Shown here: positions 1 to 64,000 of the stretch, piece by piece
How the letters are laid out: every line of letters starts with the position of its first letter
Numbering within the stretch: the stretch's first letter is position 1
Assembly (NCBI RefSeq): GCF_019634845.1
Contig: NZ_JAHCAQ010000016.1
Coordinates: forward strand, 1 to 64,000
Origin: Dokdonella sp.
GTDB taxonomy: Bacteria; Pseudomonadota; Gammaproteobacteria; Xanthomonadales; Rhodanobacteraceae
Direction: 5' to 3'
DNA length: 64,000 nt
The notes under the pieces: generated by a model
The model's input: only the letters and a program-made list of their open reading frames with translations
The model's database searches: none
What the model was told of the DNA's origin: nothing
Position numbers and translations under genes: made by a program

Positions 1-678
1 CTGCCGCGTTGCTTCCAGCCGTCTGACACCACGCGCGAGGTCGGTCAACCACCTGCGCGGGTCGCACTGGGCCTGCCCGAACACGGCCCCGTGTACGCCT
101 GTTTCAACAACAGCTACAAGCTCAATCCAGCCAGCTTCGAGCGTCTGCTCGCGGTACTGCGCGGCCTGCCCGACGCGGTGCTGTGGCTGCTGTGCGGTCC
201 CGAGGGCGCCGACGCGCGCCTGCGCGAGGAAGCGCAGCGGCGCGGTGTCGATCCCGCCCGGCTCGTGTTCCAGCCGCGTCTGCCGCATGCGCAATACCTC
301 GCGCTGTACCGCCACGCCGACCTGTTCCTCGACACGCTGCCCTATGGCGCGCACACCACGGCTTCCGACGCGATCTGGGCCGGCTGTCCCGTATTGACGG
401 TGCCGGGCGCGACGTTCGCCGCGCGCGTCGCGGCCAGCCTCAATGCCCATCTGGGCCTGGCCGAACTCAACTGCAGCGACGATGCCGCCTTCATCGCCCG
501 CGCGCTCGCGCTTGGCCGCGACCACGCGGCGCGCGCGCAACTGCGCGCGCGGCTCGCCACGCTGCGCGCCTCGAGCGGCCTGTTCGACATGCCCGCGCTC
601 GCGCGCGACCTGCTCGCCCTGCTGCGGCGCATGGTCGAACGCCAGCGCGCCGGGCTTGCACCGGCCGATCTGGACTGA
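1..678 (+). CDS. Glycosyltransferase family 41 (OGT/SPINDLY-like), 3' fragment
   Basis: This is the C-terminal part of a gene that begins before the window; the frame is open from base 1 to the TGA at 676-678 (225 residues visible). The fold signature is that of the C-terminal catalytic half of O-linked N-acetylglucosamine transferases (Glyco_transf_41): 'YACFNNSYKLNP', then 'FLDTLPYGAHTTASDAIWAG' and 'CPVLTVPG', which in the family build the UDP-sugar pocket. Family members usually carry N-terminal TPR repeats, which would lie upstream and cannot be seen. Bacterial members of this family are often annotated as protein O-GlcNAc transferases, but the acceptor here is unknown. The reading frame ends 49 bases before ppk2. 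Confidence 0.85.
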   Translation: MPRCFQPSDTTREVGQPPARVALGLPEHGPVYACFNNSYKLNPASFERLLAVLRGLPDAVLWLLCGPEGADARLREEAQRRGVDPARLVFQPRLPHAQYLALYRHADLFLDTLPYGAHTTASDAIWAGCPVLTVPGATFAARVAASLNAHLGLAELNCSDDAAFIARALALGRDHAARAQLRARLATLRASSGLFDMPALARDLLALLRRMVERQRAGLAPADLD

Positions 679-727
679 GCCGCGACCACGCTATGCTGCG
701 GCCACCCGCCGTGATTCCGGAGCCGGC

Positions 728-1504
728 ATGAAGCCCCTCAAGCGCAAGCCCTACAACCACGCCCTCGATGCGCTGTACGAAGACCTCGTTGCGCTGCAGC
801 GCTGGATCGTGGCGCGCGGCCAGCGTGTGGTCGTGATCTTCGAGGGGCGCGATGCAGCCGGCAAGGGCGGCGTGATCAACACGCTGCTGGCGCCGCTCAA
901 TGCGCGCCAGGTGCGCAGCGTGGCGTTGCCGCGGCCGACCGATCGCGAGGCGACGCAGTGGTACTTCCAGCGCTATGTCGCCCACCTGCCGGCGGCAGGC
1001 GAGCTCGTGCTGTTCGACCGCAGCTGGTACAACCGCGCCGGCGTCGAACACGTCATGGGATTCTGCACGCCGGCGCAATACCGCCGCTTTCTCACCGCCT
1101 GCCCGGTGTTCGAGAAGATGCTGGTCGACGACGGCATCATCCTCGTCAAGTACTGGCTCGCGGTCGACCAGGAACGGCAGGAGGAGCGCTTTGCCGAACG
1201 TGCCAGCGACCCGCTCAAGCGCTGGAAGATCTCGCCGATCGACCTCAAGGCACGCGAGCTCTACGCGGCCTACGGGCAGGCGCGCGATGCGATGATCGCG
1301 GCGACCCATCACGAGTGGGCGCCATGGTTCGTGGTCGACTTCAATGACCAGCGCCAAGGCCGCCTCGATCTGATCGCGCACCTGCTGCGCCACCTTCCCG
1401 AGCGCGCGCCACCCGACAAGCCGCTGCGCCTGCCACGACTGCGCGGCGCCCCGGGCCGCGAGCAACTCGCCGACAGCCAGCGCTGGATCAACGCCCGCGA
1501 TTGA
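728..1504 (+). CDS. ppk2: Polyphosphate kinase 2 (PPK2 family)
   Basis: A 258-residue cytoplasmic kinase that transfers phosphate between polyphosphate and nucleotides. The Walker A loop is at residues 39-48 (EGRDAAGKGG) and the Walker B/lid segment F-D-R-S-W-Y-N-R-A-G-V-E is at 96-107. A family-typical 'KYWLAVDQERQEERF' and 'PLKRWKISPID' follow. Length fits single-domain PPK2 enzymes. ATG at 728 is preceded by GGAG with suitable spacing, and a TATGCT -10-like element lies near 691. The direction (polyP-driven GDP/ADP phosphorylation or AMP phosphorylation) cannot be read from sequence. A PPK1 and PPX pair is encoded separately near 59-62.7 kb. Confidence 0.93.
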   Translation: MKPLKRKPYNHALDALYEDLVALQRWIVARGQRVVVIFEGRDAAGKGGVINTLLAPLNARQVRSVALPRPTDREATQWYFQRYVAHLPAAGELVLFDRSWYNRAGVEHVMGFCTPAQYRRFLTACPVFEKMLVDDGIILVKYWLAVDQERQEERFAERASDPLKRWKISPIDLKARELYAAYGQARDAMIAATHHEWAPWFVVDFNDQRQGRLDLIAHLLRHLPERAPPDKPLRLPRLRGAPGREQLADSQRWINARD

Positions 1505-1553
1505 AGCGCCGCACATGGCGACGCAGGCACGGCGACCGCTGCGCCGCGCGTGG

Positions 1554-2540
1554 TCAGTCCTTGAAGATCGCCACGTGCACCTTGCCCGACTTGTCGACCC
1601 AGCCGCGATACATGCCATCGGTGTTGAACGGCATCGCGATGTTGCCCTTGGCGTCGAGCGCGATCGCGCCGCCGTCGCCACCGAGCTGCGGGATGAGTTT
1701 CATCACGACCTCGTCGGCGGCCTTCGCCAGCGGCTGCTTGGCATAGGCGACGCGTGCGCAGATGTCGTGCGCGGCCACCGTGCGGATGTAGTACTCGCCC
1801 CAACCCGTGCCCGATACCGCGCACTGCGCGTTGGCGTAGGTGCCGGCGCCGATGATCGGTGAATCGCCCACGCGGCCGTAGCGCTTGTTGGTCATGCCGC
1901 CGGTCGAGGTGGCGGCGGCCAGATGCCCGGCCGCGTCGAGTGCGACGGCGCCGACGGTGCCGTAGTGGACCATGCGGCCGAGCGAGGACTGCTGGCCTGC
2001 CGCTTCCTTGCGCAGCACTTCCTGCAACTGCTGCCAACGCTGTTCGGTGCGGAAGTAGGACGGATCGACGAGTTCGATGCCGACGCTCTGTGCGAACGCC
2101 TCGGCGCCATCGCCGACCATGAACACGTGCGGCGACTTCTCCATGACCGCACGCGCCAGCAGGATCGGATTCTTGATCCGATGCACGCCGGCGATCGCGC
2201 CGGCGCGCAGCGTGGCACCGTCCATGATCGCCGCATCGAGCTCGTTGCGGCCGTCGTGGGTGAACACGGCGCCCTTGCCGGCATTGAATCGCGGCGAGTC
2301 CTCGAGGATGACGATGGCCTTGCCGACCGCATCGAGGCTCGTGCCGCCCTCCTTGAGCACGGCGTAGCCGGCAGCCAGTGCGGCTTCGAGATCGGCACGC
2401 ACGGCTTGCTGCGCCTCGGGCGACAGCTCGGAACGGATCACGCCGGCGCCACCGTGGATGACGAGCACGGGCGTGGCGGCGATGGCAGCGGTCGTGGACA
2501 GCATGGCGGCGGTGAGCAGGGCGAGGCGGCGCAGGTGCAT
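1554..2540 (-). CDS. Isoaspartyl peptidase / type III asparaginase (Ntn hydrolase), exported
   Basis: A 328-residue precursor of the plant-type asparaginase/beta-aspartyl peptidase family, which hydrolyses isoaspartyl dipeptides and asparagine. The N-terminus has a Sec signal peptide (about residues 1-21, ending in AIA-AT), followed by 'VLVIHGGAG', the family start motif. Autoproteolysis should occur before Thr195 in 'HYGTVGAVALD', giving alpha and beta subunits; 'GRVGDSPIIGAGTYA' and 'GGDGGAIALD' belong to the beta chain. The start at 2540 was chosen because an upstream ATG in the same frame (2600) would put the signal peptide inside the chain. It lies downstream of dcp in the same direction, so both may process imported or envelope peptides. 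Confidence 0.9.
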   Translation of the reverse strand: MHLRRLALLTAAMLSTTAAIAATPVLVIHGGAGVIRSELSPEAQQAVRADLEAALAAGYAVLKEGGTSLDAVGKAIVILEDSPRFNAGKGAVFTHDGRNELDAAIMDGATLRAGAIAGVHRIKNPILLARAVMEKSPHVFMVGDGAEAFAQSVGIELVDPSYFRTEQRWQQLQEVLRKEAAGQQSSLGRMVHYGTVGAVALDAAGHLAAATSTGGMTNKRYGRVGDSPIIGAGTYANAQCAVSGTGWGEYYIRTVAAHDICARVAYAKQPLAKAADEVVMKLIPQLGGDGGAIALDAKGNIAMPFNTDGMYRGWVDKSGKVHVAIFKD

Positions 2541-2655
2541 GGCTGGAATCCGGTCGATGAAACTCGAACAGGACCGGCGCAGCAGCGCCGGCGGTGGCAA
2601 GGCTGGGTCGCGGCGCCCCGATGGAAACGCCGCGACGACAGGGAACGAACCGGCG

Positions 2656-2687
2656 GCGCCCGGCGCGGCAACGGCTGCGCCGGGCGC
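2656..2687 (-). terminator. GC-rich hairpin after dcp, no U-tract
   Basis: A perfect 11-bp inverted repeat (2656-2666 against 2677-2687, 10-base loop) starts 6 bases after the dcp stop codon. It has no run of T on the minus strand, so if it terminates or protects dcp mRNA it is not a textbook intrinsic terminator. Confidence 0.4.
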
Positions 2688-2693
2688 TCGCGC

Positions 2694-4847
2694 CTACTTC
2701 TTGTCGGCTGCATCCTCCAGGCCACGCTGCTTGAGCATCGCGGCGACGTTCGGATCGCGGCCGCGCCAGTCGCGGTAGAGCGTGGCCAAGTCCTCGCTGT
2801 TGCCGCGCGAGAGGATCATGGCGCGGAAGCGGTCGCCGTTCTCGCGACTGAGGCCGCCATGCTCGCCGAACCAGCCATAGGCATCATCGGCCAGCATCTG
2901 CGTCCACAGGTAGGCGTAATAGCCGGCCGAATAACCATTGCCCCAGATGTGGAGGAAATAGCTCGAACGGTAGCGCGGCGGCACATAGGCCAGGTCGGTG
3001 CCATTGTCCTTGAGCGCGGCCGCTTCGAACTTGTCGACGTCCTGCAGCGGCGCGCTGGCCCCGAGCATGTGCCAGGACATGTCGAGCAGCGCCGCCGACA
3101 GCAGCTCGGTCATGTCGTAGCCCTTGTTGAAGGTCTTGGCCTTCTTCATCTTGTCGACCAGCGCCTGCGGCATCGGCTCGCCGGTCTGGTAGTGGCGGGC
3201 GTAATGCGCGAACACGCTCGGCTCGGTCATCCAGTATTCGTTGAACTGCGAGGGGAACTCGACGAAGTCGCGCGCGGTGTTGGTGCCCGACAGGCTCGGA
3301 TACTGCTCATCGGCGAAGATGCCATGCAGCGCGTGGCCGAACTCGTGGAACATCGTGTTGACGTCATCGAGCGTAAGCAGCGCAGGCTGGCCCGGCGCCG
3401 GCTTGGTGAAGTTGCCGACGTTGTAGATGACCGGCTTGGTGCCGAGCAGCTTCGACTGGCCGACGAGGTTGTCCATCCAGGCGCCGCCGTTCTTGTTGTC
3501 GCGCTTGAAATAGTCGCAGTAGAACAGCGCGATCTGCTGGCCATCGTGGTCGATCACGTTGAACACGCGCACGTCCGGGTTGTACACCGGAATGTCCTTG
3601 CGCTCGACGAAGCTCAGGCCGTAGAGCTGATGAGCGGCGTAGAACACGCCGTTCTTGAGCACGTTGTCGAGCTCGAAGTAGGGCTTGAGCTGGCTGTCAT
3701 CGAGGTCGTAGCGCGCCTTGCGCACCTGCTCGGAATAAAACAGCCAGTCCCAAGCCGCGAGCTTGAACTTGCCGTCCGACTTGTCGATGAGCGCCTGGAT
3801 GTCGGCCGCCTCCGCGCGCGCCTTGCCGGTCGCGGCCGGCACCAGATCGCGCATGAACTTGAGCGCGGTGGCAGGCGTCTTGGCCATCTGGTCCTCGAGC
3901 TGCCAGGCGGCGAAATCGGCAAAGCCGAGCAGCTTGGCCTTCTCGGCGCGGATCTGCGCGATGCGCGCGATGGTGGCGCGGGTATCGTTGGCATCGCCCT
4001 TCTCGGCCCGCGTCCACGACGCCTCGAACAGGCGTTCGCGCGTGGCGCGGTCGGTCAGCGACTGCAGGTCGGGCTGTTGGGTGGTGTTCTGCAGCGCGAG
4101 CACCCACTTGCCGTCGAGCTTGCGCGCCTTGGCGGCCTCGGCCGCGGCGGCCAGCTCGGCCTCGCCCAGGCCCGCGAGCTGGGCCTTGTCACCAACCACG
4201 AGCGCGGCGGCGTTGGCCGCGGCCAGCAGCTTGTTGACGTACTGCGCGCTGAGCGAGGACTCCTCGCCGTTGAGCTTCTTGAGCCGGGCCTGGTCGGCCG
4301 CCGACAGTTGCGCGCCGGCATGCACGAACTCGCGGTAGGTCACCTCGAGCAGGCGCTGCGACTCGGGATCGAGCTTGAGCGTTGCGCGTTGGTCGTACAC
4401 GGCCTTGATGCGCGCGAACAGCTTGGCGTTGAAGTGGATCGCGTCGCTATGGGCGGCGAGCTTGGGCGCGATATCCTCCTGCACCTTCTGCAGCGCCGGG
4501 TCGGTGTTGGCGCTCGACACCACGCCAAAGGCACCGCCGACGCGCGCGAGCAGGCGGCCGGTCTTTTCCATCGCCACCAGCGTGTTGTCGAAGGTCGGCG
4601 CGGCCTTGTTGTTGGCGATTTGCTCGATCTGGGCAAGTTGCTCGCGCATGCCGGCCTCGAATGCGGGCAGGTAGTCGGAGTCCTTGATCTTGTCGAACGG
4701 CGGCGCCTGCAGCGGCAGCGTGCTCGGCGCGGCGAACGGGTTGCTGGCCGGCAGGCCGCCGCCCTTGGCCAGCACCGCCGGCGCGAAGCCGGCAGCGGCG
4801 GCGATCGCCAGGCTGAGTGTGGTCGTCATGAGTCGGGTTCGCAGCAT
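2694..4847 (-). CDS. dcp: Peptidyl-dipeptidase Dcp-like M3 metallopeptidase
   Basis: A 717-residue zinc metallopeptidase of family M3 that removes dipeptides from peptide C-termini. The zinc site is HEFGH at residues 501-505 in 'MFHEFGHALHGIF', with the downstream glutamate region 'DFVEFPSQFNEYWMTEP' typical of Dcp/oligopeptidase A enzymes. A signal peptide (about 1-27, ending VLA-KG) predicts a periplasmic enzyme, as in other Xanthomonadales Dcp proteins, whereas E. coli Dcp is cytoplasmic. The start is the first ATG at 4847; a second in-frame ATG 18 bases downstream is also possible. A TTGGCG-18-TAGATT promoter lies 40-70 bases upstream. The asparaginase gene follows after 153 bases. Confidence 0.93.
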   Translation of the reverse strand: MLRTRLMTTTLSLAIAAAAGFAPAVLAKGGGLPASNPFAAPSTLPLQAPPFDKIKDSDYLPAFEAGMREQLAQIEQIANNKAAPTFDNTLVAMEKTGRLLARVGGAFGVVSSANTDPALQKVQEDIAPKLAAHSDAIHFNAKLFARIKAVYDQRATLKLDPESQRLLEVTYREFVHAGAQLSAADQARLKKLNGEESSLSAQYVNKLLAAANAAALVVGDKAQLAGLGEAELAAAAEAAKARKLDGKWVLALQNTTQQPDLQSLTDRATRERLFEASWTRAEKGDANDTRATIARIAQIRAEKAKLLGFADFAAWQLEDQMAKTPATALKFMRDLVPAATGKARAEAADIQALIDKSDGKFKLAAWDWLFYSEQVRKARYDLDDSQLKPYFELDNVLKNGVFYAAHQLYGLSFVERKDIPVYNPDVRVFNVIDHDGQQIALFYCDYFKRDNKNGGAWMDNLVGQSKLLGTKPVIYNVGNFTKPAPGQPALLTLDDVNTMFHEFGHALHGIFADEQYPSLSGTNTARDFVEFPSQFNEYWMTEPSVFAHYARHYQTGEPMPQALVDKMKKAKTFNKGYDMTELLSAALLDMSWHMLGASAPLQDVDKFEAAALKDNGTDLAYVPPRYRSSYFLHIWGNGYSAGYYAYLWTQMLADDAYGWFGEHGGLSRENGDRFRAMILSRGNSEDLATLYRDWRGRDPNVAAMLKQRGLEDAADKK

Positions 4848-4886
4848 GGCGCAATCCTCGGCGAATGCGGGAAGGGGAAAGTCGGC

Positions 4887-4916
4887 AATCTAGCGGCTCG
4901 GCATGGCCGGCGCCAA
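4887..4916 (-). promoter_or_regulatory. Candidate sigma-70 promoter of dcp
   Basis: On the minus strand TTGGCG (4916-4911) and TAGATT (4892-4887) are separated by 18 bases, giving a predicted transcript start about 33 bases before the dcp ATG. Confidence 0.4.
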
Positions 4917-4990
4917 GTGACTTTCGGCCCGGTGCAGCCGATCCGCCGCGCCGCCACTACCATCGCACTTTTCGCCCCGGTGCCGCCGAG

Positions 4991-5329
4991 ATGTGGAATC
5001 ACCTGCTGCCGATCGCCCTGCTGGTGGGCTCCAACGTGTTCATGACGTTCGCCTGGTACGGACACCTGCGCTTCACCGACCGGCCGCTGTGGCTCGTCGT
5101 GATCGCGAGCTGGGGCATCGCCTTTTTCGAATACTGCCTGCAGGTGCCGGCCAACCGCCTCGGCTACACGGTGTACAACCCGGCCCAGCTCAAGGCGATG
5201 CAGGAGATCATCACGCTGCTCGTGTTCAGCGTGTTCTCGGTGCTCTACCTCGGCAGCGCGATCCGCTGGAACCACGTGGTCGGCTTCGCGCTGCTGGTGG
5301 CCGCGGCATTTTTCCTGTTCCGCGACTGA
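4991..5329 (+). CDS. DUF486 small membrane protein (DMT-like)
   Basis: A 112-residue hydrophobic protein with four predicted membrane segments, matching the DUF486/DMT-type small membrane family ('SNVFMTFAWYGHL', 'FFEYCLQVPANR', 'AQLKAMQEIITLLVFSVF'). The pattern resembles half of a drug/metabolite transporter, but no substrate is known. The start at 4991 is the ATG that begins the first membrane helix; the frame is open further upstream but without membrane-protein character. It is transcribed divergently from dcp (143 bases apart) and its stop lies 9 bases from the stop of the convergent beta-helix gene. Confidence 0.8.
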   Translation: MWNHLLPIALLVGSNVFMTFAWYGHLRFTDRPLWLVVIASWGIAFFEYCLQVPANRLGYTVYNPAQLKAMQEIITLLVFSVFSVLYLGSAIRWNHVVGFALLVAAAFFLFRD

Positions 5330-5338
5330 GCCAGGCGC

Positions 5339-6472
5339 CTACTCGAAGCCGTCGTAGAAGATGAGGTCGAGCGCGGCGCCCGCCTCGACCGCGCCACTGT
5401 CGCAACCGTTGCCGGCGGGCCGCCCGCCGCCGCGCTGGTCGACCGACAGCACGCATTGCGCGTTCGGGATGCGGTTGATTGCGGCGCTGGTGTTGCCCGG
5501 CATGCGGGTCCAGGTCGGGCCGCCATTGTTGGCGAGCGCGCCGAGCATCGGATTGCCGGCACCGTCGCCGGTGGCCGACAGCGCGCATGAGGTCGAACCC
5601 GCCCACACGTTGTAGCCACCCGAAGTCAGCATGCCGTCGCAGTTGCCATTGGCATTGTTGGCGATGATCGAGCGACTGACGAACAGGGCGCCATTGGCGC
5701 TGTAGAAGCCACCACCAAAGGTCCCGCCGGAATTGTCGGCGATCGTCACGTGGACGAGGCTGCCGGCGTCGCTGCTGTCGACGTAGATGGCGCCGCCGCC
5801 CGAACTCGAGGCGGTGGCGCGGTTGCCGCTGAAGGTGGAATTGCTCACGTTGAGCGTCGAAGTACTGTAGATCGCGCCGCCGCCGGTGGTGGCGGTGTTG
5901 TTGCTGAAGGTGCTGAAGCGGATCGTCGCCGGCCCGCCATCGTTGAGGATCGCGCCGCCGTGGCCGCTGCTGCCGGCGCCGTTGTTGGTGTTGTCGGCAA
6001 ACGTGCTTGCCTCGACCACGAGGCTGTTCTGGTTGAGCAACGGCGCGGCGCCCGAGATGTTGTTGCGCACGGTCACTTCACGCAGGCGCAGGCTGCCGAA
6101 GTTCTCGAGCATGTGCCCGCCATTGAACACGCCGTGCTGCAGCGTCAGGCGCCGGAGCGTGACGTTGGCGCTGGCGTAGATCTGGAACAGCGCCGACGTG
6201 CCACCGCCGTCGAGCGTGATGCTGCCGCCGCCGTCGATGACCACCGCATGCGCAATCGCCTTGCGGTTGGTGAACACGATCGTCGCGGTGCCGCAATTGA
6301 AGGTGATCGTGCCGCCGCCGCTGCCATCGACGGCAGCGAGCACGCTGTCGAAGCCAGCCTGGTTGCAGTTGCCCGGACCGACCACGCCGTTGGCGGCCCA
6401 GGCCGGCAGCGCAAAGGCAGCGGCCATGCAGGCCGTGCCGCGGATGAGGATGTTCGCCGTCGTGCCACGCAT
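5339..6472 (-). CDS. Secreted right-handed beta-helix protein with C-terminal DGFE tail
   Basis: A 377-residue exported protein. After a signal peptide (about 1-26, AWA-AN) it consists of repeating short strands rich in N, S, G and T ('GGGGTITFNCG', 'NNTATTGGGAIYSTSTLNVS', 'SNSTFSGNRA'), the pattern of polymorphic-outer-membrane-like parallel beta-helix passenger proteins. The extreme C-terminus is D-L-I-F-Y-D-G-F-E, almost the same tail as the unrelated CAP protein at 8884-9969. The start at 6472 is fixed by a strong GGGAGG ribosome-binding site 7 bases upstream; an ATG 27 bases earlier has none. Binding target and location are unknown. No catalytic residues were recognised. Confidence 0.8.
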   Translation of the reverse strand: MRGTTANILIRGTACMAAAFALPAWAANGVVGPGNCNQAGFDSVLAAVDGSGGGTITFNCGTATIVFTNRKAIAHAVVIDGGGSITLDGGGTSALFQIYASANVTLRRLTLQHGVFNGGHMLENFGSLRLREVTVRNNISGAAPLLNQNSLVVEASTFADNTNNGAGSSGHGGAILNDGGPATIRFSTFSNNTATTGGGAIYSTSTLNVSNSTFSGNRATASSSGGGAIYVDSSDAGSLVHVTIADNSGGTFGGGFYSANGALFVSRSIIANNANGNCDGMLTSGGYNVWAGSTSCALSATGDGAGNPMLGALANNGGPTWTRMPGNTSAAINRIPNAQCVLSVDQRGGGRPAGNGCDSGAVEAGAALDLIFYDGFE

Positions 6473-6577
6473 GTCACCACCTCCCTCTGTTGGTTGCATG
6501 CGACGACCCGATCATCGCATCGAGTCAGGTAACGCCAAACGGCGACCAGACACGCCATCGCCGCGATGTCGGCGCGC

Positions 6578-7396
6578 TCAGCGCGTCGGCCGCTGCCGCT
6601 CCTCGGCCTTGGCCGCGTCCCACAGCGCATCCTGCTCGGCCAGCGTCCGCTCGCCCAGCGCCTGGCCTGACGCCACGGCCAGCGCCTCCATGCGGCGGAA
6701 CCGCCGCTCGAACTTCGCGTTGGCGTGGCGCAACGCCTGCGAGAAATCGACCTTGGCGTGGCGCGCCAGGTTGACGCAGACAAACAGCACATCGCCGACT
6801 TCGTCGGTCAGGCGCTCGGCATCGGCGCCGGCCGCGAACTCGCACCGCACTTCCTCGATCTCCTCACCGAGCTTGGCCAGCACGGGGCCAACCTCGGGCC
6901 AGTCGAAACCGACCCGCGCCGCCTTCTGCTGCAACTTCAGCGCGCGCTGCCACTCGGGCAGGCCGCGCGCGATGCCGGCCAGCGCGCTGTCGTCGGCGTC
7001 ACCCTTGTCGGCGCGCTCGGCTGCCTTGAGCGCATCCCAGGCCCGGGTCTGGGCCGCCGCCGAGTCGAAGCGGGCCGCGCCGAACACGTGCGGGTGGCGC
7101 CGCACGAGCTTGTCGCAGATGGCCGCCACCACGTCGGCGAACCCGAAGTGGCCGGCCTCCTCGGCCATGCGCGCATGGAACACCACCTGCAGCAGCAGGT
7201 CGCCCAGTTCGTCGCGCAGGTCGGCGTAATCCTTGCGGTCGATCGCATCGGCGACCTCGTAGGCCTCCTCGATCGTGTACGGCGCAATGGTGTCGAAATC
7301 CTGCTCGACGTCCCACGGGCAGCCATGCTCGCGATCGCGCAGGCGCGCCATGATCGCCAGCAGGTCGTCGATGCTGCGTCCAGGGGGCGTGTCCAT
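6578..7396 (-). CDS. mazG: Nucleoside triphosphate pyrophosphohydrolase MazG
   Basis: A 272-residue house-cleaning enzyme that hydrolyses (d)NTPs to monophosphates and pyrophosphate and, in E. coli, lowers ppGpp. Two tandem MazG domains are visible. The first carries E43-E44-x2-E47 and E63-x2-D66 in 'TIEEAYEVADAID...DELGDLLLQ'; the second carries 'KLGEEIEEV' and 'DEVGDVLF'. The length agrees with E. coli MazG (263). The ATG at 7396 lies 4 bases beyond the cysQ stop, so it is the third gene of nudE-cysQ-mazG, an operon of nucleotide-sanitising enzymes. Confidence 0.95.
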   Translation of the reverse strand: MDTPPGRSIDDLLAIMARLRDREHGCPWDVEQDFDTIAPYTIEEAYEVADAIDRKDYADLRDELGDLLLQVVFHARMAEEAGHFGFADVVAAICDKLVRRHPHVFGAARFDSAAAQTRAWDALKAAERADKGDADDSALAGIARGLPEWQRALKLQQKAARVGFDWPEVGPVLAKLGEEIEEVRCEFAAGADAERLTDEVGDVLFVCVNLARHAKVDFSQALRHANAKFERRFRRMEALAVASGQALGERTLAEQDALWDAAKAEERQRPTR

Positions 7397-7400
7397 CGCA

Positions 7401-8212
<812 letters not shown>

Positions 8213-8216
<4 letters not shown>

Positions 8217-8773
8217 GGCTGCGGCTGGTAGCGACCCGCGAGGTACTCGCGCGCCATGAACAGCGCCGCGATCGAACGACCGTCGCTGACTTCGGGATGC
8301 TCGAGCAGCGTGTGCAGCTGCGACAGGCGCCAGGGCACCACGTCGAGCGGTTCGGGCTCGTCGCCTTCGAGTCGCTCGGGATAGAGCTCGCGCGCAAGCA
8401 CCACCTGGGTCAGCGCCGTCATGTAGCCGGGCGACACCGCCAGCGTGCCGAGCACGTGCAGCTCGCGCGCGCCGTAGCCGATCTCTTCCTTGAGTTCGCG
8501 ATTGGCCCCCTGCACCGCGATCTCGTCGCGATCGAGCCGGCCCTTGACGAGACCGAGCTCGTAACGGTCCACACCGACCGCATACTCGCGCACCAGCAAT
8601 GCGGTGTCCTCGTCGCGCAGCGGCACCACGATGACGGCGCCGAGGCCCGAACTTAGCAGGCGCTCGAAGCTGCGTTGCTGGCCGTTGGAGAACTGCAGGT
8701 CGACCTGCTCGGCGCGCAGGAATCGGCTGCTCGGCAATGGCCGCGTGGCGAGGATCCGGGGAGGCGTGCGCAT
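8213..8773 (-). CDS. nudE: ADP compounds hydrolase NudE (Nudix)
   Basis: A 186-residue Nudix hydrolase acting on ADP-ribose, Ap3A and NADH-type dinucleotides. A full Nudix box G-x5-E-x7-R-E-x2-E-E-x-G runs from G78 to G99 ('GRLDRDEIAVQGANRELKEE' and on), and 'VSPGYMTALTQVVLARELYP' follows as in NudE. It is the first gene of the nudE-cysQ-mazG operon. No Shine-Dalgarno is seen before the ATG at 8773; instead a TAGAAT hexamer ends six bases upstream, so the mRNA may be leaderless. Confidence 0.93.
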
Positions 8774-8779
8774 CGCTGC

Positions 8780-8785
8780 ATTCTA
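8780..8785 (-). promoter_or_regulatory. TAGAAT -10 element placed for a leaderless nudE mRNA
   Basis: TAGAAT on the minus strand (8785-8780) is followed by six bases and then the nudE ATG, so a start seven bases after the -10 box would fall on the A of the ATG. No clear -35 is present. The nnr gene has the same arrangement. Confidence 0.4.
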
Positions 8786-8883
8786 GCCTGCCCGCCGCCC
8801 GCCGGCCGCCATGCTGGACGATCCCGTCGATTCTTGGCAGCCTCGCCGCGAGATGCGTCACCTGCGGCAGGCGGAGACAGTTC

Positions 8884-9969
8884 ATGTCAGGCAAATCAAC
8901 ACTTCCCTCCCGCAGCCTCGTGACCCTCGTCATGGGGGCGGCCTTTTGCGCGCTGCACGCGCAGCAGTTGCCCGAGCTGGGTCCGGCGCCGCGCCTGCAA
9001 GTGGACGCGGTTCCGCAACGGCTCGCGCAGCCGCAACCGGTGGCGCCGGCCGCGGTCAGCTTCAATCCGCTCAACCGCAACGAGGTCGCGCTGGCCTACC
9101 AGAACATCTTCGTGCCGCAGCTCGTGCCCAGCGGCTGGAATGGCAACGTGGGCAGCTGCAATCCCGGCACCACGAGCGCCGCCTACCACCAGGCCACGAT
9201 CGACCGCGTCAACTATTTCCGCGTCCAGGCCGGCCTGCCCGGCAACGTCACGATCTTCAACGGCAGCGAGCCAGCCGGCACGCAGGCCGCCGCGCTGATC
9301 TACAGCGCACAGCACGCGCTCAGCCACGATCCGCCATCGAACTGGGCCTGCTGGACGCAAGCGGGTCACGACGCCGCGGCCAAGTCCAACATCGCGCTCA
9401 GCTACGGCAGCGACACGGCGGCCGGGCCCAACGCGGTCGTCATGTACATGGACGATCCGGGCAGCGGCAACGGCATGGCCGGCCACCGCCGCTGGCTGCT
9501 GTATCCACCGCAAGCGCAGATGGCCTCGGGCTCGATTCCGTACAACCCGCAGTGGGCCGCCAACGCACTGTGGGTGCTGGGTCCGTTCGGCAGCCGGCCG
9601 GCGACGCCCGACGGCGTGGCCTGGCCGCCGCGCGGCTACGTCCCCTGGCAAGTGTTGCCGAAGACGTCCAACCGTTGGTCGTTCTCATGGCAGGGCGCCA
9701 ACTTCAGCGCCGCCACCGTCAGCATGACGCGCAATGGTGTGCCGCTTGGCGCGCCGACCTACGAAACGATCGCCAACGGCTACGGCGACAACACCCTGGT
9801 GTGGCTGCCGCAGGGCGTCACCTATGTGCAGCCCGCAGCCGACGTGACCTACCACGTCACGATCAGCGGCATCAGCGGTGGCGGCGCACCGTCGACGATC
9901 AGCTACGACGTCATCGTGATCGACCCCTACGCGCCCGGCGACCTGATCTTCGACAACGGCTTCGATTGA
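8884..9969 (+). CDS. Secreted CAP/SCP-domain protein with C-terminal NGFD tail
   Basis: A 361-residue exported protein. The signal peptide is about residues 1-26. A CAP (SCP/PR-1/YkwD-like) domain runs from about 100 to 210: 'DRVNYFRVQAGLPG', 'AAALIYSAQHALSH', and 'MAGHRRWLLYPP' with H201, matching the helix-H-x-R-W-L-L core of bacterial CAP proteins. The remaining third is beta-rich and may be an Ig-like module. The protein ends G-D-L-I-F-D-N-G-F-D, nearly the tail of the beta-helix protein at 5339-6472. The start ATG at 8884 has no strong ribosome-binding site, but it begins the signal peptide. Bacterial CAP proteins have no agreed activity. Confidence 0.82.
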   Translation: MSGKSTLPSRSLVTLVMGAAFCALHAQQLPELGPAPRLQVDAVPQRLAQPQPVAPAAVSFNPLNRNEVALAYQNIFVPQLVPSGWNGNVGSCNPGTTSAAYHQATIDRVNYFRVQAGLPGNVTIFNGSEPAGTQAAALIYSAQHALSHDPPSNWACWTQAGHDAAAKSNIALSYGSDTAAGPNAVVMYMDDPGSGNGMAGHRRWLLYPPQAQMASGSIPYNPQWAANALWVLGPFGSRPATPDGVAWPPRGYVPWQVLPKTSNRWSFSWQGANFSAATVSMTRNGVPLGAPTYETIANGYGDNTLVWLPQGVTYVQPAADVTYHVTISGISGGGAPSTISYDVIVIDPYAPGDLIFDNGFD

Positions 9970-9993
9970 TTGCCGGCGGATCGCCGGCAATCA
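9967..9993. terminator. Perfect 12-bp hairpin between convergent genes
   Basis: A 12-bp perfect inverted repeat (9967-9978 with 9982-9993, loop GAT) starts within the stop codon of the CAP gene and ends 6 bases from the stop of the convergent phosphatase. Its position suits a bidirectional terminator. No U-tract is present on either strand. Confidence 0.5.
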
Positions 9994-9998
9994 CGCGC

Positions 9999-10823
9999 TC
10001 ACGCATCGCGGCAGGTTTGCGCCATACGAAACAGCGCCAGCGCCTGCGCATGCAGCGCGGGCGGGCCGGCGAGTGCGCTGCGCGTGGCCATGCCGATCGG
10101 GGCGCCGTCGAGATCGCTGAACACGCCCCCGGCCTCGCGCACGATCACCACCAACGCCGCGATGTCGAGGATGTTGAGATCCGACTCGATCACGAGATCG
10201 ATCGCGCCGCGTGCGAGCAGGTGGTAGTGCAGGAAATCGCCATAGCCGCGGATGCGGCCAACGCGGCGCGTGAGTTCGGCGTAGACCTGCCAGCGCCGCG
10301 CATCGGCGGCCAGGCTCTTGAGGTTGCCGGTCGACACCGCCGCCTGCGCATCGAACTGGCGCAGCGCCGACACCTGCAAGGGTCGCGGTACGCCGCCGTC
10401 TTCGCGCACGAAAGCGCCACCGCCGCGCACGGCCCAGGCGCGCTCGCCGTACAGCGGGGCGTCGGATACACCGAGCACGAGTTCGCCGCGATGCATGAGC
10501 GCGATCTGGGTCGAGAACAACGGATAGCCGCGCACGAAGGCCTTGGTGCCGTCGATCGGGTCGATGAGCCACAGCCAGTCGCCAGTGCCTTCGCGCCCCT
10601 CCTCTTCGCCATGCAAGGCGTGCGCGGGGAACGCCGCGCGCAGCACGCGCTTGATCGCGGCCTCGGCCTCGCGGTCGGCTTCGGTGACGGGCGTGAGATC
10701 GGCCTTGGTGACGACGTGGAAGTCCTGCGCGCGATAGCGTGGCACGATGACTGCACGCGCGGCGTCGGCAGCGGCCTGCGCCACTTCGAGCGCAGCGGCG
10801 GGCAGCGGTGGACCAGCGGCCAT
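9999..10823 (-). CDS. Inositol-monophosphatase-family phosphatase (HisN-like)
   Basis: A 274-residue Mg-dependent phosphatase with the superfamily motifs 'HGEEEGREG', 'WLIDPIDGTKAFVRGYP' and 'LNILDIAALVVIVREAGG'. The 'GTKAFVRG' pattern is closest to histidinol-phosphatases of the HisN type, but inositol- or other sugar-phosphate substrates are possible. No his genes are nearby. Its ATG begins one base after the gspN stop (TGA-C-ATG order on the minus strand), so it is probably co-transcribed with the T2SS genes although no functional link is obvious. cysQ at 7401-8216 is a paralogue. Confidence 0.85.
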   Translation of the reverse strand: MAAGPPLPAAALEVAQAAADAARAVIVPRYRAQDFHVVTKADLTPVTEADREAEAAIKRVLRAAFPAHALHGEEEGREGTGDWLWLIDPIDGTKAFVRGYPLFSTQIALMHRGELVLGVSDAPLYGERAWAVRGGGAFVREDGGVPRPLQVSALRQFDAQAAVSTGNLKSLAADARRWQVYAELTRRVGRIRGYGDFLHYHLLARGAIDLVIESDLNILDIAALVVIVREAGGVFSDLDGAPIGMATRSALAGPPALHAQALALFRMAQTCRDA

Positions 10824-10824
10824 G

Positions 10825-11595
10825 TCAGTGCCCCGCCGGCAGGACGCCCTGCACGCGCACGAGTCTGGAACCGTCGGGCTGCGGCTCGCCGATGCCGCCC
10901 AGCAGCTCCTGGGTCTGCGCATCGGCATTGCGCGCGCGCAAGATCGCTTCGGCTTCGTAAGCGGGCAGGCGCAGGCGAAAGGTTCCGTCCACGGCCAGCG
11001 TGCCGCTGGCATCGTCCTTGAAGCTGCCGACGATCGAGCCGTCGGCCTGGCTGGCGAAGTCGCCGGCGAGAGCGCCCAGATGCAGCTCGCCGCGCGGCGT
11101 GCGCACGCCGACGTCACTCCAGCGCGCCGTGCCGGCCACCTGGCGCAGGTCGATGCCGGCCAGCGAGGCATGCCCGAGCGTGCCGGCCAGCGTGCCCTGC
11201 AACTGCACGTCGCCGGCGGCGAACAGCCGCTCGAACCTTGCCGCCGGCACGCTGAAGCGCAGGTCCTGCAGCTCGAACCGACTCGCACCCAGTCGCTCGA
11301 CCTGCCCCGCCAGCTCGACCTCACCGCCTTCGATGCGCAGATCGACCATCGGCTTGCCGGCCAGCAACGGCCACTTGGGCAGCTGCCAGTGGAGCCTGCC
11401 AAGGTCGCGGCCGAGCAGGCTGATGCCGTCGGCATGGCCATCCCACAGCGTGCCCTCGATCCCGTTCAGATGCAGTGCCGGCACGCGCACCTGCAGGTAT
11501 TGCCAGGCCACGCGGGCCGGCAGTCGCCACAGATACACGCCGGCCGCGACGAGGACGAACACGCAGGCAACGAGCAGGAGTTTGAACACGCGCAT
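10825..11595 (-). CDS. gspN: Type II secretion system protein N
   Basis: A 256-residue single-pass inner-membrane protein (membrane helix about 5-23) with a long periplasmic part rich in 'GTLWDGHADG', 'GEVELAGQVERLG' and 'LQGTLAGTLGHASLAGIDL' strands, as in GspN/PulN/XpsN. GspN is an accessory T2SS component found in Xanthomonas, Klebsiella and Pseudomonas systems. It is the last gsp gene of this block, 81 bases after gspM and one base before the phosphatase gene. Confidence 0.88.
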   Translation of the reverse strand: MRVFKLLLVACVFVLVAAGVYLWRLPARVAWQYLQVRVPALHLNGIEGTLWDGHADGISLLGRDLGRLHWQLPKWPLLAGKPMVDLRIEGGEVELAGQVERLGASRFELQDLRFSVPAARFERLFAAGDVQLQGTLAGTLGHASLAGIDLRQVAGTARWSDVGVRTPRGELHLGALAGDFASQADGSIVGSFKDDASGTLAVDGTFRLRLPAYEAEAILRARNADAQTQELLGGIGEPQPDGSRLVRVQGVLPAGH

Positions 11596-11676
11596 GGGAC
11601 GAGGATCCGTTGCAGGCAGGAGGCAGGACGCGCAGTCAGCCGCACCGCCGGGTTGGTTGAACGCAGGCGCCCGCCG

Positions 11677-12168
11677 TCATGGCGCGTCCTGCAGCGTGAT
11701 GCGCGCATTGACGAGACCCGCGCCGTCGGCGCGGTCGGCGCTCAGCTCGCTGGTCTGCACGCCATAACCGCTGGCGAGCAGTTCCAGCCATTGCACCAGC
11801 GCATCGAACTGCACGGCTTCGAAACTGAGTTTGACGTGGCGCGCGCCGGCCGGCTCGACCTGGCGCAGCGCGGCGCCGAGGCCGGCATCGCGCGCACTGG
11901 TGTCGGCCAGCGCCAGCAGCGACTTGCCGGCGCGGTCGCCGCGTGCACGCTGCGCCGTGCCGTGCTGCTGTGCGAGCTGCGCCGCCGCGCGCTGCACGCG
12001 GGCCAGTTCATCGCGACCGGCAACCAGGTCCTGTTCGAGCAGGGCGCGGCGCTGCGCCAGCGGGTGCCAGACGAGCGCCCACACGAGCAGCAACGCGACC
12101 ACGGCGGCGCCCCAACGCAGCGTGCGGCGGTCGCGCTCGGATTGCGCCTGCCACCAATGGCCGATCAT
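11677..12168 (-). CDS. gspM: Type II secretion system protein M
   Basis: A 163-residue bitopic inner-membrane protein. A short cytoplasmic N-terminus (1-17) precedes a membrane helix (about 18-35), a coiled-coil rich in A, Q and R, and a C-terminal ferredoxin-like domain ('HVKLSFEAVQFDALVQWL'), the GspM layout. GspM pairs with GspL in the assembly platform. Start ATGA at 12165-12168 overlaps the gspL stop, indicating coupled translation. Confidence 0.88.
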   Translation of the reverse strand: MIGHWWQAQSERDRRTLRWGAAVVALLLVWALVWHPLAQRRALLEQDLVAGRDELARVQRAAAQLAQQHGTAQRARGDRAGKSLLALADTSARDAGLGAALRQVEPAGARHVKLSFEAVQFDALVQWLELLASGYGVQTSELSADRADGAGLVNARITLQDAP

Positions 12169-13361
12169 GGCGCCGCCGCCTTGCCGGCAGCGGCATCGAC
12201 GCGAACGCGGCCATCGATGCCGTCGGCACCCGGATTGGCGGCGGTCAGCTCGGCCTTGCAGCCGGGCAGCATGCCGATGCGTTCGCGCACGAGGTCGAGC
12301 GCGTTGACATCGGGTGCGTGCAAGCTCAGCTCAAGCACCCCGTTGCGATAGTCGAGCGCGCGCAACTGCACCTGGCTCGGACTGCTCGCCAGCACCGGCC
12401 CGATGCGCTCGAGCACGGCCAGCGCGCCGCCCGCGCCAGCGCCGTCGCTGCGACCGAGGCGCGACTGCACGAGCTGCAGCGGCGTGAGGCGATCGAACAC
12501 GCCCGCATCGAGCTCGGGCAACGCCGCCTGCACGGCCTCGCGCGCGGCGGCATCGACCCGCTTCACCGCGCGCGACAACTGCCACACCTGGGCCGCCAGC
12601 GCGAACACCGCGAGCGCAGCCACGCCCGCCGCCAGCAGCGCAGCGCGGCGCCACCAGCGCGCACCATCGTTGCGCCGCCGTCGCGACGACGCGAACGCGC
12701 CATCGAGCAGATTGAGCGGCGCCGGGCCCAACCCGGCGGCGAGCCACGCCAGCGCATCGCCGGCGCGCTCGCGATAGGCCGCCACCGCGGTCGACAAGGC
12801 CAGGCGCGGCGCCGCACGGCAATCGTGGACGCTGAGCGCGGGCAGCGGCGCAAGCTCGGCCAGGACACCCGGCAGTTCAGCCAGACTGCAGGCCAGAGCC
12901 GACCAGGTGGCCGGGCGCAGCGTCGCGCGCTCGGCCTCGAGCAGCAGCGCGGCAGTGGCGGGCTCGACCGGCAATGCCAGCGTGTCGGGCAGCACCACGT
13001 CGGCCGCGATGCCGGCCGCGGCGAGCTGGTCGAGCCAGCGCGCAAGCGTGTCGCGGGCGACCACGGCGACACCGACGCGGCCCTCGTGCGGCGTCGCCAC
13101 CGCGAAATGCAGGTTTTCCACCGGCGCCAGCAGCAAATCCTCGACCGCGTAGGGCACCGCCTTGAGCAACTGCGCGCGGTTGCGCGCGGTCAAGGTCACT
13201 TCGGTCAGCAGCACCTCGGTGCCCGGCACCAGCACCACCACCTCGCCCGCGCGCGCCAGCACCGCTGCCGGCGGCACCCCGACCTCGGCCCGCGCGGCAC
13301 CCGCGGCCAGCCAGTGCAGGCTGCCGTCGGGGGCAAGGCGCAGGAACAGTCGGTCGGACAT
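12165..13361 (-). CDS. gspL: Type II secretion system protein L
   Basis: A 398-residue assembly-platform protein that recruits the ATPase GspE to the membrane. The N-terminal cytoplasmic actin-like domain ('LLTEVTLTARNRAQLLKAVP', 'PYAVEDLLLAPVENLHFAV') is followed by a membrane helix at about 238-258 and a periplasmic ferredoxin-like domain. Domain order and length match GspL. GspE is not encoded in the window. It lies 66 bases after gspK and overlaps gspM by four bases. Confidence 0.9.
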   Translation of the reverse strand: MSDRLFLRLAPDGSLHWLAAGAARAEVGVPPAAVLARAGEVVVLVPGTEVLLTEVTLTARNRAQLLKAVPYAVEDLLLAPVENLHFAVATPHEGRVGVAVVARDTLARWLDQLAAAGIAADVVLPDTLALPVEPATAALLLEAERATLRPATWSALACSLAELPGVLAELAPLPALSVHDCRAAPRLALSTAVAAYRERAGDALAWLAAGLGPAPLNLLDGAFASSRRRRNDGARWWRRAALLAAGVAALAVFALAAQVWQLSRAVKRVDAAAREAVQAALPELDAGVFDRLTPLQLVQSRLGRSDGAGAGGALAVLERIGPVLASSPSQVQLRALDYRNGVLELSLHAPDVNALDLVRERIGMLPGCKAELTAANPGADGIDGRVRVDAAAGKAAAP

Positions 13362-13427
13362 CGTCGCGGCTGGCAGTCAATCGCGGCGATTGTACGCGAG
13401 GCGCCGGCACCGCTCGTGGGCGCGCAC

Positions 13428-14417
13428 TCAGGGCGGGTCCGGCACCAGCGCGACCGCAGCCACCAGGGCTTCGTCGGCACCGCTGCTGCGCTGTACGGCA
13501 ATGACGCGCCCGCCGCGTTGCAGCAGCACGCTGAACACCGTGAACGGCAGATCGTCGAGCACGATGTCGCCGCGCGCGAGAAAGGCGTCGCTGTGGACGT
13601 CGACGAGCGCGGCCAGCCCGGGCGGCGCGCTGCCCAGCGGCGTGGCGCGCCAGAAGCTCGGCGCATCGCTCCACTGCGCCCGCCCGTTCTGCCACAACTG
13701 CTGGCCCAAGGCCGCAGTGGCCGGCGCCGTGCCGCTGCCGGCCAGCGCCTGCAGCACGGCCGCGCTGGCGGTATTGGCATTGAGCCGCGAACCCGGTGGC
13801 AGCACGCACACATGCGGCGCCAGTCGCGCGTAGACCACCGCATCGACACCGCGCACGAGGCGCAGCTCCGACACGTGCGTGAACAGACCGCCGTGGGCGC
13901 GGTAGGGCACCGCCCCGCCGAGGTAGGCGCTGGCCGCCGGTGCCGCGTCCGGATCGGGATCGAGCCACTGCGCGACCGCCTCGCCCAGTCGCGGCTCGAG
14001 CGCCAGCGCGGCGAGCAGCCGCGTGAACAGCTCGCGCCACTGCGTCGCCTGGCCGGGCGCGAGGTTGTTGAGGTTGAAGCAGCCGTTGAGATCGCGCAGC
14101 GTCGCCGTGAGCCTGCCGCCCGGTACGTCCTGCAGCGGCAGCGGCTGCGCCCAGCGACTCAGGTGCGTGTCGGGGCCATCGCGCGGCAGCATGAGTGCCT
14201 CGATCGCGTAGGCCTCCAGGCCCTGAGCGTACGCCTGCACCTGCTCGGCGCGCAGCGCGTTGCGTGTGCGGGCCAGGGCCAGTTCGCCGCGATCGAGCAG
14301 CGCGGCGACGAGGATCGTCGCCAGCGCGACCACGAGCAGGGCGACCACCAGCGCGACACCGCGCTCGGCCTTGCCGCAGCAGCGCGCCAAACGGCGGCGG
14401 CCCGTTGCCGTCAGCAT
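13428..14417 (-). CDS. gspK: Type II secretion minor pseudopilin K
   Basis: A 329-residue minor pseudopilin that caps the pseudopilus tip with GspI and GspJ. The prepilin peptidase site is G20-V21 in 'ERGVALVVALLVV'; as is usual for GspK the mature residue 5 is not glutamate. A large inserted domain includes 'DLNGCFNLNNLA' and 'RLNANTASAAVLQALA', both hallmarks of GspK. The ATG at 14417 overlaps the end of gspJ by seven bases; a longer frame upstream is antisense-like and rejected. Confidence 0.9.
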   Translation of the reverse strand: MLTATGRRRLARCCGKAERGVALVVALLVVALATILVAALLDRGELALARTRNALRAEQVQAYAQGLEAYAIEALMLPRDGPDTHLSRWAQPLPLQDVPGGRLTATLRDLNGCFNLNNLAPGQATQWRELFTRLLAALALEPRLGEAVAQWLDPDPDAAPAASAYLGGAVPYRAHGGLFTHVSELRLVRGVDAVVYARLAPHVCVLPPGSRLNANTASAAVLQALAGSGTAPATAALGQQLWQNGRAQWSDAPSFWRATPLGSAPPGLAALVDVHSDAFLARGDIVLDDLPFTVFSVLLQRGGRVIAVQRSSGADEALVAAVALVPDPP

Positions 14418-15181
14418 GGCTGCCCGTCCCAGCGCGCGCGGCAGGGCGCGGGCTCGGGCAGTTCGACGATGCGGCGGATCTCGCCCAGTTCGGGCGGCGC
14501 GATGCGCACTTCCACCGCACGCGGCAACTGGCTCAGCGCAGCGGCCTCGCGCTGGCACGGCAGCAATTCGCGCGGCGGCCAGCTCTCGCGCCAGGCGCGA
14601 TCGCAGCCCAGGTAGCGCAGACGCAAGCCACCGGCGCGCGGCAGCAGTTCGCGCCGCAGCGGCGCGCTGCCGGGCGCGCGGTCGAGCGCCGCATAGCGCC
14701 CTTCCTGCAGCCCGCCATCGACCAGCGCGAACACGACCCGCTGCAGGTTGCTGCGCGGCTCGGCCAGCGGGTTGGCAAACCCGACCCGCGTGAACTCGAC
14801 CTGGTCGGCGCTGCCGATGAACGCAGGCAGCAGGCGACCATCATTGCCGCGCACCGCGCGGCCGGCAGCCTGGCGCAGCGCGCCGCTGAGCGTGCCCACG
14901 GCGCGCTGCACCTGGGCGAAACGGTCCTGCTCGGCCGCCAGCGCGCCACGCGTGTGCGCGATCGAGGCGAGGCTGCCATAGGCGGCCGCGGCAACCAGCG
15001 CGAAGATCGCCACGGCGACGACGAGCTCGAGCAGGCTGAAGCCGCTGGCCGACCGGCCTCGGCCGGCGCGGCGATACGACAGCGCGCAGCGGCGCGCGAT
15101 GCCGGGCGTTGCGCGCCACGACGGCACCTGCCGGTGCCGAGCGGCGACGATCAAATCGGACCGGTGCCCGCTTCCGATCAC
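14411..15181 (-). CDS. gspJ: Type II secretion minor pseudopilin J
   Basis: The pseudopilin signature 'SGFSLLELVVAVAIFALVAA' and the rest of the chain match GspJ. There is no ATG near the leader. A GTG at 15181 overlapping the gspI stop (GTGA) is proposed as start, giving 256 residues but a long 47-residue leader; a GTG at 15127 would give a more usual leader of about 29 residues. The downstream boundary overlaps gspK. The product forms the pseudopilus tip with GspI and GspK. Confidence 0.8.
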   Translation of the reverse strand: MIGSGHRSDLIVAARHRQVPSWRATPGIARRCALSYRRAGRGRSASGFSLLELVVAVAIFALVAAAAYGSLASIAHTRGALAAEQDRFAQVQRAVGTLSGALRQAAGRAVRGNDGRLLPAFIGSADQVEFTRVGFANPLAEPRSNLQRVVFALVDGGLQEGRYAALDRAPGSAPLRRELLPRAGGLRLRYLGCDRAWRESWPPRELLPCQREAAALSQLPRAVEVRIAPPELGEIRRIVELPEPAPCRARWDGQPC

Positions 15182-15558
15182 GGCTCGGCCTCGCTGCGAA
15201 ACCCGCGCAGGCTGGCCGACGGGGCCTGCGCACTGCCGGCGAACACGGTGATGTCGATGCGCACGATGCCGGGCGTCGGCGTCGCCTGCACCTCGCGCTG
15301 CCAGCGCCACTGCCGCGCGCCCAGCTCGACGCGCCCATCGCTGCGCCCCGGCGCCGGCAGTTGCGGCGCCAGCCGCGTGTCGGCGAGCACGTTGGCGGCG
15401 ACCCAGCCAGCCAGTGCGCGCTCGCGCAGCGCATCGAAATCGGCGACCTGCAGGCTGGCGGCGCGAGCCAGCGCAAGCAGTGCGATGGCGATCACGACCA
15501 GCGCGATCAGCACTTCGAGCAGGGTGAAGCCGCGGCGCGGCGCGGCGCGCGCGTTCAC
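15178..15558 (-). CDS. gspI: Type II secretion minor pseudopilin I
   Basis: A 126-residue pseudopilin with a 10-residue basic leader and processing site G10-F11 in 'RRGFTLLEVLIALVVIAIAL', glutamate at mature position 5. The size and the order H-I-J identify it as GspI, the nucleus of the tip complex. It overlaps gspH by four bases (ATGA at 15555-15558). Confidence 0.9.
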   Translation of the reverse strand: MNARAAPRRGFTLLEVLIALVVIAIALLALARAASLQVADFDALRERALAGWVAANVLADTRLAPQLPAPGRSDGRVELGARQWRWQREVQATPTPGIVRIDITVFAGSAQAPSASLRGFRSEAEP

Positions 15559-16067
15559 GGCGCCACGCTCACGACACCGTCGGCGCTGCCGAGCAGGCGC
15601 CGCTGCAGCGCCGGCTCGCCCAGTCGCAGCGTGAGCGTGAACGGCGTGAGCTCACCCGAGGAGAAGCACACCACCTGCGGCACGCGCGCGGCGACGCCAC
15701 CGAGCGCGAGCACGCGGCCGTCGCGTTCGAGCGTCACGCGCAGGCCGGTCGGCCAGGCGCGATCGCGCAGTTCATCGTTGCGGCCAAAGCCTTGCCAGCG
15801 GTCGCCGTCGAGACGTGCGAAGGCATAGCCCTCGCCGCCGAGCGCGACACCGATCTCGCGGCCAGCCAACTCGGCCTCGTCGCAGGCATGCGCGAGTCGT
15901 GCGCGGAACTGGGCGGCACTGTCGTCGAGCTGGCGCTCGGCGTTGCCGCCCACGGCCAGGGTGAGCACCACCGCGAGCACGGCCACGATCGCCACCACCA
16001 CGAGGATTTCGAGCAGCGTGAAACCGTTGCTGGCGCTACGCAGGCGTGACCGCTGCAGGACCGCCAT
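15555..16067 (-). CDS. gspH: Type II secretion minor pseudopilin H
   Basis: A 170-residue pseudopilin, leader ending G15-F16 in 'SNGFTLLEILVVVAIVAVLA'. The globular part has the GspH/FimT pattern ('LRVTLERDGRVLALGG', 'VVCFSSGELTPFTLTL'). The ATG at 16067 lies 13 bases after the gspG stop. It links the pseudopilus shaft made of GspG to the tip complex. Confidence 0.9.
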   Translation of the reverse strand: MAVLQRSRLRSASNGFTLLEILVVVAIVAVLAVVLTLAVGGNAERQLDDSAAQFRARLAHACDEAELAGREIGVALGGEGYAFARLDGDRWQGFGRNDELRDRAWPTGLRVTLERDGRVLALGGVAARVPQVVCFSSGELTPFTLTLRLGEPALQRRLLGSADGVVSVAP

Positions 16068-16080
16068 GGCCGCGCGCCGC

Positions 16081-16527
16081 CTACTCCCAGTTGCCGACGT
16101 CGGCGGCTTCGCCCTCGCCGCCTGGCTTGCCGTCGGCACCGAGGCTGTAGACGTCGAACTCGCCATGCTGGCCCGGCTGCACGTACTGGTAGGGCCGGCC
16201 CCACGGATCCTTGGGCACGCTGCGCGACTGCAGGTAGGGGCCCTTCCAGTTCGGCGCATCGGGCTGGCCGCCGGGCTTGGCGATGAGCGCATCGAGCCCC
16301 TGCTCGGTCGACGGATAGACGAAGTTGTCGAGCTTGTAGAGGTTGAGTGCACTGACGATGCTGGAGATGTCCTGGTGCGCCTTGACGATGCGCGCCTCGC
16401 CCGGTCGATCCATCACGCGCGGCACCACGATCGCGGCAAGGATGCCGAGGATGACGACCACGACGAGGATCTCGATCAGCGTGAAACCGCGCGCAGCAGC
16501 GCGGCGGGAAATCGGTGGATGGCGCAT
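16081..16527 (-). CDS. gspG: Type II secretion major pseudopilin G
   Basis: A 148-residue major pseudopilin. The processing site is G14-F15 in 'RGFTLIEILVVVVILGILAA'. The calcium-loop region includes 'NWKGPYLQSRSVPKDPWGRP' and 'YSLGADGKPGGEGEAADVGN', diagnostic for GspG. It is the first gene of gspG-H-I-J-K-L-M-N; the start lies only 45 bases from the divergent bioA start, with a TATGAT -10-like box on the minus strand at 16565-16560. gspE and gspF, which precede gspG in Xanthomonas xps, are absent here. Confidence 0.95.
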   Translation of the reverse strand: MRHPPISRRAAARGFTLIEILVVVVILGILAAIVVPRVMDRPGEARIVKAHQDISSIVSALNLYKLDNFVYPSTEQGLDALIAKPGGQPDAPNWKGPYLQSRSVPKDPWGRPYQYVQPGQHGEFDVYSLGADGKPGGEGEAADVGNWE

Positions 16528-16572
16528 GGCGAGCTTGTGCGGCAGCGGGGCTGGCGCCGATCATATCAGGCC

Positions 16573-17943
16573 ATGACTGCCCCCCATGTCGAACTGGCCG
16601 CGCGCGATCTCGCCGTGGTCTGGCACCCGTGCACGCAGATGCACGACCACAGCTTCGTGCCGATGCTGCCGATCGCCGGCGCGCAGGGCGCGTGGCTGCA
16701 CGGCCACGACGGGCGACACTACCTGGACGCGGTGAGCTCGTGGTGGACCTGCCTGCTCGGCCACCGCCACCCGCGCATCGTCGCCGCGCTCAAGGACCAG
16801 CTCGACCGCCTCGACCACGTGATGCTGGCCGGCTTCACCCACGAACCGGCCATCGAACTGGCCGAGGAGCTGGTGCGCATCGCGCCGCGTGCGGCCGGCG
16901 ACAGCCGGCGTCTCGGCCGCGTGTTCTACGCCGACAACGGCTCGGCCGCGATCGAGGTCGCGCTCAAGCTCTCGTTCCACTACTGGCGCAACTGCGGCGA
17001 GCACCGGCGCACGCGCTTCGTCGCGCTGACCGGCAGCTACCATGGCGAAACGCTCGGCGCGCTCGCGGTGACCGACGTACCGCTGTACCGCGCAACCTAT
17101 GCCGCGCTGCTGCTCGAACCGCTGTTCGTTCCCTCGCCCGACACCTGGGATGCCGCGCCCGGCGAGGATGCCGACGCCTGCGCCGCGCGCCGCCTGGGCG
17201 AGCTGCGCGCGCTGCTCGAGCGCCACGCCGGCGAGGTGTGCGCGGTCCTCATCGAGCCGCTGGTGCAATGCGCGGGCGGCATGCGCATGCACGCGGCCAG
17301 CTATCTCGGCGGGCTGCGCGCGCTGTGTGACGAGTTCGCGGTGCACCTCATCGCCGACGAGATCGCGGTCGGCTTCGGCCGCACGGGAACGCTGTTCGCG
17401 TGCGAGCAGGGCCACATCGTTCCCGACTTCCTGTGCCTGTCGAAGGGTCTCACCGGCGGCACGCTGCCGCTGTCGGCGGTGCTGACCACCGACGCGGTGT
17501 ACGCCGCGTTCTACGCCGATTACGCGAGCGGCAAAGCCTTCCTCCACTCGCACAGCTACACCGGCAATCCGCTGGCCTGCCGCGCCGCGGTGGCGACGCT
17601 GGCCGTGCTGCGCGAGGAACCGGTGCTCGAACGCAACCGTGTACTGGCCGCGCAACTGGCCGCGCGGCTGGCGCCGCTGCGCGAGCACCCGCACATCGCC
17701 GATGTACGCCAGACCGGCATGATCGCCGCACTCGAGCTCGCGCGCGACCGGCGCACGCGCGAGCCGTTCCCGGCCGCCGAGCGGCGCGGCCTGCGCGTTT
17801 ACCGCCACGGCCTCGAACACGGCGTCGTGCTGCGCCCGCTCGGCAACGTGGTCTATTTCATGCCGCCCTACTGCATCACGCCAGCGGAAATCGACCTCAT
17901 GGTCGAGGTCGCGAGCGCGGGCATCGAGCGCGCCGTCGCCTGA
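16573..17943 (+). CDS. bioA: Adenosylmethionine-8-amino-7-oxononanoate aminotransferase BioA
   Basis: A 456-residue PLP aminotransferase of biotin synthesis that makes 7,8-diaminopelargonate using S-adenosylmethionine as amino donor. 'VWHPCTQMHDH' and 'YLDAVSSWWTCLLGH' are BioA-specific substrate-pocket segments; 'GSYHGETLGALAVTDV' and the PLP lysine K291 in 'LSKGLTGGTLPL' complete the class-III signature. It is divergent from gspG. No other biotin gene is adjacent, so it stands alone from bioBFCD in this window. Confidence 0.95.
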   Translation: MTAPHVELAARDLAVVWHPCTQMHDHSFVPMLPIAGAQGAWLHGHDGRHYLDAVSSWWTCLLGHRHPRIVAALKDQLDRLDHVMLAGFTHEPAIELAEELVRIAPRAAGDSRRLGRVFYADNGSAAIEVALKLSFHYWRNCGEHRRTRFVALTGSYHGETLGALAVTDVPLYRATYAALLLEPLFVPSPDTWDAAPGEDADACAARRLGELRALLERHAGEVCAVLIEPLVQCAGGMRMHAASYLGGLRALCDEFAVHLIADEIAVGFGRTGTLFACEQGHIVPDFLCLSKGLTGGTLPLSAVLTTDAVYAAFYADYASGKAFLHSHSYTGNPLACRAAVATLAVLREEPVLERNRVLAAQLAARLAPLREHPHIADVRQTGMIAALELARDRRTREPFPAAERRGLRVYRHGLEHGVVLRPLGNVVYFMPPYCITPAEIDLMVEVASAGIERAVA

Positions 17944-18151
17944 CCACCACGCCGTGGACTGCCGCGGCAGCCGCGCGCCGCGCTGCCCAACCCCGGCGCA
18001 ACGCATCGTCGATCGAGTCGCGCGCGATGCGGGGCAAGCGACCGCTAACCCGACGCGAGGCAGGCGCAGCCCAGGCCGCGGGCGCGCCGGGGAGTTGGCA
18101 TCCGGGGGCACGCTTGCGCACAATCCGGCCTCGATCGCGCCGGAGTTCAAC

Positions 18152-18886
18152 ATGCGCATTCCCCGCGTCTATGTCCCGCAGCCGCTGCAACCGGGCAGCG
18201 AAGTCGCCCTGCCCGTGCAGGCCGGCGAACATCTCGTGCGCGTGCTGCGTCTGGAGCGCGGTCATCCGCTGCGCCTGTTCAACGGCGATGGCAACGAATA
18301 CGGCGGCGAGATCGCCTCGCTGGCCAAGCGCGCGGTGACCGCGCGCGTGCTCACGCTGCAGGACGTTCCGTCGCTGGAGAGCCCGCTGCGACTGACTCTC
18401 GTGCAGGGCATCGCGCGCGGCGAGAAGATGGACTGGATCCTGCAGAAGGCGACCGAACTGGGGGTGGCGCGCATCGTGCCGGTGGTGACCGAGCGCACCG
18501 AGGTGCGGCTCGACGCCGAGCGCGCCGAGCGGCGCCTCGCGCACTGGCAGGCCGTGCTCGGCTCGGCCTGCGAGCAGTGCGGACGCAACCGGCTGCCGCA
18601 ACTCGACGAACCGCTGCGCCTGGCCGAGTTCGCGACGCAGCCGGCCGTCGCCGGCGAACTGCGACTCGTGCTCGATCCGCAGGCCGGGAGATGCGTGCAG
18701 ACCCTGCCACAGGCCAGCCAGATGACGCTCGTGGTCGGTCCCGAGGGCGGCTTGTCCGATGCGGATCTGGGCCTGCTCGCGCAGGCCGGCTTTCGCGGCC
18801 TGCGGCTCGGTCCGCGCATCCTGCGTACCGAGACCGCCGGCATCGCCGCGCTGGCCGTGCTGCAGGCGCTGCAGGGCGACCTGTGA
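18152..18886 (+). CDS. rsmE: 16S rRNA (uracil1498-N3)-methyltransferase RsmE
   Basis: A 244-residue SPOUT methyltransferase that makes m3U1498 in 16S rRNA. The N-terminal PUA-like part starts 'MRIPRVYV'; the SPOUT part carries 'LVQGIARGEKMDWILQKATE', 'GPEGGLSDAD' and 'LRLGPRILRTETAGIAAL', which form the trefoil-knot SAM site. The ATG at 18152 is the natural start; the upstream frame is low in family similarity. A 208-base non-coding stretch separates it from bioA. Confidence 0.94.
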   Translation: MRIPRVYVPQPLQPGSEVALPVQAGEHLVRVLRLERGHPLRLFNGDGNEYGGEIASLAKRAVTARVLTLQDVPSLESPLRLTLVQGIARGEKMDWILQKATELGVARIVPVVTERTEVRLDAERAERRLAHWQAVLGSACEQCGRNRLPQLDEPLRLAEFATQPAVAGELRLVLDPQAGRCVQTLPQASQMTLVVGPEGGLSDADLGLLAQAGFRGLRLGPRILRTETAGIAALAVLQALQGDL

Positions 18887-18950
18887 CCGCGCCGCGCACC
18901 GGAATCGGCTCGACCGTTATGCTTGAACCTTCACCCAGGGAGGCAACAGC

Positions 18951-19475
18951 ATGAGCAAGGCAATTGCAGCAGCGGTCGGTGCAACGGTGTTCATCGCCGG
19001 CATCGGTGTCGGCATGGCCGCGCAGAAACTCGGCCCCAGTCTGTTCGAAGGCAAGTCCAAGGCCGCAGCCGCACAGGCGCTGGTCGACGCCGCGCTGGTG
19101 CAGGCCGACGATGGCAGTTGGGAACGCATCGCGGTCGGCCGCATCCAGTACCTGGGCGGGCAGAAGCCGCAGGGACAGGCGATCTTCGATGCGATCCTCG
19201 CCGGCAAGCACGCCGCCAGCGACGAGATGCGCATCGCCCGTGTCTACCGCGAGGCGGGCGAATGGAGCCGCGCCAAGCCGCTGTTCGACACCTACGTGAC
19301 GAAGAACCCCAAGGACGAGAAGGAAATCGCCGAGATCGGCGCCTACTACCTGCTCGCCGGCGACCGCGACCACGCCGAGGCTCTGTTCGCCAAGTCCTTC
19401 GCGATCACCTCCGAGTTCTGGGCCACCGTCGCTGCGGCCGGCGCCTATCTGGGCGTGGCGCCACTGGCCGACTGA
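18951..19475 (+). CDS. TPR-like repeat protein with N-terminal membrane anchor
   Basis: A 174-residue protein with an N-terminal hydrophobic segment (about 4-23) that may act as a signal anchor, followed by helix-turn-helix repeats resembling tetratricopeptide repeats ('EWSRAKPLFDTYVTKNPKDE', 'AGDRDHAEALFAKSF'). No catalytic motif is seen. An excellent ribosome-binding site (GGGAGG, 7 bases before the ATG) and a TATGCT -10-like box near 18917 support expression as its own unit. Role unknown; similar short TPR proteins often scaffold envelope complexes. Confidence 0.72.
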   Translation: MSKAIAAAVGATVFIAGIGVGMAAQKLGPSLFEGKSKAAAAQALVDAALVQADDGSWERIAVGRIQYLGGQKPQGQAIFDAILAGKHAASDEMRIARVYREAGEWSRAKPLFDTYVTKNPKDEKEIAEIGAYYLLAGDRDHAEALFAKSFAITSEFWATVAAAGAYLGVAPLAD

Positions 19476-19487
19476 AGCCGGTCGCGC

Positions 19488-19766
19488 TCAGGCCAGCGCT
19501 GGGCCAAGTCCGCCTTCGGCTGCGCGGGTATCGGCCTCGTCGGCATGCGGCCCGGCCAGCGCGGCCTCGATCGCGCGCACGATCGGCAGCGCCCGCTCGA
19601 TGTCGCAATCGGCCACCATCACGCTGACGAGGTTCCAGCACGGCAGCTCGCCGAGCGCGCCCGTGAGCTGCTCGCCGGCGACATGGGCGAACATGCCCTC
19701 GGCCTCGAGCGCACCCTTGACGAGGTTGGCATCGATGAGCGTGTCGGCGCGGTAAACGATCTTCAT
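19488..19766 (-). CDS. DUF2007 domain protein
   Basis: A 92-residue protein matching the DUF2007 'putative signal transducing protein' family: an N-terminal 'MKIVYRADTLIDANLVKGAL' strand-helix unit, then 'VAGEQLTGALGELPCWNLVS' and 'VMVADCDIERAL'. The ATG at 19766 has GGAGG nine bases upstream, preferred over a TTG three codons earlier. It is convergent with the TPR gene (12 bases between stops). Function not established. Confidence 0.82.
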   Translation of the reverse strand: MKIVYRADTLIDANLVKGALEAEGMFAHVAGEQLTGALGELPCWNLVSVMVADCDIERALPIVRAIEAALAGPHADEADTRAAEGGLGPALA

Positions 19767-19879
19767 GGGCGGCAACCTCCGCGCGCCATCATGAACCTGT
19801 CGCCGCCGCGCTGCACGCGCGGCGGCGTCCCGGTTCGCTTTCGCGGGCCCGACCGCTAAACTCGCGCATTTCCGCCACC

Positions 19880-21649
19880 ATGGACGCCGCCACGCGGCGC
19901 CTTCGCATGACCGACGCCAGCAGCGCGCCCACCGCGGGCCATTCCTTCATCCGCCAGATCGTCGTCGCCGACGTCGCCGCCGGCAAGCATGGTGGCGCGG
20001 TCCGCACGCGCTTTCCGCCCGAGCCCAACGGCTATCTGCACCTGGGTCACGCCAAGGCGATCTGCCTCGACTTCGGCCTCGCGCGCGAGTTCGGCGGCAG
20101 CACCGCGCTGCGCTTCGACGACACCAACCCGGCCAAGGAAGACGTCGAATACGTCGAGGCGATCAAGGCCGACGTGCAATGGCTCGGCTTCCAGTGGGAC
20201 ACGCTGCGCCACAGCTCGGACTATTTCGAGGTGCTGTATCTGGGTGCCGAGAAGATGATCCGGCTCGGCAAGGCCTACGTCTGCGACCTCAGTGCCGAGC
20301 AGGTGCGCGCGCAGCGCGGCACGCTGACCGAGGCCGGACGCAACTCGCCGTACCGCGAGCGCGGCATCGAGGAAAACCTCGACCTGTTCCGGCGCATGCG
20401 CGCGGGCGAGTTCGCCGACGGCGCGCGCACGTTGCGCGCCAAGATCGACATGGCCGCCGGCAACATCAACCTGCGCGACCCGGCGATCTACCGCATCCGC
20501 CGCCTCAGCCACCAGAACACCGGCGATGCCTGGTGCATCTACCCGATGTACGACTACGCGCATCCGGTGTCCGACGCGGTGGAAGGCATCACGCACTCGT
20601 TCTGCACCCTCGAGTTCGAGGACCACCGGCCGCTGTACGACTGGTTCCTCGACCAGCTCGACCTGCCCAATGACGCGAGCCTGACCGAACCGCTGCGGCG
20701 CGCCGGCCTGTGGCAGCAGCCCAGCCGCCCGCAGCAGATCGAGTTCGCGCGCGGCAACCTCGACTACACCGTGATGAGCAAGCGCAAGCTCATGGCACTG
20801 GTCGCCGAGCGCCTCGTCGATGGCTGGGACGATCCGCGCATGCCCACGCTTGCGGGGGCGCGCCGCCGCGGCTTTCCGCCGGCCGCGATCCGCGCGTTCT
20901 GGGAACGCGCCGGCGTGACCAAGCAGAACTCGGTGATCGAGTTCAGCGTGCTCGAAAACTGCGTGCGCGAGGTGCTCGACGCGAATGCGCCACGGCGCAT
21001 GGCCGTGCTCGACCCGCTCAGGCTCGTCATCGACAACCTCGGCGCCGGCCACACCGAAACGATCGGGTTTGCCAACCATCCGAAGAATCCCGACTTCGGC
21101 ACGCGGCAGGTGCCGTTTTCGCGCGAGCTGTGGATCGAGCGCGAGGATTTCGCCGAGGTTCCGCCCAAGGGCTTCCACCGCCTCGTGCCCGGTGGCGAAG
21201 TGCGCCTGCGCGGTGTCGGCATCGTGCGCTGCACCGATCTGGTCAAGGATGCCGCCGGCAACGTGACGCAGGTCCACTGCACGCTCGACCCCGATACGCG
21301 GCATGGCATGCCGGGCGCCGAGCGCAAGGTCAAGGGCACGATCCACTGGGTCAGCGCCGCGCATGCGCTCGCCGCCGAAGTGCGTCTGTACGACCGCCTG
21401 TTCACGGCGGCCGATCCCGACGACGACAGCGATGGCAAGAGCTACGCCGACCACCTCAACCGTGATTCCAAGCGCGTCGTCGGCGCGTGGCTGGAACCGG
21501 CCGCGGCCGATGTCGACGCCGAAGCCGCACTGCAGTTCGAACGGCTTGGCTATTTCACCGCCGACCGCCGCGACCACACGCCGCAGCGCCCGGTGTTCAA
21601 TCGCACGGTGACGCTGCGCGACACCTGGGCCAAGGTCGCCGGCAAGTGA
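19880..21649 (+). CDS. glnS: Glutaminyl-tRNA synthetase
   Basis: A 589-residue class I aminoacyl-tRNA synthetase charging tRNA-Gln. The HIGH-type motif is H54-L-G-H in 'PEPNGYLHLGHAKA', and the KMSKS-type loop is 'VMSKRKL' at residues 298-304. 'FDDTNPAKED', 'TLRAKIDMAAGNINLRDP' and the C-terminal beta-barrel anticodon-binding region are typical. An alternative ATG nine codons later (19907) would also fit the family N-terminus. A TAAACT -10-like hexamer sits at 19857-19862. The stop overlaps a possible GTG start of the deaminase gene. Confidence 0.96.
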   Translation: MDAATRRLRMTDASSAPTAGHSFIRQIVVADVAAGKHGGAVRTRFPPEPNGYLHLGHAKAICLDFGLAREFGGSTALRFDDTNPAKEDVEYVEAIKADVQWLGFQWDTLRHSSDYFEVLYLGAEKMIRLGKAYVCDLSAEQVRAQRGTLTEAGRNSPYRERGIEENLDLFRRMRAGEFADGARTLRAKIDMAAGNINLRDPAIYRIRRLSHQNTGDAWCIYPMYDYAHPVSDAVEGITHSFCTLEFEDHRPLYDWFLDQLDLPNDASLTEPLRRAGLWQQPSRPQQIEFARGNLDYTVMSKRKLMALVAERLVDGWDDPRMPTLAGARRRGFPPAAIRAFWERAGVTKQNSVIEFSVLENCVREVLDANAPRRMAVLDPLRLVIDNLGAGHTETIGFANHPKNPDFGTRQVPFSRELWIEREDFAEVPPKGFHRLVPGGEVRLRGVGIVRCTDLVKDAAGNVTQVHCTLDPDTRHGMPGAERKVKGTIHWVSAAHALAAEVRLYDRLFTAADPDDDSDGKSYADHLNRDSKRVVGAWLEPAAADVDAEAALQFERLGYFTADRRDHTPQRPVFNRTVTLRDTWAKVAGK

Positions 21650-21654
21650 GCACG

Positions 21655-22215
21655 ATGATTCCGGCGCAACTGCACCTGACCCTGCCGTTGTGGCTGCGCG
21701 AGCATATCGATTCGCAGCGCCTGTACGAGGATGACGCGGCCAAGGTCGGCCTCGCGATCGAGCTGGCACGCGGCAATGTCGAGCATCGTGCCGGTGGCCC
21801 GTTCGGCGCGGCCGTGTTCACGGCCATGGGCCGGCTCGTCGCGGTCGGCGTCAATCGCGTGGTGCCGCAGAACTGCTCGGTCGCCCATGCCGAAATGATG
21901 GCCTACATGCTGGCGCAGCAGCGCCTGCAACGCTACCGCCTCAACGACGACGGCAACCGTTTCATCCTCGCCACCAGCGCCCAGCCATGCTGCCAGTGCT
22001 ACGGCGCCACGATCTGGGCCGGCATCGACGAGCTGCTGATCGGCGCGCGCAGCGAGGACGTGATGGAACTGAGCGAGTTCGACGAAGGCCCGCTGCCAAC
22101 CGACTGGATCGGCGAGCTCACCCGGCGCGGCATCGCGGTCCGCCGCGACATCCGGCGCGACGAGGCACGGCAGGTGTTCGTGCGTTACCGCGAGCTGGGC
22201 GGCGCGGCCTACTGA
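21655..22215 (+). CDS. Nucleoside/guanine deaminase-family protein
   Basis: A 186-residue zinc-dependent CMP/dCMP-type deaminase. Zinc ligands and proton shuttle are H78-A-E80 in 'SVAHAEMMAY' and C112/C115 in 'AQPCCQCYGATIWAGI'. 'GGPFGAAVF' resembles guanine deaminases and related nucleoside deaminases; the exact base is not certain. The ATG at 21655 was used; a GTG at 21646 that overlaps the glnS stop as GTGA is an equally plausible coupled start. It lies immediately downstream of glnS. Confidence 0.85.
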   Translation: MIPAQLHLTLPLWLREHIDSQRLYEDDAAKVGLAIELARGNVEHRAGGPFGAAVFTAMGRLVAVGVNRVVPQNCSVAHAEMMAYMLAQQRLQRYRLNDDGNRFILATSAQPCCQCYGATIWAGIDELLIGARSEDVMELSEFDEGPLPTDWIGELTRRGIAVRRDIRRDEARQVFVRYRELGGAAY

Positions 22216-22247
22216 GTGCCGGCGGTGCGTGACCGCCCGCGGCGCGG

Positions 22248-23650
<1,403 letters not shown>

Positions 23651-23664
23651 GACTGCAAAGCTCC

Positions 23665-23982
23665 TTACTTGGCGCCGGTGATGCCGGTGATTTCGATTTC
23701 GGTGTAATGCTGCCGATGGCCCATCTCCTTGCGATGGTGCTTGCGGCGGCGGAACTTGACGATGCGGATCTTGTCGGCGCGGCCGTGCGCGACCACCTTG
23801 GCGGTGACCGCAGCGCCGGCCACGGTCGGCGTACCGACCGTCACGCCTTCGCCGGTGCCGACCAGCAGCACCTGATCGAGCTTGACCTCGGCGCCGACAT
23901 CGGCGACGAGCTTTTCCACGCGCAGGGTCTCGCCCTGCGCCACGCGGTACTGACGACCGCCGGTGACTACGACTGCGTACAT
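23665..23982 (-). CDS. rplU: 50S ribosomal protein L21
   Basis: A 105-residue L21 with the typical '[20 protein letters not shown]' start and '[20 protein letters not shown]' C-terminal region. The ATG at 23982 is chosen over one two codons earlier because AGAGG lies seven bases upstream of the former and only one from the latter. It is the promoter-proximal gene of rplU-rpmA. Confidence 0.98.
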
Positions 23983-24049
23983 GGCCATGCCTCTGTAGTT
24001 ATTCTGGTTACAGCCTGCGCCGACGGAATTGTCCGGCAGCGAGCCGCGC

Positions 24050-24079
24050 AGTATAGCCGCGCGCCAAAGTCCCATGCAA
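24050..24079 (-). promoter_or_regulatory. Promoter of rplU-rpmA
   Basis: TTGCAT (24079-24074) and TATACT (24055-24050) are spaced 18 bases apart on the minus strand, one of the best sigma-70 matches in the window. The predicted 5' leader is about 60 bases. Confidence 0.75.
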
Positions 24080-24296
24080 GCCGTTGTTTTGCATGCCCAC
24101 GCCGGCCAGTGCGAGGCGGCGGCACGCCGCTCAGCCGGCCCCCCGTCGGTCGGCCGTGCCATCAGGCCGCTCCAGGCCGAGAACGCGCGGCGGCCATCGC
24201 CGCACCGCCGGGCCCGCCTCCGGCCACCCGCCAACGACCAGCCTCGGAGTGCCGCTGCTGCCGGCGCCGCGCGGCGCGCTGGTCGGCGGATGCGCT

Positions 24297-24305
24297 TGTT
24301 ATATT
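24297..24305 (+). promoter_or_regulatory. Extended -10 promoter of uvrA
   Basis: TGT-TATATT, an extended -10 element, ends 26 bases before the uvrA ATG; no clear -35 is present. No LexA operator overlaps it. Confidence 0.45.
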
Positions 24306-24331
24306 GGCCCACTGCCCCATTTGCCTTCAGC

Positions 24332-27202
24332 ATGGACTCGATCCGCATCCGCGGTGCGCGCACGCACAACCTCAAGAACATCGATCTCGACCTGCCGCGC
24401 AACCAGTTGATCGTGATCACCGGCCTGTCCGGCTCGGGCAAGTCCTCGCTCGCGTTCGACACGATCTATGCCGAAGGCCAGCGCCGTTACGTCGAGTCGC
24501 TGTCGGCCTACGCGCGCCAGTTCCTGTCGATGATGGAGAAGCCCGACGTCGACCACATCGAGGGGCTGTCGCCGGCGATCTCGATCGAGCAGAAATCGAC
24601 CTCGCACAATCCGCGCTCCACGGTCGGCACCATCACCGAGATCCACGACTACCTGCGCCTGCTGTACGCCCGCGTGGGCACGCCACGCTGCCCCGAGCAT
24701 GGCACCAGCCTGCAGGCGCAGACCGTCAGCCAGATGGTCGACAGCGTGCTGGCACTCGATGCGGGGCACCGCTGGATGCTGCTCGCGCCGGTGATTCGCC
24801 AGCGCAAGGGCGAACACGTGCAGGTACTGGAGCAGTTGCGGGCGCAGGGTTTCGTGCGCGCCCGCGTCGACGGCGTGGTGCATGAACTCGACGCGGTGCC
24901 GCCGCTGGCGCTGCGCGTCAAGCACACGATCGAGGTCGTGATCGACCGCTTCCGCCCGCGCGCCGATCTCCAGCAGCGTCTGGCCGAGTCGTTCGAGACG
25001 GCGTTGCGTCTGGGCGACGGCATTGCGCTCGTCGCCGACCTCGACGATACCGACGCGGCCGAACTCACCTATTCCTCGCGCTTCTCCTGTCCGATCTGCG
25101 ACTACGCGCTGCCCGAGCTCGAACCGCGCCTGTTCTCGTTCAATTCACCGCTCGGCGCCTGCCCCGACTGCGACGGCCTGGGCGTGACCCAGTTCTTCGA
25201 CCCGGCGCGCGTGGTCGCGCATCCGCAGGCGAGCCTGGCCGGCGGCGCGATCCGCAGTTGGGACCGGCGCAACCCGTATTATTTCCAGCTCATCCAGTCG
25301 CTGGCGCGACACTACAAGTTCGACGTCGACACGCCGTGGGAAAAGCTGCCCAAGGCCACGCGCGAGGCCGTGCTGTTCGGCTCCGGCAGCGAGTCGATCG
25401 CGTTCCGCCACACGCCCGGCAACGCCAGCGGCGCGGTCACGCGCAAGCATCCGTTCGAGGGCATCGTCGTCAACCTCGAGCGCCGCTACAAGGAAACCGA
25501 GTCGCCCGCCGTGCGCGAGGAACTGGCTCGCTTCATCAGCGAGCGTCCCTGCCCCGCCTGCGCCGGACAACGCCTCAACCGCAGCGCGCGCAACGTGTTC
25601 GTCGGCGACGCCAACCTGCCCGCGTTGGCCGCGCTGCCGATCGGGCAGGCGCTGGCGTTCTTCGACCGCCTCAAGCTCGATGGCTGGCGCGGCGACATCG
25701 CCACCAAGATCGTCAAGGAGATCCGCGAGCGTCTGCGCTTCCTCGTCGACGTGGGCCTCGACTACCTCACGCTCGAGCGCAAGGCCGACTCGCTGTCGGG
25801 CGGCGAGGCGCAGCGCATCCGCCTCGCCAGCCAGATCGGCGCCGGCCTCGTCGGCGTGCTGTACGTGCTCGACGAGCCGTCGATCGGCCTGCACCAGCGC
25901 GACAACGAACGCCTGCTCGCCACGCTGACGCGCCTGCGTGACCTGGGCAACACCGTGATCGTGGTCGAACACGACGAAGACGCGATCCGCCATGCCGACC
26001 ACGTCGTCGACATCGGCCCCGGAGCGGGGGCGCACGGCGGCGAAGTCGTGGCGCAGGGCGATGTCGCGGCGCTGGTCAGGGCCACCGGTTCGCTGACCGG
26101 CCAGTACCTGTCGGGGGCGCGCCGCATCGAGATCCCGCGCCAGCGCCGGCCACGCGATCCGGCACGCCTGCTGCGCCTGCTCGGCGCCAGCGGCAACAAC
26201 CTGCGCGAGGTCGACCTGGAGATTCCGGCCGGCCTGTTCACCTGCATCACCGGCGTGTCGGGCTCGGGCAAGTCCACGCTCATCAACGAGACCCTGCGCA
26301 AGCTCGCCGCCGCGCAGCTCAATGGCGCCAACGAGCAGCCGGCTCCGTTCCGCGCCATCGAGCAACTCGAGCTGTTCGACAAGGTCGTCGACATCGACCA
26401 GTCACCGATCGGGCGCACGCCGCGTTCCAACCCGGCGACCTACACCGGCCTGTTCACGCCGCTGCGCGAGCTGTTCGCGCAGGTGCCCGAGGCGCGCGCA
26501 CGCGGCTACGGGGCGGGTCGCTTCAGCTTCAACGTCAAGGGCGGGCGCTGCGAGGCCTGCGAGGGCGGCGGCCTCATCAAGGTCGAGATGCATTTCCTGC
26601 CCGATGTCTACGTGCCGTGCGACCTGTGCCATGGCAAGCGCTACAACCGCGAGACGCTCGAAATCAGCTGGAAGGGCCACACCATCGCCGACGTGCTCGA
26701 CATGACGGTCGAGGACGCGGCGCGCCTGTTCGAGAACGTGCCCGTGCTCAAGCGCAAGCTCGACACCCTGGTCGATGTCGGCCTGGCGTACCTCCGGCTC
26801 GGCCAGAGCGCGACCACGCTGTCGGGCGGCGAGGCACAGCGCGTGAAACTGTCGCGCGAGCTGTCGCGGCGCGACACCGGACGCACGCTCTACATCCTCG
26901 ACGAACCGACCACGGGCCTGCATTTCCACGACATCGAGCAACTGCTGCACGTGCTGCAACGACTCGTCGACGACGGCAACACCGTGGTCGTGATCGAACA
27001 CAATCTCGACGTCATCAAGACGGCCGACTGGATCGTCGACCTTGGCCCCGAAGGCGGCGAGCGCGGCGGCCGCATCATCGCCGCCGGCACTCCCGAACAG
27101 GTGGCGCAGGCAGCCGAATCGTTCACCGGCCAGTTCCTCGCCCGCACGCTCGGCATCACCGCCGGCGCGCGCAAGAAACGCAGCCGCAAGGAGGCCGCAT
27201 GA
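24332..27202 (+). CDS. uvrA: Excinuclease ABC subunit A
   Basis: A 956-residue DNA-damage recognition ATPase of nucleotide excision repair, collinear with E. coli UvrA. Two ABC modules are seen: Walker A 'GLSGSGKSS' at 31-39 with signature '[12 protein letters not shown]', and a second 'GVSGSGKST' with '[12 protein letters not shown]'. Two C4 zinc modules are present: 'CPICDY' with 'CPDCDG' 19 residues later, and 'CEACEG' with 'CDLCHG'. The ATG at 24332 starts the canonical '[20 protein letters not shown]'. Its stop overlaps the thioesterase start by four bases (ATGA). Confidence 0.98.
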
Positions 27203-27648
27203 GCAGCACCGCCGCCGTCGTCGTCGCACGCGTGCCGATCACGGTGCGCTGGGGTGATCTGGACGCGTTCGACCATGTCAACAACGCGGCCTTCCTCGTC
27301 TACGCGCAGGAAGCGCGCATCGTGTGGCTGAGCCAGCTCGGCGCCAGCCTGCGCGATGCCACGATGATGCCGGTCGTCGCGGCCGCCAGTCTCAACTTCC
27401 GCCGCCAGCTCGGCTGGCCCGCGCGCATCGTGGTCGAGCTGTCGGTGGCGCGGCTGGGCAACTCGTCGCTGACGCTGGCCCATCGCATCGTCGCCGCCGA
27501 CGACGATGCCTGCGTGTACGCCGATGGCGACACGGTCATGGTCTGGATCGACCCGGCCAGTGGACGCGCGATTGCGCTGCCGGCGGCGATCCGCGCGCTG
27601 GCGCCGGCTGCCGTGCCACACGATCCGTCCGCCGCAAGCGCACCGTGA
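27199..27648 (+). CDS. Acyl-CoA thioesterase, hotdog fold (4HBT/YbgC type)
   Basis: A 149-residue single-hotdog thioesterase. The catalytic segment '[19 protein letters not shown]' carries the aspartate of 4-hydroxybenzoyl-CoA-type thioesterases; '[20 protein letters not shown]' follows. Substrate chain length cannot be predicted. A perfect AAGGAGG site lies in the uvrA C-terminal codons just before the ATG, and the ATGA overlap indicates coupling to uvrA. Confidence 0.88.
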
Positions 27649-27688
27649 CGCGGCCGCGTGGTGCGGCGCACCCGGCACGCCCGCTCGT

Positions 27689-27703
27689 GCGCCGGCCCGG
27701 CGC
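27689..27703. terminator. Short GC palindrome at a convergent junction
   Basis: A 15-base perfect palindromic arrangement (GCGCCGG-C-CCGGCGC) lies between the thioesterase stop and the convergent PCuAC stop. It is plausible as a bidirectional terminator core but lacks a U-tract. Confidence 0.3.
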
Positions 27704-27720
27704 CTGCGATCGACCCGGCG

Positions 27721-28161
27721 TCAGTCGTCGACCGCGGAGGGATCGGTCACGTCGAACGACGTGTCCACGCGCTGACCGTCCTGCAACAGGAAGGTGATGC
27801 CGACCTTGTCACCGACCGCGATGTTGCGCCGTGGCGACATCAGCATGAGATGGTAGCCGCCCGGTTCGAGCTTGACCGTGGCACCGGGCGCGACCACGAG
27901 GCGATGCACCTCGCGCATCTTGGCGATGTCCTGGGTGAGGATCGTCTCGTGCAGGCTCACGTTGCGGAAGGTGTCGCTCTGCGCGGTGAGCACCGTGACC
28001 GGGCTGTCGCCGTCGTTCGACAACGTGGCATAGCCTGCCGTCATCGACGCGCCGGGCGGAATCGCCCGCACCCAGGCGTCGTGCACCGCGAGGCGTCCCT
28101 CGGCATGCGCGGCTCCGGCGACCGCAAGCAACAGTGCCAGACCACAGGCTCGCATCGTCAT
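27721..28161 (-). CDS. Periplasmic copper chaperone PCu(A)C
   Basis: A 146-residue exported protein; signal peptide about 1-20 (AHA-EG). The copper site H-x10-M-x21-H-x-M is exact: H71, M82, H104 and M106. Such proteins deliver Cu(I) to the CuA or CuB centre of cytochrome c oxidase, often with Sco, which is not encoded here. The ATG at 28161 has GGAGG eight bases upstream. It is divergent from the DUF4139 gene across a 62-base gap that holds a 13-base palindrome. Confidence 0.92.
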   Translation of the reverse strand: MTMRACGLALLLAVAGAAHAEGRLAVHDAWVRAIPPGASMTAGYATLSNDGDSPVTVLTAQSDTFRNVSLHETILTQDIAKMREVHRLVVAPGATVKLEPGGYHLMLMSPRRNIAVGDKVGITFLLQDGQRVDTSFDVTDPSAVDD

Positions 28162-28183
28162 CGTCGCAACCTCCATCGGGGTG

Positions 28184-28196
28184 GCTATGATAGCCG
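28184..28196. promoter_or_regulatory. Palindromic -10/operator-like site between divergent genes
   Basis: GGCTAT-G-ATAGCC is a perfect 13-base palindrome. It contains TATGAT on the plus strand (28186-28191) and TATCAT on the minus strand, so it could serve as -10 boxes for both the DUF4139 gene and the PCuAC gene, or as a small operator. Confidence 0.4.
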
Positions 28197-28223
28197 CATG
28201 CCTCGCGTCGAAAGGAATCCTCG

Positions 28224-29669
28224 ATGAACCCGCTGCCGCTGGCCCTTGCCGCCATGATGACCACACTCTCCGCCTCCGCCGCCGCCGCCGACACCGCCCT
28301 CACGATCTACCGCGCCGATGGCGATGCGCTGTTCAGCCCCGGCAGCCAGCCGCTCGACGAGGGGCACGCCGTTGTGCACGAGAAGCGCAGCATCACGCTT
28401 GCCGGCGGCCGCCACGACCTTGCCGTCGGCGGCCTGCCGACGCTGCTCGACAGCGAAGCCGTCAGCATCGATTTCGGTGGCGCCGCGCGCGTGCTGGGCC
28501 AGCGCGTCATCGCGCCCGGCGACGCCGGCCTGCTCGGCGCGCATCGCGGCGAGCGCATCCTCGTGCGCGGCGCCAACCACGAAACGCTGGCCGAGGGCGA
28601 ACTCATCGCGGTCGATGGCGATGGCCTCGGCGTGCGCGATGCCCAGGGCCACATCAGCTACCTGCGCAACTATGTGCGCGTCGAGTTCCCCGACAGCGCG
28701 ACGCTGGCCGGCAGCAGCCTGCAGGTCGCGCTCGAGGTCGCTCGCGGCGGCCGTCAGGACGCCATGCTCGACTATCCGACCTCGGGTCTGGGCTGGCGCG
28801 CCGCCTACGCCGCCCTGCTCGACGATGGCGGCAAGTCGTGTCGCCTGCGCCTGGACGCTCTGGCCAGCATCGCCAACCGCAGCGGCCGCGACTACCGCGG
28901 CAGCACGCTCAAGCTCATCGCCGGCAGCCCCAATTTCGCCAGCGGCGGCTACTCCGGCCCGCCGCGCATGATGGCGATGAAGGTCGCGGCTGCTCCGGCG
29001 CCCGAGGCCCTGCCCGAGCAATCCGCACTCGGCGACTACCGCAGTTACGTCATCGACGGCGCGCTCGACCTGCCCGATGCGAGCGTGACCCAGGTGCCGC
29101 TGTACGCCAGCCGCGAGCTCGACTGCACGCGGCGCTGGCTCGTCGAGTCCGGCGGCAGTTGGTTCCCGGCCACGCCGAACTGGCAGGACGGCGGCGCCAC
29201 CACCAGCGCACTGGCGGTCACCAGCCAGGTGCTGTTCACCGCGCCCGAAAACCTGCCGGCCGGCCGCGTGCGCGTGCTCACGCGCGATCGCGACGGCCAG
29301 CGCGAACTGCTCGGCGAGGCGCGCAGCGCCGACACCGCCAAGGGCCGCGAAGTCACCCTCAACCTCGGCGCCGCATTCGGCCTGCGTGGCGAGCGCGAAC
29401 GCACCACGTTCAGTCTCGATCGCGCCGCCCGCACGCTCGACGAGGGTTTCCGCATCACGCTCGAGAACGGCAGCGACAGCGCGCGCCGCTTCACGCTGCG
29501 CGAGCACCCCAACCGCTGGCGCGCATGGCAACTGGCGAGCTCGAGCCAGCCAGCGACGCGCAAGACGCCCGACCTGCTCGAATTCGTGGTCGAAGTGCCC
29601 GCCCACGGCAAGGCCACGCTCGACTACCTCGTGCGCTACACCTGGACCGCGAGCGACGAGCGCAGCTGA
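28224..29669 (+). CDS. DUF4139 domain protein, exported
   Basis: A 481-residue protein with a signal peptide (about 1-22, AAA-AD). The body matches the DUF4139 family (beta-sandwich-rich, distantly related to mucoidy-inhibitor MuiA proteins): 'LDYPTSGLGWRAAYAALL', 'ASIANRSGRDYRGSTLKLIA', 'VPLYASRELDCTRRW' and the terminal 'VPAHGKATLDYLVRYTW'. AAAGGA lies eight bases before the ATG. Family function is unknown; location should be periplasmic or outer membrane. It is not recognisably linked to the divergent copper chaperone. Confidence 0.85.
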   Translation: MNPLPLALAAMMTTLSASAAAADTALTIYRADGDALFSPGSQPLDEGHAVVHEKRSITLAGGRHDLAVGGLPTLLDSEAVSIDFGGAARVLGQRVIAPGDAGLLGAHRGERILVRGANHETLAEGELIAVDGDGLGVRDAQGHISYLRNYVRVEFPDSATLAGSSLQVALEVARGGRQDAMLDYPTSGLGWRAAYAALLDDGGKSCRLRLDALASIANRSGRDYRGSTLKLIAGSPNFASGGYSGPPRMMAMKVAAAPAPEALPEQSALGDYRSYVIDGALDLPDASVTQVPLYASRELDCTRRWLVESGGSWFPATPNWQDGGATTSALAVTSQVLFTAPENLPAGRVRVLTRDRDGQRELLGEARSADTAKGREVTLNLGAAFGLRGERERTTFSLDRAARTLDEGFRITLENGSDSARRFTLREHPNRWRAWQLASSSQPATRKTPDLLEFVVEVPAHGKATLDYLVRYTWTASDERS

Positions 29670-29692
29670 ACCGCCGCGCCGCGGAGCGGCAT

Positions 29693-30253
29693 GTGTCGAG
29701 CCAATCACAGTCTGCAGCTTTCGCGATTGACAAGATGGTCATCCAGCGTGCCAACGGTCCAACTGAAGTCGTGTCCTATGAAGGTCTCGCCACGGGGCAA
29801 TACAGCGTCTCGCTGGAGATATTCGGCTCGCAGTATGTTCCTGCAGCCTCGTGGAATATCGGTTTCAGCGGCGCCGGAGCCGGTGGCGGCAATCCACGCG
29901 GTGGTGGCGGTGGCTTTCCGCAGGTGCCGTTGGGCATTGGCAGTGGCAGCAGCTTTACGAGCCAGACAGCGCCTGGCAACGAGACGAGTGGAGCCGGCCC
30001 ATGGACGGTCGCGATACTACTGTACTGCCCGCTAGTTGAGTCGATCGCGCACGCCATGGCCACCCTTGATTGCAGTTTGAGCGGCGGGATGAGTCACTAT
30101 GAGACAAACAGTTGCGGCGTTGCGAAGTACGACTGCTACCAGCGTCCACCGCCGCCCCCGCCCGCAAGCCAGAACCCCGGAGCCTTGAGTTTCGGCCCCT
30201 TCACGATCCAGCAACCTCTCGGACCACTCAATCTGTTCTGGCTCGGATATTGA
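29693..30253 (+). CDS. Unrecognised glycine-rich protein, lower GC than neighbours
   Basis: No family recognised. The open frame from GTG 29693 (186 residues; an ATG at 29735 would give 172) begins 23 bases after the DUF4139 stop. It has no signal peptide or membrane helix. Visible features: an N-terminal strand-rich part ('FAIDKMVIQRANGPTEVV'), a central run of glycine ('GAGAGGGNPRGGGGG'), five cysteines clustered toward the C-terminal third ('ATLDCSLSGG', 'NSCGVAKYDCYQ'), a PPPPPP stretch and a hydrophobic end ('LGPLNLFWLGY'). Base composition is visibly less GC-rich than both neighbours, with A/T-ending codons, suggesting later acquisition. A CPBP-family protease gene follows. It could also be a remnant of a larger gene. 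Confidence 0.5.
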   Translation: MSSQSQSAAFAIDKMVIQRANGPTEVVSYEGLATGQYSVSLEIFGSQYVPAASWNIGFSGAGAGGGNPRGGGGGFPQVPLGIGSGSSFTSQTAPGNETSGAGPWTVAILLYCPLVESIAHAMATLDCSLSGGMSHYETNSCGVAKYDCYQRPPPPPPASQNPGALSFGPFTIQQPLGPLNLFWLGY

Positions 30254-30272
30254 TGAGTCCGCTCTGATCAGC

Positions 30273-30301
30273 CCGGGGTGAGTCCATCAGACTCGCCCCG
30301 G
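30273..30301 (+). terminator. 12-bp hairpin after the glycine-rich ORF
   Basis: Arms 30273-30284 and 30290-30301 pair over 12 positions (one G-U) around a 5-base loop, starting 20 bases after the stop codon. No U-tract follows. The stem reaches the first base of the proposed GTG start of the next gene. Confidence 0.4.
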
Positions 30302-31335
30302 TGCTATCGCTGCCCCTCGTATTACCGGAAAATTCGCAGATAGCCACCGTGGAGTTGACGTCACGATCATTGGGCACGCGGCTTCGCGCTGCCCTCGCCA
30401 CCACACTCGGCGTCGTAGCCTGCCTGATCGCAGTTGGCGTTTTCGACTTGGCCAGCGTGTTATGGCGCCCGAGTGCGACGACGATCACGCTTGCCTATCG
30501 GCCATCGGACACCTCGCTTGACCTTGCCGCGGCACGGGCACGCGTCGAACAGGCTTGGGCGGCGGCCCCGGCGGTCGCGCGCAACGGCTCGCTCGAGCTT
30601 GTCTGGAGCGACACCAATGCGGCCTATCCAGACTGCGGTACGCGTTTCGTGCAACTCACCCTCACTGTTGATGCCACCGCGAACGAGCGCTTCGGTCTTC
30701 ATCGCATCCTGCCCGAGATCGGGGGTGCCGCCGGGCTCGGTGCATCCTGCAGCGGAGCGAGCGTGCGGGTCGTGAGCATCGACCGTGGCGCCTCGATGCT
30801 CAACGGCGGGAGCCTGCTTGCCCTCATCCTGCTCGTGCTCATGTGGCGATCGCATCGCGGCCGGCATTGGCTGCGCAACTGGCTCGACTGGCAGCCGCGC
30901 ATCGATCGCAAGTGGGCCGTGGCGTGGGGCGTCGGCGGCTTCGTCGCGATCGCGGCCGCGATGATCGCCGCCGCCATCGTGCGCGAGCTGGCCGGCGTGC
31001 CGCACGAGCCGCACGGCATGCCGACCAGCCAACTGCCGTGGATGCTGCTGGTGGGCAGCATCGAGGCGCCGATCTACGAGGAATACCTGTTCCGCGCCTG
31101 GGCGCTCGAGCGCTACCGCCGCGCGCTGCCGGCCTGGCTCGCGCTGGCGCTCAGCAGCTTCTGCTTCGTCCTGCCCCATGCGCCCGACAACCTCGCCGAT
31201 GCGGGCATGCTGTTCGGGGGGGGCATCGTGCTCGGCCTGCTGTGGCTGCGCACGCGCTCGCTGCCCGCCTGCATCATCGCGCACGGCCTGTACAACAGCC
31301 TCCAGATCATCGGACGCTGGTACCTCGTTCCGTAG
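30301..31335 (+). CDS. CPBP-family intramembrane metalloprotease
   Basis: A 344-residue membrane protein. A first hydrophobic segment (about 31-56) is followed by an extracytoplasmic region with two cysteines, and then at least five further hydrophobic segments. The C-terminal CPBP (Abi/Rce1-like) core has the glutamate motif 'EEYLFRAW', a histidine in 'FCFVLPHAPDN' and 'IIAHGLYNS'. Bacterial members are linked to protein maturation and bacteriocin self-immunity. The start is uncertain: GTG 30301 lies at the edge of a hairpin, and GTG 30349 is an alternative. The first 200 bases share the lower GC of the preceding orphan ORF. Confidence 0.8.
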   Translation: MLSLPLVLPENSQIATVELTSRSLGTRLRAALATTLGVVACLIAVGVFDLASVLWRPSATTITLAYRPSDTSLDLAAARARVEQAWAAAPAVARNGSLELVWSDTNAAYPDCGTRFVQLTLTVDATANERFGLHRILPEIGGAAGLGASCSGASVRVVSIDRGASMLNGGSLLALILLVLMWRSHRGRHWLRNWLDWQPRIDRKWAVAWGVGGFVAIAAAMIAAAIVRELAGVPHEPHGMPTSQLPWMLLVGSIEAPIYEEYLFRAWALERYRRALPAWLALALSSFCFVLPHAPDNLADAGMLFGGGIVLGLLWLRTRSLPACIIAHGLYNSLQIIGRWYLVP

Positions 31336-31397
31336 CGACATCCTGCACCGCCGCAGCCCTGCTTCGCTAGACTCGTGGCTTTCCGGGAGGTCCTGCG

Positions 31398-32162
31398 ATG
31401 CTCGAACTGATCCGCCACGACACGATCCACGAACTGCGCCTGGCGCGCCCGCCGGTCAACGCGCTCGATCCGGCGCTCGTGCGCGGGTTGCGCGAGGCCA
31501 TCGTCGCGGCGCCCGCGCAAGGCGCGCAGGCGCTGCTGCTGTCGGGCGCGCCCGGCATGTTCTCGGCCGGTCTCGACGTGCCAACGCTGCTGCAGCTCGA
31601 CCGCGCGGCGATGCGCGCGTTCTGGGTCGAGTTCTTCGACCTCTGCGCCGCGCTCGCCCGCTGCCCGCTGCCGCTCGCTGCCGCGATCACGGGCCACAGC
31701 CCGGCCGGCGGCGCGGTGCTCGCGATCCTGTGCGACTACCGCGTCATGGCGCGCAGCGTCGATCCGGCCAAGCCGTTCCGCATCGGGCTCAACGAGGTGC
31801 AGGTGGGTCTCGTCGTGCCCGAAGTGATCCAGTTCGCGCTGCGCCGCCTCGTCGGCACCTATCGCGCCGAGCGGCTCATGGTGGCCGGCACGATGCTGAC
31901 CGCCGAGGAGGCGCAGCCGCTCGGCTTCGTCGATGAACTGGCCGCGATCGATGCCGTGGTGCCGCGCGCACGCGCCTGGCTTGCCGAGCTGCTCACGCTG
32001 CCGCCGCATGCACTCACCGCCACGCGCCGCATCGCGCGCGCCGACCTCGCGGCCACGTTCGCCGATCCCGCGAGCTTCGGCATCGACGAATTCGTCGACG
32101 CCTGGTTCGCGGCGCCGACGCAGGCCGTGCTGCAGGCGCTGGTGGCGCGGCTCAAGAAATGA
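31398..32162 (+). CDS. Enoyl-CoA hydratase/isomerase family, ECI-like
   Basis: A 254-residue crotonase-fold protein. 'GMFSAGLDVPTLL' and 'GHSPAGGAVLAILCDYRVM' build the oxyanion hole. 'FRIGLNEVQVGLVVPEVIQ' places a glutamate where mitochondrial delta3,delta2-enoyl-CoA isomerase (ECI1) has its catalytic residue, so isomerisation of unsaturated fatty acyl-CoA is more likely than hydration. A GGGAGG site precedes the ATG and a TAGACT -10-like box lies near 31369. It stands alone, away from other fad genes. Confidence 0.88.
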   Translation: MLELIRHDTIHELRLARPPVNALDPALVRGLREAIVAAPAQGAQALLLSGAPGMFSAGLDVPTLLQLDRAAMRAFWVEFFDLCAALARCPLPLAAAITGHSPAGGAVLAILCDYRVMARSVDPAKPFRIGLNEVQVGLVVPEVIQFALRRLVGTYRAERLMVAGTMLTAEEAQPLGFVDELAAIDAVVPRARAWLAELLTLPPHALTATRRIARADLAATFADPASFGIDEFVDAWFAAPTQAVLQALVARLKK

Positions 32163-32458
32163 TGCGCCGTGGCCGGCGGACTGCCCTTTCCCGGGGTTGC
32201 CCTCGTTTGCACAAACAAGGAAAAGGAACCGGCCCGCAGGGCAGCGGGACGAACCCATCAGGGACGTGAGTCGGTTGTCGCGATCCGCGATCAGAACCTG
32301 GCGATCACCACACACACGCAGTGGAGCGCGGCGAGCGTCCCTTGCGGCCTGCCGGCCAGCTCGCCCCACGGGCGGGGAAGCAACCAGCCGACGAGCGAGC
32401 AGACCATCGCCAGCAGCGACCACAGGCCGCGACCGGGCGACGACCTGCGCCGCTGGGC
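32163..32458. other. Intergenic region without a supported gene
   Basis: 296 bases between the isomerase-like gene and the convergent rhodanese. It contains an A/G-rich patch at about 32215-32235 and a 38-codon minus-strand frame (32407-32291) of hydrophobic character. No RNA gene, repeat or terminator was recognised. Confidence 0.5.
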
Positions 32459-33316
32459 CTAGCCCGCGTCGCCGGTGGCGACCGGTCGCGCCGGATCGCT
32501 GATCCAGCCGCTCCACGATGGCGCGAACACGCGCGAACCGGTCAGCCCGGCGTATTCCATCGCCAGCAGGTTGTGGCAGGCAGTGACGCCCGAGCCACAC
32601 GAGTGCACCACCGCGCCGGCCGCATACGGCCCCAGCAGCGCCGTGAATTCGCGGCGCAACTGATCGGCCGGCTTGAAGCGGCCGTTGCCGTCGAGGTTGT
32701 CGGCAAACGGCCGGTTGCGCGCGCCGGGAATGTGGCCGCCGACGCGGTCGAGCGGCTCCTCGTCGCCACGGAATCGGCTCGGTCCGCGCGCATCGAGCAG
32801 GCAGATGTCGCGTGCTGCGAGGTGGCGCTGCAATTCGTCGTAGCCGACCAGCGCCGCGGCGTCGAATTGCACCTCCACGGCACTCGCGGCTGCCGTCACC
32901 GTGCCAGCCTCCTGCGCCAGCCCGGCCGCCAGCCACGCGCCCCAGCCGCCATCGAGGACCTGCGCCGCGCGCTCGCCGATCAGGCGCAGCATCCACCACA
33001 GCCGCGCCGCCGCCAGGGCGCCACCGGCCGCGTCGTAGGCCACCACGCGCCGCCCCGGTCGCCAGCCCCAACGTGACAGCGTGGCCGCGAAGCGGGCGGC
33101 GTCAGGCAAGGGATGGCGACCCTGGCCCTGGCGCGTGTGGTCGGACAGGTCGCGATCCAGATGCGCGTAGACCGCGCCGGGGACATGCGCGGCCTGATGG
33201 TCGCGCTCGCCCTTGCCGGGATCGGACAGCTCGAAGCGGCAATCGACGACGAGCACCTCGCCGCCGGGCAGCAGCGCGGCCAGTTCGCTGGCGGAAATGA
33301 GCGGTGTGACGGTCAT
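32459..33316 (-). CDS. Two-domain sulfurtransferase (rhodanese / mercaptopyruvate type)
   Basis: A 285-residue cytoplasmic protein with two rhodanese domains. The N-terminal one is inactive ('VVAYDAAGGALAAARLWW' in place of a catalytic loop); the C-terminal one has the active loop 'CGSGVTA' with C240. The CGSGVT loop is that of mercaptopyruvate sulfurtransferases, which move sulfur from 3-mercaptopyruvate to thiols or cyanide. The start overlaps the upstream Nudix gene by four bases (ATGA at 33313-33316). Confidence 0.9.
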   Translation of the reverse strand: MTVTPLISASELAALLPGGEVLVVDCRFELSDPGKGERDHQAAHVPGAVYAHLDRDLSDHTRQGQGRHPLPDAARFAATLSRWGWRPGRRVVAYDAAGGALAAARLWWMLRLIGERAAQVLDGGWGAWLAAGLAQEAGTVTAAASAVEVQFDAAALVGYDELQRHLAARDICLLDARGPSRFRGDEEPLDRVGGHIPGARNRPFADNLDGNGRFKPADQLRREFTALLGPYAAGAVVHSCGSGVTACHNLLAMEYAGLTGSRVFAPSWSGWISDPARPVATGDAG

Positions 33317-33924
33317 GGCGAACGCTCCAGGCGGTCGATGAGGTTCTTGAGCATGGCTGCGGTCGCGCCCCAGATGCGGCGTCCCTGCCATTCCAGCACA
33401 TGGATGTCGCGGTCGCGGCCGCGCCAGTGGATCGTCTCGCAGCGCAACGCGCGTGGCTCGAGGATCACGCCCAGCGGCACTTCGAAGGCATCGTCGACTT
33501 CGCTGCGCTGCAGGCGCAAATGGTAATCCCCGCGCACGAAACCGGCGACTGGCGTCACGCTGAATCCCGACACGGTGTCGAGGCGGTCGAGGAAGCCGAA
33601 CGGTTCCACCGCATCGACCTGGATGCCGGTTTCCTCGTGCGTCTCGCGCAGCGCCGTGGCGATGATGCCGGCGTCGCCGGCATCGACCGCGCCGCCGGGA
33701 AAGCTGATCTGTCCCGCATGTTGGCGCAGGCTCGCCGCACGCTGCGTGAACAGCAGCGACAGCGCGTCGCCGCGGCGCACGAACGGCACCAGCACGGCCG
33801 CTTCGCGATGCTGCGTGTCGCCCTCGAACAGGTCCGCCAGTTCGGGCGCATTCCAGCCTGGCGTGGTGGGCGGGTTGGAGAGCGCGCGCACCGCCCGCCG
33901 CAGACGCTCCACCTCGAGGTTCAT
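33313..33924 (-). CDS. CoA pyrophosphatase, Nudix (NudL/UPF0035 type)
   Basis: A 203-residue Nudix hydrolase cleaving coenzyme A to 4'-phosphopantetheine and 3',5'-ADP. The CoA-specific UPF0035 motif is visible as 'LLFTQRAASLRQHAGQISFP' with G-G following, then the Nudix helix 'ALRETHEETGI'. The ATG at 33924 overlaps the DUF1289 stop by four bases and its own stop overlaps the rhodanese start, making a tight three-gene operon. Confidence 0.92.
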   Translation of the reverse strand: MNLEVERLRRAVRALSNPPTTPGWNAPELADLFEGDTQHREAAVLVPFVRRGDALSLLFTQRAASLRQHAGQISFPGGAVDAGDAGIIATALRETHEETGIQVDAVEPFGFLDRLDTVSGFSVTPVAGFVRGDYHLRLQRSEVDDAFEVPLGVILEPRALRCETIHWRGRDRDIHVLEWQGRRIWGATAAMLKNLIDRLERSP

Positions 33925-34115
33925 GACGCGGCGCCCGAACCGCCGCGACGCGCCGGCAGGATCTCGTCCATCAGGCGGCGCCGTTCGGAGTCGTCCAACT
34001 CGCGCCAGCGCGCGATCTCGGCCCCCGTGCGGCGGCAACCCACGCACAAGCCGTCGGCGCCCAATTCGCAGATGCCGATGCAGGGCGTGGCGATGCGCGC
34101 GGCGGGGACGTTCAT
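33921..34115 (-). CDS. DUF1289 small cysteine protein
   Basis: A 64-residue protein of the DUF1289 family, with the defining 'TPCIGICELGADGLCVGCRR' cluster of four cysteines followed by 'EIARW' and 'RRRLMDEI'. The cysteines probably bind a metal or Fe-S centre. The ATG at 34115 has GAGGA upstream. First gene of the DUF1289-NudL-rhodanese unit. Confidence 0.85.
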   Translation of the reverse strand: MNVPAARIATPCIGICELGADGLCVGCRRTGAEIARWRELDDSERRRLMDEILPARRGGSGAAS

Positions 34116-34130
34116 CGGGTTCCTCGAAAT

Positions 34131-34159
34131 GCCAACGCCGCGACGGGCGCGGCGTTGGC
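34131..34159 (-). terminator. Perfect 12-bp hairpin between the FKBP and DUF1289 genes
   Basis: GCCAACGCCGCG (34131-34142) is perfectly inverted at 34148-34159 with a 5-base loop. It lies 136 bases after the FKBP stop and 16 before the DUF1289 ATG. It could end the FKBP transcript or fold in the 5' leader of the next; no U-tract. Confidence 0.4.
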
Positions 34160-34294
34160 GGGACAACGGGGCGGTACGCGCGCTTGCAGCGCGATCGGCC
34201 GCCATGCAGCGGACGGGTTCAGGTCAGGCCCAGCGGCGCCCGCTGCCGACGGCGCGCACTGCCACCGGCTGATCCCGCCGACGCCATGCCGGCG

Positions 34295-34945
34295 TCACTT
34301 GACGTCGACGATCTTGATTTCCCACACGTAGACCTGGTTGCCCGAGGCCGGATCCGGCGGCAGGTAGGCCATCCAGTGGTCGCCCACGCGCATCTTCTGG
34401 ATCACGTCGACCAGCGCCTTGGAACCGAACAGGTTGCCCATCTCCGACACCTTGGCCTTGATCGGCTCGCCGACGAAGGAGCTGCGGATCTCGCGGCCGC
34501 TCGTGAGCGACACGCGCACATGGAACGTGACCTCGCTGTTGGGCGTGATGGCGCGGCCATTGCCGGCGTCGATCACGCGGTACTGGGTGCCGTCGGGCAT
34601 CGCCACGATGCCCTGCTTGGAGCGGTTCGAGGCCAGGAACGCATCGGCTTCGCGCTTGTTGTCGGCCAGTTCCTTGTCCTGTGCGGCCTTCATCTTCTGC
34701 TCGTACTTCTGCACCGCTTCCTGCATTGCGGCGACCGGCACGGTCGGCTCGCGGCCGGCGAAGGCGTCCTGCACGGCCTTGGTGAAGGTGGCGATGTCCA
34801 CGTCCTGCTTCTGCGCCGACAGGCGCGAACCCATCTGGAAGCCCATCGCGTACGACAGCTTGCCCTTGTCCGACGTGGTGTCCTGCGCGAACGCGGACCC
34901 TGCAACCAGCAACGCCGCGAGGGCGAGTGACCAACCGAGCTTCAT
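34295..34945 (-). CDS. Exported FKBP/Mip-like prolyl isomerase with degenerate catalytic domain
   Basis: A 216-residue protein with a signal peptide (cleavage about AFA-QD at 20/21). The N-terminal dimerisation domain of Mip/FkpA proteins is clear ('KLSYAMGFQMGSRLSAQKQD', 'AMQEAVQKYEQKMKAAQDKE'). The C-terminal FKBP fold is recognisable ('GTQYRVIDAGNGRAITPNSE') but departs from the family core: 'VHYTG' is 'FHVRVS', the 'FDSS' position is 'IRSS', and the end is 'WMAYLPPDPASGNQVYVWEI'. It may act as a periplasmic chaperone rather than an isomerase. Confidence 0.82.
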   Translation of the reverse strand: MKLGWSLALAALLVAGSAFAQDTTSDKGKLSYAMGFQMGSRLSAQKQDVDIATFTKAVQDAFAGREPTVPVAAMQEAVQKYEQKMKAAQDKELADNKREADAFLASNRSKQGIVAMPDGTQYRVIDAGNGRAITPNSEVTFHVRVSLTSGREIRSSFVGEPIKAKVSEMGNLFGSKALVDVIQKMRVGDHWMAYLPPDPASGNQVYVWEIKIVDVK

Positions 34946-35113
34946 GCGTGTGTCTCCGAGTGAATGGTCATGCGGCCGCCGCGGCGCGGCGAGCCAAACA
35001 AAGCGGGCTAGTGTACCCGAGCCGCGCGGCGCGCCCAACCGGTGCCTCGCGGGCGCCCGGACTGGCCGGCCGCCGCACATCTTGCCGATCGCGCCTGAAC
35101 CGGACCCGCCCCG

Positions 35114-36031
35114 TCAGTGCGGCCCGCCCGCATATTTCTTCTCGCCGGCGGTCACGCGTAGGTCGAGGCGGTTCCCGGGCGGCGCCAGCGGACAGGTCGC
35201 GAACGCCGTGAACGCGCATGGCGGGTTGTAGGCCTGGTTGAAGTCGAGCACGATCTTGCCGTCGCGCGGCATGTCCGCGTACAGGAAGCGCGCCGCGCCA
35301 TAGGTTTCCTTGCCGCTGGTGCGGTCGGCGAAGATCAGGAACAGCTGCGTGTCGCCGGGTACTTCGATCACGGGCAGCAGTTCGAAGGTCTTGCCGTCAC
35401 GCTCGAACACGGCCTTGCCCGGCACCGGATAGCTGTCCATCTGCCCGAGCACATTGGGCGTCTCGAGCGTGTGCGGCGGCTCGAACGGCACCCAGCGCGC
35501 CTCGATGCGCCAGCTCGGGTCGATCGGGAACGACTCGATGCCACGGAACTGCGTGCGCGTGGCGGCCTGGCTGTCCTTGACGCGCAGCCCTTTGCGGCCG
35601 TTGCGATCGATCAGGTAGAAGCTGACCGGGCCGGCGGCGACCGTGGTCGGATGTTCATGCGAATCGTCGAGCAGCTCGGCCGAGCTGCGGGCCTTGCCGT
35701 CGATCGTGGCCTTGGCCCGGCGATCGAGCTTGAACGTGGCCTTGCCATGATCGAGCGTGACTACGCCGAAATGCGCCGGGCCGACGCCGAGCACGAGGTC
35801 GTTGTCAGTGGCGCTGCCGATGCGGTTGGCGCCGTCCTTGAGCCAATGCAGGCCGGCCAGGCTGAGCCAGCCATCGGGCGCGGTCAGGCGCTGCAGGCGA
35901 CCCTGGCGCCACTGCTCGATCTGCTTGATGTAGTCGGAACTGGCGGACGGCGTGGACTCGACCTTGGCGGACATCATTTGCACTCCGGCGAAACCCGCGA
36001 CGAGCAACGCGGCGGTCTTCAACATCAGCAT
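35114..36031 (-). CDS. DUF1684 domain protein
   Basis: A 305-residue protein with an N-terminal hydrophobic segment (about 4-20) that may be a signal peptide. The rest matches the DUF1684 family: 'APDGWLSLAGLHWLKDGANR', 'YGAARFLYADMPRDGKIVLD', 'FNQAYNPPCAFTAFATCPLA' and 'NRLDLRVTAGEKKY'. Members are found in Bacteroidetes and Proteobacteria; no activity is agreed. It sits between mutL and the FKBP gene and is probably its own transcription unit. Confidence 0.87.
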   Translation of the reverse strand: MLMLKTAALLVAGFAGVQMMSAKVESTPSASSDYIKQIEQWRQGRLQRLTAPDGWLSLAGLHWLKDGANRIGSATDNDLVLGVGPAHFGVVTLDHGKATFKLDRRAKATIDGKARSSAELLDDSHEHPTTVAAGPVSFYLIDRNGRKGLRVKDSQAATRTQFRGIESFPIDPSWRIEARWVPFEPPHTLETPNVLGQMDSYPVPGKAVFERDGKTFELLPVIEVPGDTQLFLIFADRTSGKETYGAARFLYADMPRDGKIVLDFNQAYNPPCAFTAFATCPLAPPGNRLDLRVTAGEKKYAGGPH

Positions 36032-36112
36032 GGATGGATCCTCATGTGTCGCGCGAACGCGACGGCTGGCCGCACAGGGTCGAAAAACACCTGTGCAAAG
36101 TCAATTGCCGCT

Positions 36113-37906
36113 TCAGCGCCCGCGCAGGAACAGGCGGTCCAGATCGGCGATCGCCAACTGCACCCAGGTTGGCCGACCGTGGTTGCACTGGGCCGAGCGC
36201 TCGGTCGCTTCCATCTCGCGCAGCAGCGCGTTCATCTCGGGAATCGTCAGCCGGCGGTTGGCGCGCACCGAACCGTGGCAGGCCATCGTCGCCAGCAGTT
36301 CGTTGCTGCTTTCCTCGACGCGACGCGACTGGCCATGCACGGCGAGGTCGGCGATCACGTCGCGCACGAGTCCGGTCACGTCGGCACCATCGAGCAACAC
36401 CGGGATGCGTCGCACCAGCACGCCCTGCGGGCCGCTGCGCACCACATCGAAGCCGAGCTCGGCGAACCGCGCCTGCTGCTCCTCGACGATGGCCGCCTCG
36501 CGCTCGCTCAGTGCCAGCGCGAGCGGCACCAGCAGCAGCTGCGAACGGATGCCCTCGCCTGCGCAGGCGTCCTTGAGCCTCTCGTAGGTGATGCGCTCGT
36601 GGGCGGCATGCATGTCGACCAGCACCAGTCCGTGCGCATTCTCGGCCAGCACGTAGATGCCATGCAGTTGCGCCAGCGCAAACCCGAGCGGCGGCACCTG
36701 CGTGTCATCGCTCGCTGCCAGCGTGGCCGTGGTGGGCGGTGCCGCCGGCAAACCGGGCGCTGCGCCCGGCGCCCGCCCAAGCAGGGCCGCATAGTCGGCC
36801 AGCGGCTCGCGCACACCCAGACCGAGCCCACCCTGGGCCGGCGCGTAGGCGCGCGCTGGCAGCGTGGCGGGCGGCGCGTCCGCAGCGGCCGGCAGCACCG
36901 CGCCCGCGCGTGCATGCGCGAGCGCCTCGTCGAGCGTGCGATAGAGAAAGTCGTGCACGAGCCGCCCGGCGCGGAAACGGACCTCGTGCTTGGCCGGGTG
37001 CACGTTGACGTCGACCAGCGCGGGATCGAGCTCGAGGAACAGCACGAAGGCCGCGTGGCGGCCGTGGAACAGCACGTCGGCATAGGCCTGGCGCACCGCA
37101 TGCGCCACCAGACGGTCGCGCACGAGGCGGCCGTTGACGTGGAAATACTGCTGGTCGGCCTGCGCGCGCGAGGCGGTGGGCAGACCGACCCAGCCGTGCA
37201 GGTGCAGCCCGGCCGCGGCGTGGTCGACGCGCAGGCTGTTGGCGACGAATGGCGCGCCGAGCACATCGGCCAGGCGCCGCTCGAGCTCGGCCGCCTCGCG
37301 CACGGGCTTGAACCAGCGCACCGACTTGCCGTTGTGGCCAAGGCGGAACTCGACCGCGGGCCGCGCCAGCGCCATCGACTTGACCCACTCCTCGACATGG
37401 CCGAACTCGGTGCGTTCGGCGCGCAGGAACTTGCGTCGAGCGGGCAGGTTGTAGAACAGGTCGCGCACCTCGACCGCGCTGCCCGGCGCATGCTGCGCCG
37501 GCATCGGCGCGCGCGACCGGCCAGCGTCGATCTCGATGCGCCACGCCACCTCGCTGCCGCGGCGGCGCGAGGTCAGCGCAAAGCGCGACACCGAAGCGAT
37601 CGACGGCAAGGCCTCGCCGCGGAACCCGAGTGTCGCGACGTGCTCGAGGTCGTCGAAACTGCCGATCTTGCTGGTTGCGTGCGCGCTCACGGCGAGTGGC
37701 AGGTCGTCCGGCTCGATGCCTTCGCCATCGTCGCGCACGCGGATCAGCCGCATGCCGCCCTGTTCGAGATCGATGTCGATGCGCTGCGCACCGGCATCGA
37801 GGCTGTTCTCGACCAGTTCCTTGACCACCGAGGCGGGACGCTCGATGACCTCGCCGGCGGCGATCTGGTTGACGAGTTCGGGCGGCAGCGGATGGATGCG
37901 GGACAT
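36113..37906 (-). CDS. mutL: DNA mismatch repair protein MutL
   Basis: A 597-residue GHKL ATPase linking MutS recognition to strand incision. ATPase motifs are '[20 protein letters not shown]' (I), 'DDGEGI' (II) and '[13 protein letters not shown]' (III). The C-terminal domain contains D-M-H-A-x2-E-x4-E at residues 431-442, the metal-binding endonuclease motif of MutL proteins from organisms without MutH (Q replaced by M), plus '[10 protein letters not shown]' and 'CNHGRPTW'. It is last in nnr-tsaE-amiC-mutL, 44 bases after amiC; the miaA-hfq genes that follow in E. coli are not here. Confidence 0.96.
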
Positions 37907-37950
37907 GGGCGATGCGGCGACGGCCCCGCATCATACCCGATGGTTCAGCC

Positions 37951-39315
37951 TCAACCGGACGGGATTTCCAGCACCGCGCCCACGCGCACGCGGTCGCTCG
38001 CGAGAGCGTTGGCGGCGCGCAGCTGCGTCAGGCTGACGCCATGCGCCTGCGCGATCGCGCTCAGTGTCTCGCCACGCCGCACCACGTAGCGCGCGGGCTT
38101 CTTCGCCGGCTTCGCGGCCGCCACCGCTGCCACTTCGCCCTTGCCGCGCGCGGCCTGCTGCGCAAACAGCGTGCCCGGCGGCGGGCTGGCCTGGAAATAG
38201 GCGCGCACGCCATCGAGGATCGCGTCGGCGAGCTTGTCGCGATGGCGCGGATCGGTGAGGCGTGCTTCCTCGGCCGGATTGGTGATGAAGGCCGTCTCGA
38301 CGAGCACCGAGGGCACATCGGGCGAGCGCAACACGACGAAGTTGGCGCGTTCGACGTAGTGACGATGGGTCGGGCCGAGCTTGCGCAGCGCCTGCAGCAC
38401 CTGCTCGGCGACCGCATTGCTGGCGCCCATGGTGGCGCCCTGCGACAGGTCGAGCAGCACCTTGGCCAGGGTGTCGTCCTTGTCGTCGAGCGAGATGCCG
38501 CCGACGAGGTCGGCGCGATTCTCGCGGTCGGCCAGCCAACGCGCGGCTTCGCTGCTGGCGCCGCGCGGCGACAGCACCCACACCGACGATCCGCGCGCGT
38601 CACTGTTGGTGAAGGCGTCGGCGTGGATCGAGATGAACAGGTCGGCCTTGGCCTTGCGTGCCTTCAGGTAACGCTCTTCCAGCGGGATGAAGTAATCGCC
38701 ATCGCGCGTGAGCTCGGCGCTCATGCCGGGCGCCGCGTCGATCACCTGCTTGAGCTGGCGCGCCACCGCGAGCGTGATGGTCTTCTCGCGCGTGCCGCTG
38801 GCGCCGATCGCACCCGGATCATCGCCGCCATGCCCGGCGTCGATCGCGACGATGACCTTGCGCGGCTGGCCGGTGGCGACATCGGCCACGCTCTTGACCG
38901 GCGCCGGCTTGGCCGCGCTGGCCGGATACAGGTCAACCACGAGCCGGTAGCCGAATTTGTCGGCCGGCGGCAACAGGAAGGTCTTGGGCTGCACGCCATC
39001 GGCGAGGTCGAACACGATGCGCGTGTCGTCCTTGCCTTGGCGACCGGCGCGCAGGCCCTTGAGCACGCCGACGCTGGCCGGCGTGGTGAAGTCGCTGCCC
39101 AGGCGGCTGTCGCGCAGGTCGAGCACGAGCCGCTCGGGCTTGCTCAGGCGCAGCAGTTTGTAGTCGACGCGCGAGGACACATCGAACACCACACGCGTGG
39201 ATTCGGGCCCGGCCCAAACGCGCGAGGACTGCACCTCGGCGGCCTGCAGGCTGCCGCCTGCGCCCAGCGCAGCCAGACCGATCCCGAGCCAGCGATGGCG
39301 TGCGAATCCCCACAT
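37951..39315 (-). CDS. amiC: N-acetylmuramoyl-L-alanine amidase with AMIN and LysM domains
   Basis: A 454-residue periplasmic cell-wall amidase that splits septal peptidoglycan. After a signal peptide (about 1-25) come an AMIN targeting domain ('WAGPESTRVVFDVSSRVDYK', 'RLVLDLRDSRLG'), a zinc Amidase_3 domain ('IVAIDAGHGGDDPGAIG'-type start, 'EKTITLAVARQLK', 'ISIHADAF', 'LVETAFITN') and a C-terminal LysM ('YVVRRGETLSAIAQAHGVSL'). This is the AmiB/AmiC layout, usually activated by EnvC or NlpD. Its start lies 189 bases after tsaE, so it may have its own promoter. Confidence 0.93.
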   Translation of the reverse strand: MWGFARHRWLGIGLAALGAGGSLQAAEVQSSRVWAGPESTRVVFDVSSRVDYKLLRLSKPERLVLDLRDSRLGSDFTTPASVGVLKGLRAGRQGKDDTRIVFDLADGVQPKTFLLPPADKFGYRLVVDLYPASAAKPAPVKSVADVATGQPRKVIVAIDAGHGGDDPGAIGASGTREKTITLAVARQLKQVIDAAPGMSAELTRDGDYFIPLEERYLKARKAKADLFISIHADAFTNSDARGSSVWVLSPRGASSEAARWLADRENRADLVGGISLDDKDDTLAKVLLDLSQGATMGASNAVAEQVLQALRKLGPTHRHYVERANFVVLRSPDVPSVLVETAFITNPAEEARLTDPRHRDKLADAILDGVRAYFQASPPPGTLFAQQAARGKGEVAAVAAAKPAKKPARYVVRRGETLSAIAQAHGVSLTQLRAANALASDRVRVGAVLEIPSG

Positions 39316-39504
39316 GGCGCGTATTCAACCCGAATCGGACCTGGAAATGCAAGCATTTTTCCTTGCAAATCCGCTAGCTGCAAAATGTTCGTGAACGCTC
39401 GTCGAGGATATGGCCGGCGCTCGGCTGCGCGCGCCCGGCCGCCATCGAGCGCCGCCCCGGCGCACCCCGGGCACGAACGGACCGCGCCGCGATGGCGGCG
39501 CGCT

Positions 39505-39978
39505 TCAGTGCCGCGCCAGCAAGCCCGCGTCGGCGAGCAGCTGCCTGCCGCGCGCCGTGGCGTCGATCGACAGGTCACGCCGTCCACCCGCATGGTGCAG
39601 ATGCACGATCAGGTCGGGCATCGGCAGCAGGCCGGCGCCGCGCTCGGGCCACTCCACCACGAGCAGCGCCGTCGGGTCGGCCAGTTCGCCCAGTCCAAGC
39701 CATTCGAGCTCCTGCGGATCGGCGATGCGATACAGGTCCAGATGATGGATGTCGCGCTGCGCGACGCGATACGACTCGATCAGGCTGTAGGTGGGGCTCT
39801 TGACTCGCTCGCCCACGCCGAGCGCCTTGAGCAGGGCGCGTGCGAACGTGGTCTTGCCGGCACCGAGCTCGCCGCGCAGATGCACGACGGCGCCGCCACG
39901 CAGCGCCGGCGCGAGGCGCTGCGCGAGGGCGACCAGCGCGGCTTCGTCGAGGTTCTGCAACTGCACGGCCGCGTTCAT
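39505..39978 (-). CDS. tsaE: tRNA threonylcarbamoyladenosine biosynthesis ATPase TsaE
   Basis: A 157-residue P-loop ATPase assisting TsaB-TsaD in t6A37 modification. Walker A is G36-E-L-G-A-G-K-T-T44; 'VKSPTYSLIESY' and 'HHLDLYRIADPQELEWLGL' are TsaE landmarks. The ATG at 39978 overlaps the nnr stop by four bases. The order nnr-tsaE-amiC-mutL is as in E. coli yjeF-tsaE-amiB-mutL. Confidence 0.95.
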   Translation of the reverse strand: MNAAVQLQNLDEAALVALAQRLAPALRGGAVVHLRGELGAGKTTFARALLKALGVGERVKSPTYSLIESYRVAQRDIHHLDLYRIADPQELEWLGLGELADPTALLVVEWPERGAGLLPMPDLIVHLHHAGGRRDLSIDATARGRQLLADAGLLARH

Positions 39979-41465
39979 GCGTCGAGTCCGTTGAGCACGC
40001 GCCGCAGGCATGGCCACAGGTCGCGGGCAACGAGTCCGCGCATGCCTTCGCGCGCGGCCAGGTCGCCCGCGCGCGCGTGGGCGGCGACGCCGACGCAGGC
40101 CGCATCCCACGCGGCCAGACCCTGCGCCATCAATGCGGCGATGACACCCGTGAGCACGTCGCCAGTGCCGCCGCTGGCCATGCCCGCGTTGCCCCACCGA
40201 CACACTGCGATGCGCCCGTCGGGTGCGGCGACGAGACTGCCGCTGCCCTTGAGCACGGCCACGCAGTCGTGGCGCTGCGCGAGCGCACGCACCGCCGCGA
40301 AACGATCGGCCTGAACGCTGCCGACCGGGCAACCGAGCAGGCGCGCGGCCTCGCCCGGATGCGGCGTGATCACGCTCGCCGCGCCGAGCGCACGCGGCGC
40401 GCGGGCCAGCAGGTTGAGCGCATCGGCATCGACGACCTGCGGCCTGGCACTGGCCAGCGCGCGCGCGAGCAGGTGCTGCGACCATTCGCTGCCGCCGAGG
40501 CCGGGACCGAGCGCAAGCACGCTGGCGCGCGCGAGCAGCGCGTCGAAGTCCTCTGCCGTCTCGACACCGCGCGCCATCGCCTCGGGCAGCGCGGCATTGA
40601 GCGCTGCGACATGCGCGCTGCGCGTGGCCACGCTGACCAGGCCCGCGCCGCTGCGCAGCGCGGCGCCAGCCGCCAGTTGCACCGCGCCACCATAGCCGGC
40701 GTCGCCACCGACCACGAGCACGTGGCCAAAACTGCCCTTGTTGCTGTCGGCGCGCCGGGCCGGCAGGGCGGCAAACACGCCGACGTCGAGCAGCATCGCC
40801 TGCGCCGCGAAGCCGGCATGCACGCTCGATGGCAGCTCGAGTAGCGCCAGCTCGCGCGCACCGCAATGATCGGCCGCGGCGCCCGTGAACAGTCCCTGCT
40901 TCCAGGCCACGAAGCAGATCGTGGCGTCGGCATGCAGCGCGACGCCGCGCGGCACGCCGCAATCGGCATCGAGTCCCGACGGCACATCGAGCGCGAGCAC
41001 GCCACCTGCCGCGGCGTTGGCCTGCGCGATGAGCCGCGCCGCCACGCCGTCGACCGCACGCGACAGGCCACTGCCGAACAGGCCATCGACGATGACGTCG
41101 GCGGCCGGCAGTTCGGTATCGTCGGTGGCGATCCACAGCGTGCCGCCCGCGGCAAGGTAGGTCGCGCGCGCGCTGGCGGCATCGCCCTGCGACTGTGCGC
41201 CGAGCGCCACCGCCAGCACCGACAGGCCAGCCTCGCACGCGAGCGCGCCAAGCAGCAGCGCGTCACCACCGTTGTTGCCGTGGCCGACCAGCAACAGCAG
41301 GCGTTGCGCGCGTGGCCAGCGCCGGCGCAGCAGCGCGAAGGCCGCCGCCGCGGCGCGCTGCATCAGCGTGCGGCCGGCAATGGCGTGGCCTTCGATCGCG
41401 GCGCGGTCGATGCGTCGCACCTGCTCGGCGCTGTAGAGTGCGCGTTGGCGCGGATCGTCTGTCAT
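39975..41465 (-). CDS. nnr: Bifunctional NAD(P)H-hydrate epimerase / ADP-dependent dehydratase
   Basis: A 496-residue repair enzyme. The N-terminal YjeF_N epimerase domain has 'LLVGHGNNGGDALLLGALAC' and 'DGLFGSGLSRAVDG'; the C-terminal ribokinase-like dehydratase has 'VVGGDAGYGGAVQLAAGAAL', 'LGPGLGGSEW', 'TPHPGEAARLLG' and 'GNAGMASGGTGDVLTGVIAA'. Together they restore NAD(P)H from its hydrates. No Shine-Dalgarno precedes the ATG; a TAGAAT box ends six bases upstream, predicting a leaderless transcript for the nnr-tsaE unit. Divergent from queG by 50 bases. Confidence 0.95.
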   Translation of the reverse strand: MTDDPRQRALYSAEQVRRIDRAAIEGHAIAGRTLMQRAAAAAFALLRRRWPRAQRLLLLVGHGNNGGDALLLGALACEAGLSVLAVALGAQSQGDAASARATYLAAGGTLWIATDDTELPAADVIVDGLFGSGLSRAVDGVAARLIAQANAAAGGVLALDVPSGLDADCGVPRGVALHADATICFVAWKQGLFTGAAADHCGARELALLELPSSVHAGFAAQAMLLDVGVFAALPARRADSNKGSFGHVLVVGGDAGYGGAVQLAAGAALRSGAGLVSVATRSAHVAALNAALPEAMARGVETAEDFDALLARASVLALGPGLGGSEWSQHLLARALASARPQVVDADALNLLARAPRALGAASVITPHPGEAARLLGCPVGSVQADRFAAVRALAQRHDCVAVLKGSGSLVAAPDGRIAVCRWGNAGMASGGTGDVLTGVIAALMAQGLAAWDAACVGVAAHARAGDLAAREGMRGLVARDLWPCLRRVLNGLDA

Positions 41466-41471
41466 CGGCGC

Positions 41472-41477
41472 ATTCTA
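41472..41477 (-). promoter_or_regulatory. TAGAAT -10 element placed for a leaderless nnr mRNA
   Basis: On the minus strand TAGAAT (41477-41472) is followed by six bases and the nnr ATG at 41465, so a normal start site would coincide with the initiation codon. No convincing -35. Confidence 0.4.
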
Positions 41478-41515
41478 TCGAGCCACCCGCATCCAATGCG
41501 CCCGCCAGCCGCCGC

Positions 41516-42589
41516 ATGATCGACCACGTCGCCCTCGTCGAGGACATCCGCCGCTGGGGCACCGAACTGGGCTTCCAGCAGATCGGCGTCGCCGGCATCG
41601 AGCTCGGCGAGGACGAAGCGCGTCTGCAGCAATGGCTGCAGGCCGGTCGCCACGGCCAGATGGACTACATGCAGCGCCACGGCGCGCTGCGCGCACGCCC
41701 CGCCGAGCTGCAACCGGGCACGCTGCGCGTGATTTCGGCACGCATGGACTACGCGCCGCCCGACATCGCAACGGCCTGGGACGTGCTCGAGGATGGTACG
41801 CGCGGCTACGTCTCGCGTTACGCGCTGGGGCGCGACTACCACAAGCTGATCCGCGGCCGCCTGCAGAAGCTCGCCGACCGCATCGCCGCGCAGATCGGCC
41901 CGTTCGGCTACCGCGCGTTCACCGATTCGGCACCGGTGCTCGAGAAACCACTGGCGCGCAACGCGGGGCTGGGCTGGGTCGGCAAGCACACCCTGCTCAT
42001 CCACCGTCAGGCCGGTTCGTATTTTTTCCTCGGCGAAATCCTCACCGATCTGCCGTTGCCGGTGGATGCGCCCGCCAGCGCCCATTGCGGCAGTTGCACG
42101 CGCTGCATCGAGGCCTGTCCCACGGGCGCCATCGTCGCTCCCTACCAGCTCGACGCGCGGCGCTGCATTTCGTATCTCACCATCGAGCTGCGCGGCGCGA
42201 TCCCGCCCGAGCTGCGACCGCTGATCGGCAACCGCATCTTCGGCTGCGACGATTGCCAGCTGGTGTGTCCATGGAACAAGTTCGCGCGGCCAACCGGCGA
42301 AGCCGACTTCAGTGAACGTCATGGCCTGGGTCGCAGCGCACTGGTCGAGCTGTTTGCCTGGAGCGAGCAGCAATTCCTGCAGCGCACCGAAGGCATGGCG
42401 ATCCGCCGCGCCGGTTATGAAGGCTGGCTGCGCAACATCGCCGTTGCGCTGGGCAATGCGCCGACCTCGCCCGCCATCGTCGCCGCGCTGCACACGCGCG
42501 CCGACGACCCCTCGGCGGTGGTGCGCGAGCATGTCGCCTGGGCACTGGCGCGCCACGCCCGCGACGACGATCAGGAGCCGGCGCGGTAG
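41516..42589 (+). CDS. queG: Epoxyqueuosine reductase QueG
   Basis: A 357-residue cobalamin- and Fe-S-dependent enzyme that makes the last step of queuosine in tRNA. 'RYALGRDYHKLIRGRLQKLA' and 'GWVGKHTLLIH' are family signatures. Two 4Fe-4S sites are formed by 'CGSCTRCIEACPTGAI' and 'CDDCQLVCPWNKF'. A HEAT-like C-terminal extension ('IVAALHTRADDPSAVVREHV') completes the chain. The start at 41516 gives the family length; the divergent neighbour is nnr, as in E. coli. Confidence 0.96.
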   Translation: MIDHVALVEDIRRWGTELGFQQIGVAGIELGEDEARLQQWLQAGRHGQMDYMQRHGALRARPAELQPGTLRVISARMDYAPPDIATAWDVLEDGTRGYVSRYALGRDYHKLIRGRLQKLADRIAAQIGPFGYRAFTDSAPVLEKPLARNAGLGWVGKHTLLIHRQAGSYFFLGEILTDLPLPVDAPASAHCGSCTRCIEACPTGAIVAPYQLDARRCISYLTIELRGAIPPELRPLIGNRIFGCDDCQLVCPWNKFARPTGEADFSERHGLGRSALVELFAWSEQQFLQRTEGMAIRRAGYEGWLRNIAVALGNAPTSPAIVAALHTRADDPSAVVREHVAWALARHARDDDQEPAR

Positions 42590-42620
42590 GCGCACGGCCG
42601 CGAGGCGACGACCGCGCGCG

Positions 42621-43160
42621 TCACAGCATGCGCTTGAGGGTGTCGTCGCGGCGGATGCGGTGGTGCCAGATCGCGGCGAGGACGTGCAGGCCGATCACCC
42701 AGTAGAACGCGGTGCCGATCGCGCCGTGCAGATCCTCCAGCGAATGCGCAAGCGGCTTGTCGACAGGCATCAGGGCCGGCAGCGCAATGCCGGTGAACGG
42801 AATCAGCACCTGCTTGCCGTCACTCCACGCGGTCATGATGCCGAGGACCGGCATCACGATGAAGAATGCATACAGCAGCAGGTGCACGGTCTTGGCCACC
42901 ACGGCGCTGAACCAGTCCAGCGGCGGCGTGATCGCGGGCGCGCCGTTGCGCTTGCGACTGACGAGTCGCCACCACGCGAGCAGGAAGATCGCGATGCCAC
43001 TCCAGAAATGTCCCTGCATCATCGCACTGCGGCCGGCACTGCCGCGCGGGAACAGGCCACGCTGCTCGATGAGCACGTAGGTCACGAGGATCAGCAGCGC
43101 CATCAGCCAATGCAGGCGGCGCAACGTGGGGGCGTAACGCGGGCGGGCTGTCGCATTCAT
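42621..43160 (-). CDS. Cytochrome b561 family protein
   Basis: A 179-residue four-helix membrane b-type cytochrome of the prokaryotic b561 (YceJ/CybB) family. Likely haem-ligand histidines lie in 'RRLHWLMALLILV' and 'MQGHFWSGIAIFLL' on the first helices, and 'KTVHLLLYAFF' and 'IGLHVLAAIWHH' on the last. Proteins of this group pass electrons between quinol and periplasmic partners and can act as superoxide oxidase. The ATG at 43160 has TGGAG upstream. Convergent with queG, 31 bases between stops. Confidence 0.88.
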   Translation of the reverse strand: MNATARPRYAPTLRRLHWLMALLILVTYVLIEQRGLFPRGSAGRSAMMQGHFWSGIAIFLLAWWRLVSRKRNGAPAITPPLDWFSAVVAKTVHLLLYAFFIVMPVLGIMTAWSDGKQVLIPFTGIALPALMPVDKPLAHSLEDLHGAIGTAFYWVIGLHVLAAIWHHRIRRDDTLKRML

Positions 43161-43304
43161 CGCATGACTCCAGTGCTGGGCCCATGCGCGAGGCGCCGGA
43201 CCGGGATCGACGAGGCGATACCGGCAACGACCGTGCGCTTGGGCGCGCACGGTGTCGCAGGCAGCCGCACCAGCTTAGCGCAGCGCCGGCAATGCCGGCG
43301 AGCC

Positions 43305-43688
43305 TCAGGCGGCGGCCTGCTTGGCGATCGAATGCTTGGTGTGGGTGACCTTGTTGTGGCGATCCACATACACCAGCGTGGGCTGGTAGTGCGCGGCCTC
43401 GGCGGCGTCGTACACGCCGTAGGCGCAGATGATGATGATGTCGCCGGGATGGGCGCGATGGGCGGCGGCGCCATTGATCGAGATCGTGCCCGAGCCTTCG
43501 TCGGCGCGGATGGCGTAGGTCGAGAAGCGCTCGCCGTTGTTGACGTTGTAGATGTGGATCTGCTCGTACTCACGGATGCCTGCCAGATCGAGCAGGTCGC
43601 CATCGATCGCGCAGGAGCCTTCGTAATGAAGCTCGGCCTGGGTGACGTTGGCGCGGTGGATCTTGGCCTTGAGCATGTTGAGCTGCAT
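43305..43688 (-). CDS. panD: Aspartate 1-decarboxylase
   Basis: A 127-residue pyruvoyl enzyme making beta-alanine for pantothenate. Self-cleavage occurs between G24 and S25 in '[20 protein letters not shown]', which becomes the pyruvoyl group. '[20 protein letters not shown]' is also diagnostic. The ATG at 43688 has GGAG upstream; an ATG four codons later is less likely. An extended -10 promoter (TGC-TATACT) lies 41 bases before the start, so panD is transcribed separately from panB-panC, about 0.86 kb away. Confidence 0.96.
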
Positions 43689-43735
43689 GGACACTCCGGC
43701 GAGCATGTTGCATCGGCGCAACAAACGAGGCCAGA

Positions 43736-43744
43736 AGTATAGCA
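43736..43744 (-). promoter_or_regulatory. Extended -10 promoter of panD
   Basis: TGC-TATACT on the minus strand (43744-43736) gives a leader of about 41 bases to the panD ATG. The -35 region is weak, as is common with an extended -10. Confidence 0.55.
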
Positions 43745-43811
43745 AGTGCGCTTGGCGCGTTGCAGCATCCCGCGCCGGATCGCGACAGACGCGCGCAAGT
43801 GCTTGCACCAG

Positions 43812-43928
43812 CACAAAAAAAACCCCCGCGCGAAGATCGCTGCGAGGGTTTCAATTTTGGAGTGACGATTACCTGCGATGCGCCCTGCTGTCGTGAACCC
43901 CTGCTGTGAAGCAGGAAATCCGGACGAC
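43812..43928 (-). ncRNA. Candidate small RNA with intrinsic terminator
   Basis: In the 396-base gap between panD and the next gene, the minus strand has TATTCT (43940-43935) as a -10 box, a hairpin CCTGC-loop-GCAGG (43915-43900), and then an imperfect GC stem (43851-43842 with about 43830-43820) running into eight T (43822-43815). The predicted transcript is about 115 bases. No good ORF with ribosome-binding site occupies it. It does not resemble 6S, 4.5S, tmRNA or RNase P RNA. An alternative reading is the 3' end of the panB-panC transcript. Confidence 0.4.
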
Positions 43929-44084
43929 GTGGGGAGAATACCACAGGCCGCGAACAAAAAGCTACACCCTGTGCATGGGCGCCACACCCGCCTCGCCACG
44001 GAGCCTCTTGCGGTCGCCAGGCGGCCACCGGGCGCAGCCGGAATGGCCGCGCCGGATCACGCCATCGGCGCATCGACGCGCCAC

Positions 44085-44498
44085 TCAGAACCAGCCGCGC
44101 AGTTTGCCGGCCAGCCACGGCGCCAGTGCAGTGGTCGCCAGCACGAGCAGCCACAGGTTGCCGCCACGCATGTCGCAGGCGGCGAGGATCGCAGCCAACG
44201 GCTGGCCGCGCAGCAGGCCGAATCCGACCTCGAAGACGAGTGTCGCCAGCAGCCAGCCGGCACCGACGAGCAACAGCTCGCGCTGGCCGCACCGGCCGAG
44301 CCATGGCAGCGCCACCAGCGTCACGCCGATGATGAGCGCGGTGAGCAGCAAGCCGCTCGCCGCGAGCCCGCGCACCGCACCCAGTCGCGGCACCAACACG
44401 CTCTCGCGCAGCACGCCGTTGCCGATCGCCAGCAACAGGATCAGCAACCAGATCAGCAGCGCGATGCCGATCAGCCGACCCGTCGTCGCATCACGCAT
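44085..44498 (-). CDS. Small four-helix membrane protein, unknown
   Basis: A 137-residue hydrophobic protein with four predicted membrane segments ('GIALLIWLLILLLAIGNGVL', 'GLLLTALIIGVTLVALPWLG', 'ELLLVGAGWLLATLVFEVGF', 'LWLLVLATTALAPWLAG'). No family recognised with confidence. The ATG at 44498 has TGGAG six bases upstream; a GTG at 44510 overlaps that site and is less likely. It is 52 bases downstream of panC in the same direction, so probably the last gene of panB-panC. Confidence 0.7.
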   Translation of the reverse strand: MRDATTGRLIGIALLIWLLILLLAIGNGVLRESVLVPRLGAVRGLAASGLLLTALIIGVTLVALPWLGRCGQRELLLVGAGWLLATLVFEVGFGLLRGQPLAAILAACDMRGGNLWLLVLATTALAPWLAGKLRGWF

Positions 44499-44550
44499 CG
44501 TCGTCTCCACTCGGCAGCGCAGGCACGCTCAGCGCCATGCGCGACATCCA

Positions 44551-45405
44551 TCACGACTGGGGCTGGATCAGCGTGTTGTCGATCAGGCGCGTGCTGCCGG
44601 CGCGTACCGCCACCAGCGCCACCAGGCCAGTGCGCTCGCCCGGATCGGGCTGGCTGAGGTCGGCGGCGCGTCGCAGTACGGCGTAGTCAGGGCTCAGTCC
44701 TGCTGCGGCCAGCGCCGCCGCGGCGGCGCTTTCGACGGCAGCATGCGAGTCACCATTGCGCACGCCCTCGGCCATCGCCAGCAGCGTTGCATGGATCACG
44801 CCAGCCTTGGCGCGGGTGGCGGCGTCGAGGTATTGGTTGCGCGAACTCATGGCCAGGCCATGGGCCTCGCGCACGATCGGCGCGGCGACGATCTCGAGCG
44901 GAAAAGCCAGGTCGCGCACCAGCCGCCGGATGACGAGCAACTGCTGGTAGTCCTTCTGGCCGAACACCGCGACATCGGCCTGCACGAGGTTGAACAACTT
45001 GCCGACCACGGTGGCCACGCCGTCGAAGTGTCCGGGTCGCAAGGCACCTTCGAGCGTGGCGCCAACCACCGGCACACTGATCTTCACGCACTGCTCGACG
45101 CCGTAGGGATAGACCTCCTCGACGCTGGGCAGGAACAGCAGATCGCAGCCCGCTTCCTGCAGGCCCGCAGCGTCGGCATCGGGACTGCGCGGATAGCGCG
45201 CGAAGTCTTCGTTGGGGCCGAACTGGGTCGGGTTGACGAACACGCTGGCGACCACGCAATCGGCGTGTTCGCGCGCGAGGCGCAGCAACGAGTAGTGCCC
45301 CTCGTGCAAGTTGCCCATGGTCGGCACGAAGCCGACGCGATGGCCGGCACGCCGTGCCGCCGCCAGGCGCTGGCGCAGTTGCGCAATGGTGCGTGCGGTC
45401 TGCAT
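44551..45405 (-). CDS. panC: Pantothenate synthetase
   Basis: A 284-residue ATP-dependent ligase joining pantoate and beta-alanine. The nucleotidyl-transferase motif is 'FVPTMGNLHEGHYSLLRLA'; 'VFVNPTQFGPNEDFARYPR', 'FGQKDYQQLLVIRRLVRDL' and 'LAMSSRNQYL' complete the site. Its ATG shares one base with the panB stop (TGATG at 45407-45403), implying coupled translation. Confidence 0.97.
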   Translation of the reverse strand: MQTARTIAQLRQRLAAARRAGHRVGFVPTMGNLHEGHYSLLRLAREHADCVVASVFVNPTQFGPNEDFARYPRSPDADAAGLQEAGCDLLFLPSVEEVYPYGVEQCVKISVPVVGATLEGALRPGHFDGVATVVGKLFNLVQADVAVFGQKDYQQLLVIRRLVRDLAFPLEIVAAPIVREAHGLAMSSRNQYLDAATRAKAGVIHATLLAMAEGVRNGDSHAAVESAAAAALAAAGLSPDYAVLRRAADLSQPDPGERTGLVALVAVRAGSTRLIDNTLIQPQS

Positions 45406-46220
45406 CAGTAGCTGTGTTCGGGGCCGGGGAAACTGCCGGCGCGCACGGCTTGCACGTAGGCGGCGATCGCGGCGGGAATCGAGCCGCTGTCGGCAAGAAA
45501 GTCCTTGCTGAAGCGCGGCCGCTTGCCCGGCGTGATGCCAAGCAGGTCATGCATGACGAGAATCTGGCCGTCGCACTGCGGGCCGGCACCGATACCGATC
45601 ACCGGGATCGTCAGTTCGCCGCTGATCTCGGCCGCGAGCCGCGCCGGCACGCATTCGAGCACCAGCAGTTGTGCACCGGCGGCCTGCACGCGCCGCGCGT
45701 CCTCGCGCAGGCGCTGCGCAGCAGCCTCGTCACGCCCCTGCACCCGGTAGGCGCCGAGCCGATTGATCGATTGCGGAGTCAGGCCCAGGTGCGCGCACAC
45801 CGGAATCTCGCGCGAGGACAGCGCCGCGATCACCTCGCAGACCCAGTCGGCGCCTTCGAGCTTGACCATCGCCGCGCCCGCTTCGGCGACGAGTCGCGTG
45901 GCGTTGGTGAACGCGGTCGGCACGTCGCGATAGGCCATGAACGGCAGGTCGGCGACGAGGAAGGCGCGGCGCAGGCCGCGCGCGACGCAGCGGCAATGGT
46001 AGACCATCGCATCCATCGTCACCGCCAGCGTGCTGGCGTGGCCCTGCACCACCATGCCCAGCGAATCGCCGACCAGCACGAGATCGACGCCGGCCTCGTC
46101 CGCGCGCGCGGCGATGCTCGCTTCATAGGCGGTCACGCAGGCGATGCGCGTACCGCTGTGCTTGCGCAGCGCGAGATCGGGCAGGCTGATCGGCGTGGTG
46201 TCGGAGTCGTTGGCGTACAT
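45405..46220 (-). CDS. panB: 3-methyl-2-oxobutanoate hydroxymethyltransferase
   Basis: A 271-residue TIM-barrel enzyme adding a hydroxymethyl group from methylene-tetrahydrofolate to ketoisovalerate. 'LVLVGDSLGMVVQGHASTL', 'VCAHLGLTPQSINRLGAYRV', 'LLVLECVPARLA' and 'IPVIGIGAGPQCDGQILVMH' are all PanB signatures. The ATG at 46220 fits the family better than one ten codons upstream. It lies 77 bases after pcnB; the folK gene usually found between pcnB and panB is absent. Confidence 0.97.
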   Translation of the reverse strand: MYANDSDTTPISLPDLALRKHSGTRIACVTAYEASIAARADEAGVDLVLVGDSLGMVVQGHASTLAVTMDAMVYHCRCVARGLRRAFLVADLPFMAYRDVPTAFTNATRLVAEAGAAMVKLEGADWVCEVIAALSSREIPVCAHLGLTPQSINRLGAYRVQGRDEAAAQRLREDARRVQAAGAQLLVLECVPARLAAEISGELTIPVIGIGAGPQCDGQILVMHDLLGITPGKRPRFSKDFLADSGSIPAAIAAYVQAVRAGSFPGPEHSY

Positions 46221-46297
46221 CGTATTTGGGCACGGCGCAAAACGCGGCATTATTCCCCTCGCGGGCGAGCAAGCTCAAGCCGCGCAGCGTGGCGTGT

Positions 46298-47674
46298 CTA
46301 CTCGGCGCTCTCCGCCAGCGGGGTCGTGGCGGCCTTGCCCTTGCGCCGACGCCGGCGTGGACGCTTGCGCTTGGCTGGCGCCGCGGCGGTCGGCTCGGCG
46401 GCGCTGGCCGGCGTCGCCGCGAATTCCTGCGCGAGAGCCTCGTTGCCGAGCGACTGCAGGTGCGTCCACCACGCCGCCAGTTCGTCGATCTGCGCCGATT
46501 CACCGCGCCGCAGGACCAGGAAATCGTAGGCGGCGCGAAAGCGCGGATGCTCGAGCAGGCGCAGCGCGCGCTTGCGCGTGCGCTGCTCGAAACGCGACTG
46601 CAGGGTCCAGATCTCCTCCACCGCCAGCGTGAAGCGGCGCGGGATCGCCACTCGCTGCGCCTGCTCGCGCAGCACGTGATCGACCGCCTGCGACCACGCG
46701 CCCGCCGCATCCGCGCCGCGTTCGATGCCGGCCTGGGCGCGCAGCCGTACCGGGCCCCACAGCATCGCCGCGAACAGGAATGCCGGCGTCACAGGCTTGT
46801 CCTCGCGGACCCGCGCATCGGTGTTGGCCAAGGTCTGCTCGAGCAGCGCGCGGAATTGGCCGTCGACATCGGTCTGCAAGGCGCGTGCGGTGGCGGGAAA
46901 CACGCGTTCGAGGAGGTCGTGGCGCTCCAGCGCATGCAGGCTCGCCAGACCGTAGCCGCCAAGGAACAGTTTGAGCGATTCATCGAACAGGCGGGCCGGC
47001 GCGGCCTCGCCCAACAAGGCACCGAGCTCGGCGAACGGCGCTGCCGTGGCCGGTTCAATCGCGAAATCGAGCTTGGCGGCAAGCCGTGCCGCGCGCAGCA
47101 TGCGCACCGGATCCTCGCGGTAGCGCTGCTGCGGATCGCCGATCAGGCGCAACTGGCGGCGCGCAAGGTCGTCCATGCCACCGACCGCGTCGAGCACGCT
47201 GAAATCGGCGATGTCGTAGTACAGCGCATTGATGGTGAAATCGCGGCGCAGCGCATCTTCTTCGATGCTGCCGTAGACGTTGTCGCGCACCAGCCGCCCG
47301 TCGACCAGGTGGCGGTCGCCGCTGCCATCGTCACTGCTGCCACGAAAGGTCGCCACCTCGACGATTTCGCGACCGAACACCACGTGCGCGAGGCGGAAGC
47401 GCCGACCGATGAGACGGCAGTTGCGGAACAGCGTGCGCACCTGTTCGGGCGTGGCGTCGGTGGCGACGTCGAAGTCCTTGGGCCGATTGCCCAGCAACAG
47501 GTCGCGCACGGCGCCGCCGACCAGACAGGCACGAAAGCCGCCCTCGTGCAGCCGGTACAGCACACGCAACGCGCCATTGGAGATGTTCTTGCGCGAGATC
47601 GAGTGTTGCGAACGGGGAATGACGCGAAAGACGCCCTGCATGGGCGTGGCTCCATCATCGCTTATCGAAGTCAT
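46298..47674 (-). CDS. pcnB: Poly(A) polymerase I
   Basis: A 458-residue class II nucleotidyltransferase that adds 3' poly(A) tails and marks RNA for decay. 'ACLVGGAVRDLLLGNRPKDF' and 'DFDVATDATPEQV' carry the catalytic aspartates; 'RRDFTINALYYDIADF' and 'REDPVRMLRAARLAAKLDF' are typical. A highly basic tail ('KRKRPRRRRRKGKA') replaces the E. coli basic tail. ATG 47674 gives the longest product; ATG 47641 has the better ribosome-binding site (GGAG). Divergent from tRNA-Glu. Confidence 0.95.
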   Translation of the reverse strand: MTSISDDGATPMQGVFRVIPRSQHSISRKNISNGALRVLYRLHEGGFRACLVGGAVRDLLLGNRPKDFDVATDATPEQVRTLFRNCRLIGRRFRLAHVVFGREIVEVATFRGSSDDGSGDRHLVDGRLVRDNVYGSIEEDALRRDFTINALYYDIADFSVLDAVGGMDDLARRQLRLIGDPQQRYREDPVRMLRAARLAAKLDFAIEPATAAPFAELGALLGEAAPARLFDESLKLFLGGYGLASLHALERHDLLERVFPATARALQTDVDGQFRALLEQTLANTDARVREDKPVTPAFLFAAMLWGPVRLRAQAGIERGADAAGAWSQAVDHVLREQAQRVAIPRRFTLAVEEIWTLQSRFEQRTRKRALRLLEHPRFRAAYDFLVLRRGESAQIDELAAWWTHLQSLGNEALAQEFAATPASAAEPTAAAPAKRKRPRRRRRKGKAATTPLAESAE

Positions 47675-47696
47675 CCGTCGCTCGCATTCGGGAATA

Positions 47697-47724
47697 TTGC
47701 CGCCAGTCGTGCATTGGTTATACT
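47697..47724 (+). promoter_or_regulatory. Promoter of tRNA-Glu
   Basis: TTGCCG (47697-47702) and TATACT (47719-47724) with a 16-base spacer precede the tRNA by 24 bases. A GC-rich discriminator-like patch (CGCGGC) follows the -10, as expected of a stringently controlled stable-RNA promoter. Confidence 0.6.
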
Positions 47725-47748
47725 ACGCGGCTCCGCGATTCCCAACAC

Positions 47749-47824
47749 GCTCCCTTCGTCTAGTGGTCCAGGACACCGCCCTCTCAAGGCGGGAACACGA
47801 GTTCGAACCTCGTAGGGAGCGCCA
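47749..47824 (+). tRNA. tRNA-Glu (anticodon CTC)
   Basis: A 76-base cloverleaf with encoded CCA. Acceptor GCTCCCT pairs with AGGGAGC; the anticodon stem CCGCC/GGCGG encloses a CTCTCAA loop whose middle three bases are CTC, reading GAG. The T arm is ACGAG-TTCGAAC-CTCGT. It is followed by fdxA on the same strand. Confidence 0.97.
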
Positions 47825-47980
47825 GCGGATTCCGCGGCGCCGATGCGCGACATTCGCGCCAGTGCCCGTCGCGCGCAGCTGAAGCAGGCGACCGACCGCA
47901 GGCCGTGGCGATGCCGCGCTGCACGAGCGGTGCGCGGCGGCGGCAGCGCAGCCTCCCTGATTTCCAAGCAACGGCCCACC

Positions 47981-48304
47981 ATGCCCTACGTGGTCACCGA
48001 AAATTGCATTCGCTGCAAATACACCGACTGCGTCGAAGTGTGTCCGGTCGACTGCTTCCACGGCGGGCCGAACTTCCTCGTGATCGACCCCGACGAGTGC
48101 ATCGACTGCACGCTGTGCGAGCCCGAGTGCCCGGCCAACGCGATCTATCCGGCCGATGACGTGCCCGCCGGGCAGGAAGGCTTCGTCGCGCTCAATGCCG
48201 AGCTGGCCAAGGTGTGGCCGGTATTGAACCAGCGCAGTGAACCGGCGAGCGATGCGGCCGCGTGGGACGGCAAGCCCGGCAAGCTCGCCCTGCTGCAACG
48301 CTGA
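47981..48304 (+). CDS. fdxA: Ferredoxin FdxA (7Fe/8Fe type)
   Basis: A 107-residue bacterial ferredoxin. The N-terminal cluster region is '[18 protein letters not shown]' and the second is '[16 protein letters not shown]', the spacing of Azotobacter FdI-like ferredoxins with one 3Fe-4S and one 4Fe-4S cluster. A C-terminal extension ('[14 protein letters not shown]') is typical. The ATG at 47981 starts 'MPYVVTENC'. Redox partner unknown. Confidence 0.95.
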
Positions 48305-48316
48305 CACGGCCGCGGT

Positions 48317-48338
48317 GGCCGCGCGATGCTGCGCGGCC
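48317..48338. terminator. Hairpin between convergent fdxA and bamC
   Basis: GGCCGCGC (48317-48324) is perfectly inverted at 48331-48338 with a 6-base loop, in the 50-base gap between the two stops. No U-tract. Confidence 0.45.
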
Positions 48339-48354
48339 GGCGCGACGCCCAGAC

Positions 48355-48996
48355 TCAGGACAGGCGCTCGCGCAGCGTCTGCAACAGCGCGCGTGCCGCG
48401 TCGCGCGCGGCATCGCCATCGGCACCCTCGACACTGACACGGCTGCCAGCACCGGCGGCGCCGACGCGCACGGTCAGTTGCACCTTGGCCGTCACCTTGT
48501 TGCCGGCGCGACCAAGCGTGACCGCACGCTTGAACCAGCCCGGCCGCACGGTGGTCTGGCCCGTGGTTTCGACCACGTAACTGGTGGCCGCTTCGTCGCG
48601 GCTGAGGATCGTGGCGGCCCCCGAACGCTCCAGCGCCAGGCCGACGCGCGTCCACGTGCTGGCGACGGTGTCGTTCACCGCCAAGCCATCGCCGCCCAGG
48701 CTCACGCCACTGGCAACACCGGCCGCCGGTGGCGCGCCGGTCACGGTGCCCGGCACGCTGGCGCCAGCATCGGCGGAGGCGCGCGGTGCGGTCGCGCTGG
48801 CAGCCGGAAGCGTCAGCGCCGAGCTGCCATTGGGTGTATCGAGGTCCGGTGGCACTTCGAGCGGCCGCGTTTCGTGCGCGCTCTTGTACTCGTTGGCGCG
48901 GCGATCGCTCTGGCGGCTGAAGAAACTGCAGCCGCCGAGCAGGAGGACGGCCGCCATGGCGGCGGGCAATGCGACGATAGCGCGTCTCACGGGCAT
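48355..48996 (-). CDS. bamC: Outer-membrane assembly lipoprotein BamC (short form)
   Basis: A 213-residue lipoprotein. The lipobox L-G-G-C ends at C23 after a signal peptide. The conserved post-lipid segment includes 'ANEYKSAHETRPLEVPPDLD', which in BamC binds BamD, and one helix-grip domain follows ('[20 protein letters not shown]'). It is much shorter than E. coli BamC (344), with only one recognisable grip domain. Downstream of dapA by 13 bases, the usual dapA-bamC pair. Confidence 0.85.
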   Translation of the reverse strand: MPVRRAIVALPAAMAAVLLLGGCSFFSRQSDRRANEYKSAHETRPLEVPPDLDTPNGSSALTLPAASATAPRASADAGASVPGTVTGAPPAAGVASGVSLGGDGLAVNDTVASTWTRVGLALERSGAATILSRDEAATSYVVETTGQTTVRPGWFKRAVTLGRAGNKVTAKVQLTVRVGAAGAGSRVSVEGADGDAARDAARALLQTLRERLS

Positions 48997-49009
48997 GTCC
49001 GGTCGTAAG

Positions 49010-49921
49010 TCATCCCGCTAGTCTACCCGAAGCCGCGCTCGCCTCTACCAGGCCGAGGCTGACCAATGCCGCGCGACCCGCCGCGTGATGGCGCGCGTTC
49101 AGTGGCAGCAGCGGCAGGCGCAGCTGCGCCTGGCCATGGCCGAGCTGCGCCAGGCACCACTTGAGCGGGATCGGATTGGGTTCGCAGCCGAGCAACGCAT
49201 ACAACGCCTGCAATTCGCCGTCGAGCGCCTGGGCCGCCAGCGGATCGGTGCGACACAGTCGCGCCAGCCGTGCCATGCGTGCCGGGTCGACGTTGGCGGC
49301 CACCGACACCACGCCGTCGGCACCCGCCAGCATCGCGCGTGCTGCGCTGGCGTCGTCGCCCGACAGCACGACGAAGTCCGCACCACGCAGCGCCAGCAGC
49401 GCCTGCATGCGCGCCGGCTCACTGACTGCCTCCTTGATGCCGACGATGTTGCCGTGCCTGGCCAGGCGCGCCACGGTGTCGGGCAGCATGTCGCAGGCCG
49501 TGCGCGAGGGCACGTTGTAGAGCACCACCGGCAGGCCGCCGTGCTCGGCCACCTCGCAGTAGTGCCGGTACAGGCCTTCCTGGGTCGGGCGCACGTAGGG
49601 TGGCGTGGCAACGAGCGCGCCATCCACACCCATGTCTCGCGCGCGCTGGGTCTGCGCGATCGTGTTGCGCGTGCCCGACAGGCCCGTGCCGGCCAGTGTC
49701 GGCACGCGCCCGCCGACGTGACTCACGCCGGCGGCGAGCAACTGCTCGAATTCGCCGGCATCGAGCATCGCCGCTTCGCCGGTCGAGCCACCGAGCACGA
49801 TGGCGCTGGTGCCGGCGTCGATCAGATGGTCGATGAGGCCCGCGAATGCAGGCAGGTCGATCGCGTCATCGGATGGACGAAACGGCGTGGCGATGGCGCA
49901 GATGCTGCCGGACAGGGGCAT
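49010..49921 (-). CDS. dapA: 4-hydroxy-tetrahydrodipicolinate synthase
   Basis: A 303-residue TIM-barrel enzyme starting lysine/diaminopimelate synthesis by condensing pyruvate with aspartate semialdehyde. The Schiff-base lysine is K163 in 'VGIKEAVSEP', the catalytic tyrosine Y135 in 'LYNVPSRT', and 'VLGGSTGEAAML' at 43-54 binds pyruvate (the usual 'GTTGE' is GSTGE). The ATG at 49921 gives family length. Divergent from gcvR. Confidence 0.95.
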   Translation of the reverse strand: MPLSGSICAIATPFRPSDDAIDLPAFAGLIDHLIDAGTSAIVLGGSTGEAAMLDAGEFEQLLAAGVSHVGGRVPTLAGTGLSGTRNTIAQTQRARDMGVDGALVATPPYVRPTQEGLYRHYCEVAEHGGLPVVLYNVPSRTACDMLPDTVARLARHGNIVGIKEAVSEPARMQALLALRGADFVVLSGDDASAARAMLAGADGVVSVAANVDPARMARLARLCRTDPLAAQALDGELQALYALLGCEPNPIPLKWCLAQLGHGQAQLRLPLLPLNARHHAAGRAALVSLGLVEASAASGRLAG

Positions 49922-50106
49922 GACGGCGGATCCATGGCAGGCGGGCCGACCATGGTACGGGCGCGTGGCGCGACAAGTCCATGCGCAGGCCACGCAAGCG
50001 TGCGCGCGCGATGGCGCCGTCGTCGCGGCCGGGTTGCGACCCCTCCGGCACGCCAGTATTCTCATCCGAGCAGTCCATTGCGACCCACCGCCCAGGCAAC
50101 GCATAC

Positions 50107-50694
50107 GTGAAGCAGGCTGGCAAGCAGACCGAAGCGGCGGGGAACGCGACGCGCCCCGCCTCGAACGAAAACTACCTGCTGGTCAGCGCGTTCGGCAGCC
50201 CGGGGCGTTCGCCGCTGGTCGCGCTGAGCCGGCGCATCTCCGAGTGCGGCTGCAATGTGGTCGAGGCGCGCGTGGCGACGCTCGGCAACGAGCTCAGCGT
50301 GCAAGTGCTCGCGCAAGGCGCCTGGGACGCGATCGCCAAGCTCGAGAACGCGCTTGCCCGCCTCGACCGTGACGGCGAGCTGCGTCTGACCCACTTCCGC
50401 ACCAGTGCGCGCCAGCCGCAGTCGACCCTGCTGCCCTACGTGGTCGAGGTGATCGCCGCCGACAAGCCCGGCGTGTTGTTCCAGCTCGCCGATTTCTTCG
50501 AGCGCCAGGCGATCACGATCGAACAACTGCAGTCCACGCGCTATCGCGCGATGCAGACCGGCGCCGACATGCTCTCGGCGCAGCTCACGATCGGCATTCC
50601 CAATACCACCCACATCGCCGCGCTGCGCGACGATTTCCTCGAGTTCTGCGACGGGCTCAACCTCGACGCGATCATGGATCCGATGAAGTTCTGA
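50107..50694 (+). CDS. gcvR: GcvR-like double-ACT regulator
   Basis: A 195-residue protein with two ACT domains (about 19-90 and 109-185): 'YLLVSAFGSPGRSPLVALSR' and 'YVVEVIAADKPGVLFQLADF'. GcvR in E. coli senses glycine and blocks GcvA activation of glycine cleavage genes. The start is a GTG at 50107. The order gcvR-bcp, divergent from dapA-bamC, is the same as in E. coli, which supports the name. The bcp ATG is two bases after the stop. Confidence 0.88.
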   Translation: MKQAGKQTEAAGNATRPASNENYLLVSAFGSPGRSPLVALSRRISECGCNVVEARVATLGNELSVQVLAQGAWDAIAKLENALARLDRDGELRLTHFRTSARQPQSTLLPYVVEVIAADKPGVLFQLADFFERQAITIEQLQSTRYRAMQTGADMLSAQLTIGIPNTTHIAALRDDFLEFCDGLNLDAIMDPMKF

Positions 50695-50696
50695 CC

Positions 50697-51158
50697 ATGA
50701 TCGACATCGGCGACAAAGCGCCTCGACTCAGCGGAACCATCGATGACGGCACCACGCTGGCGCTGAGCGATCTGCGCGGCAGCCACTGCCTCGTCTACTT
50801 CTATCCGAGGGACAACACGCCGGGCTGCACCAACGAGGCGCTGGCCTTTCGCGATCGCTACGCGCAGTTCCGCCGGCACGATTGCGCGATCGTCGGCGTG
50901 TCGCGTGACAGCGTGGCCTCGCATGCGCGCTTCCGCGCCCGTCACGCGCTGCCGTTCGCGCTGCTGGCCGATACCGACGAGCGCTGGTGCGAAGCCTTCG
51001 CCGTGCTCGGCGAAAAGACGCTGTATGGCCGCAAGACGATCGGTGTGATCCGCAGCAGTTTCCTCATCGACCCCGCTGGCGTGCTCGTCGCGCAATGGCG
51101 CAAGGTCAAGGTGCCCGGCCACGCCGATGCCGTGCTGGAGCGGCTGGCACAATCGTGA
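50697..51158 (+). CDS. bcp: Thiol peroxidase Bcp (atypical peroxiredoxin)
   Basis: A 153-residue peroxiredoxin reducing hydroperoxides. The peroxidatic cysteine is C44 in 'YFYPRDNTPGCTNEALAFRD'. The resolving cysteine of E. coli Bcp, five residues later, is absent (position 49 is leucine); C63 and C98 are the remaining candidates, or it may be a 1-Cys form. Coupled to gcvR. Confidence 0.93.
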   Translation: MIDIGDKAPRLSGTIDDGTTLALSDLRGSHCLVYFYPRDNTPGCTNEALAFRDRYAQFRRHDCAIVGVSRDSVASHARFRARHALPFALLADTDERWCEAFAVLGEKTLYGRKTIGVIRSSFLIDPAGVLVAQWRKVKVPGHADAVLERLAQS

Positions 51159-51237
51159 CGGCGCGCCCCGCACCAGGTCCGCATCCGCCGCCCCACCCCG
51201 GCGCGGCGACATTCCTCCCACTGCATGAAGGTTCCGC

Positions 51238-52635
51238 ATGACCCGTGGCAAGCGCATCTACGTCCTCGACACCAACGTGCTCATGCACGACCCCACCGCG
51301 TTGTTCCGGTTCGAAGAACACGACGTGTTCATCCCGATGACGGTGCTGGAGGAACTCGACGCCGCCAAGAAGGGCACCTCGGAAACGTCGCGCAACGCGC
51401 GCCAGGTCAGCCGTTTCCTCAACGAACTCATGCTGGCCGCCAACGGCCGACCGATCGAGGAAGGCGTGGAGCTGCGCTTGCCGCAAGGACTGCAACTGAG
51501 CCGGCGCGGCAAGCCGGGGCGGCTGTATTTCCAGACCACCGCCCATGTGGTGGCCGACAAGCGTTCGTCGCACACCTTGCCCGACAACCTCATCCTCGCC
51601 GCCGTCGTCGCCGTGCGCGACGCGCGCCCGCGCGAGCGCGTGGTGCTGGTGTCCAAGGACATCAACCTGCGCATCAAGGCCAAGATCTACGGCATTCCGG
51701 CCGAGGACTACGAGAACGACCGCGCGCTCGACGACTTCAGCCTGCTCTACAACGGTGTGACGCAGCTGCCGGCCGACTTCTGGGACCGCCACAGCGAACT
51801 GCGCTCGTGGTCGGAGCGCGGCCACACCTTCTACGAACTGCGGCGGCGCAAGGGCGAGGACTGGCATCCCAACGAAAACCTGTACCTGGCCGGCGACGAT
51901 GAAGTCGAGATGCGCGTACTGCAGGTCGATGGCAAGAAGGCCATGTTGCAGATCGTCGACGATTACCGCCACGGCTCGCATACCGTGTGGGGCATCCAGG
52001 CACGCAACCGCGAGCAGAACTTCGCGCTCAACGCGCTGATGGATCCCGAGATCGACTTCGTCACCCTGCTCGGAACGGCCGGCACCGGCAAGACGCTGCT
52101 GGCGCTGGCCGCCGGCCTGGCCCAGGTCATGGACCAGCAGCGCTACCGCGAGATCATCATGACGCGCGCCACGGTGTCGGTTGGCGAGGACATCGGCTTC
52201 CTGCCCGGCACCGAAGAGGAAAAGATGACGCCATGGATGGGCGCGCTCACCGACAACCTCGAAGTGCTGACCAATCCGCAGGAAGGCGGTGCCTGGGGAC
52301 GTGCCGCCACCAACGATCTGCTCGCCTCGCGCATCAAGATCCGGTCGATGAACTTCATGCGCGGGCGTACCTTCCTCAGCCGCTACGTCATCATCGACGA
52401 AGCGCAGAACATGACGCCCAAACAGATGAAAACCCTGGTCACGCGCGCCGGCCCCGGCAGCAAGATCGTGTGTCTTGGCAACGTCGAGCAGATCGACACG
52501 CCCTACCTCACCGAGACCACCTCGGGCCTGACCTACGCGGTCGACCGCTTCAAGGACTGGCAGCACAGTGCCCACATCACGCTGCGTCGCGGCGAACGTT
52601 CACGCCTGGCCGATTACGCCTCGGAAGTGCTGTAA
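51238..52635 (+). CDS. PhoH family ATPase with N-terminal PIN domain
   Basis: A 465-residue PIN-PhoH2-type protein. The PIN nuclease domain begins 'KRIYVLDTNVLMHDP' (D11) with 'TVLEELDAAKKG' and 'LILAAVVAVRD' carrying further acidic residues. The PhoH helicase-like domain has Walker A G-T-A-G-T-G-K-T at 279-286 and 'YVIIDEAQNMTPKQMKTLVT' as Walker B. Relatives unwind and cleave RNA. AAGG precedes the ATG. It stands alone downstream of bcp by 79 bases. Confidence 0.92.
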   Translation: MTRGKRIYVLDTNVLMHDPTALFRFEEHDVFIPMTVLEELDAAKKGTSETSRNARQVSRFLNELMLAANGRPIEEGVELRLPQGLQLSRRGKPGRLYFQTTAHVVADKRSSHTLPDNLILAAVVAVRDARPRERVVLVSKDINLRIKAKIYGIPAEDYENDRALDDFSLLYNGVTQLPADFWDRHSELRSWSERGHTFYELRRRKGEDWHPNENLYLAGDDEVEMRVLQVDGKKAMLQIVDDYRHGSHTVWGIQARNREQNFALNALMDPEIDFVTLLGTAGTGKTLLALAAGLAQVMDQQRYREIIMTRATVSVGEDIGFLPGTEEEKMTPWMGALTDNLEVLTNPQEGGAWGRAATNDLLASRIKIRSMNFMRGRTFLSRYVIIDEAQNMTPKQMKTLVTRAGPGSKIVCLGNVEQIDTPYLTETTSGLTYAVDRFKDWQHSAHITLRRGERSRLADYASEVL

Positions 52636-52653
52636 CACGGGATGGTGGCAGTC

Positions 52654-52676
52654 AGCGCGCTGCGCGGCAGCGCGCT
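52654..52676. terminator. Perfect 10-bp hairpin between convergent genes
   Basis: AGCGCGCTGC (52654-52663) is perfectly inverted at 52667-52676 around a 3-base loop, between the PhoH and the outer-membrane protein stops. No U-tract. Confidence 0.5.
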
Positions 52677-52694
52677 ACGCCCGCTGCTGCGCTG

Positions 52695-53870
52695 TCAGAA
52701 CCGCGATGACCACAAGGCCTGGAACTCGAACCGTCCGGCGGTGGCATTGGGGCGCGCGACATAGGTCGGCATGAGCAGGTAGTAGGGCGAATCGGCGTAG
52801 CTGGCCTGGAAGCTCAGCTGGTTCCACGGTCCGAACGCGCGCGACCAACTGGCCGACAGCATGCGGTTGGCCGTCACCGGCGCCAGTGCCTCGGCCAGCA
52901 GGCGCGAGGTCGGCACGGGCTGCTGCCGCGTGGTGTAACGCATCTGCAGGTTGCCCAGCGTGTCGTCGCGCCAGGTCCAGCCCACGCTGTAGATGTCGAG
53001 GTCACGCCACGCGAACACCGGGCTCGAGCTGTCGCCGAGCAGGGCGAGGAAGCGGCGCGGCAGATTCTGGCTCGTGAAGGGCCGGATGTCGCTGTACTGC
53101 ACGCGCTGCAGGCCCGCATCGAGCGAGAAATCGGGCGTGAGCAGCCAGCTCAACGACAGCGTGGCGCTGGCAGGAATATCGAAATCGCCATTGTCGGCGA
53201 ACACGCCGCGGTAGTTGTTGAACGGCGTCATGCCAACGCGCGACTGCATGCCGACGCTCCAGCGCAACTGCTCGCCGAGCCGGTTGTCGAAGTCGACCCG
53301 CGCACCGGCGCCATAGCTCGTCCCGAGCTGGGCGGGTGCCAAGGCCCAACCACCGCCGAGCGTGCCGATGTCGAGGCTGGCAAAGCGCTGGTAGGCGAAG
53401 ATTCCGGTCAGACGCACGTCGCCGTGCTCACCCCACCGCGTGACCAGGCTGGGCGCGATCACCGTGCGCTGCAGCCCCGCGTTGCCCAAGCCCGTGAACT
53501 GCGTGGACTGACCGCCCGGCAGCACGCTCGGCGTGTCGGCGACGAGGCCACTGGCAATCGATATCGACAATTGCGAAGCGCCGCTGCCGCCCGTGCCGAA
53601 CAGCGAGGGCCGTTGCGCCGGCTCGACGTAACTGTCGAGCACGCCAGGCGCAGCGAACGGCTGCGGCTGGATCGCCCACGAAAATTGCGGCGTGATGCTC
53701 GAGCGTGCGTACTCGTGCCAGCGCGCCATCACCGACGAACTGGCGGCCGCCTGCAGTGCATCGGCGGCATGGTTCGGCGTGGCCGCGAGCGGCAACGAAA
53801 AAAACGGGAGCGCCAGCCCTGTGCCGAGCGCTCCCATCCATCTCCCCAAGCTGGTTCGCTGTGCCCGCAT
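52695..53870 (-). CDS. Predicted outer-membrane beta-barrel, unknown family
   Basis: A 391-residue protein with a signal peptide (about 1-30, PLA-AT) and then many alternating amphipathic strands ('DVRLTGIFAYQRFASLD', 'LRWSVGMQSRVGMTPFNNY', 'ATLSLSWLLTPDFSLDAGLQ', 'NLQMRYTTRQQPVP'), ending in S-R-F, the C-terminal phenylalanine recognised by BamA. No named porin family was recognised. A TTGACT (53946-53941) that could serve as a -35 lies upstream with only a weak -10. It has no operon partner. Confidence 0.7.
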   Translation of the reverse strand: MRAQRTSLGRWMGALGTGLALPFFSLPLAATPNHAADALQAAASSSVMARWHEYARSSITPQFSWAIQPQPFAAPGVLDSYVEPAQRPSLFGTGGSGASQLSISIASGLVADTPSVLPGGQSTQFTGLGNAGLQRTVIAPSLVTRWGEHGDVRLTGIFAYQRFASLDIGTLGGGWALAPAQLGTSYGAGARVDFDNRLGEQLRWSVGMQSRVGMTPFNNYRGVFADNGDFDIPASATLSLSWLLTPDFSLDAGLQRVQYSDIRPFTSQNLPRRFLALLGDSSSPVFAWRDLDIYSVGWTWRDDTLGNLQMRYTTRQQPVPTSRLLAEALAPVTANRMLSASWSRAFGPWNQLSFQASYADSPYYLLMPTYVARPNATAGRFEFQALWSSRF

Positions 53871-54066
53871 CGCCCTGCCTGCGGCCTCTGCAGTAAGTTG
53901 TGTTGCAATGAGGCGCTATCGTTGGCGAAAACACAACACAAGTCAAGCGCAGCGGTTCACATTTTTGCCACAAAACCCCGCCAGAACGCCTGTTTCATGC
54001 CGTTCCCGGCCTGCCGGCGGTGGCGCGATCCGTGTCGCACGAATGCAACAATCGGTGCCGCACGCC

Positions 54067-55077
54067 TCAGCCGAGGCGTGCCGCGATGGCCCGCGCGAAA
54101 CCCTGCGTGGTGCCACTGCCGCCAAGGTCGGGGGTGAGCGAGTCGGCCGCTTCCAGGGTGGCGCGGATGGCGTCGCGCAGCCGGCCGGCCAGTGCGGCCT
54201 GCTGCAGGTGGTCGAGCATCTGCGCCGCGCCGAGCAGCAGCGCGCACGGATTGGCGATGCCCTTGCCGGCAATGTCAGGGGCCGAGCCATGCACGGCCTC
54301 GAAGATCGCCGCGTCGGCACCGATGTTGGCGCCAGGGGCAAGGCCGAGGCCACCGACCAGGCCTGCGCACAGGTCCGAGATGATGTCGCCGAACAGGTTG
54401 GTGGTGACGATCACGTCGAACTGTTCGGGGCGCATCACGAGCTGCATGCAACAATTGTCGACGATGAGTTCGTTGCACTCGATCGCGGGATATTGCGCCG
54501 CCACCTCACGCGCGACCTTGAGGAACAGCCCCGAGGTCGACTTGAGGATGTTGGCCTTGTGCACCACCGTGACCTTCCTGCGGCCCGTACGCACGGCCAG
54601 ATCGAAGGCGTAACGCACGATGCGCTCGGAACCACGCCGGGTGATCTTCTGGATCAGCGTGGCGGTGGCGCCGTCCTCCGACACCTGCTGGCCTTCACCG
54701 GCATAGGCACCTTCGGTGTTCTCGCGTACGGTGATGAGGTCGACGTTCTGCGCAAACCGCGAGCGCGTGTTCGGAAACGACACCGCCGGCCGCACGTTGG
54801 CGTACAGGTCGAAGCGGCGCCGCAGCGCGACATTGATCGAGCTGAAGCCCTCGCCGACCGGCGTCGTGAGCGGACTCTTGAGCGCCACGCGATGTTGTGC
54901 GATCGCATCGAGCGTGGCTTGCGGCAGCAATTCGCCGGTCTTCTCGTAGGCCGACAGGCCCGCCTCGACGAATTCGTAGCGCAGGCCGGCGCCGAGTGCG
55001 TCGAGCACCTGCAGCGTCGCGTCCATGATTTCGGGGCCAATCCCGTCGCCGCGGATGACCGCGATCGTCGTCGTCAT
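54067..55077 (-). CDS. NAD-dependent isocitrate dehydrogenase-type enzyme
   Basis: A 336-residue beta-decarboxylating dehydrogenase. 'IRGDGIGPEIMDATLQVLDA', 'SSINVALRRRFDLYANVRP', 'DLITVRENTEGAYAGEGQ' and 'TTNLFGDIISDLCAGLVGGL' match NAD-IDH/homoisocitrate-type enzymes; the 'S-x-N-x2-L-R' phosphate-binding helix favours isocitrate over isopropylmalate. It is shorter than E. coli NADP-IDH (416). GGAG lies before the ATG. Not near leu genes, supporting a TCA role. Confidence 0.88.
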   Translation of the reverse strand: MTTTIAVIRGDGIGPEIMDATLQVLDALGAGLRYEFVEAGLSAYEKTGELLPQATLDAIAQHRVALKSPLTTPVGEGFSSINVALRRRFDLYANVRPAVSFPNTRSRFAQNVDLITVRENTEGAYAGEGQQVSEDGATATLIQKITRRGSERIVRYAFDLAVRTGRRKVTVVHKANILKSTSGLFLKVAREVAAQYPAIECNELIVDNCCMQLVMRPEQFDVIVTTNLFGDIISDLCAGLVGGLGLAPGANIGADAAIFEAVHGSAPDIAGKGIANPCALLLGAAQMLDHLQQAALAGRLRDAIRATLEAADSLTPDLGGSGTTQGFARAIAARLG

Positions 55078-55223
55078 GCGGGGAACTCCAGATCGTTGGG
55101 TCGCGCGCGCCCATCGGCTGCGGCGACTGCTGCCGGAACGGACCGTCGACGCGCGCGATTGCGAGAATGAACCGCGGCTGCAGCGGGCTTGCCCGGCACC
55201 GCGCGGTCGCGCATTATCCGCGA

Positions 55224-56357
55224 ATGCAGCATCGCCTTACAACAAACGGCTTCACCAAGTGCCTGTTCATGCTGGCCTGTGCGCTCATGGGCAGCGGTTT
55301 TGCCGCGGCCAGCGGCGCACCCCCGGAAGGCGCAACCGTGCGCGTGCGCGTGGCCAGTCTGTCGTCCGCGCTGCCCATGTCGGCCGATTCGGTGGTATTT
55401 CAACTGGCCGGCAACGCGCCGCTGAACTGCGCACCGAACGTGGCGGGCGCCGCGGTCAGTGGCGAAGTGGTCCAGATCACCACGCATTGGCCCGCCACCG
55501 GCTGCGACGCGGGCCGCAGCACGCGCTATGCGCTCACGGTTGACGCGGCGGCACTGACCGGCGTGGCACTGCCACGCGGTCCGGTGTACGCAGTGAGCGT
55601 GCGCGACGAAGCCGGTGACCTGCTGGCCTTCCGCGCCGTCGACACCGACGCCACGCGCGACGGCCCGCGCCCCGAGACCGGGTTCTGGTGGCCGCAAGCC
55701 GAGGGTTCCGATGCCGGCGCCGCGGCGGGCGGCAGTGGACTCAGCCTCGAGCTGCAGGGACCACAGTTGGCGATCCACCTGTTCGGCTTCGATGGCTCTG
55801 GTGCGCCGACCTGGTACTTCGGCAGCGCCCGCAGTGTCGACCGCGTAGTGACGTCACAGCTGGTTGGCCTGCAGCAGGGCGATTCGCTGTTCGCGCCACT
55901 GGGTCGGCAACCGATCGCGCAGCTCGGGCCGCGCATCGAAATCCAGTTCCTGTCGCCGACCACGGCGCGCGCTTGGCTGGTGCAGAACGAGGATGGTCGC
56001 GATCGCAACGTGCGCGAGCTGACGCTGTCCCGCGACGCATTCGATCCGCGCGAAGCAGGCGCCGCCCGCCTGGCCGGGCGCTGGGTGCTGGTCTCCGACG
56101 GCGAGCTGGCGCCGCGCCAGTTCGACTGGTGGCTGCAGGCCGGGCACAGCGAGGGTCATGCCCAGCTCGTCAATGGTGATGGCACGGCGGTACTCGACTG
56201 CCGCAGCGACGGCAACAACACCACCGTGCTCGCGTGCAGTCTCGGCCTGGACGGCGTGACCGTGGCCGAATTCGACCAGATCGGGTTCGACCGGCTCAGC
56301 GGCCGCGGCCGCGATGGCACGCCGACCCAACTGCTGCGCATCCCCGCGACGCGCTGA
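55224..56357 (+). CDS. Secreted protein with W-W-P beta domains, unknown function
   Basis: A 377-residue exported protein (signal peptide about 1-28, ending AAA-SG). The N-terminal 100 residues are strand-rich. From about 152 a pattern common in secreted Xanthomonadales/Burkholderiales proteins appears: 'TGFWWPQAEGSDAGAAAGGS', 'GLSLELQGPQLAIHLFGFDG', 'SGAPTWYFGSA', then 'LAGRWVLVSDG' and 'FDWWLQAG'. No enzyme motif is seen. It lacks the DGFE-type tail of the other two secreted proteins in the window. Divergent from the isocitrate dehydrogenase gene. Confidence 0.72.
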   Translation: MQHRLTTNGFTKCLFMLACALMGSGFAAASGAPPEGATVRVRVASLSSALPMSADSVVFQLAGNAPLNCAPNVAGAAVSGEVVQITTHWPATGCDAGRSTRYALTVDAAALTGVALPRGPVYAVSVRDEAGDLLAFRAVDTDATRDGPRPETGFWWPQAEGSDAGAAAGGSGLSLELQGPQLAIHLFGFDGSGAPTWYFGSARSVDRVVTSQLVGLQQGDSLFAPLGRQPIAQLGPRIEIQFLSPTTARAWLVQNEDGRDRNVRELTLSRDAFDPREAGAARLAGRWVLVSDGELAPRQFDWWLQAGHSEGHAQLVNGDGTAVLDCRSDGNNTTVLACSLGLDGVTVAEFDQIGFDRLSGRGRDGTPTQLLRIPATR

Positions 56358-56404
56358 TCGGCGCGAATCCGCTCGCGGCGGCGGTCGCCTTTCGATGCCG
56401 CAGT

Positions 56405-56431
56405 GGCGCGCCGCTGACCGGTCGGCGCGCC
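56405..56431. terminator. Perfect 9-bp hairpin at a convergent junction
   Basis: GGCGCGCCG (56405-56413) is inverted at 56423-56431 with a 9-base loop, in the 92-base gap between the secreted-protein stop and the CMD-family stop. No U-tract. Confidence 0.45.
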
Positions 56432-56449
56432 TGGTGCCTGCGCCAGCGG

Positions 56450-56812
56450 TCAGTCGGCCGGGGCTGGCGGCGGCGCGGTGAGCTCATCGAGGAAGTCGAC
56501 CGCACGGCGCAGGTGCGGAATCACGATCGAGCCCCCAACGACGAGACCCACACCGAACACTTCGAAAAACTCGTCCTCGCTCAGGCCCGCCTCGACGCAC
56601 TGCGCCACGTGATAGCTGATGCAGTCGTCGCAGCGCAGCACGAGCGAGGCGACCAGGCCCAGCATCTCCTTGGTCCTGACGTCGAGTGCACCGGACTTGT
56701 AGGTCTGCGTGTCGAGCGCGAAGAACCGCCGCACGACCTGATTGTCGTGATTGAGGATGCGATCGTTCATGCGCTGGCGGAAGGCGCTGAACTGCGCGCT
56801 GCGCCCGCTCAT
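56450..56812 (-). CDS. Carboxymuconolactone decarboxylase-family protein (AhpD-like)
   Basis: A 120-residue all-helical CMD-family protein with the redox motif E49 ... C61-D-D-C64-x3-H68 in 'EMLGLVASLVLRCDDCISYH', as in AhpD-type alkylhydroperoxidases. The ATG at 56812 overlaps the grxC stop by four bases, so it is co-translated with a glutaredoxin, consistent with a thiol-redox role. Confidence 0.88.
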   Translation of the reverse strand: MSGRSAQFSAFRQRMNDRILNHDNQVVRRFFALDTQTYKSGALDVRTKEMLGLVASLVLRCDDCISYHVAQCVEAGLSEDEFFEVFGVGLVVGGSIVIPHLRRAVDFLDELTAPPPAPAD

Positions 56813-57072
56813 GCGCGCGTCCCCAGCAACGCATCGAGCCGCCCGTCGCGATCGGCGGCCACCATGTCGTCGTAGCCGCCCACATGGGTGCCGTCGATGA
56901 AGATCTGCGGCACCGTGCGCCGGCCGGCCGCGCGCTCGAGCATTTCGCTGCGGCGGGTCGGATCCAGATCGATGCGGATTTCCTCGTAGCTGAACCCCTT
57001 GCGCGCCAAGTGCTGCTTGGCGGCGATGCAATATGGGCAGCTGGCGCTGGTGAAGACTTCGATGCGCGGCAT
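56809..57072 (-). CDS. grxC: Glutaredoxin 3
   Basis: An 87-residue dithiol glutaredoxin with active site C12-P-Y-C15 in 'TSASCPYCIAAKQHL' and the glutathione-binding 'RRTVPQIFIDGTHVGGYDD'. Reduces protein disulfides and mixed disulfides with glutathione. First gene of grxC-CMD; GGAG lies before its ATG. Confidence 0.95.
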   Translation of the reverse strand: MPRIEVFTSASCPYCIAAKQHLARKGFSYEEIRIDLDPTRRSEMLERAAGRRTVPQIFIDGTHVGGYDDMVAADRDGRLDALLGTRA

Positions 57073-57212
57073 GGCGGACTCCTGAAGGTGCGCAAGATGC
57101 GGCCTGACGGGCCGGCTTGCAAGCAGCGATGAATCGCCGCTGACCCTTGTGCGCCGAGCCGCGTGGTATGCCGGTGGCGGCGCGAACGGGCGCGCGCTAA
57201 GGTGGTCTGACC

Positions 57213-58958
57213 GTGACCTCGTTCCTTCCCCGTCGCATGCGTCTTCGCTCCCTCGCCATCGCCAGCGCCGCCTGCCTGCTCGCCGCCGCGGCCGGCGCCG
57301 GTGCCGGCGAGCCGGCCGCGGTCAAGCTGCCCGACATCGGCAGCTCCGCCGCCGCCTTGGCAACGCCACAGGAACTGCGCGAGTACGGCGCCGGCATGTT
57401 GCAGGAGATGCGCGCCTACGACATGGTGCTCGACGATCCACTGCTGAGCGACTACATCGGCTCGCTCGGTTATCGCCTGGTGGCGGCCAGCGACCGCGCC
57501 GATTCGGGATTCACGTTCTTCATCGTGCGCGACCAGCAGATCAACGCGTTCGCGGCGCCCGGGGGCTTCGTCGCCGTCAACGCCGGACTCATCAACGTGA
57601 TGGGCAGCGAGGATGAACTCGCCGGCGTGCTCGCCCACGAGATCTCGCACGTGCAGCAGCAGCACATCCTGCGCGCGTTCGAGGACCAGAAGAAGATGTC
57701 GATCCCGATCATGCTGGCGATGGTCGGCGTCATGATCGCAGCCGCCGGCCGCACCGACGACGCCGCGCCGGCTGCGCTGGTCGCCGGTCAGTCGCTCATG
57801 ATCCAGCGCCAGATCAACTTCACGCGCGGTGACGAAGCCGAGGCCGATCGCGTCGGCATTGCGCTGCTGGCGCGCGCCGGTTTCGACCCCAACGCGATGG
57901 CGGGCGCGTTCCAGGAACTGCAGAAGGTCATGCGCGTCAACGGCATCGACATTCCCGAGTTCCTGCTCGACCACCCCGTCGACACCAAGCGGATCGCCGA
58001 AGCGAAGGCGCGCGCCGAGCAACTGGGCTGCCCGCAGCCGGTCGCACTGCGCGGCGCCGTCACGGCACCGGCCGCTGGGCCGCTCGACCTCAGCGTGGCA
58101 CCGACGCCGTCTGCCACCACGGTGCGGGAAGGCGCGGCAGAGGCGAGCGAGGCAGACACGAGCGTGAGCGTCGCCGCCCGCGGCCTTGGCCATGCGCTGC
58201 CGCAGGTCACGGTCACTGCCTGCAGCGCGCGAGGTCCGGCCGCGCAGCGCTATTTCCTGCTCATGCGCGAACGCAACCGGGTGCTGTCGGCACCCGTCAC
58301 GAGCACCGTGCGCGACTATTACGCGCGCAACCTGCACGACTATCCCGCGTTCGACACCGTGTACAACCGCTATGGTCACGCACTGGCGCTGACCCTGACC
58401 CAGCAGGCCGCGCAGGCCGCCACCGAGCTGCGGCCACTGGTCGCGGCCGATCCGGACTCGCTGGTGCTGCAACTGGCGCTCGCCGACGCGCTCAACCAGT
58501 CCGGCGCCGGCAGTCAGAGCATGACCATCTACCAGCGCCTGCACCATGAGTTTCCCGGCAACCGTGCCATCACGCTGGCCTACGCCGATGCCCTGCTCGG
58601 CCGCGCCGACGACAGCCATGCGCGCAACGCACTGGACCTGTTGCGGCCACTGCTGGCACGCAATGGCCAGGATGCGGACCTGCAGCGCGCTTTCGCGCGC
58701 GCCAACCAGCTCGCCGGCGACAAGGTACGCGCGGCCGAGGCCTTCGCCGAAGCGGCGTGGCTGACCGGCCACGCCGAAGACGCGCTCGGCCAGCTCAAGG
58801 CATTGGCCAAGCGCGACGACCTGTCCTACTACGAGCGCAGCCGTGTCGAAGCGCGCATCGCCCAGCTCACGCCCGAAGTGCTCGCCAAGCGCAAGCGTGA
58901 CATGCCGAGCGAGCCCGACTCCAAGGACGACAAGCTGGCCTGCTGCGCCTGGCGCTGA
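57213..58958 (+). CDS. bepA: Periplasmic M48 metalloprotease with TPRs (BepA-like)
   Basis: A 581-residue protein: signal peptide (about 1-32), an M48 protease domain with H142-E-I-S-H146 and the third ligand in 'GDEAEADRVG', then a C-terminal TPR region ('GAGSQSMTIYQRLHHEFPGN', 'VRAAEAFAEAAWLTGHAEDA'). BepA in E. coli degrades stalled outer-membrane proteins and helps LptD assembly. It is longer than E. coli BepA (487) because of a linker near 280-330. The start is a GTG at 57213 with AAGGTGG upstream; ATG 57237 is an alternative. It ends 'LACCAWR', an unusual paired cysteine. Confidence 0.92.
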   Translation: MTSFLPRRMRLRSLAIASAACLLAAAAGAGAGEPAAVKLPDIGSSAAALATPQELREYGAGMLQEMRAYDMVLDDPLLSDYIGSLGYRLVAASDRADSGFTFFIVRDQQINAFAAPGGFVAVNAGLINVMGSEDELAGVLAHEISHVQQQHILRAFEDQKKMSIPIMLAMVGVMIAAAGRTDDAAPAALVAGQSLMIQRQINFTRGDEAEADRVGIALLARAGFDPNAMAGAFQELQKVMRVNGIDIPEFLLDHPVDTKRIAEAKARAEQLGCPQPVALRGAVTAPAAGPLDLSVAPTPSATTVREGAAEASEADTSVSVAARGLGHALPQVTVTACSARGPAAQRYFLLMRERNRVLSAPVTSTVRDYYARNLHDYPAFDTVYNRYGHALALTLTQQAAQAATELRPLVAADPDSLVLQLALADALNQSGAGSQSMTIYQRLHHEFPGNRAITLAYADALLGRADDSHARNALDLLRPLLARNGQDADLQRAFARANQLAGDKVRAAEAFAEAAWLTGHAEDALGQLKALAKRDDLSYYERSRVEARIAQLTPEVLAKRKRDMPSEPDSKDDKLACCAWR

Positions 58959-59015
58959 CCTGCCCTCGTCGCGCGACGCCGCCCCGCGCTGCGAACGTGT
59001 TGCCGGCATGTCATC

Positions 59016-61103
59016 ATGCCGCGCATGACCGCCTCCGCGCCGCCCGACCTCAAGGATCCCGCGCTCTACCTCAATCGTGAACTGGGCCAGCTCGAGTTCA
59101 ACATGCGCGTGCTCGCACAGGCGCTCGATCCGAGGGTCCCGCTGCTCGAGCGCATGCGTTACCTGTGCATCTCCTGTGCGAACCTCGACGAGTTCTTCGA
59201 GGTGCAGGTGGCGCTGCTGCGCGAACATTCCAACCTCGTCGAAATGCGCCCCGGACCCGACGCGATGGCGCCGGCCGAGGTGCTGGCACGCATTCGCGAC
59301 CGCACGCTGACGCTGGTGCAGGCACAGTACGAGTTCTGGAACCACACCCTGCTGCCCGAACTCGCGCGCGAAGGCATCTGTTTTTCCAAGCGCGACGCGT
59401 GGAACGACAAGCAGCGCCGTTGGCTGCAGGGTTACTTCCGCAACGAGATCCTGCCGGTACTGTCGCCGCTGGGGCTCGATCCGGCACACCCGTTCCCGCG
59501 CATCCTCAACAAGAGCCTCAACATCGCGGTGGTGCTCAGCGGCAAGGACGCGTTCGGTCACGAGAGTCATCTGGCGTTGGTGCGGGCGCCGCGTTCGCTG
59601 CCACGACTGATCCGGCTGCCGGCGGAAGTGGCGCAGGTGCCTCACGACTTCGTGTTCCTGTCCAGCGTGCTGCACGAGTTCATGGACGAGCTATTCCCCG
59701 GCATGCAGGTGCGTGGCTCCTACCAGTTCCGCGTCACCCGCAACAGCGAACTGGTGGTGGATGAGGAAGAGGTGCAGAACATCGCAGTGGCGCTGCGTGA
59801 CGAGCTCAAGGGCCGCGGTTATGCGCGCGCGGTGCGTCTGGAGGTGGCCGACAACTGCCCGCGCGCGATCACCCGGATGCTCATGCAGAACTTCGAACTG
59901 GGCGAGGCCGACGTCTATCGCTGCGAGGGCCCGGTCAACGTCAACCGCGTCAACGCCACCTACGACCAGATCGATCGCCCCGACCTCAAGTTCCCGCCGT
60001 TCCAGCCGCGCCTGCTGCCCACCGTGGTCGAGGAAGGCAGCCTGTTCGAGGCGATCGGAGAGCGCGACATCCTGCTGCACCATCCGTTCGATTCCTTCGG
60101 CAGCGTGATCGAACTCGTGCGCCAGGCCAGCGCCGATCCCGACGTGCTCGCGATCAAGCAGACGCTGTATCGCGTCGGCAACGACTCGCCGCTGATCGAC
60201 CACCTGGTCGACGCCGCGCGGCAAGGCAAGGACGTCACCGTGGTGGTCGAGCTGCGCGCGCGCTTCGACGAGGAGGCCAACCTGCGACTGGCCAACCGCC
60301 TGCAGGAGGCCGGCGTGCAGGTCATGTACGGCGTGGTCGGCGTCAAGACCCACGCCAAGATGCTGCTGATCGTGCGCCGCGAGGGCGGCGTGCTGCGCCG
60401 CTACGTGCACCTGTCGACCGGCAACTACCACCAGGTCACCTCGCGCACCTACACCGACCTCGGGCTGATGACGGCCAATCCCGATATCGGCGAGGACACC
60501 CACCTGCTGTTCCTGCAGTTGTCGGGGCTCGGTCCGGTGATCCACCTCAAATGCCTGCTCAACGCGCCGTTCACGCTGCATCAGGGCATGATGGACCGCA
60601 TCGAGCGCGAGGCCGCACATGCGCGCGCGGGGCGACCGGCTCGCATCGTCGCCAAGATGAACGCACTGACCGAGGCGCAGGTCATCCGCAGGCTGTATGG
60701 CGCCTCGCAGGCCGGGGTCGAGATCGACCTCATCGTGCGTGGCGCGTGCGCCCTGCGACCTGGCATCCCCGGCGTGTCCGAGCGCATCCGCGTGCGTTCG
60801 ATCGTCGGTCGCTTCCTCGAGCACAGCCGCGTGTACTGGTTCGGCAACGACGGCGCGCCTGAACTCTACTGCTCGAGCGCCGACTGGATGGAACGCAACC
60901 TGCTGTGGCGCATCGAGACCTGCTTCCCGATCCGCGACCCCGCGCTTGCGCGGCGCGTATACGACGAGGCGCTGGCCAATTACCTGGCCGACAACACGCA
61001 GGCCTGGCTGCTGCAGACCGATGGCAGCTACGTGCGCGCGCACAGCGACGGTGCCCCGCCCCACGGCGCCCAGTCGGCCCTGCTCGACGCCCTGGAACGC
61101 TGA
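59016..61103 (+). CDS. ppk1: Polyphosphate kinase 1
   Basis: A 695-residue enzyme polymerising the gamma phosphate of ATP into polyphosphate. The N-terminal domain starts 'YLNRELGQLEFNMRVLAQAL'. The autophosphorylated histidine is H446 in 'VKTHAKMLLIVRRE', and H603 in 'GRFLEHSRVYWFGND' is the second catalytic histidine (equivalents of E. coli H435 and H592). 'IKQTLYRVGNDSPLIDHLVD' is also conserved. The ppx start is 10 bases downstream, the usual ppk-ppx operon. Confidence 0.97.
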   Translation: MPRMTASAPPDLKDPALYLNRELGQLEFNMRVLAQALDPRVPLLERMRYLCISCANLDEFFEVQVALLREHSNLVEMRPGPDAMAPAEVLARIRDRTLTLVQAQYEFWNHTLLPELAREGICFSKRDAWNDKQRRWLQGYFRNEILPVLSPLGLDPAHPFPRILNKSLNIAVVLSGKDAFGHESHLALVRAPRSLPRLIRLPAEVAQVPHDFVFLSSVLHEFMDELFPGMQVRGSYQFRVTRNSELVVDEEEVQNIAVALRDELKGRGYARAVRLEVADNCPRAITRMLMQNFELGEADVYRCEGPVNVNRVNATYDQIDRPDLKFPPFQPRLLPTVVEEGSLFEAIGERDILLHHPFDSFGSVIELVRQASADPDVLAIKQTLYRVGNDSPLIDHLVDAARQGKDVTVVVELRARFDEEANLRLANRLQEAGVQVMYGVVGVKTHAKMLLIVRREGGVLRRYVHLSTGNYHQVTSRTYTDLGLMTANPDIGEDTHLLFLQLSGLGPVIHLKCLLNAPFTLHQGMMDRIEREAAHARAGRPARIVAKMNALTEAQVIRRLYGASQAGVEIDLIVRGACALRPGIPGVSERIRVRSIVGRFLEHSRVYWFGNDGAPELYCSSADWMERNLLWRIETCFPIRDPALARRVYDEALANYLADNTQAWLLQTDGSYVRAHSDGAPPHGAQSALLDALER

Positions 61104-61113
61104 GCGCGGCGGC

Positions 61114-62691
61114 ATGACGCAGGCATGCGACAATCGCGGCCCATCGGCAGCAGGCAGCATCGTGGCCAACGCAACGGCGAGCGACATCCGCGACGGCGAA
61201 CTGCTCGCGGCCATCGACATCGGCTCCAACAGCTTTCACCTGCTGGTGGCGCGCTACGAACACGGCGGGCTGCGCATCATCGACCGCATGCGCGATGGCG
61301 TTCGGCTGGCGATGGGGCTGCGCGCCAACGGCGGCCTCGATCCCGACTACCGCGAGCGCGCGCTGACCTGCCTCGCGCGCTTTGGCCAGCGCCTGCGCGC
61401 GCTGCCGCACGAGCGCGTGCACGCGGTGGCGACCAATGCGGTGCGCCAGCTCGCCAATCCGCAGGCGTTCCTGCTGCCGGCCGAAACCGCGCTCGGCCAT
61501 CCGATCGACATCGTCAGCGGCCGCGAGGAAGCGCGCCTGATCTACCTCGGCGTGGCTCACGACCTGGCGCAGTCGCAGCAGCGCCGGCTGGTGGTGGACA
61601 TTGGCGGCGGCAGCACCGAATTCATCATCGGCAAGGGCTTCGAGGCGCTGCGCACCGAGAGCGTGCAGGTGGGCTGCATCGCCAGCACGCTGCGCTTCTT
61701 CCCCGACGGCAAGTACACGGCCAAGCGCTGGCGCCAAGCCCAGACCGACATCGCGGTGGAACTGCAGCAGTTTGCCGAGGACTACCGCGCGCTGGGCTGG
61801 GGCGAGGCCATCGGCTCGTCAGGGACGGCCAAGGCGATCGCGAGCGTGGTGCAGGCCAACGGCTGGAGCGAACAGGGCATCAGCGTCGAGTCGCTGGGCC
61901 GCCTGCGTGAAGCGATCCTCGAATGTGGCAGCGTCGAAGCGCTGCGCCTTGCCGGGCTGGCCGAAGACCGTATCGCGATCCTGGCCGGCGGCACCGCGAT
62001 CCTCGAAGCCGTGTTCACGACCTTCGCGCTGACCCAGATGCAGGTCTGCGAGACTGCGATGCGCGAGGGCCTGCTGTACGACCTCGTCGGTCGTGCGCTC
62101 GATGGCGACCCACGGGCCGGCAGCATCGCCACGCTGGCCTCGCGCTATGGCGTCGACCGCGCACAGGCGGCGCGCGTGCAACATGCGGCGCTGGCGCTGT
62201 TCGACCAGGTCGCCGCCGGCTGGCAGCTCGGCCACATCGAGCGCGACGCGCTGGGCTGGGCCGCCGACATCCACGAAATCGGCCTCGCCATCGCGCACAG
62301 CCTGCACCATGTCCACGGTGCCTATATCGTCGCCCATTCCGACCTCGCCGGCTTCACGCGCCAGGGCCAGCAGGCGCTGGCGGCCATCGTGCGTTCGCAC
62401 CGGCGCAAGCCCGATCGCGCCAGCATCGACGCGCTGCCCGCGCGCCTGCGCCTGCCGGTGCGCAAGGTCACCGTGCTGCTGCGCCTGGCAGCCCTGCTCG
62501 AGCGGGCCCGCACACCCGAGCCGCTGCCGCCGCTGCAGCTGAGCGTCGACGATCGCACGGTGCGACTGGAGCTGCCCGAGAGCTGGCTGCAGCAGCATCC
62601 GCTGACGCGCGCCGACCTCGACCAGGAACGCGACCACATCAAGCAGCTCGATTTCAAATTGCAGGTCCGCGCGGTGGACGCGCCGCGCTGA
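61114..62691 (+). CDS. ppx: Exopolyphosphatase
   Basis: A 525-residue Ppx/GppA phosphatase removing terminal phosphate from polyphosphate. The actin-like motifs are 'AAIDIGSNSFHLLVARYE', 'SGREEARLIYLG' (catalytic glutamate) and 'LVVDIGGGSTEFIIGKGFE'; a C-terminal HD-like helical domain follows ('GWAADIHEIGLAIAHSLHHV'). ATG 61114 is used; a GTG at 61162 would give the same N-terminal length as E. coli Ppx and may be the true start. Operon with ppk1. Confidence 0.94.
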   Translation: MTQACDNRGPSAAGSIVANATASDIRDGELLAAIDIGSNSFHLLVARYEHGGLRIIDRMRDGVRLAMGLRANGGLDPDYRERALTCLARFGQRLRALPHERVHAVATNAVRQLANPQAFLLPAETALGHPIDIVSGREEARLIYLGVAHDLAQSQQRRLVVDIGGGSTEFIIGKGFEALRTESVQVGCIASTLRFFPDGKYTAKRWRQAQTDIAVELQQFAEDYRALGWGEAIGSSGTAKAIASVVQANGWSEQGISVESLGRLREAILECGSVEALRLAGLAEDRIAILAGGTAILEAVFTTFALTQMQVCETAMREGLLYDLVGRALDGDPRAGSIATLASRYGVDRAQAARVQHAALALFDQVAAGWQLGHIERDALGWAADIHEIGLAIAHSLHHVHGAYIVAHSDLAGFTRQGQQALAAIVRSHRRKPDRASIDALPARLRLPVRKVTVLLRLAALLERARTPEPLPPLQLSVDDRTVRLELPESWLQQHPLTRADLDQERDHIKQLDFKLQVRAVDAPR

Positions 62692-62740
62692 AGCCCTATC
62701 ATTGGCGGTTCCGTGATCACGTTTCCGTCGGAGGTTTCCC

Positions 62741-63445
62741 GTGTTCAAGCGTTTTCTGCTCGCCCTGGTCCTGAGCCTGCCCGCCGTCGCCCTGGCGCAA
62801 CAGACCCAACCCGCCGCGCAGCCTGCCCCGGCGACCAAACCGGCGACCAAACCGGCAGCCAAACCGGCGGCGGCGCCCAAGGCGGCCAAACCGGCCACGC
62901 CGGCAGCGACGGCGAAGAAGACCGAGCCGGCCGAGACGACCGCCGCAGAGCCGCGGGTGCTGCTCAAGACGAGCCTGGGCGACATCACGCTGGAGCTGTA
63001 TCCCGACAAGGCGCCCAAGTCGGTCGAGAACTTCCTCGCCTACGCCAAGAGCGGCTTCTACGACGGCACCGTGTTCCATCGCGTGATTGCCGGCTTCATG
63101 ATCCAGGGCGGTGGCTTCACCGCGGATCTGCGCCAGAAGAAAACCCGCGCGCCGATCGCGATCGAGTCGAAGAACGGACTGTCCAACCTGCGCGGCTCGC
63201 TGGCGATGGCCCGCACGATGGACCCCAACTCGGCTACCGCACAGTTCTTCATCAACACCGTCGACAATCCGCGTCTGGACTACGCCGGTGACGGCAATCC
63301 CGGCTACGCGGTATTCGGCAAGGTCATCGCCGGCATGGATGTGGTCGACAAGATCCGCGCCGTGCCAACCGGCGCCAAGGCACCGTTCGCCAGTGACGTG
63401 CCGCTCACGCCGGTCGTGATCGAGAAGGTGACGGTGCTGCCCTGA
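62741..63445 (+). CDS. Exported cyclophilin-type peptidyl-prolyl isomerase
   Basis: A 234-residue protein: signal peptide (about 1-19, ALA-QQ), a 50-residue Pro-Ala-Lys-Thr linker, and a cyclophilin domain from about 72 ('[20 protein letters not shown]', '[20 protein letters not shown]', '[13 protein letters not shown]'). The catalytic arginine of 'FHRVI' and 'QFFIN' are intact, so isomerase activity is expected, in the periplasm. The GTG start has CGGAGG upstream. It follows ppx by 49 bases. Confidence 0.93.
62831..62866 (+). repeat. Three 12-base tandem units in the cyclophilin linker
   Basis: GCGACCAAACCG occurs twice in a row and a third time with one change (GCAGCCAAACCG), encoding [12 protein letters not shown]. 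Such units can change linker length by slippage without changing frame. Confidence 0.7.
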
Positions 63446-63564
63446 CGGTCACGCCACCCGCATGGCGCGCGCGACACGGCGTACCTGCGCGCGCCCTGAC
63501 ACGATCATCGCCGCCGCGGCCAATTGCGCGGCATAACGCGGGCCAGTCGCTACGGACAACGGTC

Positions 63565-63592
63565 ATCCGGCCGGACGGGTGACCGGCCGGAT
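63565..63592. terminator. Perfect 10-bp hairpin between the cyclophilin gene and lpxH
   Basis: ATCCGGCCGG (63565-63574) is inverted at 63583-63592, 8-base loop. A second, 7-bp hairpin follows at 63610-63628. Both lie in the 234-base gap before lpxH and have no U-tract. Confidence 0.4.
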
Positions 63593-63679
63593 CGAGCCAA
63601 CCGGACACCGCCGGCGCCTGCCGCCGGCGCGCGGCGGTCGGCATCTGCGCAAGGTCCAGCGCCATCGAGGAACCGACAC

Positions 63680-64000
63680 GTGACGACGTTGTTCATCTCG
63701 GACCTGCATCTGGACACGGCGCGGCCGCAGATCGTCGAGCAATTCCTCGCCTTCGTCCGCGATGAGGCCGCGCACGCGGATGCGCTCTACATCCTCGGTG
63801 ATTTTTTCGAAGCCTGGATCGGCGACGATGCCGCGGGCGAACTGGAAAACACCGTCGCCGACGCGCTGGCCGCGCTTCACGCGCAAGGCGTGCCCGTGTT
63901 CTTCATGCACGGCAACCGCGATTTCCTGCTCGGCGATGCCTGGGCGCGCCGCGCGCGCCTGACGATCCTGCCCGACCCAAGCGTGATCGAGATCGAAGGC
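63680..64000 (+). CDS. lpxH: UDP-2,3-diacylglucosamine diphosphatase LpxH, 5' part
   Basis: The first 107 codons of a calcineurin-like phosphoesterase of lipid A synthesis that makes lipid X. Metal motifs are visible in order: 'LFISDLHLDTARP' (D-x-H), 'LYILGDFFEAWIGDD' (G-D) and 'VFFMHGNRDFLLG' (G-N-R-D), the last two specific for LpxH. The start is a GTG at 63680 with GAGGA upstream. The gene runs out of the window. Confidence 0.93.
   Translation, partial: MTTLFISDLHLDTARPQIVEQFLAFVRDEAAHADALYILGDFFEAWIGDDAAGELENTVADALAALHAQGVPVFFMHGNRDFLLGDAWARRARLTILPDPSVIEIEG

What the first reader, a model, noticed from the sequence alone, without database searches (positions are those of the whole stretch)
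5339..9969. Two unrelated secreted proteins share a C-terminal D-L-I-F-x-x-G-F-acidic tail
The beta-helix protein (5339-6472) ends D-L-I-F-Y-D-G-F-E and the CAP-domain protein (8884-9969) ends G-D-L-I-F-D-N-G-F-D. The two proteins have different folds, opposite strands and separate operons, and both have signal peptides. A shared terminal nonapeptide that is not part of either domain looks like a sorting, anchoring or quality-control tag. It lacks the membrane helix and arginine cluster of GlyGly-CTERM or LPXTG signals, and it is not a BamA barrel end. A T2SS block starts within 1 kb of the second gene, so a link to type II export is one possibility. I know of no characterised system using this tail.
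Basis: partly seen in the sequence, partly recalled or inferred. Interest (0 to 1): 0.72.

Follow-up and report, generated by a model that had tools for sequence, protein, structure and literature searches.

The report
Nine-residue tag on exported proteins
A group of little-studied soil and marine bacteria add the same nine-residue peptide to dozens of otherwise unrelated exported proteins, and the peptide tends to occur in genomes that keep one particular type II secretion machine, so it may be a sorting or export address label.

Summary
The tail D-x-[ILV]-F-x-[DN]-G-F-[DE] recurs: the genome has 91 [FLIMV]-F-x-x-G-F-[DE] sites against 1 for the reversed-pattern control. I read 90; of 84 strict ones, 58 lie 0-6 residues from the C-terminus, others between domains or just behind a signal peptide. 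The tail caps unrelated folds and is enriched among exported proteins. In a class sample only genomes of the window's family are tail-rich. Within the order it tracks one secretin clade, GspD-A, of a second type II system: 82 of 118 genomes with GspD-A have two or more tails, against 9 of 181 without. The window's gsp block is the other half of that system, by elimination. In 6 of 13 tail-rich GspD-A loci a divergent sigma factor-kinase pair flanks gspC; in 3 a tailed gene shares its run. The link is imperfect: most f10 genomes have GspD-A but few tails, G063 has tails without it, and phylogeny-corrected support is 4 pairs to 0, p 0.125. Best reading: a position-tolerant linear sorting or export tag tied to this system. 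Function untested.

The parts
5339..6472 (-). Exported beta-helix protein, 377 aa, with a choice-of-anchor Q domain directly before the tail
   Evidence: NCBIfam choice_anch_Q E 6.7e-18 over residues 316-373 of the 386-aa reading (start 6499)
5342..5368 (-). Tail DLIFYDGFE (9 codons before the stop)
   Evidence: sequence; residues 361-377 have pLDDT under 50 and no secondary structure in the model
8884..9969 (+). Exported CAP-like protein, 361 aa (CAP label not confirmed by a family model)
9940..9966 (+). Tail DLIFDNGFD (9 codons before the stop)
   Evidence: sequence; two homologues keep a tail, the one in a tail-free genome has another C-terminus
10825..11595 (-). gspN of the second type II secretion system (T2SS-A)
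   Evidence: PF01203 E 1.8e-32
11677..12168 (-). gspM
   Evidence: PF04612 E 2.7e-31
12165..13361 (-). gspL
   Evidence: PF05134 E 3.4e-31
13428..14558 (-). gspK
   Evidence: PF21687 E 1.6e-24
14411..15310 (-). gspJ (open frame as listed; true start not determined), by position and prepilin-like N-terminus only
   Evidence: sequence; not scanned
15178..15558 (-). gspI
   Evidence: PF02501 E 8.1e-27
15555..16352 (-). gspH (open frame as listed; true start lies inside), by position and prepilin motif only
   Evidence: sequence; not scanned
16081..16527 (-). gspG, major pseudopilin; coordinates derived from the frame printed
   Evidence: 42% to a GspG in the other T2SS cluster

Best explanation
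The nonapeptide is a portable linear tag that marks already exported (Sec or Tat) proteins for handling at the outer membrane by one specific type II secretion system, called T2SS-A here (gspC-D-E-F at one locus; gspG-N in this window). Proposed mechanism: the tag (D, then I-F, an x-[DN]-G turn, then F-[DE]) sits in an unfolded terminus or linker, so a periplasmic or outer-membrane part of the system can read it whatever fold it is attached to. This promotes export through GspD-A, retention at the surface, or both. Shown here: the tag, its abundance, its spread over unrelated folds, its position tolerance, its enrichment on exported proteins, its concentration in one order, co-occurrence with the GspD-A clade, and in some genomes a shared locus with a sigma factor-kinase pair. 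Inferred: the hairpin shape, the reader protein, the regulation, and that the tag acts in export or surface retention.
For: 91 sites vs 1 control in the genome. Column counts over 90 ORFs: D 74, I/L/V 88, F, G and F 90 each by pattern, D/N 75. 58 of 84 strict sites lie 0-6 aa from the stop. Signal-peptide-like start in 46 of 59 motif ORFs vs 60 of 176 neighbours. The 84 proteins match 55 NCBIfam families, led by choice-of-anchor Q (11) and D (5), with M36 peptidase models named for rhombosortase, myxosortase or T9SS. Same residues from other codons, e.g. GATTTAATTTTTAATGATGGCTTTGA in G098. Tandem tails L148, L237. CAP-like homologues keep the tail in G031 and G088; the one in tail-free G018 ends differently. 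GspD-A: 82 of 118 genomes with it have >=2 tails vs 9 of 181 without; f1 11 of 13 vs 0 of 63, f2 2 of 2 vs 0 of 76. Clade support 96/95. A secretin over cut-off is present in 16 of the 18 tail-free genomes, so lack of any T2SS is not the cause. Of 5 independent pairs 4 go the same way, 0 opposite. An ECF sigma-Ser/Thr kinase pair lies divergent to gspC in 6 of 13 tail-rich GspD-A loci (window's genus, g4, f9), 0 of 2 tail-poor GspD-A loci and 0 of 5 GspD-B loci; in 3 of the 6, all in the window's genus, a tailed gene lies in the same run. Tailed proteins with Tat-type signals L064, L235. One tailed protein matches NCBIfam LapA; LapA is called type II-dependent in a reference title seen in PMC12239567.
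Against: GspD-A is not sufficient: 36 of 118 genomes with it have fewer than 2 tails, 27 of them in f10. It is not strictly necessary: 9 genomes without a detected GspD-A have 2 or more tails; several are fragmented drafts, but G063 is 97% complete, and of 14 places that I read there 9 end long frames within 7 residues. Phylogeny-corrected p is 0.125 and five pairs cannot reach 0.05. f8 alone gives 3 of 7 vs 3 of 32, p 0.06. No unbiased gene profile was possible, so another gene lost with T2SS-A could be the real partner. How common sigma-kinase pairs are elsewhere was measured only on small stretches; 7 of 13 tail-rich loci lack the pair beside gspC within the 20 kb fetched. The C-terminal ends of 12 GspC-A, tail-rich and tail-poor, look alike by eye.
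Confidence: 0.56

Rival explanations
1. A surface-anchoring tag with its own receptor. T2SS-A, or any route, brings the protein out, and the tag then docks non-covalently on an unknown outer-membrane or surface protein, like a miniature dockerin. The link to T2SS-A is indirect.
For: The tag occupies the slot where other lineages carry anchors: choice-of-anchor domains and M36 models named for rhombosortase, myxosortase and T9SS. N-terminal, internal and C-terminal placements suit docking. Tandem copies suggest avidity. G063 has tails without a detected GspD-A.
Against: No receptor candidate: the neighbour families that recur are a sigma factor-kinase pair and general metabolic or transport genes.
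Confidence: 0.22
2. A C-terminal processing tag cut or transferred by a membrane protease or sortase, like GlyGly-CTERM or MYXO-CTERM.
For: Many-to-one arrangement, appended as a suffix, choice-of-anchor neighbours.
Against: No hydrophobic helix or basic end. Tags directly behind signal peptides or between domains would not make sense as C-terminal cut sites. Rhombosortase is over cut-off in 16 of 299 genomes, 3 of these with two or more tails (no significant association either way, p 0.41), and not in the window's genome.
Confidence: 0.06
3. A leftover or mini-strand of a jelly-roll-like domain that begins hF-x-D-G-F-E-x-G; the tail is a fold remnant without its own function.
For: A few longer forms continue as GFE-x-G with a later C or W (L048, L097, L102). 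Resemblance to such domain starts is recalled, not tested.
Against: 58 of 84 strict sites end within 6 residues with nothing after them. Up to 167 tight-pattern sites per genome is not decay. No library model for the tail was among those shown.
Confidence: 0.07
4. A quality-control or stability signal read by a periplasmic protease or chaperone, unrelated to secretion.
For: Short, terminal, outside the modelled fold.
Against: Patchy presence within one order and co-variation with a secretin fit an export or sorting role better; the acidic end is unlike the hydrophobic ends that I recall for known periplasmic degrons.
Confidence: 0.05

Closest known systems
GlyGly-CTERM with rhombosortase (PMC3237569, passages read; PMC6219818 and PMC13393428 seen in a listing with the start of the abstract)
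   Same: A suffix on many unrelated exported proteins of one genome; many tags to one system; general co-occurrence with T2SS stated in the passage read.
   Different: That tag is a Gly motif, hydrophobic region and basic end, handled by a rhomboid protease. This one is nine residues without a helix, may be N-terminal or internal, and the window's genome has no rhombosortase over cut-off. The 2011 paper reports no evidence for a particular T2SS subclass, whereas this tag tracks one secretin clade.
T2SS secretion signals (review PMC10128026 and PMC12369372, passages read)
   Same: Signals in flexible or unstructured regions are favoured by recent work, and the GspC PDZ domain takes part in recognising some substrates; own GspC-A has a PDZ domain.
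   Different: Those signals are described as conformational and different between substrates, with no common sequence; here one linear sequence recurs on dozens of proteins.
MYXO-CTERM, PEP-CTERM and T9SS C-terminal domains (recalled; for MYXO-CTERM the listing of PMC11980579)
   Same: Sorting suffixes on the same kinds of proteins, including choice-of-anchor proteins.
   Different: All are longer: helix-containing, or a whole beta domain.
ECF sigma factor-Ser/Thr kinase pairs such as EcfK-PknS of Xanthomonas (PMC13147305, title and start of abstract in a listing)
   Same: A PF07638 sigma factor beside a Hanks-type kinase, next to secretion genes.
   Different: EcfK-PknS is described for a type VI system; here a pair flanks gspC of T2SS-A and some tailed genes. 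That it regulates them is a guess.

Membership tests
GlyGly-CTERM | Gly-rich motif, hydrophobic helix, basic C-terminal end | tested here: not met
   Tail sequences of 90 ORFs: nine residues, acidic end, no helix
GlyGly-CTERM | Rhombosortase (TIGR03902) in the same genome | tested here: not met
   Own genome has no match over cut-off; 16 of 299 genomes do, 3 of them with two or more tails
Any NCBIfam or Pfam C-terminal sorting model | A library model that matches the tails | tested here: not met
   84 proteins at E up to 10: the models matching most members are domains or repeats (13 of 84 at best); only the first 25 of 84 and of 120 families are shown
T9SS C-terminal domain | A folded C-terminal beta domain | tested here: not met
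T2SS substrate | Sec or Tat signal peptide | tested here: met
   46 of 59 motif ORFs by a simple heuristic; of 11 strict misses, the five that I read (L057, L074, L084, L101, L070) show one by eye; two Tat-type examples
T2SS substrate | A T2SS in the genome | tested here: met
   Two systems: GspD-A and GspD-B clusters
T2SS substrate | Export lost in a gsp mutant | not testable with these tools
   Needs a mutant
Shared last strand of one domain | Common fold upstream of the tail | tested here: not met
   55 NCBIfam and 56 Pfam families among 84 proteins

The most novel reading that the evidence does not exclude
This is the first linear, transferable recognition sequence for a type II secretion system: a nine-residue address label, readable at either terminus or in a linker, that recruits folded Sec and Tat proteins to one secretin clade, with machine and some cargo under a shared sigma factor-kinase switch.
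Probability: 0.32. Interest if true: 0.93.

Novelty: new variant of a known kind. Interest (0 to 1): 0.79.

Why it matters
How type II systems recognise substrates is called unresolved, with no common sequence and no linear universal signal, in the passages that I read of PMC10128026 and PMC12369372. A tag on 36-167 sites per genome in genera g1 and g4, tied to one secretin clade, would make that question directly testable by grafting and deletion. Even if the tag only anchors proteins, it is a sorting signal for which I found no library model, and it would help annotate the exported proteins of Dokdonella, Rudaea, Marinicella and many uncultured relatives.

Tried and rejected
Chance or composition: excluded by reversed-pattern controls. 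Mobile DNA repeat: codons vary and bases after the stop are nearly unconserved (at most 0.47 bits), and other families use other codons. Receptor or protease beside tail genes: none seen. At first I read as showing no recurrent neighbour; on recheck it does show one, a Ser/Thr kinase family in 15 of 194 loci and an ECF sigma factor in 7, confirmed by Pfam. PF03934 (GspK) as T2SS marker: useless, most places looked like helix-hairpin-helix proteins. Rhombosortase as partner: rejected. PDB search with a tail-like peptide: only weak unrelated hits. Papers: searches looked for the tail or a linear T2SS signal and found nothing on it (one search listed only unrelated papers; others returned none); two were for rhombosortase and the sigma-kinase pair. 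AlphaFold of the CAP-like protein with 4 sequences is poor (mean pLDDT 43); that of the beta-helix protein is fair (67.6). A variant tail in tail-poor f10 was sought: in G009, G037 and G058 [FLIMV]FxxGF[DE] gives 19, 8 and 17 sites against 2, 3 and 4 control; the f10 loci that I read (for G009 and G037 L294, L295, L306, L307) showed no typical tail, so f10 stays unexplained. Wider taxa: only the class was sampled, not the phylum.
Full report
OBSERVATION. The two window proteins and tails are as described. The beta-helix protein carries choice_anch_Q directly before its tail. The CAP-like label of the other is not supported by Pfam, NCBIfam or a PDB profile search. The window holds 2 matches to [FLIMV]-F-x-x-G-F-[DE] against 0.01 expected.

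GENOME-WIDE. In the window's genome (3.26 Mb, 27 contigs) the same pattern has 91 matches against 1 for the reversed pattern. F-x-x-G-F-[DE] has 117 against 9, and with an immediate stop 17 against 0. I took stretches around the matches and read 90 distinct ORFs. Column counts over these 90: D at -2 in 74, I 70, L 11, V 7, D 42 / N 33 / S 9 before the G, D 59 / E 31 at the end. Of 84 strict sites, 58 lie 0-6 residues from the stop, 6 lie 7-25 away and 20 further. Among these 20, at least six (L055, L086, L100, L114, L115, L121) lie just behind a signal peptide by eye; others lie between domains. Six of the 90 fail the strict motif and were dropped from the 84 (one, L056, looks like a real N-terminal case).

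EXPORT AND FOLDS. A simple signal-peptide heuristic finds 46 of 59 motif ORFs and 60 of 176 neighbouring ORFs (odds ratio 6.8, p 4e-9); the 59 are those that passed a gene-likeness filter with both ends inside a stretch. Of 11 strict misses, the five that I read show a signal peptide by eye. Tat-type signals: two clear cases, L064 and L235. One of 84 has a lipobox-like start. The C-terminal parts of the 84 proteins match 55 NCBIfam and 56 Pfam families, among those shown: choice-of-anchor Q, D and J, S8, M36, M28, M9 and astacin peptidases, endonuclease I, GH44, Lcl_C, LapA. Several models are named after other anchors (rhombosortase, myxosortase, T9SS, LPXTG). With E up to 10 no model for the tail itself appears among the 25 shown per library.

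PROTEIN-LEVEL SELECTION AND MODULARITY. Codons vary and the bases after the stop are nearly unconserved in 58 C-terminal cases. AT-rich genomes encode the same residues with other codons. Tandem tails occur (L148, L237). Besides itself, the CAP-like protein has three good homologues among 151 genomes. Two end in a tail (G031, G088); the third, from tail-free G018, ends in a different segment. In the beta-helix model the tail lies in the low-confidence end; the CAP-like model is too poor to use.

DISTRIBUTION. A tight pattern (D-x-h-F-x-[DN]-G-F-[DE]) over 369 genomes of the class: 25 have any match; the own genome has 65 and one of its family 24, all others 1-2, and the control itself hits 6 genomes by my count of the listed rows. 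Over 299 genomes of the order, 115 have matches: 65-167 in the window's genus, 36-56 in g4, 17 or more in 27 of 33 f9 genomes, but 0-1 in the other 65 genomes of the window's family outside g1, g2, g4 and g14, and 0-1 in f2 except G091 (10) and G601 (12). One of the matches reads through a stop (L221) and is chance. G036 matches Marinicella litoralis in two contig lengths. The tight pattern undercounts genomes such as G005, where the first D is often not kept.

LINK TO A SECOND TYPE II SYSTEM. A gspD family search in 52 chosen genomes showed two kinds of secretin in most tail-rich genomes but usually one in tail-free ones; 16 of the 18 tail-free genomes still have one over cut-off. The own cluster on C6 is gspC-D-(PH-domain gene)-E-F; the own cluster on C2 has its own gspD, F, G and K-like genes. 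The window's gspG-N block therefore belongs with the C6 genes, by elimination. The C6 secretin as query over the same 299 genomes gave a nearly bimodal result. With 118 genomes counted as having GspD-A and 181 as not (20 intermediate hits counted as not), 82 of 118 have two or more tails against 9 of 181. Within f1: 11 of 13 against 0 of 63. Within f2: 2 of 2 against 0 of 76. Within f8: 3 of 7 against 3 of 32. A tree of 40 secretins puts the copies that I call GspD-A in one clade (29 rows, 96/95), with the intermediate f2 copies, G639 and secretin B outside it.

LOCUS LAYOUT. On rechecking my calls I found that I had overlooked a recurrent neighbour: a Ser/Thr kinase family in 15 of 194 loci and an ECF sigma factor in 7, confirmed by Pfam as PF00069 and PF07638. 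By tblastn both genes are in 3 of 77 own tail stretches and 8 of 116 named tail stretches; in the 64-kb window there is neither. They also sit at T2SS-A: in 6 of 13 tail-rich gspC-F loci (own, G110, G643, G031, Marinicella G036 and G057) the sigma-kinase pair lies on the other side of gspC and points away from it; in own, G110 and G643 a tailed gene is the first gene of that run. The pair is absent from 2 of 2 tail-poor GspD-A loci and 5 of 5 GspD-B loci fetched. These loci were chosen by gspD, not by tails. Tailed genes in the 15 GspD-A loci number 6. How often such pairs occur elsewhere in these genomes was not measured.

AGAINST. Family f10 has GspD-A in 39 of 43 genomes, yet only 12 of these 39 have two or more tails. 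Nine genomes have tails without a detected GspD-A; one of them, G063, is 97% complete. I read 14 of its sites (chosen among 46 for [DN]-G): 9 end long frames within 7 residues, one more lies in a 19-residue frame, one sits behind a signal peptide. On a tree of secretin B from 45 chosen genomes (a stand-in for a species tree), tails and GspD-A each need 5 changes. Of 5 independent pairs that differ in tails, 4 (in some pairings 3) go the same way, none the other way; p is 0.125 at best. The Fisher values ignore shared ancestry. No unbiased gene profile was possible, so the partner could be another gene lost together with T2SS-A.

PARTNERS TESTED. Rhombosortase is over cut-off in 16 of 299 genomes, 3 of them with two or more tails, and not in the window's genome. 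GspC-A keeps a similar, PDZ-like end in the 12 loci that I printed, tail-rich and tail-poor alike (by eye; own copy by Pfam), so a PDZ reader is possible but not indicated.

PUBLISHED CONTEXT. From passages: PMC10128026 says T2SS substrates share no common sequence and recognition is unresolved, with recent favour for signals in flexible regions. PMC12369372 speaks of the lack of a linear universal signal and shows PDZ-dependent information in one substrate. PMC3237569 ties GlyGly-CTERM to T2SS in general but to no subclass. PMC13147305 (title and start of abstract only) describes a kinase that phosphorylates an ECF sigma factor for a type VI system in Xanthomonas. My searches for the tail found no description; preprints and most subscription papers are not in that library.

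VERDICT. The feature is real and systematic and, as far as searched, undescribed. It works like a sorting or export tag and is not a member of any tag family tested. A role with T2SS-A is the best-supported mechanism, at slightly better than even odds.

Noticed in passing
L246:10944-11432 (own genome C6): A bacterial PH-domain gene (PF10882) sits between gspD and gspE of the second T2SS; tblastn did not find it in the other 14 GspD-A loci that I fetched.
   Followed up: partly
L210, L227, L237, L172 and others: ECF sigma factor or Ser/Thr kinase genes within about 150 bases of tailed genes far from T2SS loci; whether this is above background was not measured.
   Followed up: partly
G594:C47:20005-23331: A rhombosortase over cut-off lies next to a GspD-A-like secretin in a tail-free genome, as if another tag system replaced the tail.
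   Followed up: no
L148, L237: Two tails in tandem at the C-terminus.
   Followed up: no
L336, L338 (viral contigs): Four stretches of the viral collection match the tail with a stop; two (L336, L338) end ORFs with a clear tail, L337 lies in a very short frame, and L339 shows an internal site that looks like chance.
   Followed up: partly
L064 and L235: Tailed proteins with Tat-type signal peptides (RRDFLK, RRQFLR).
   Followed up: partly
alignment A1 (84 tailed proteins): One tailed protein matches Pfam Phage_sheath_1 (E 3.7e-15); not identified further.
   Followed up: no
G063 (family f8): A 97% complete genome with tails but no detected GspD-A, the clearest counterexample.
   Followed up: partly
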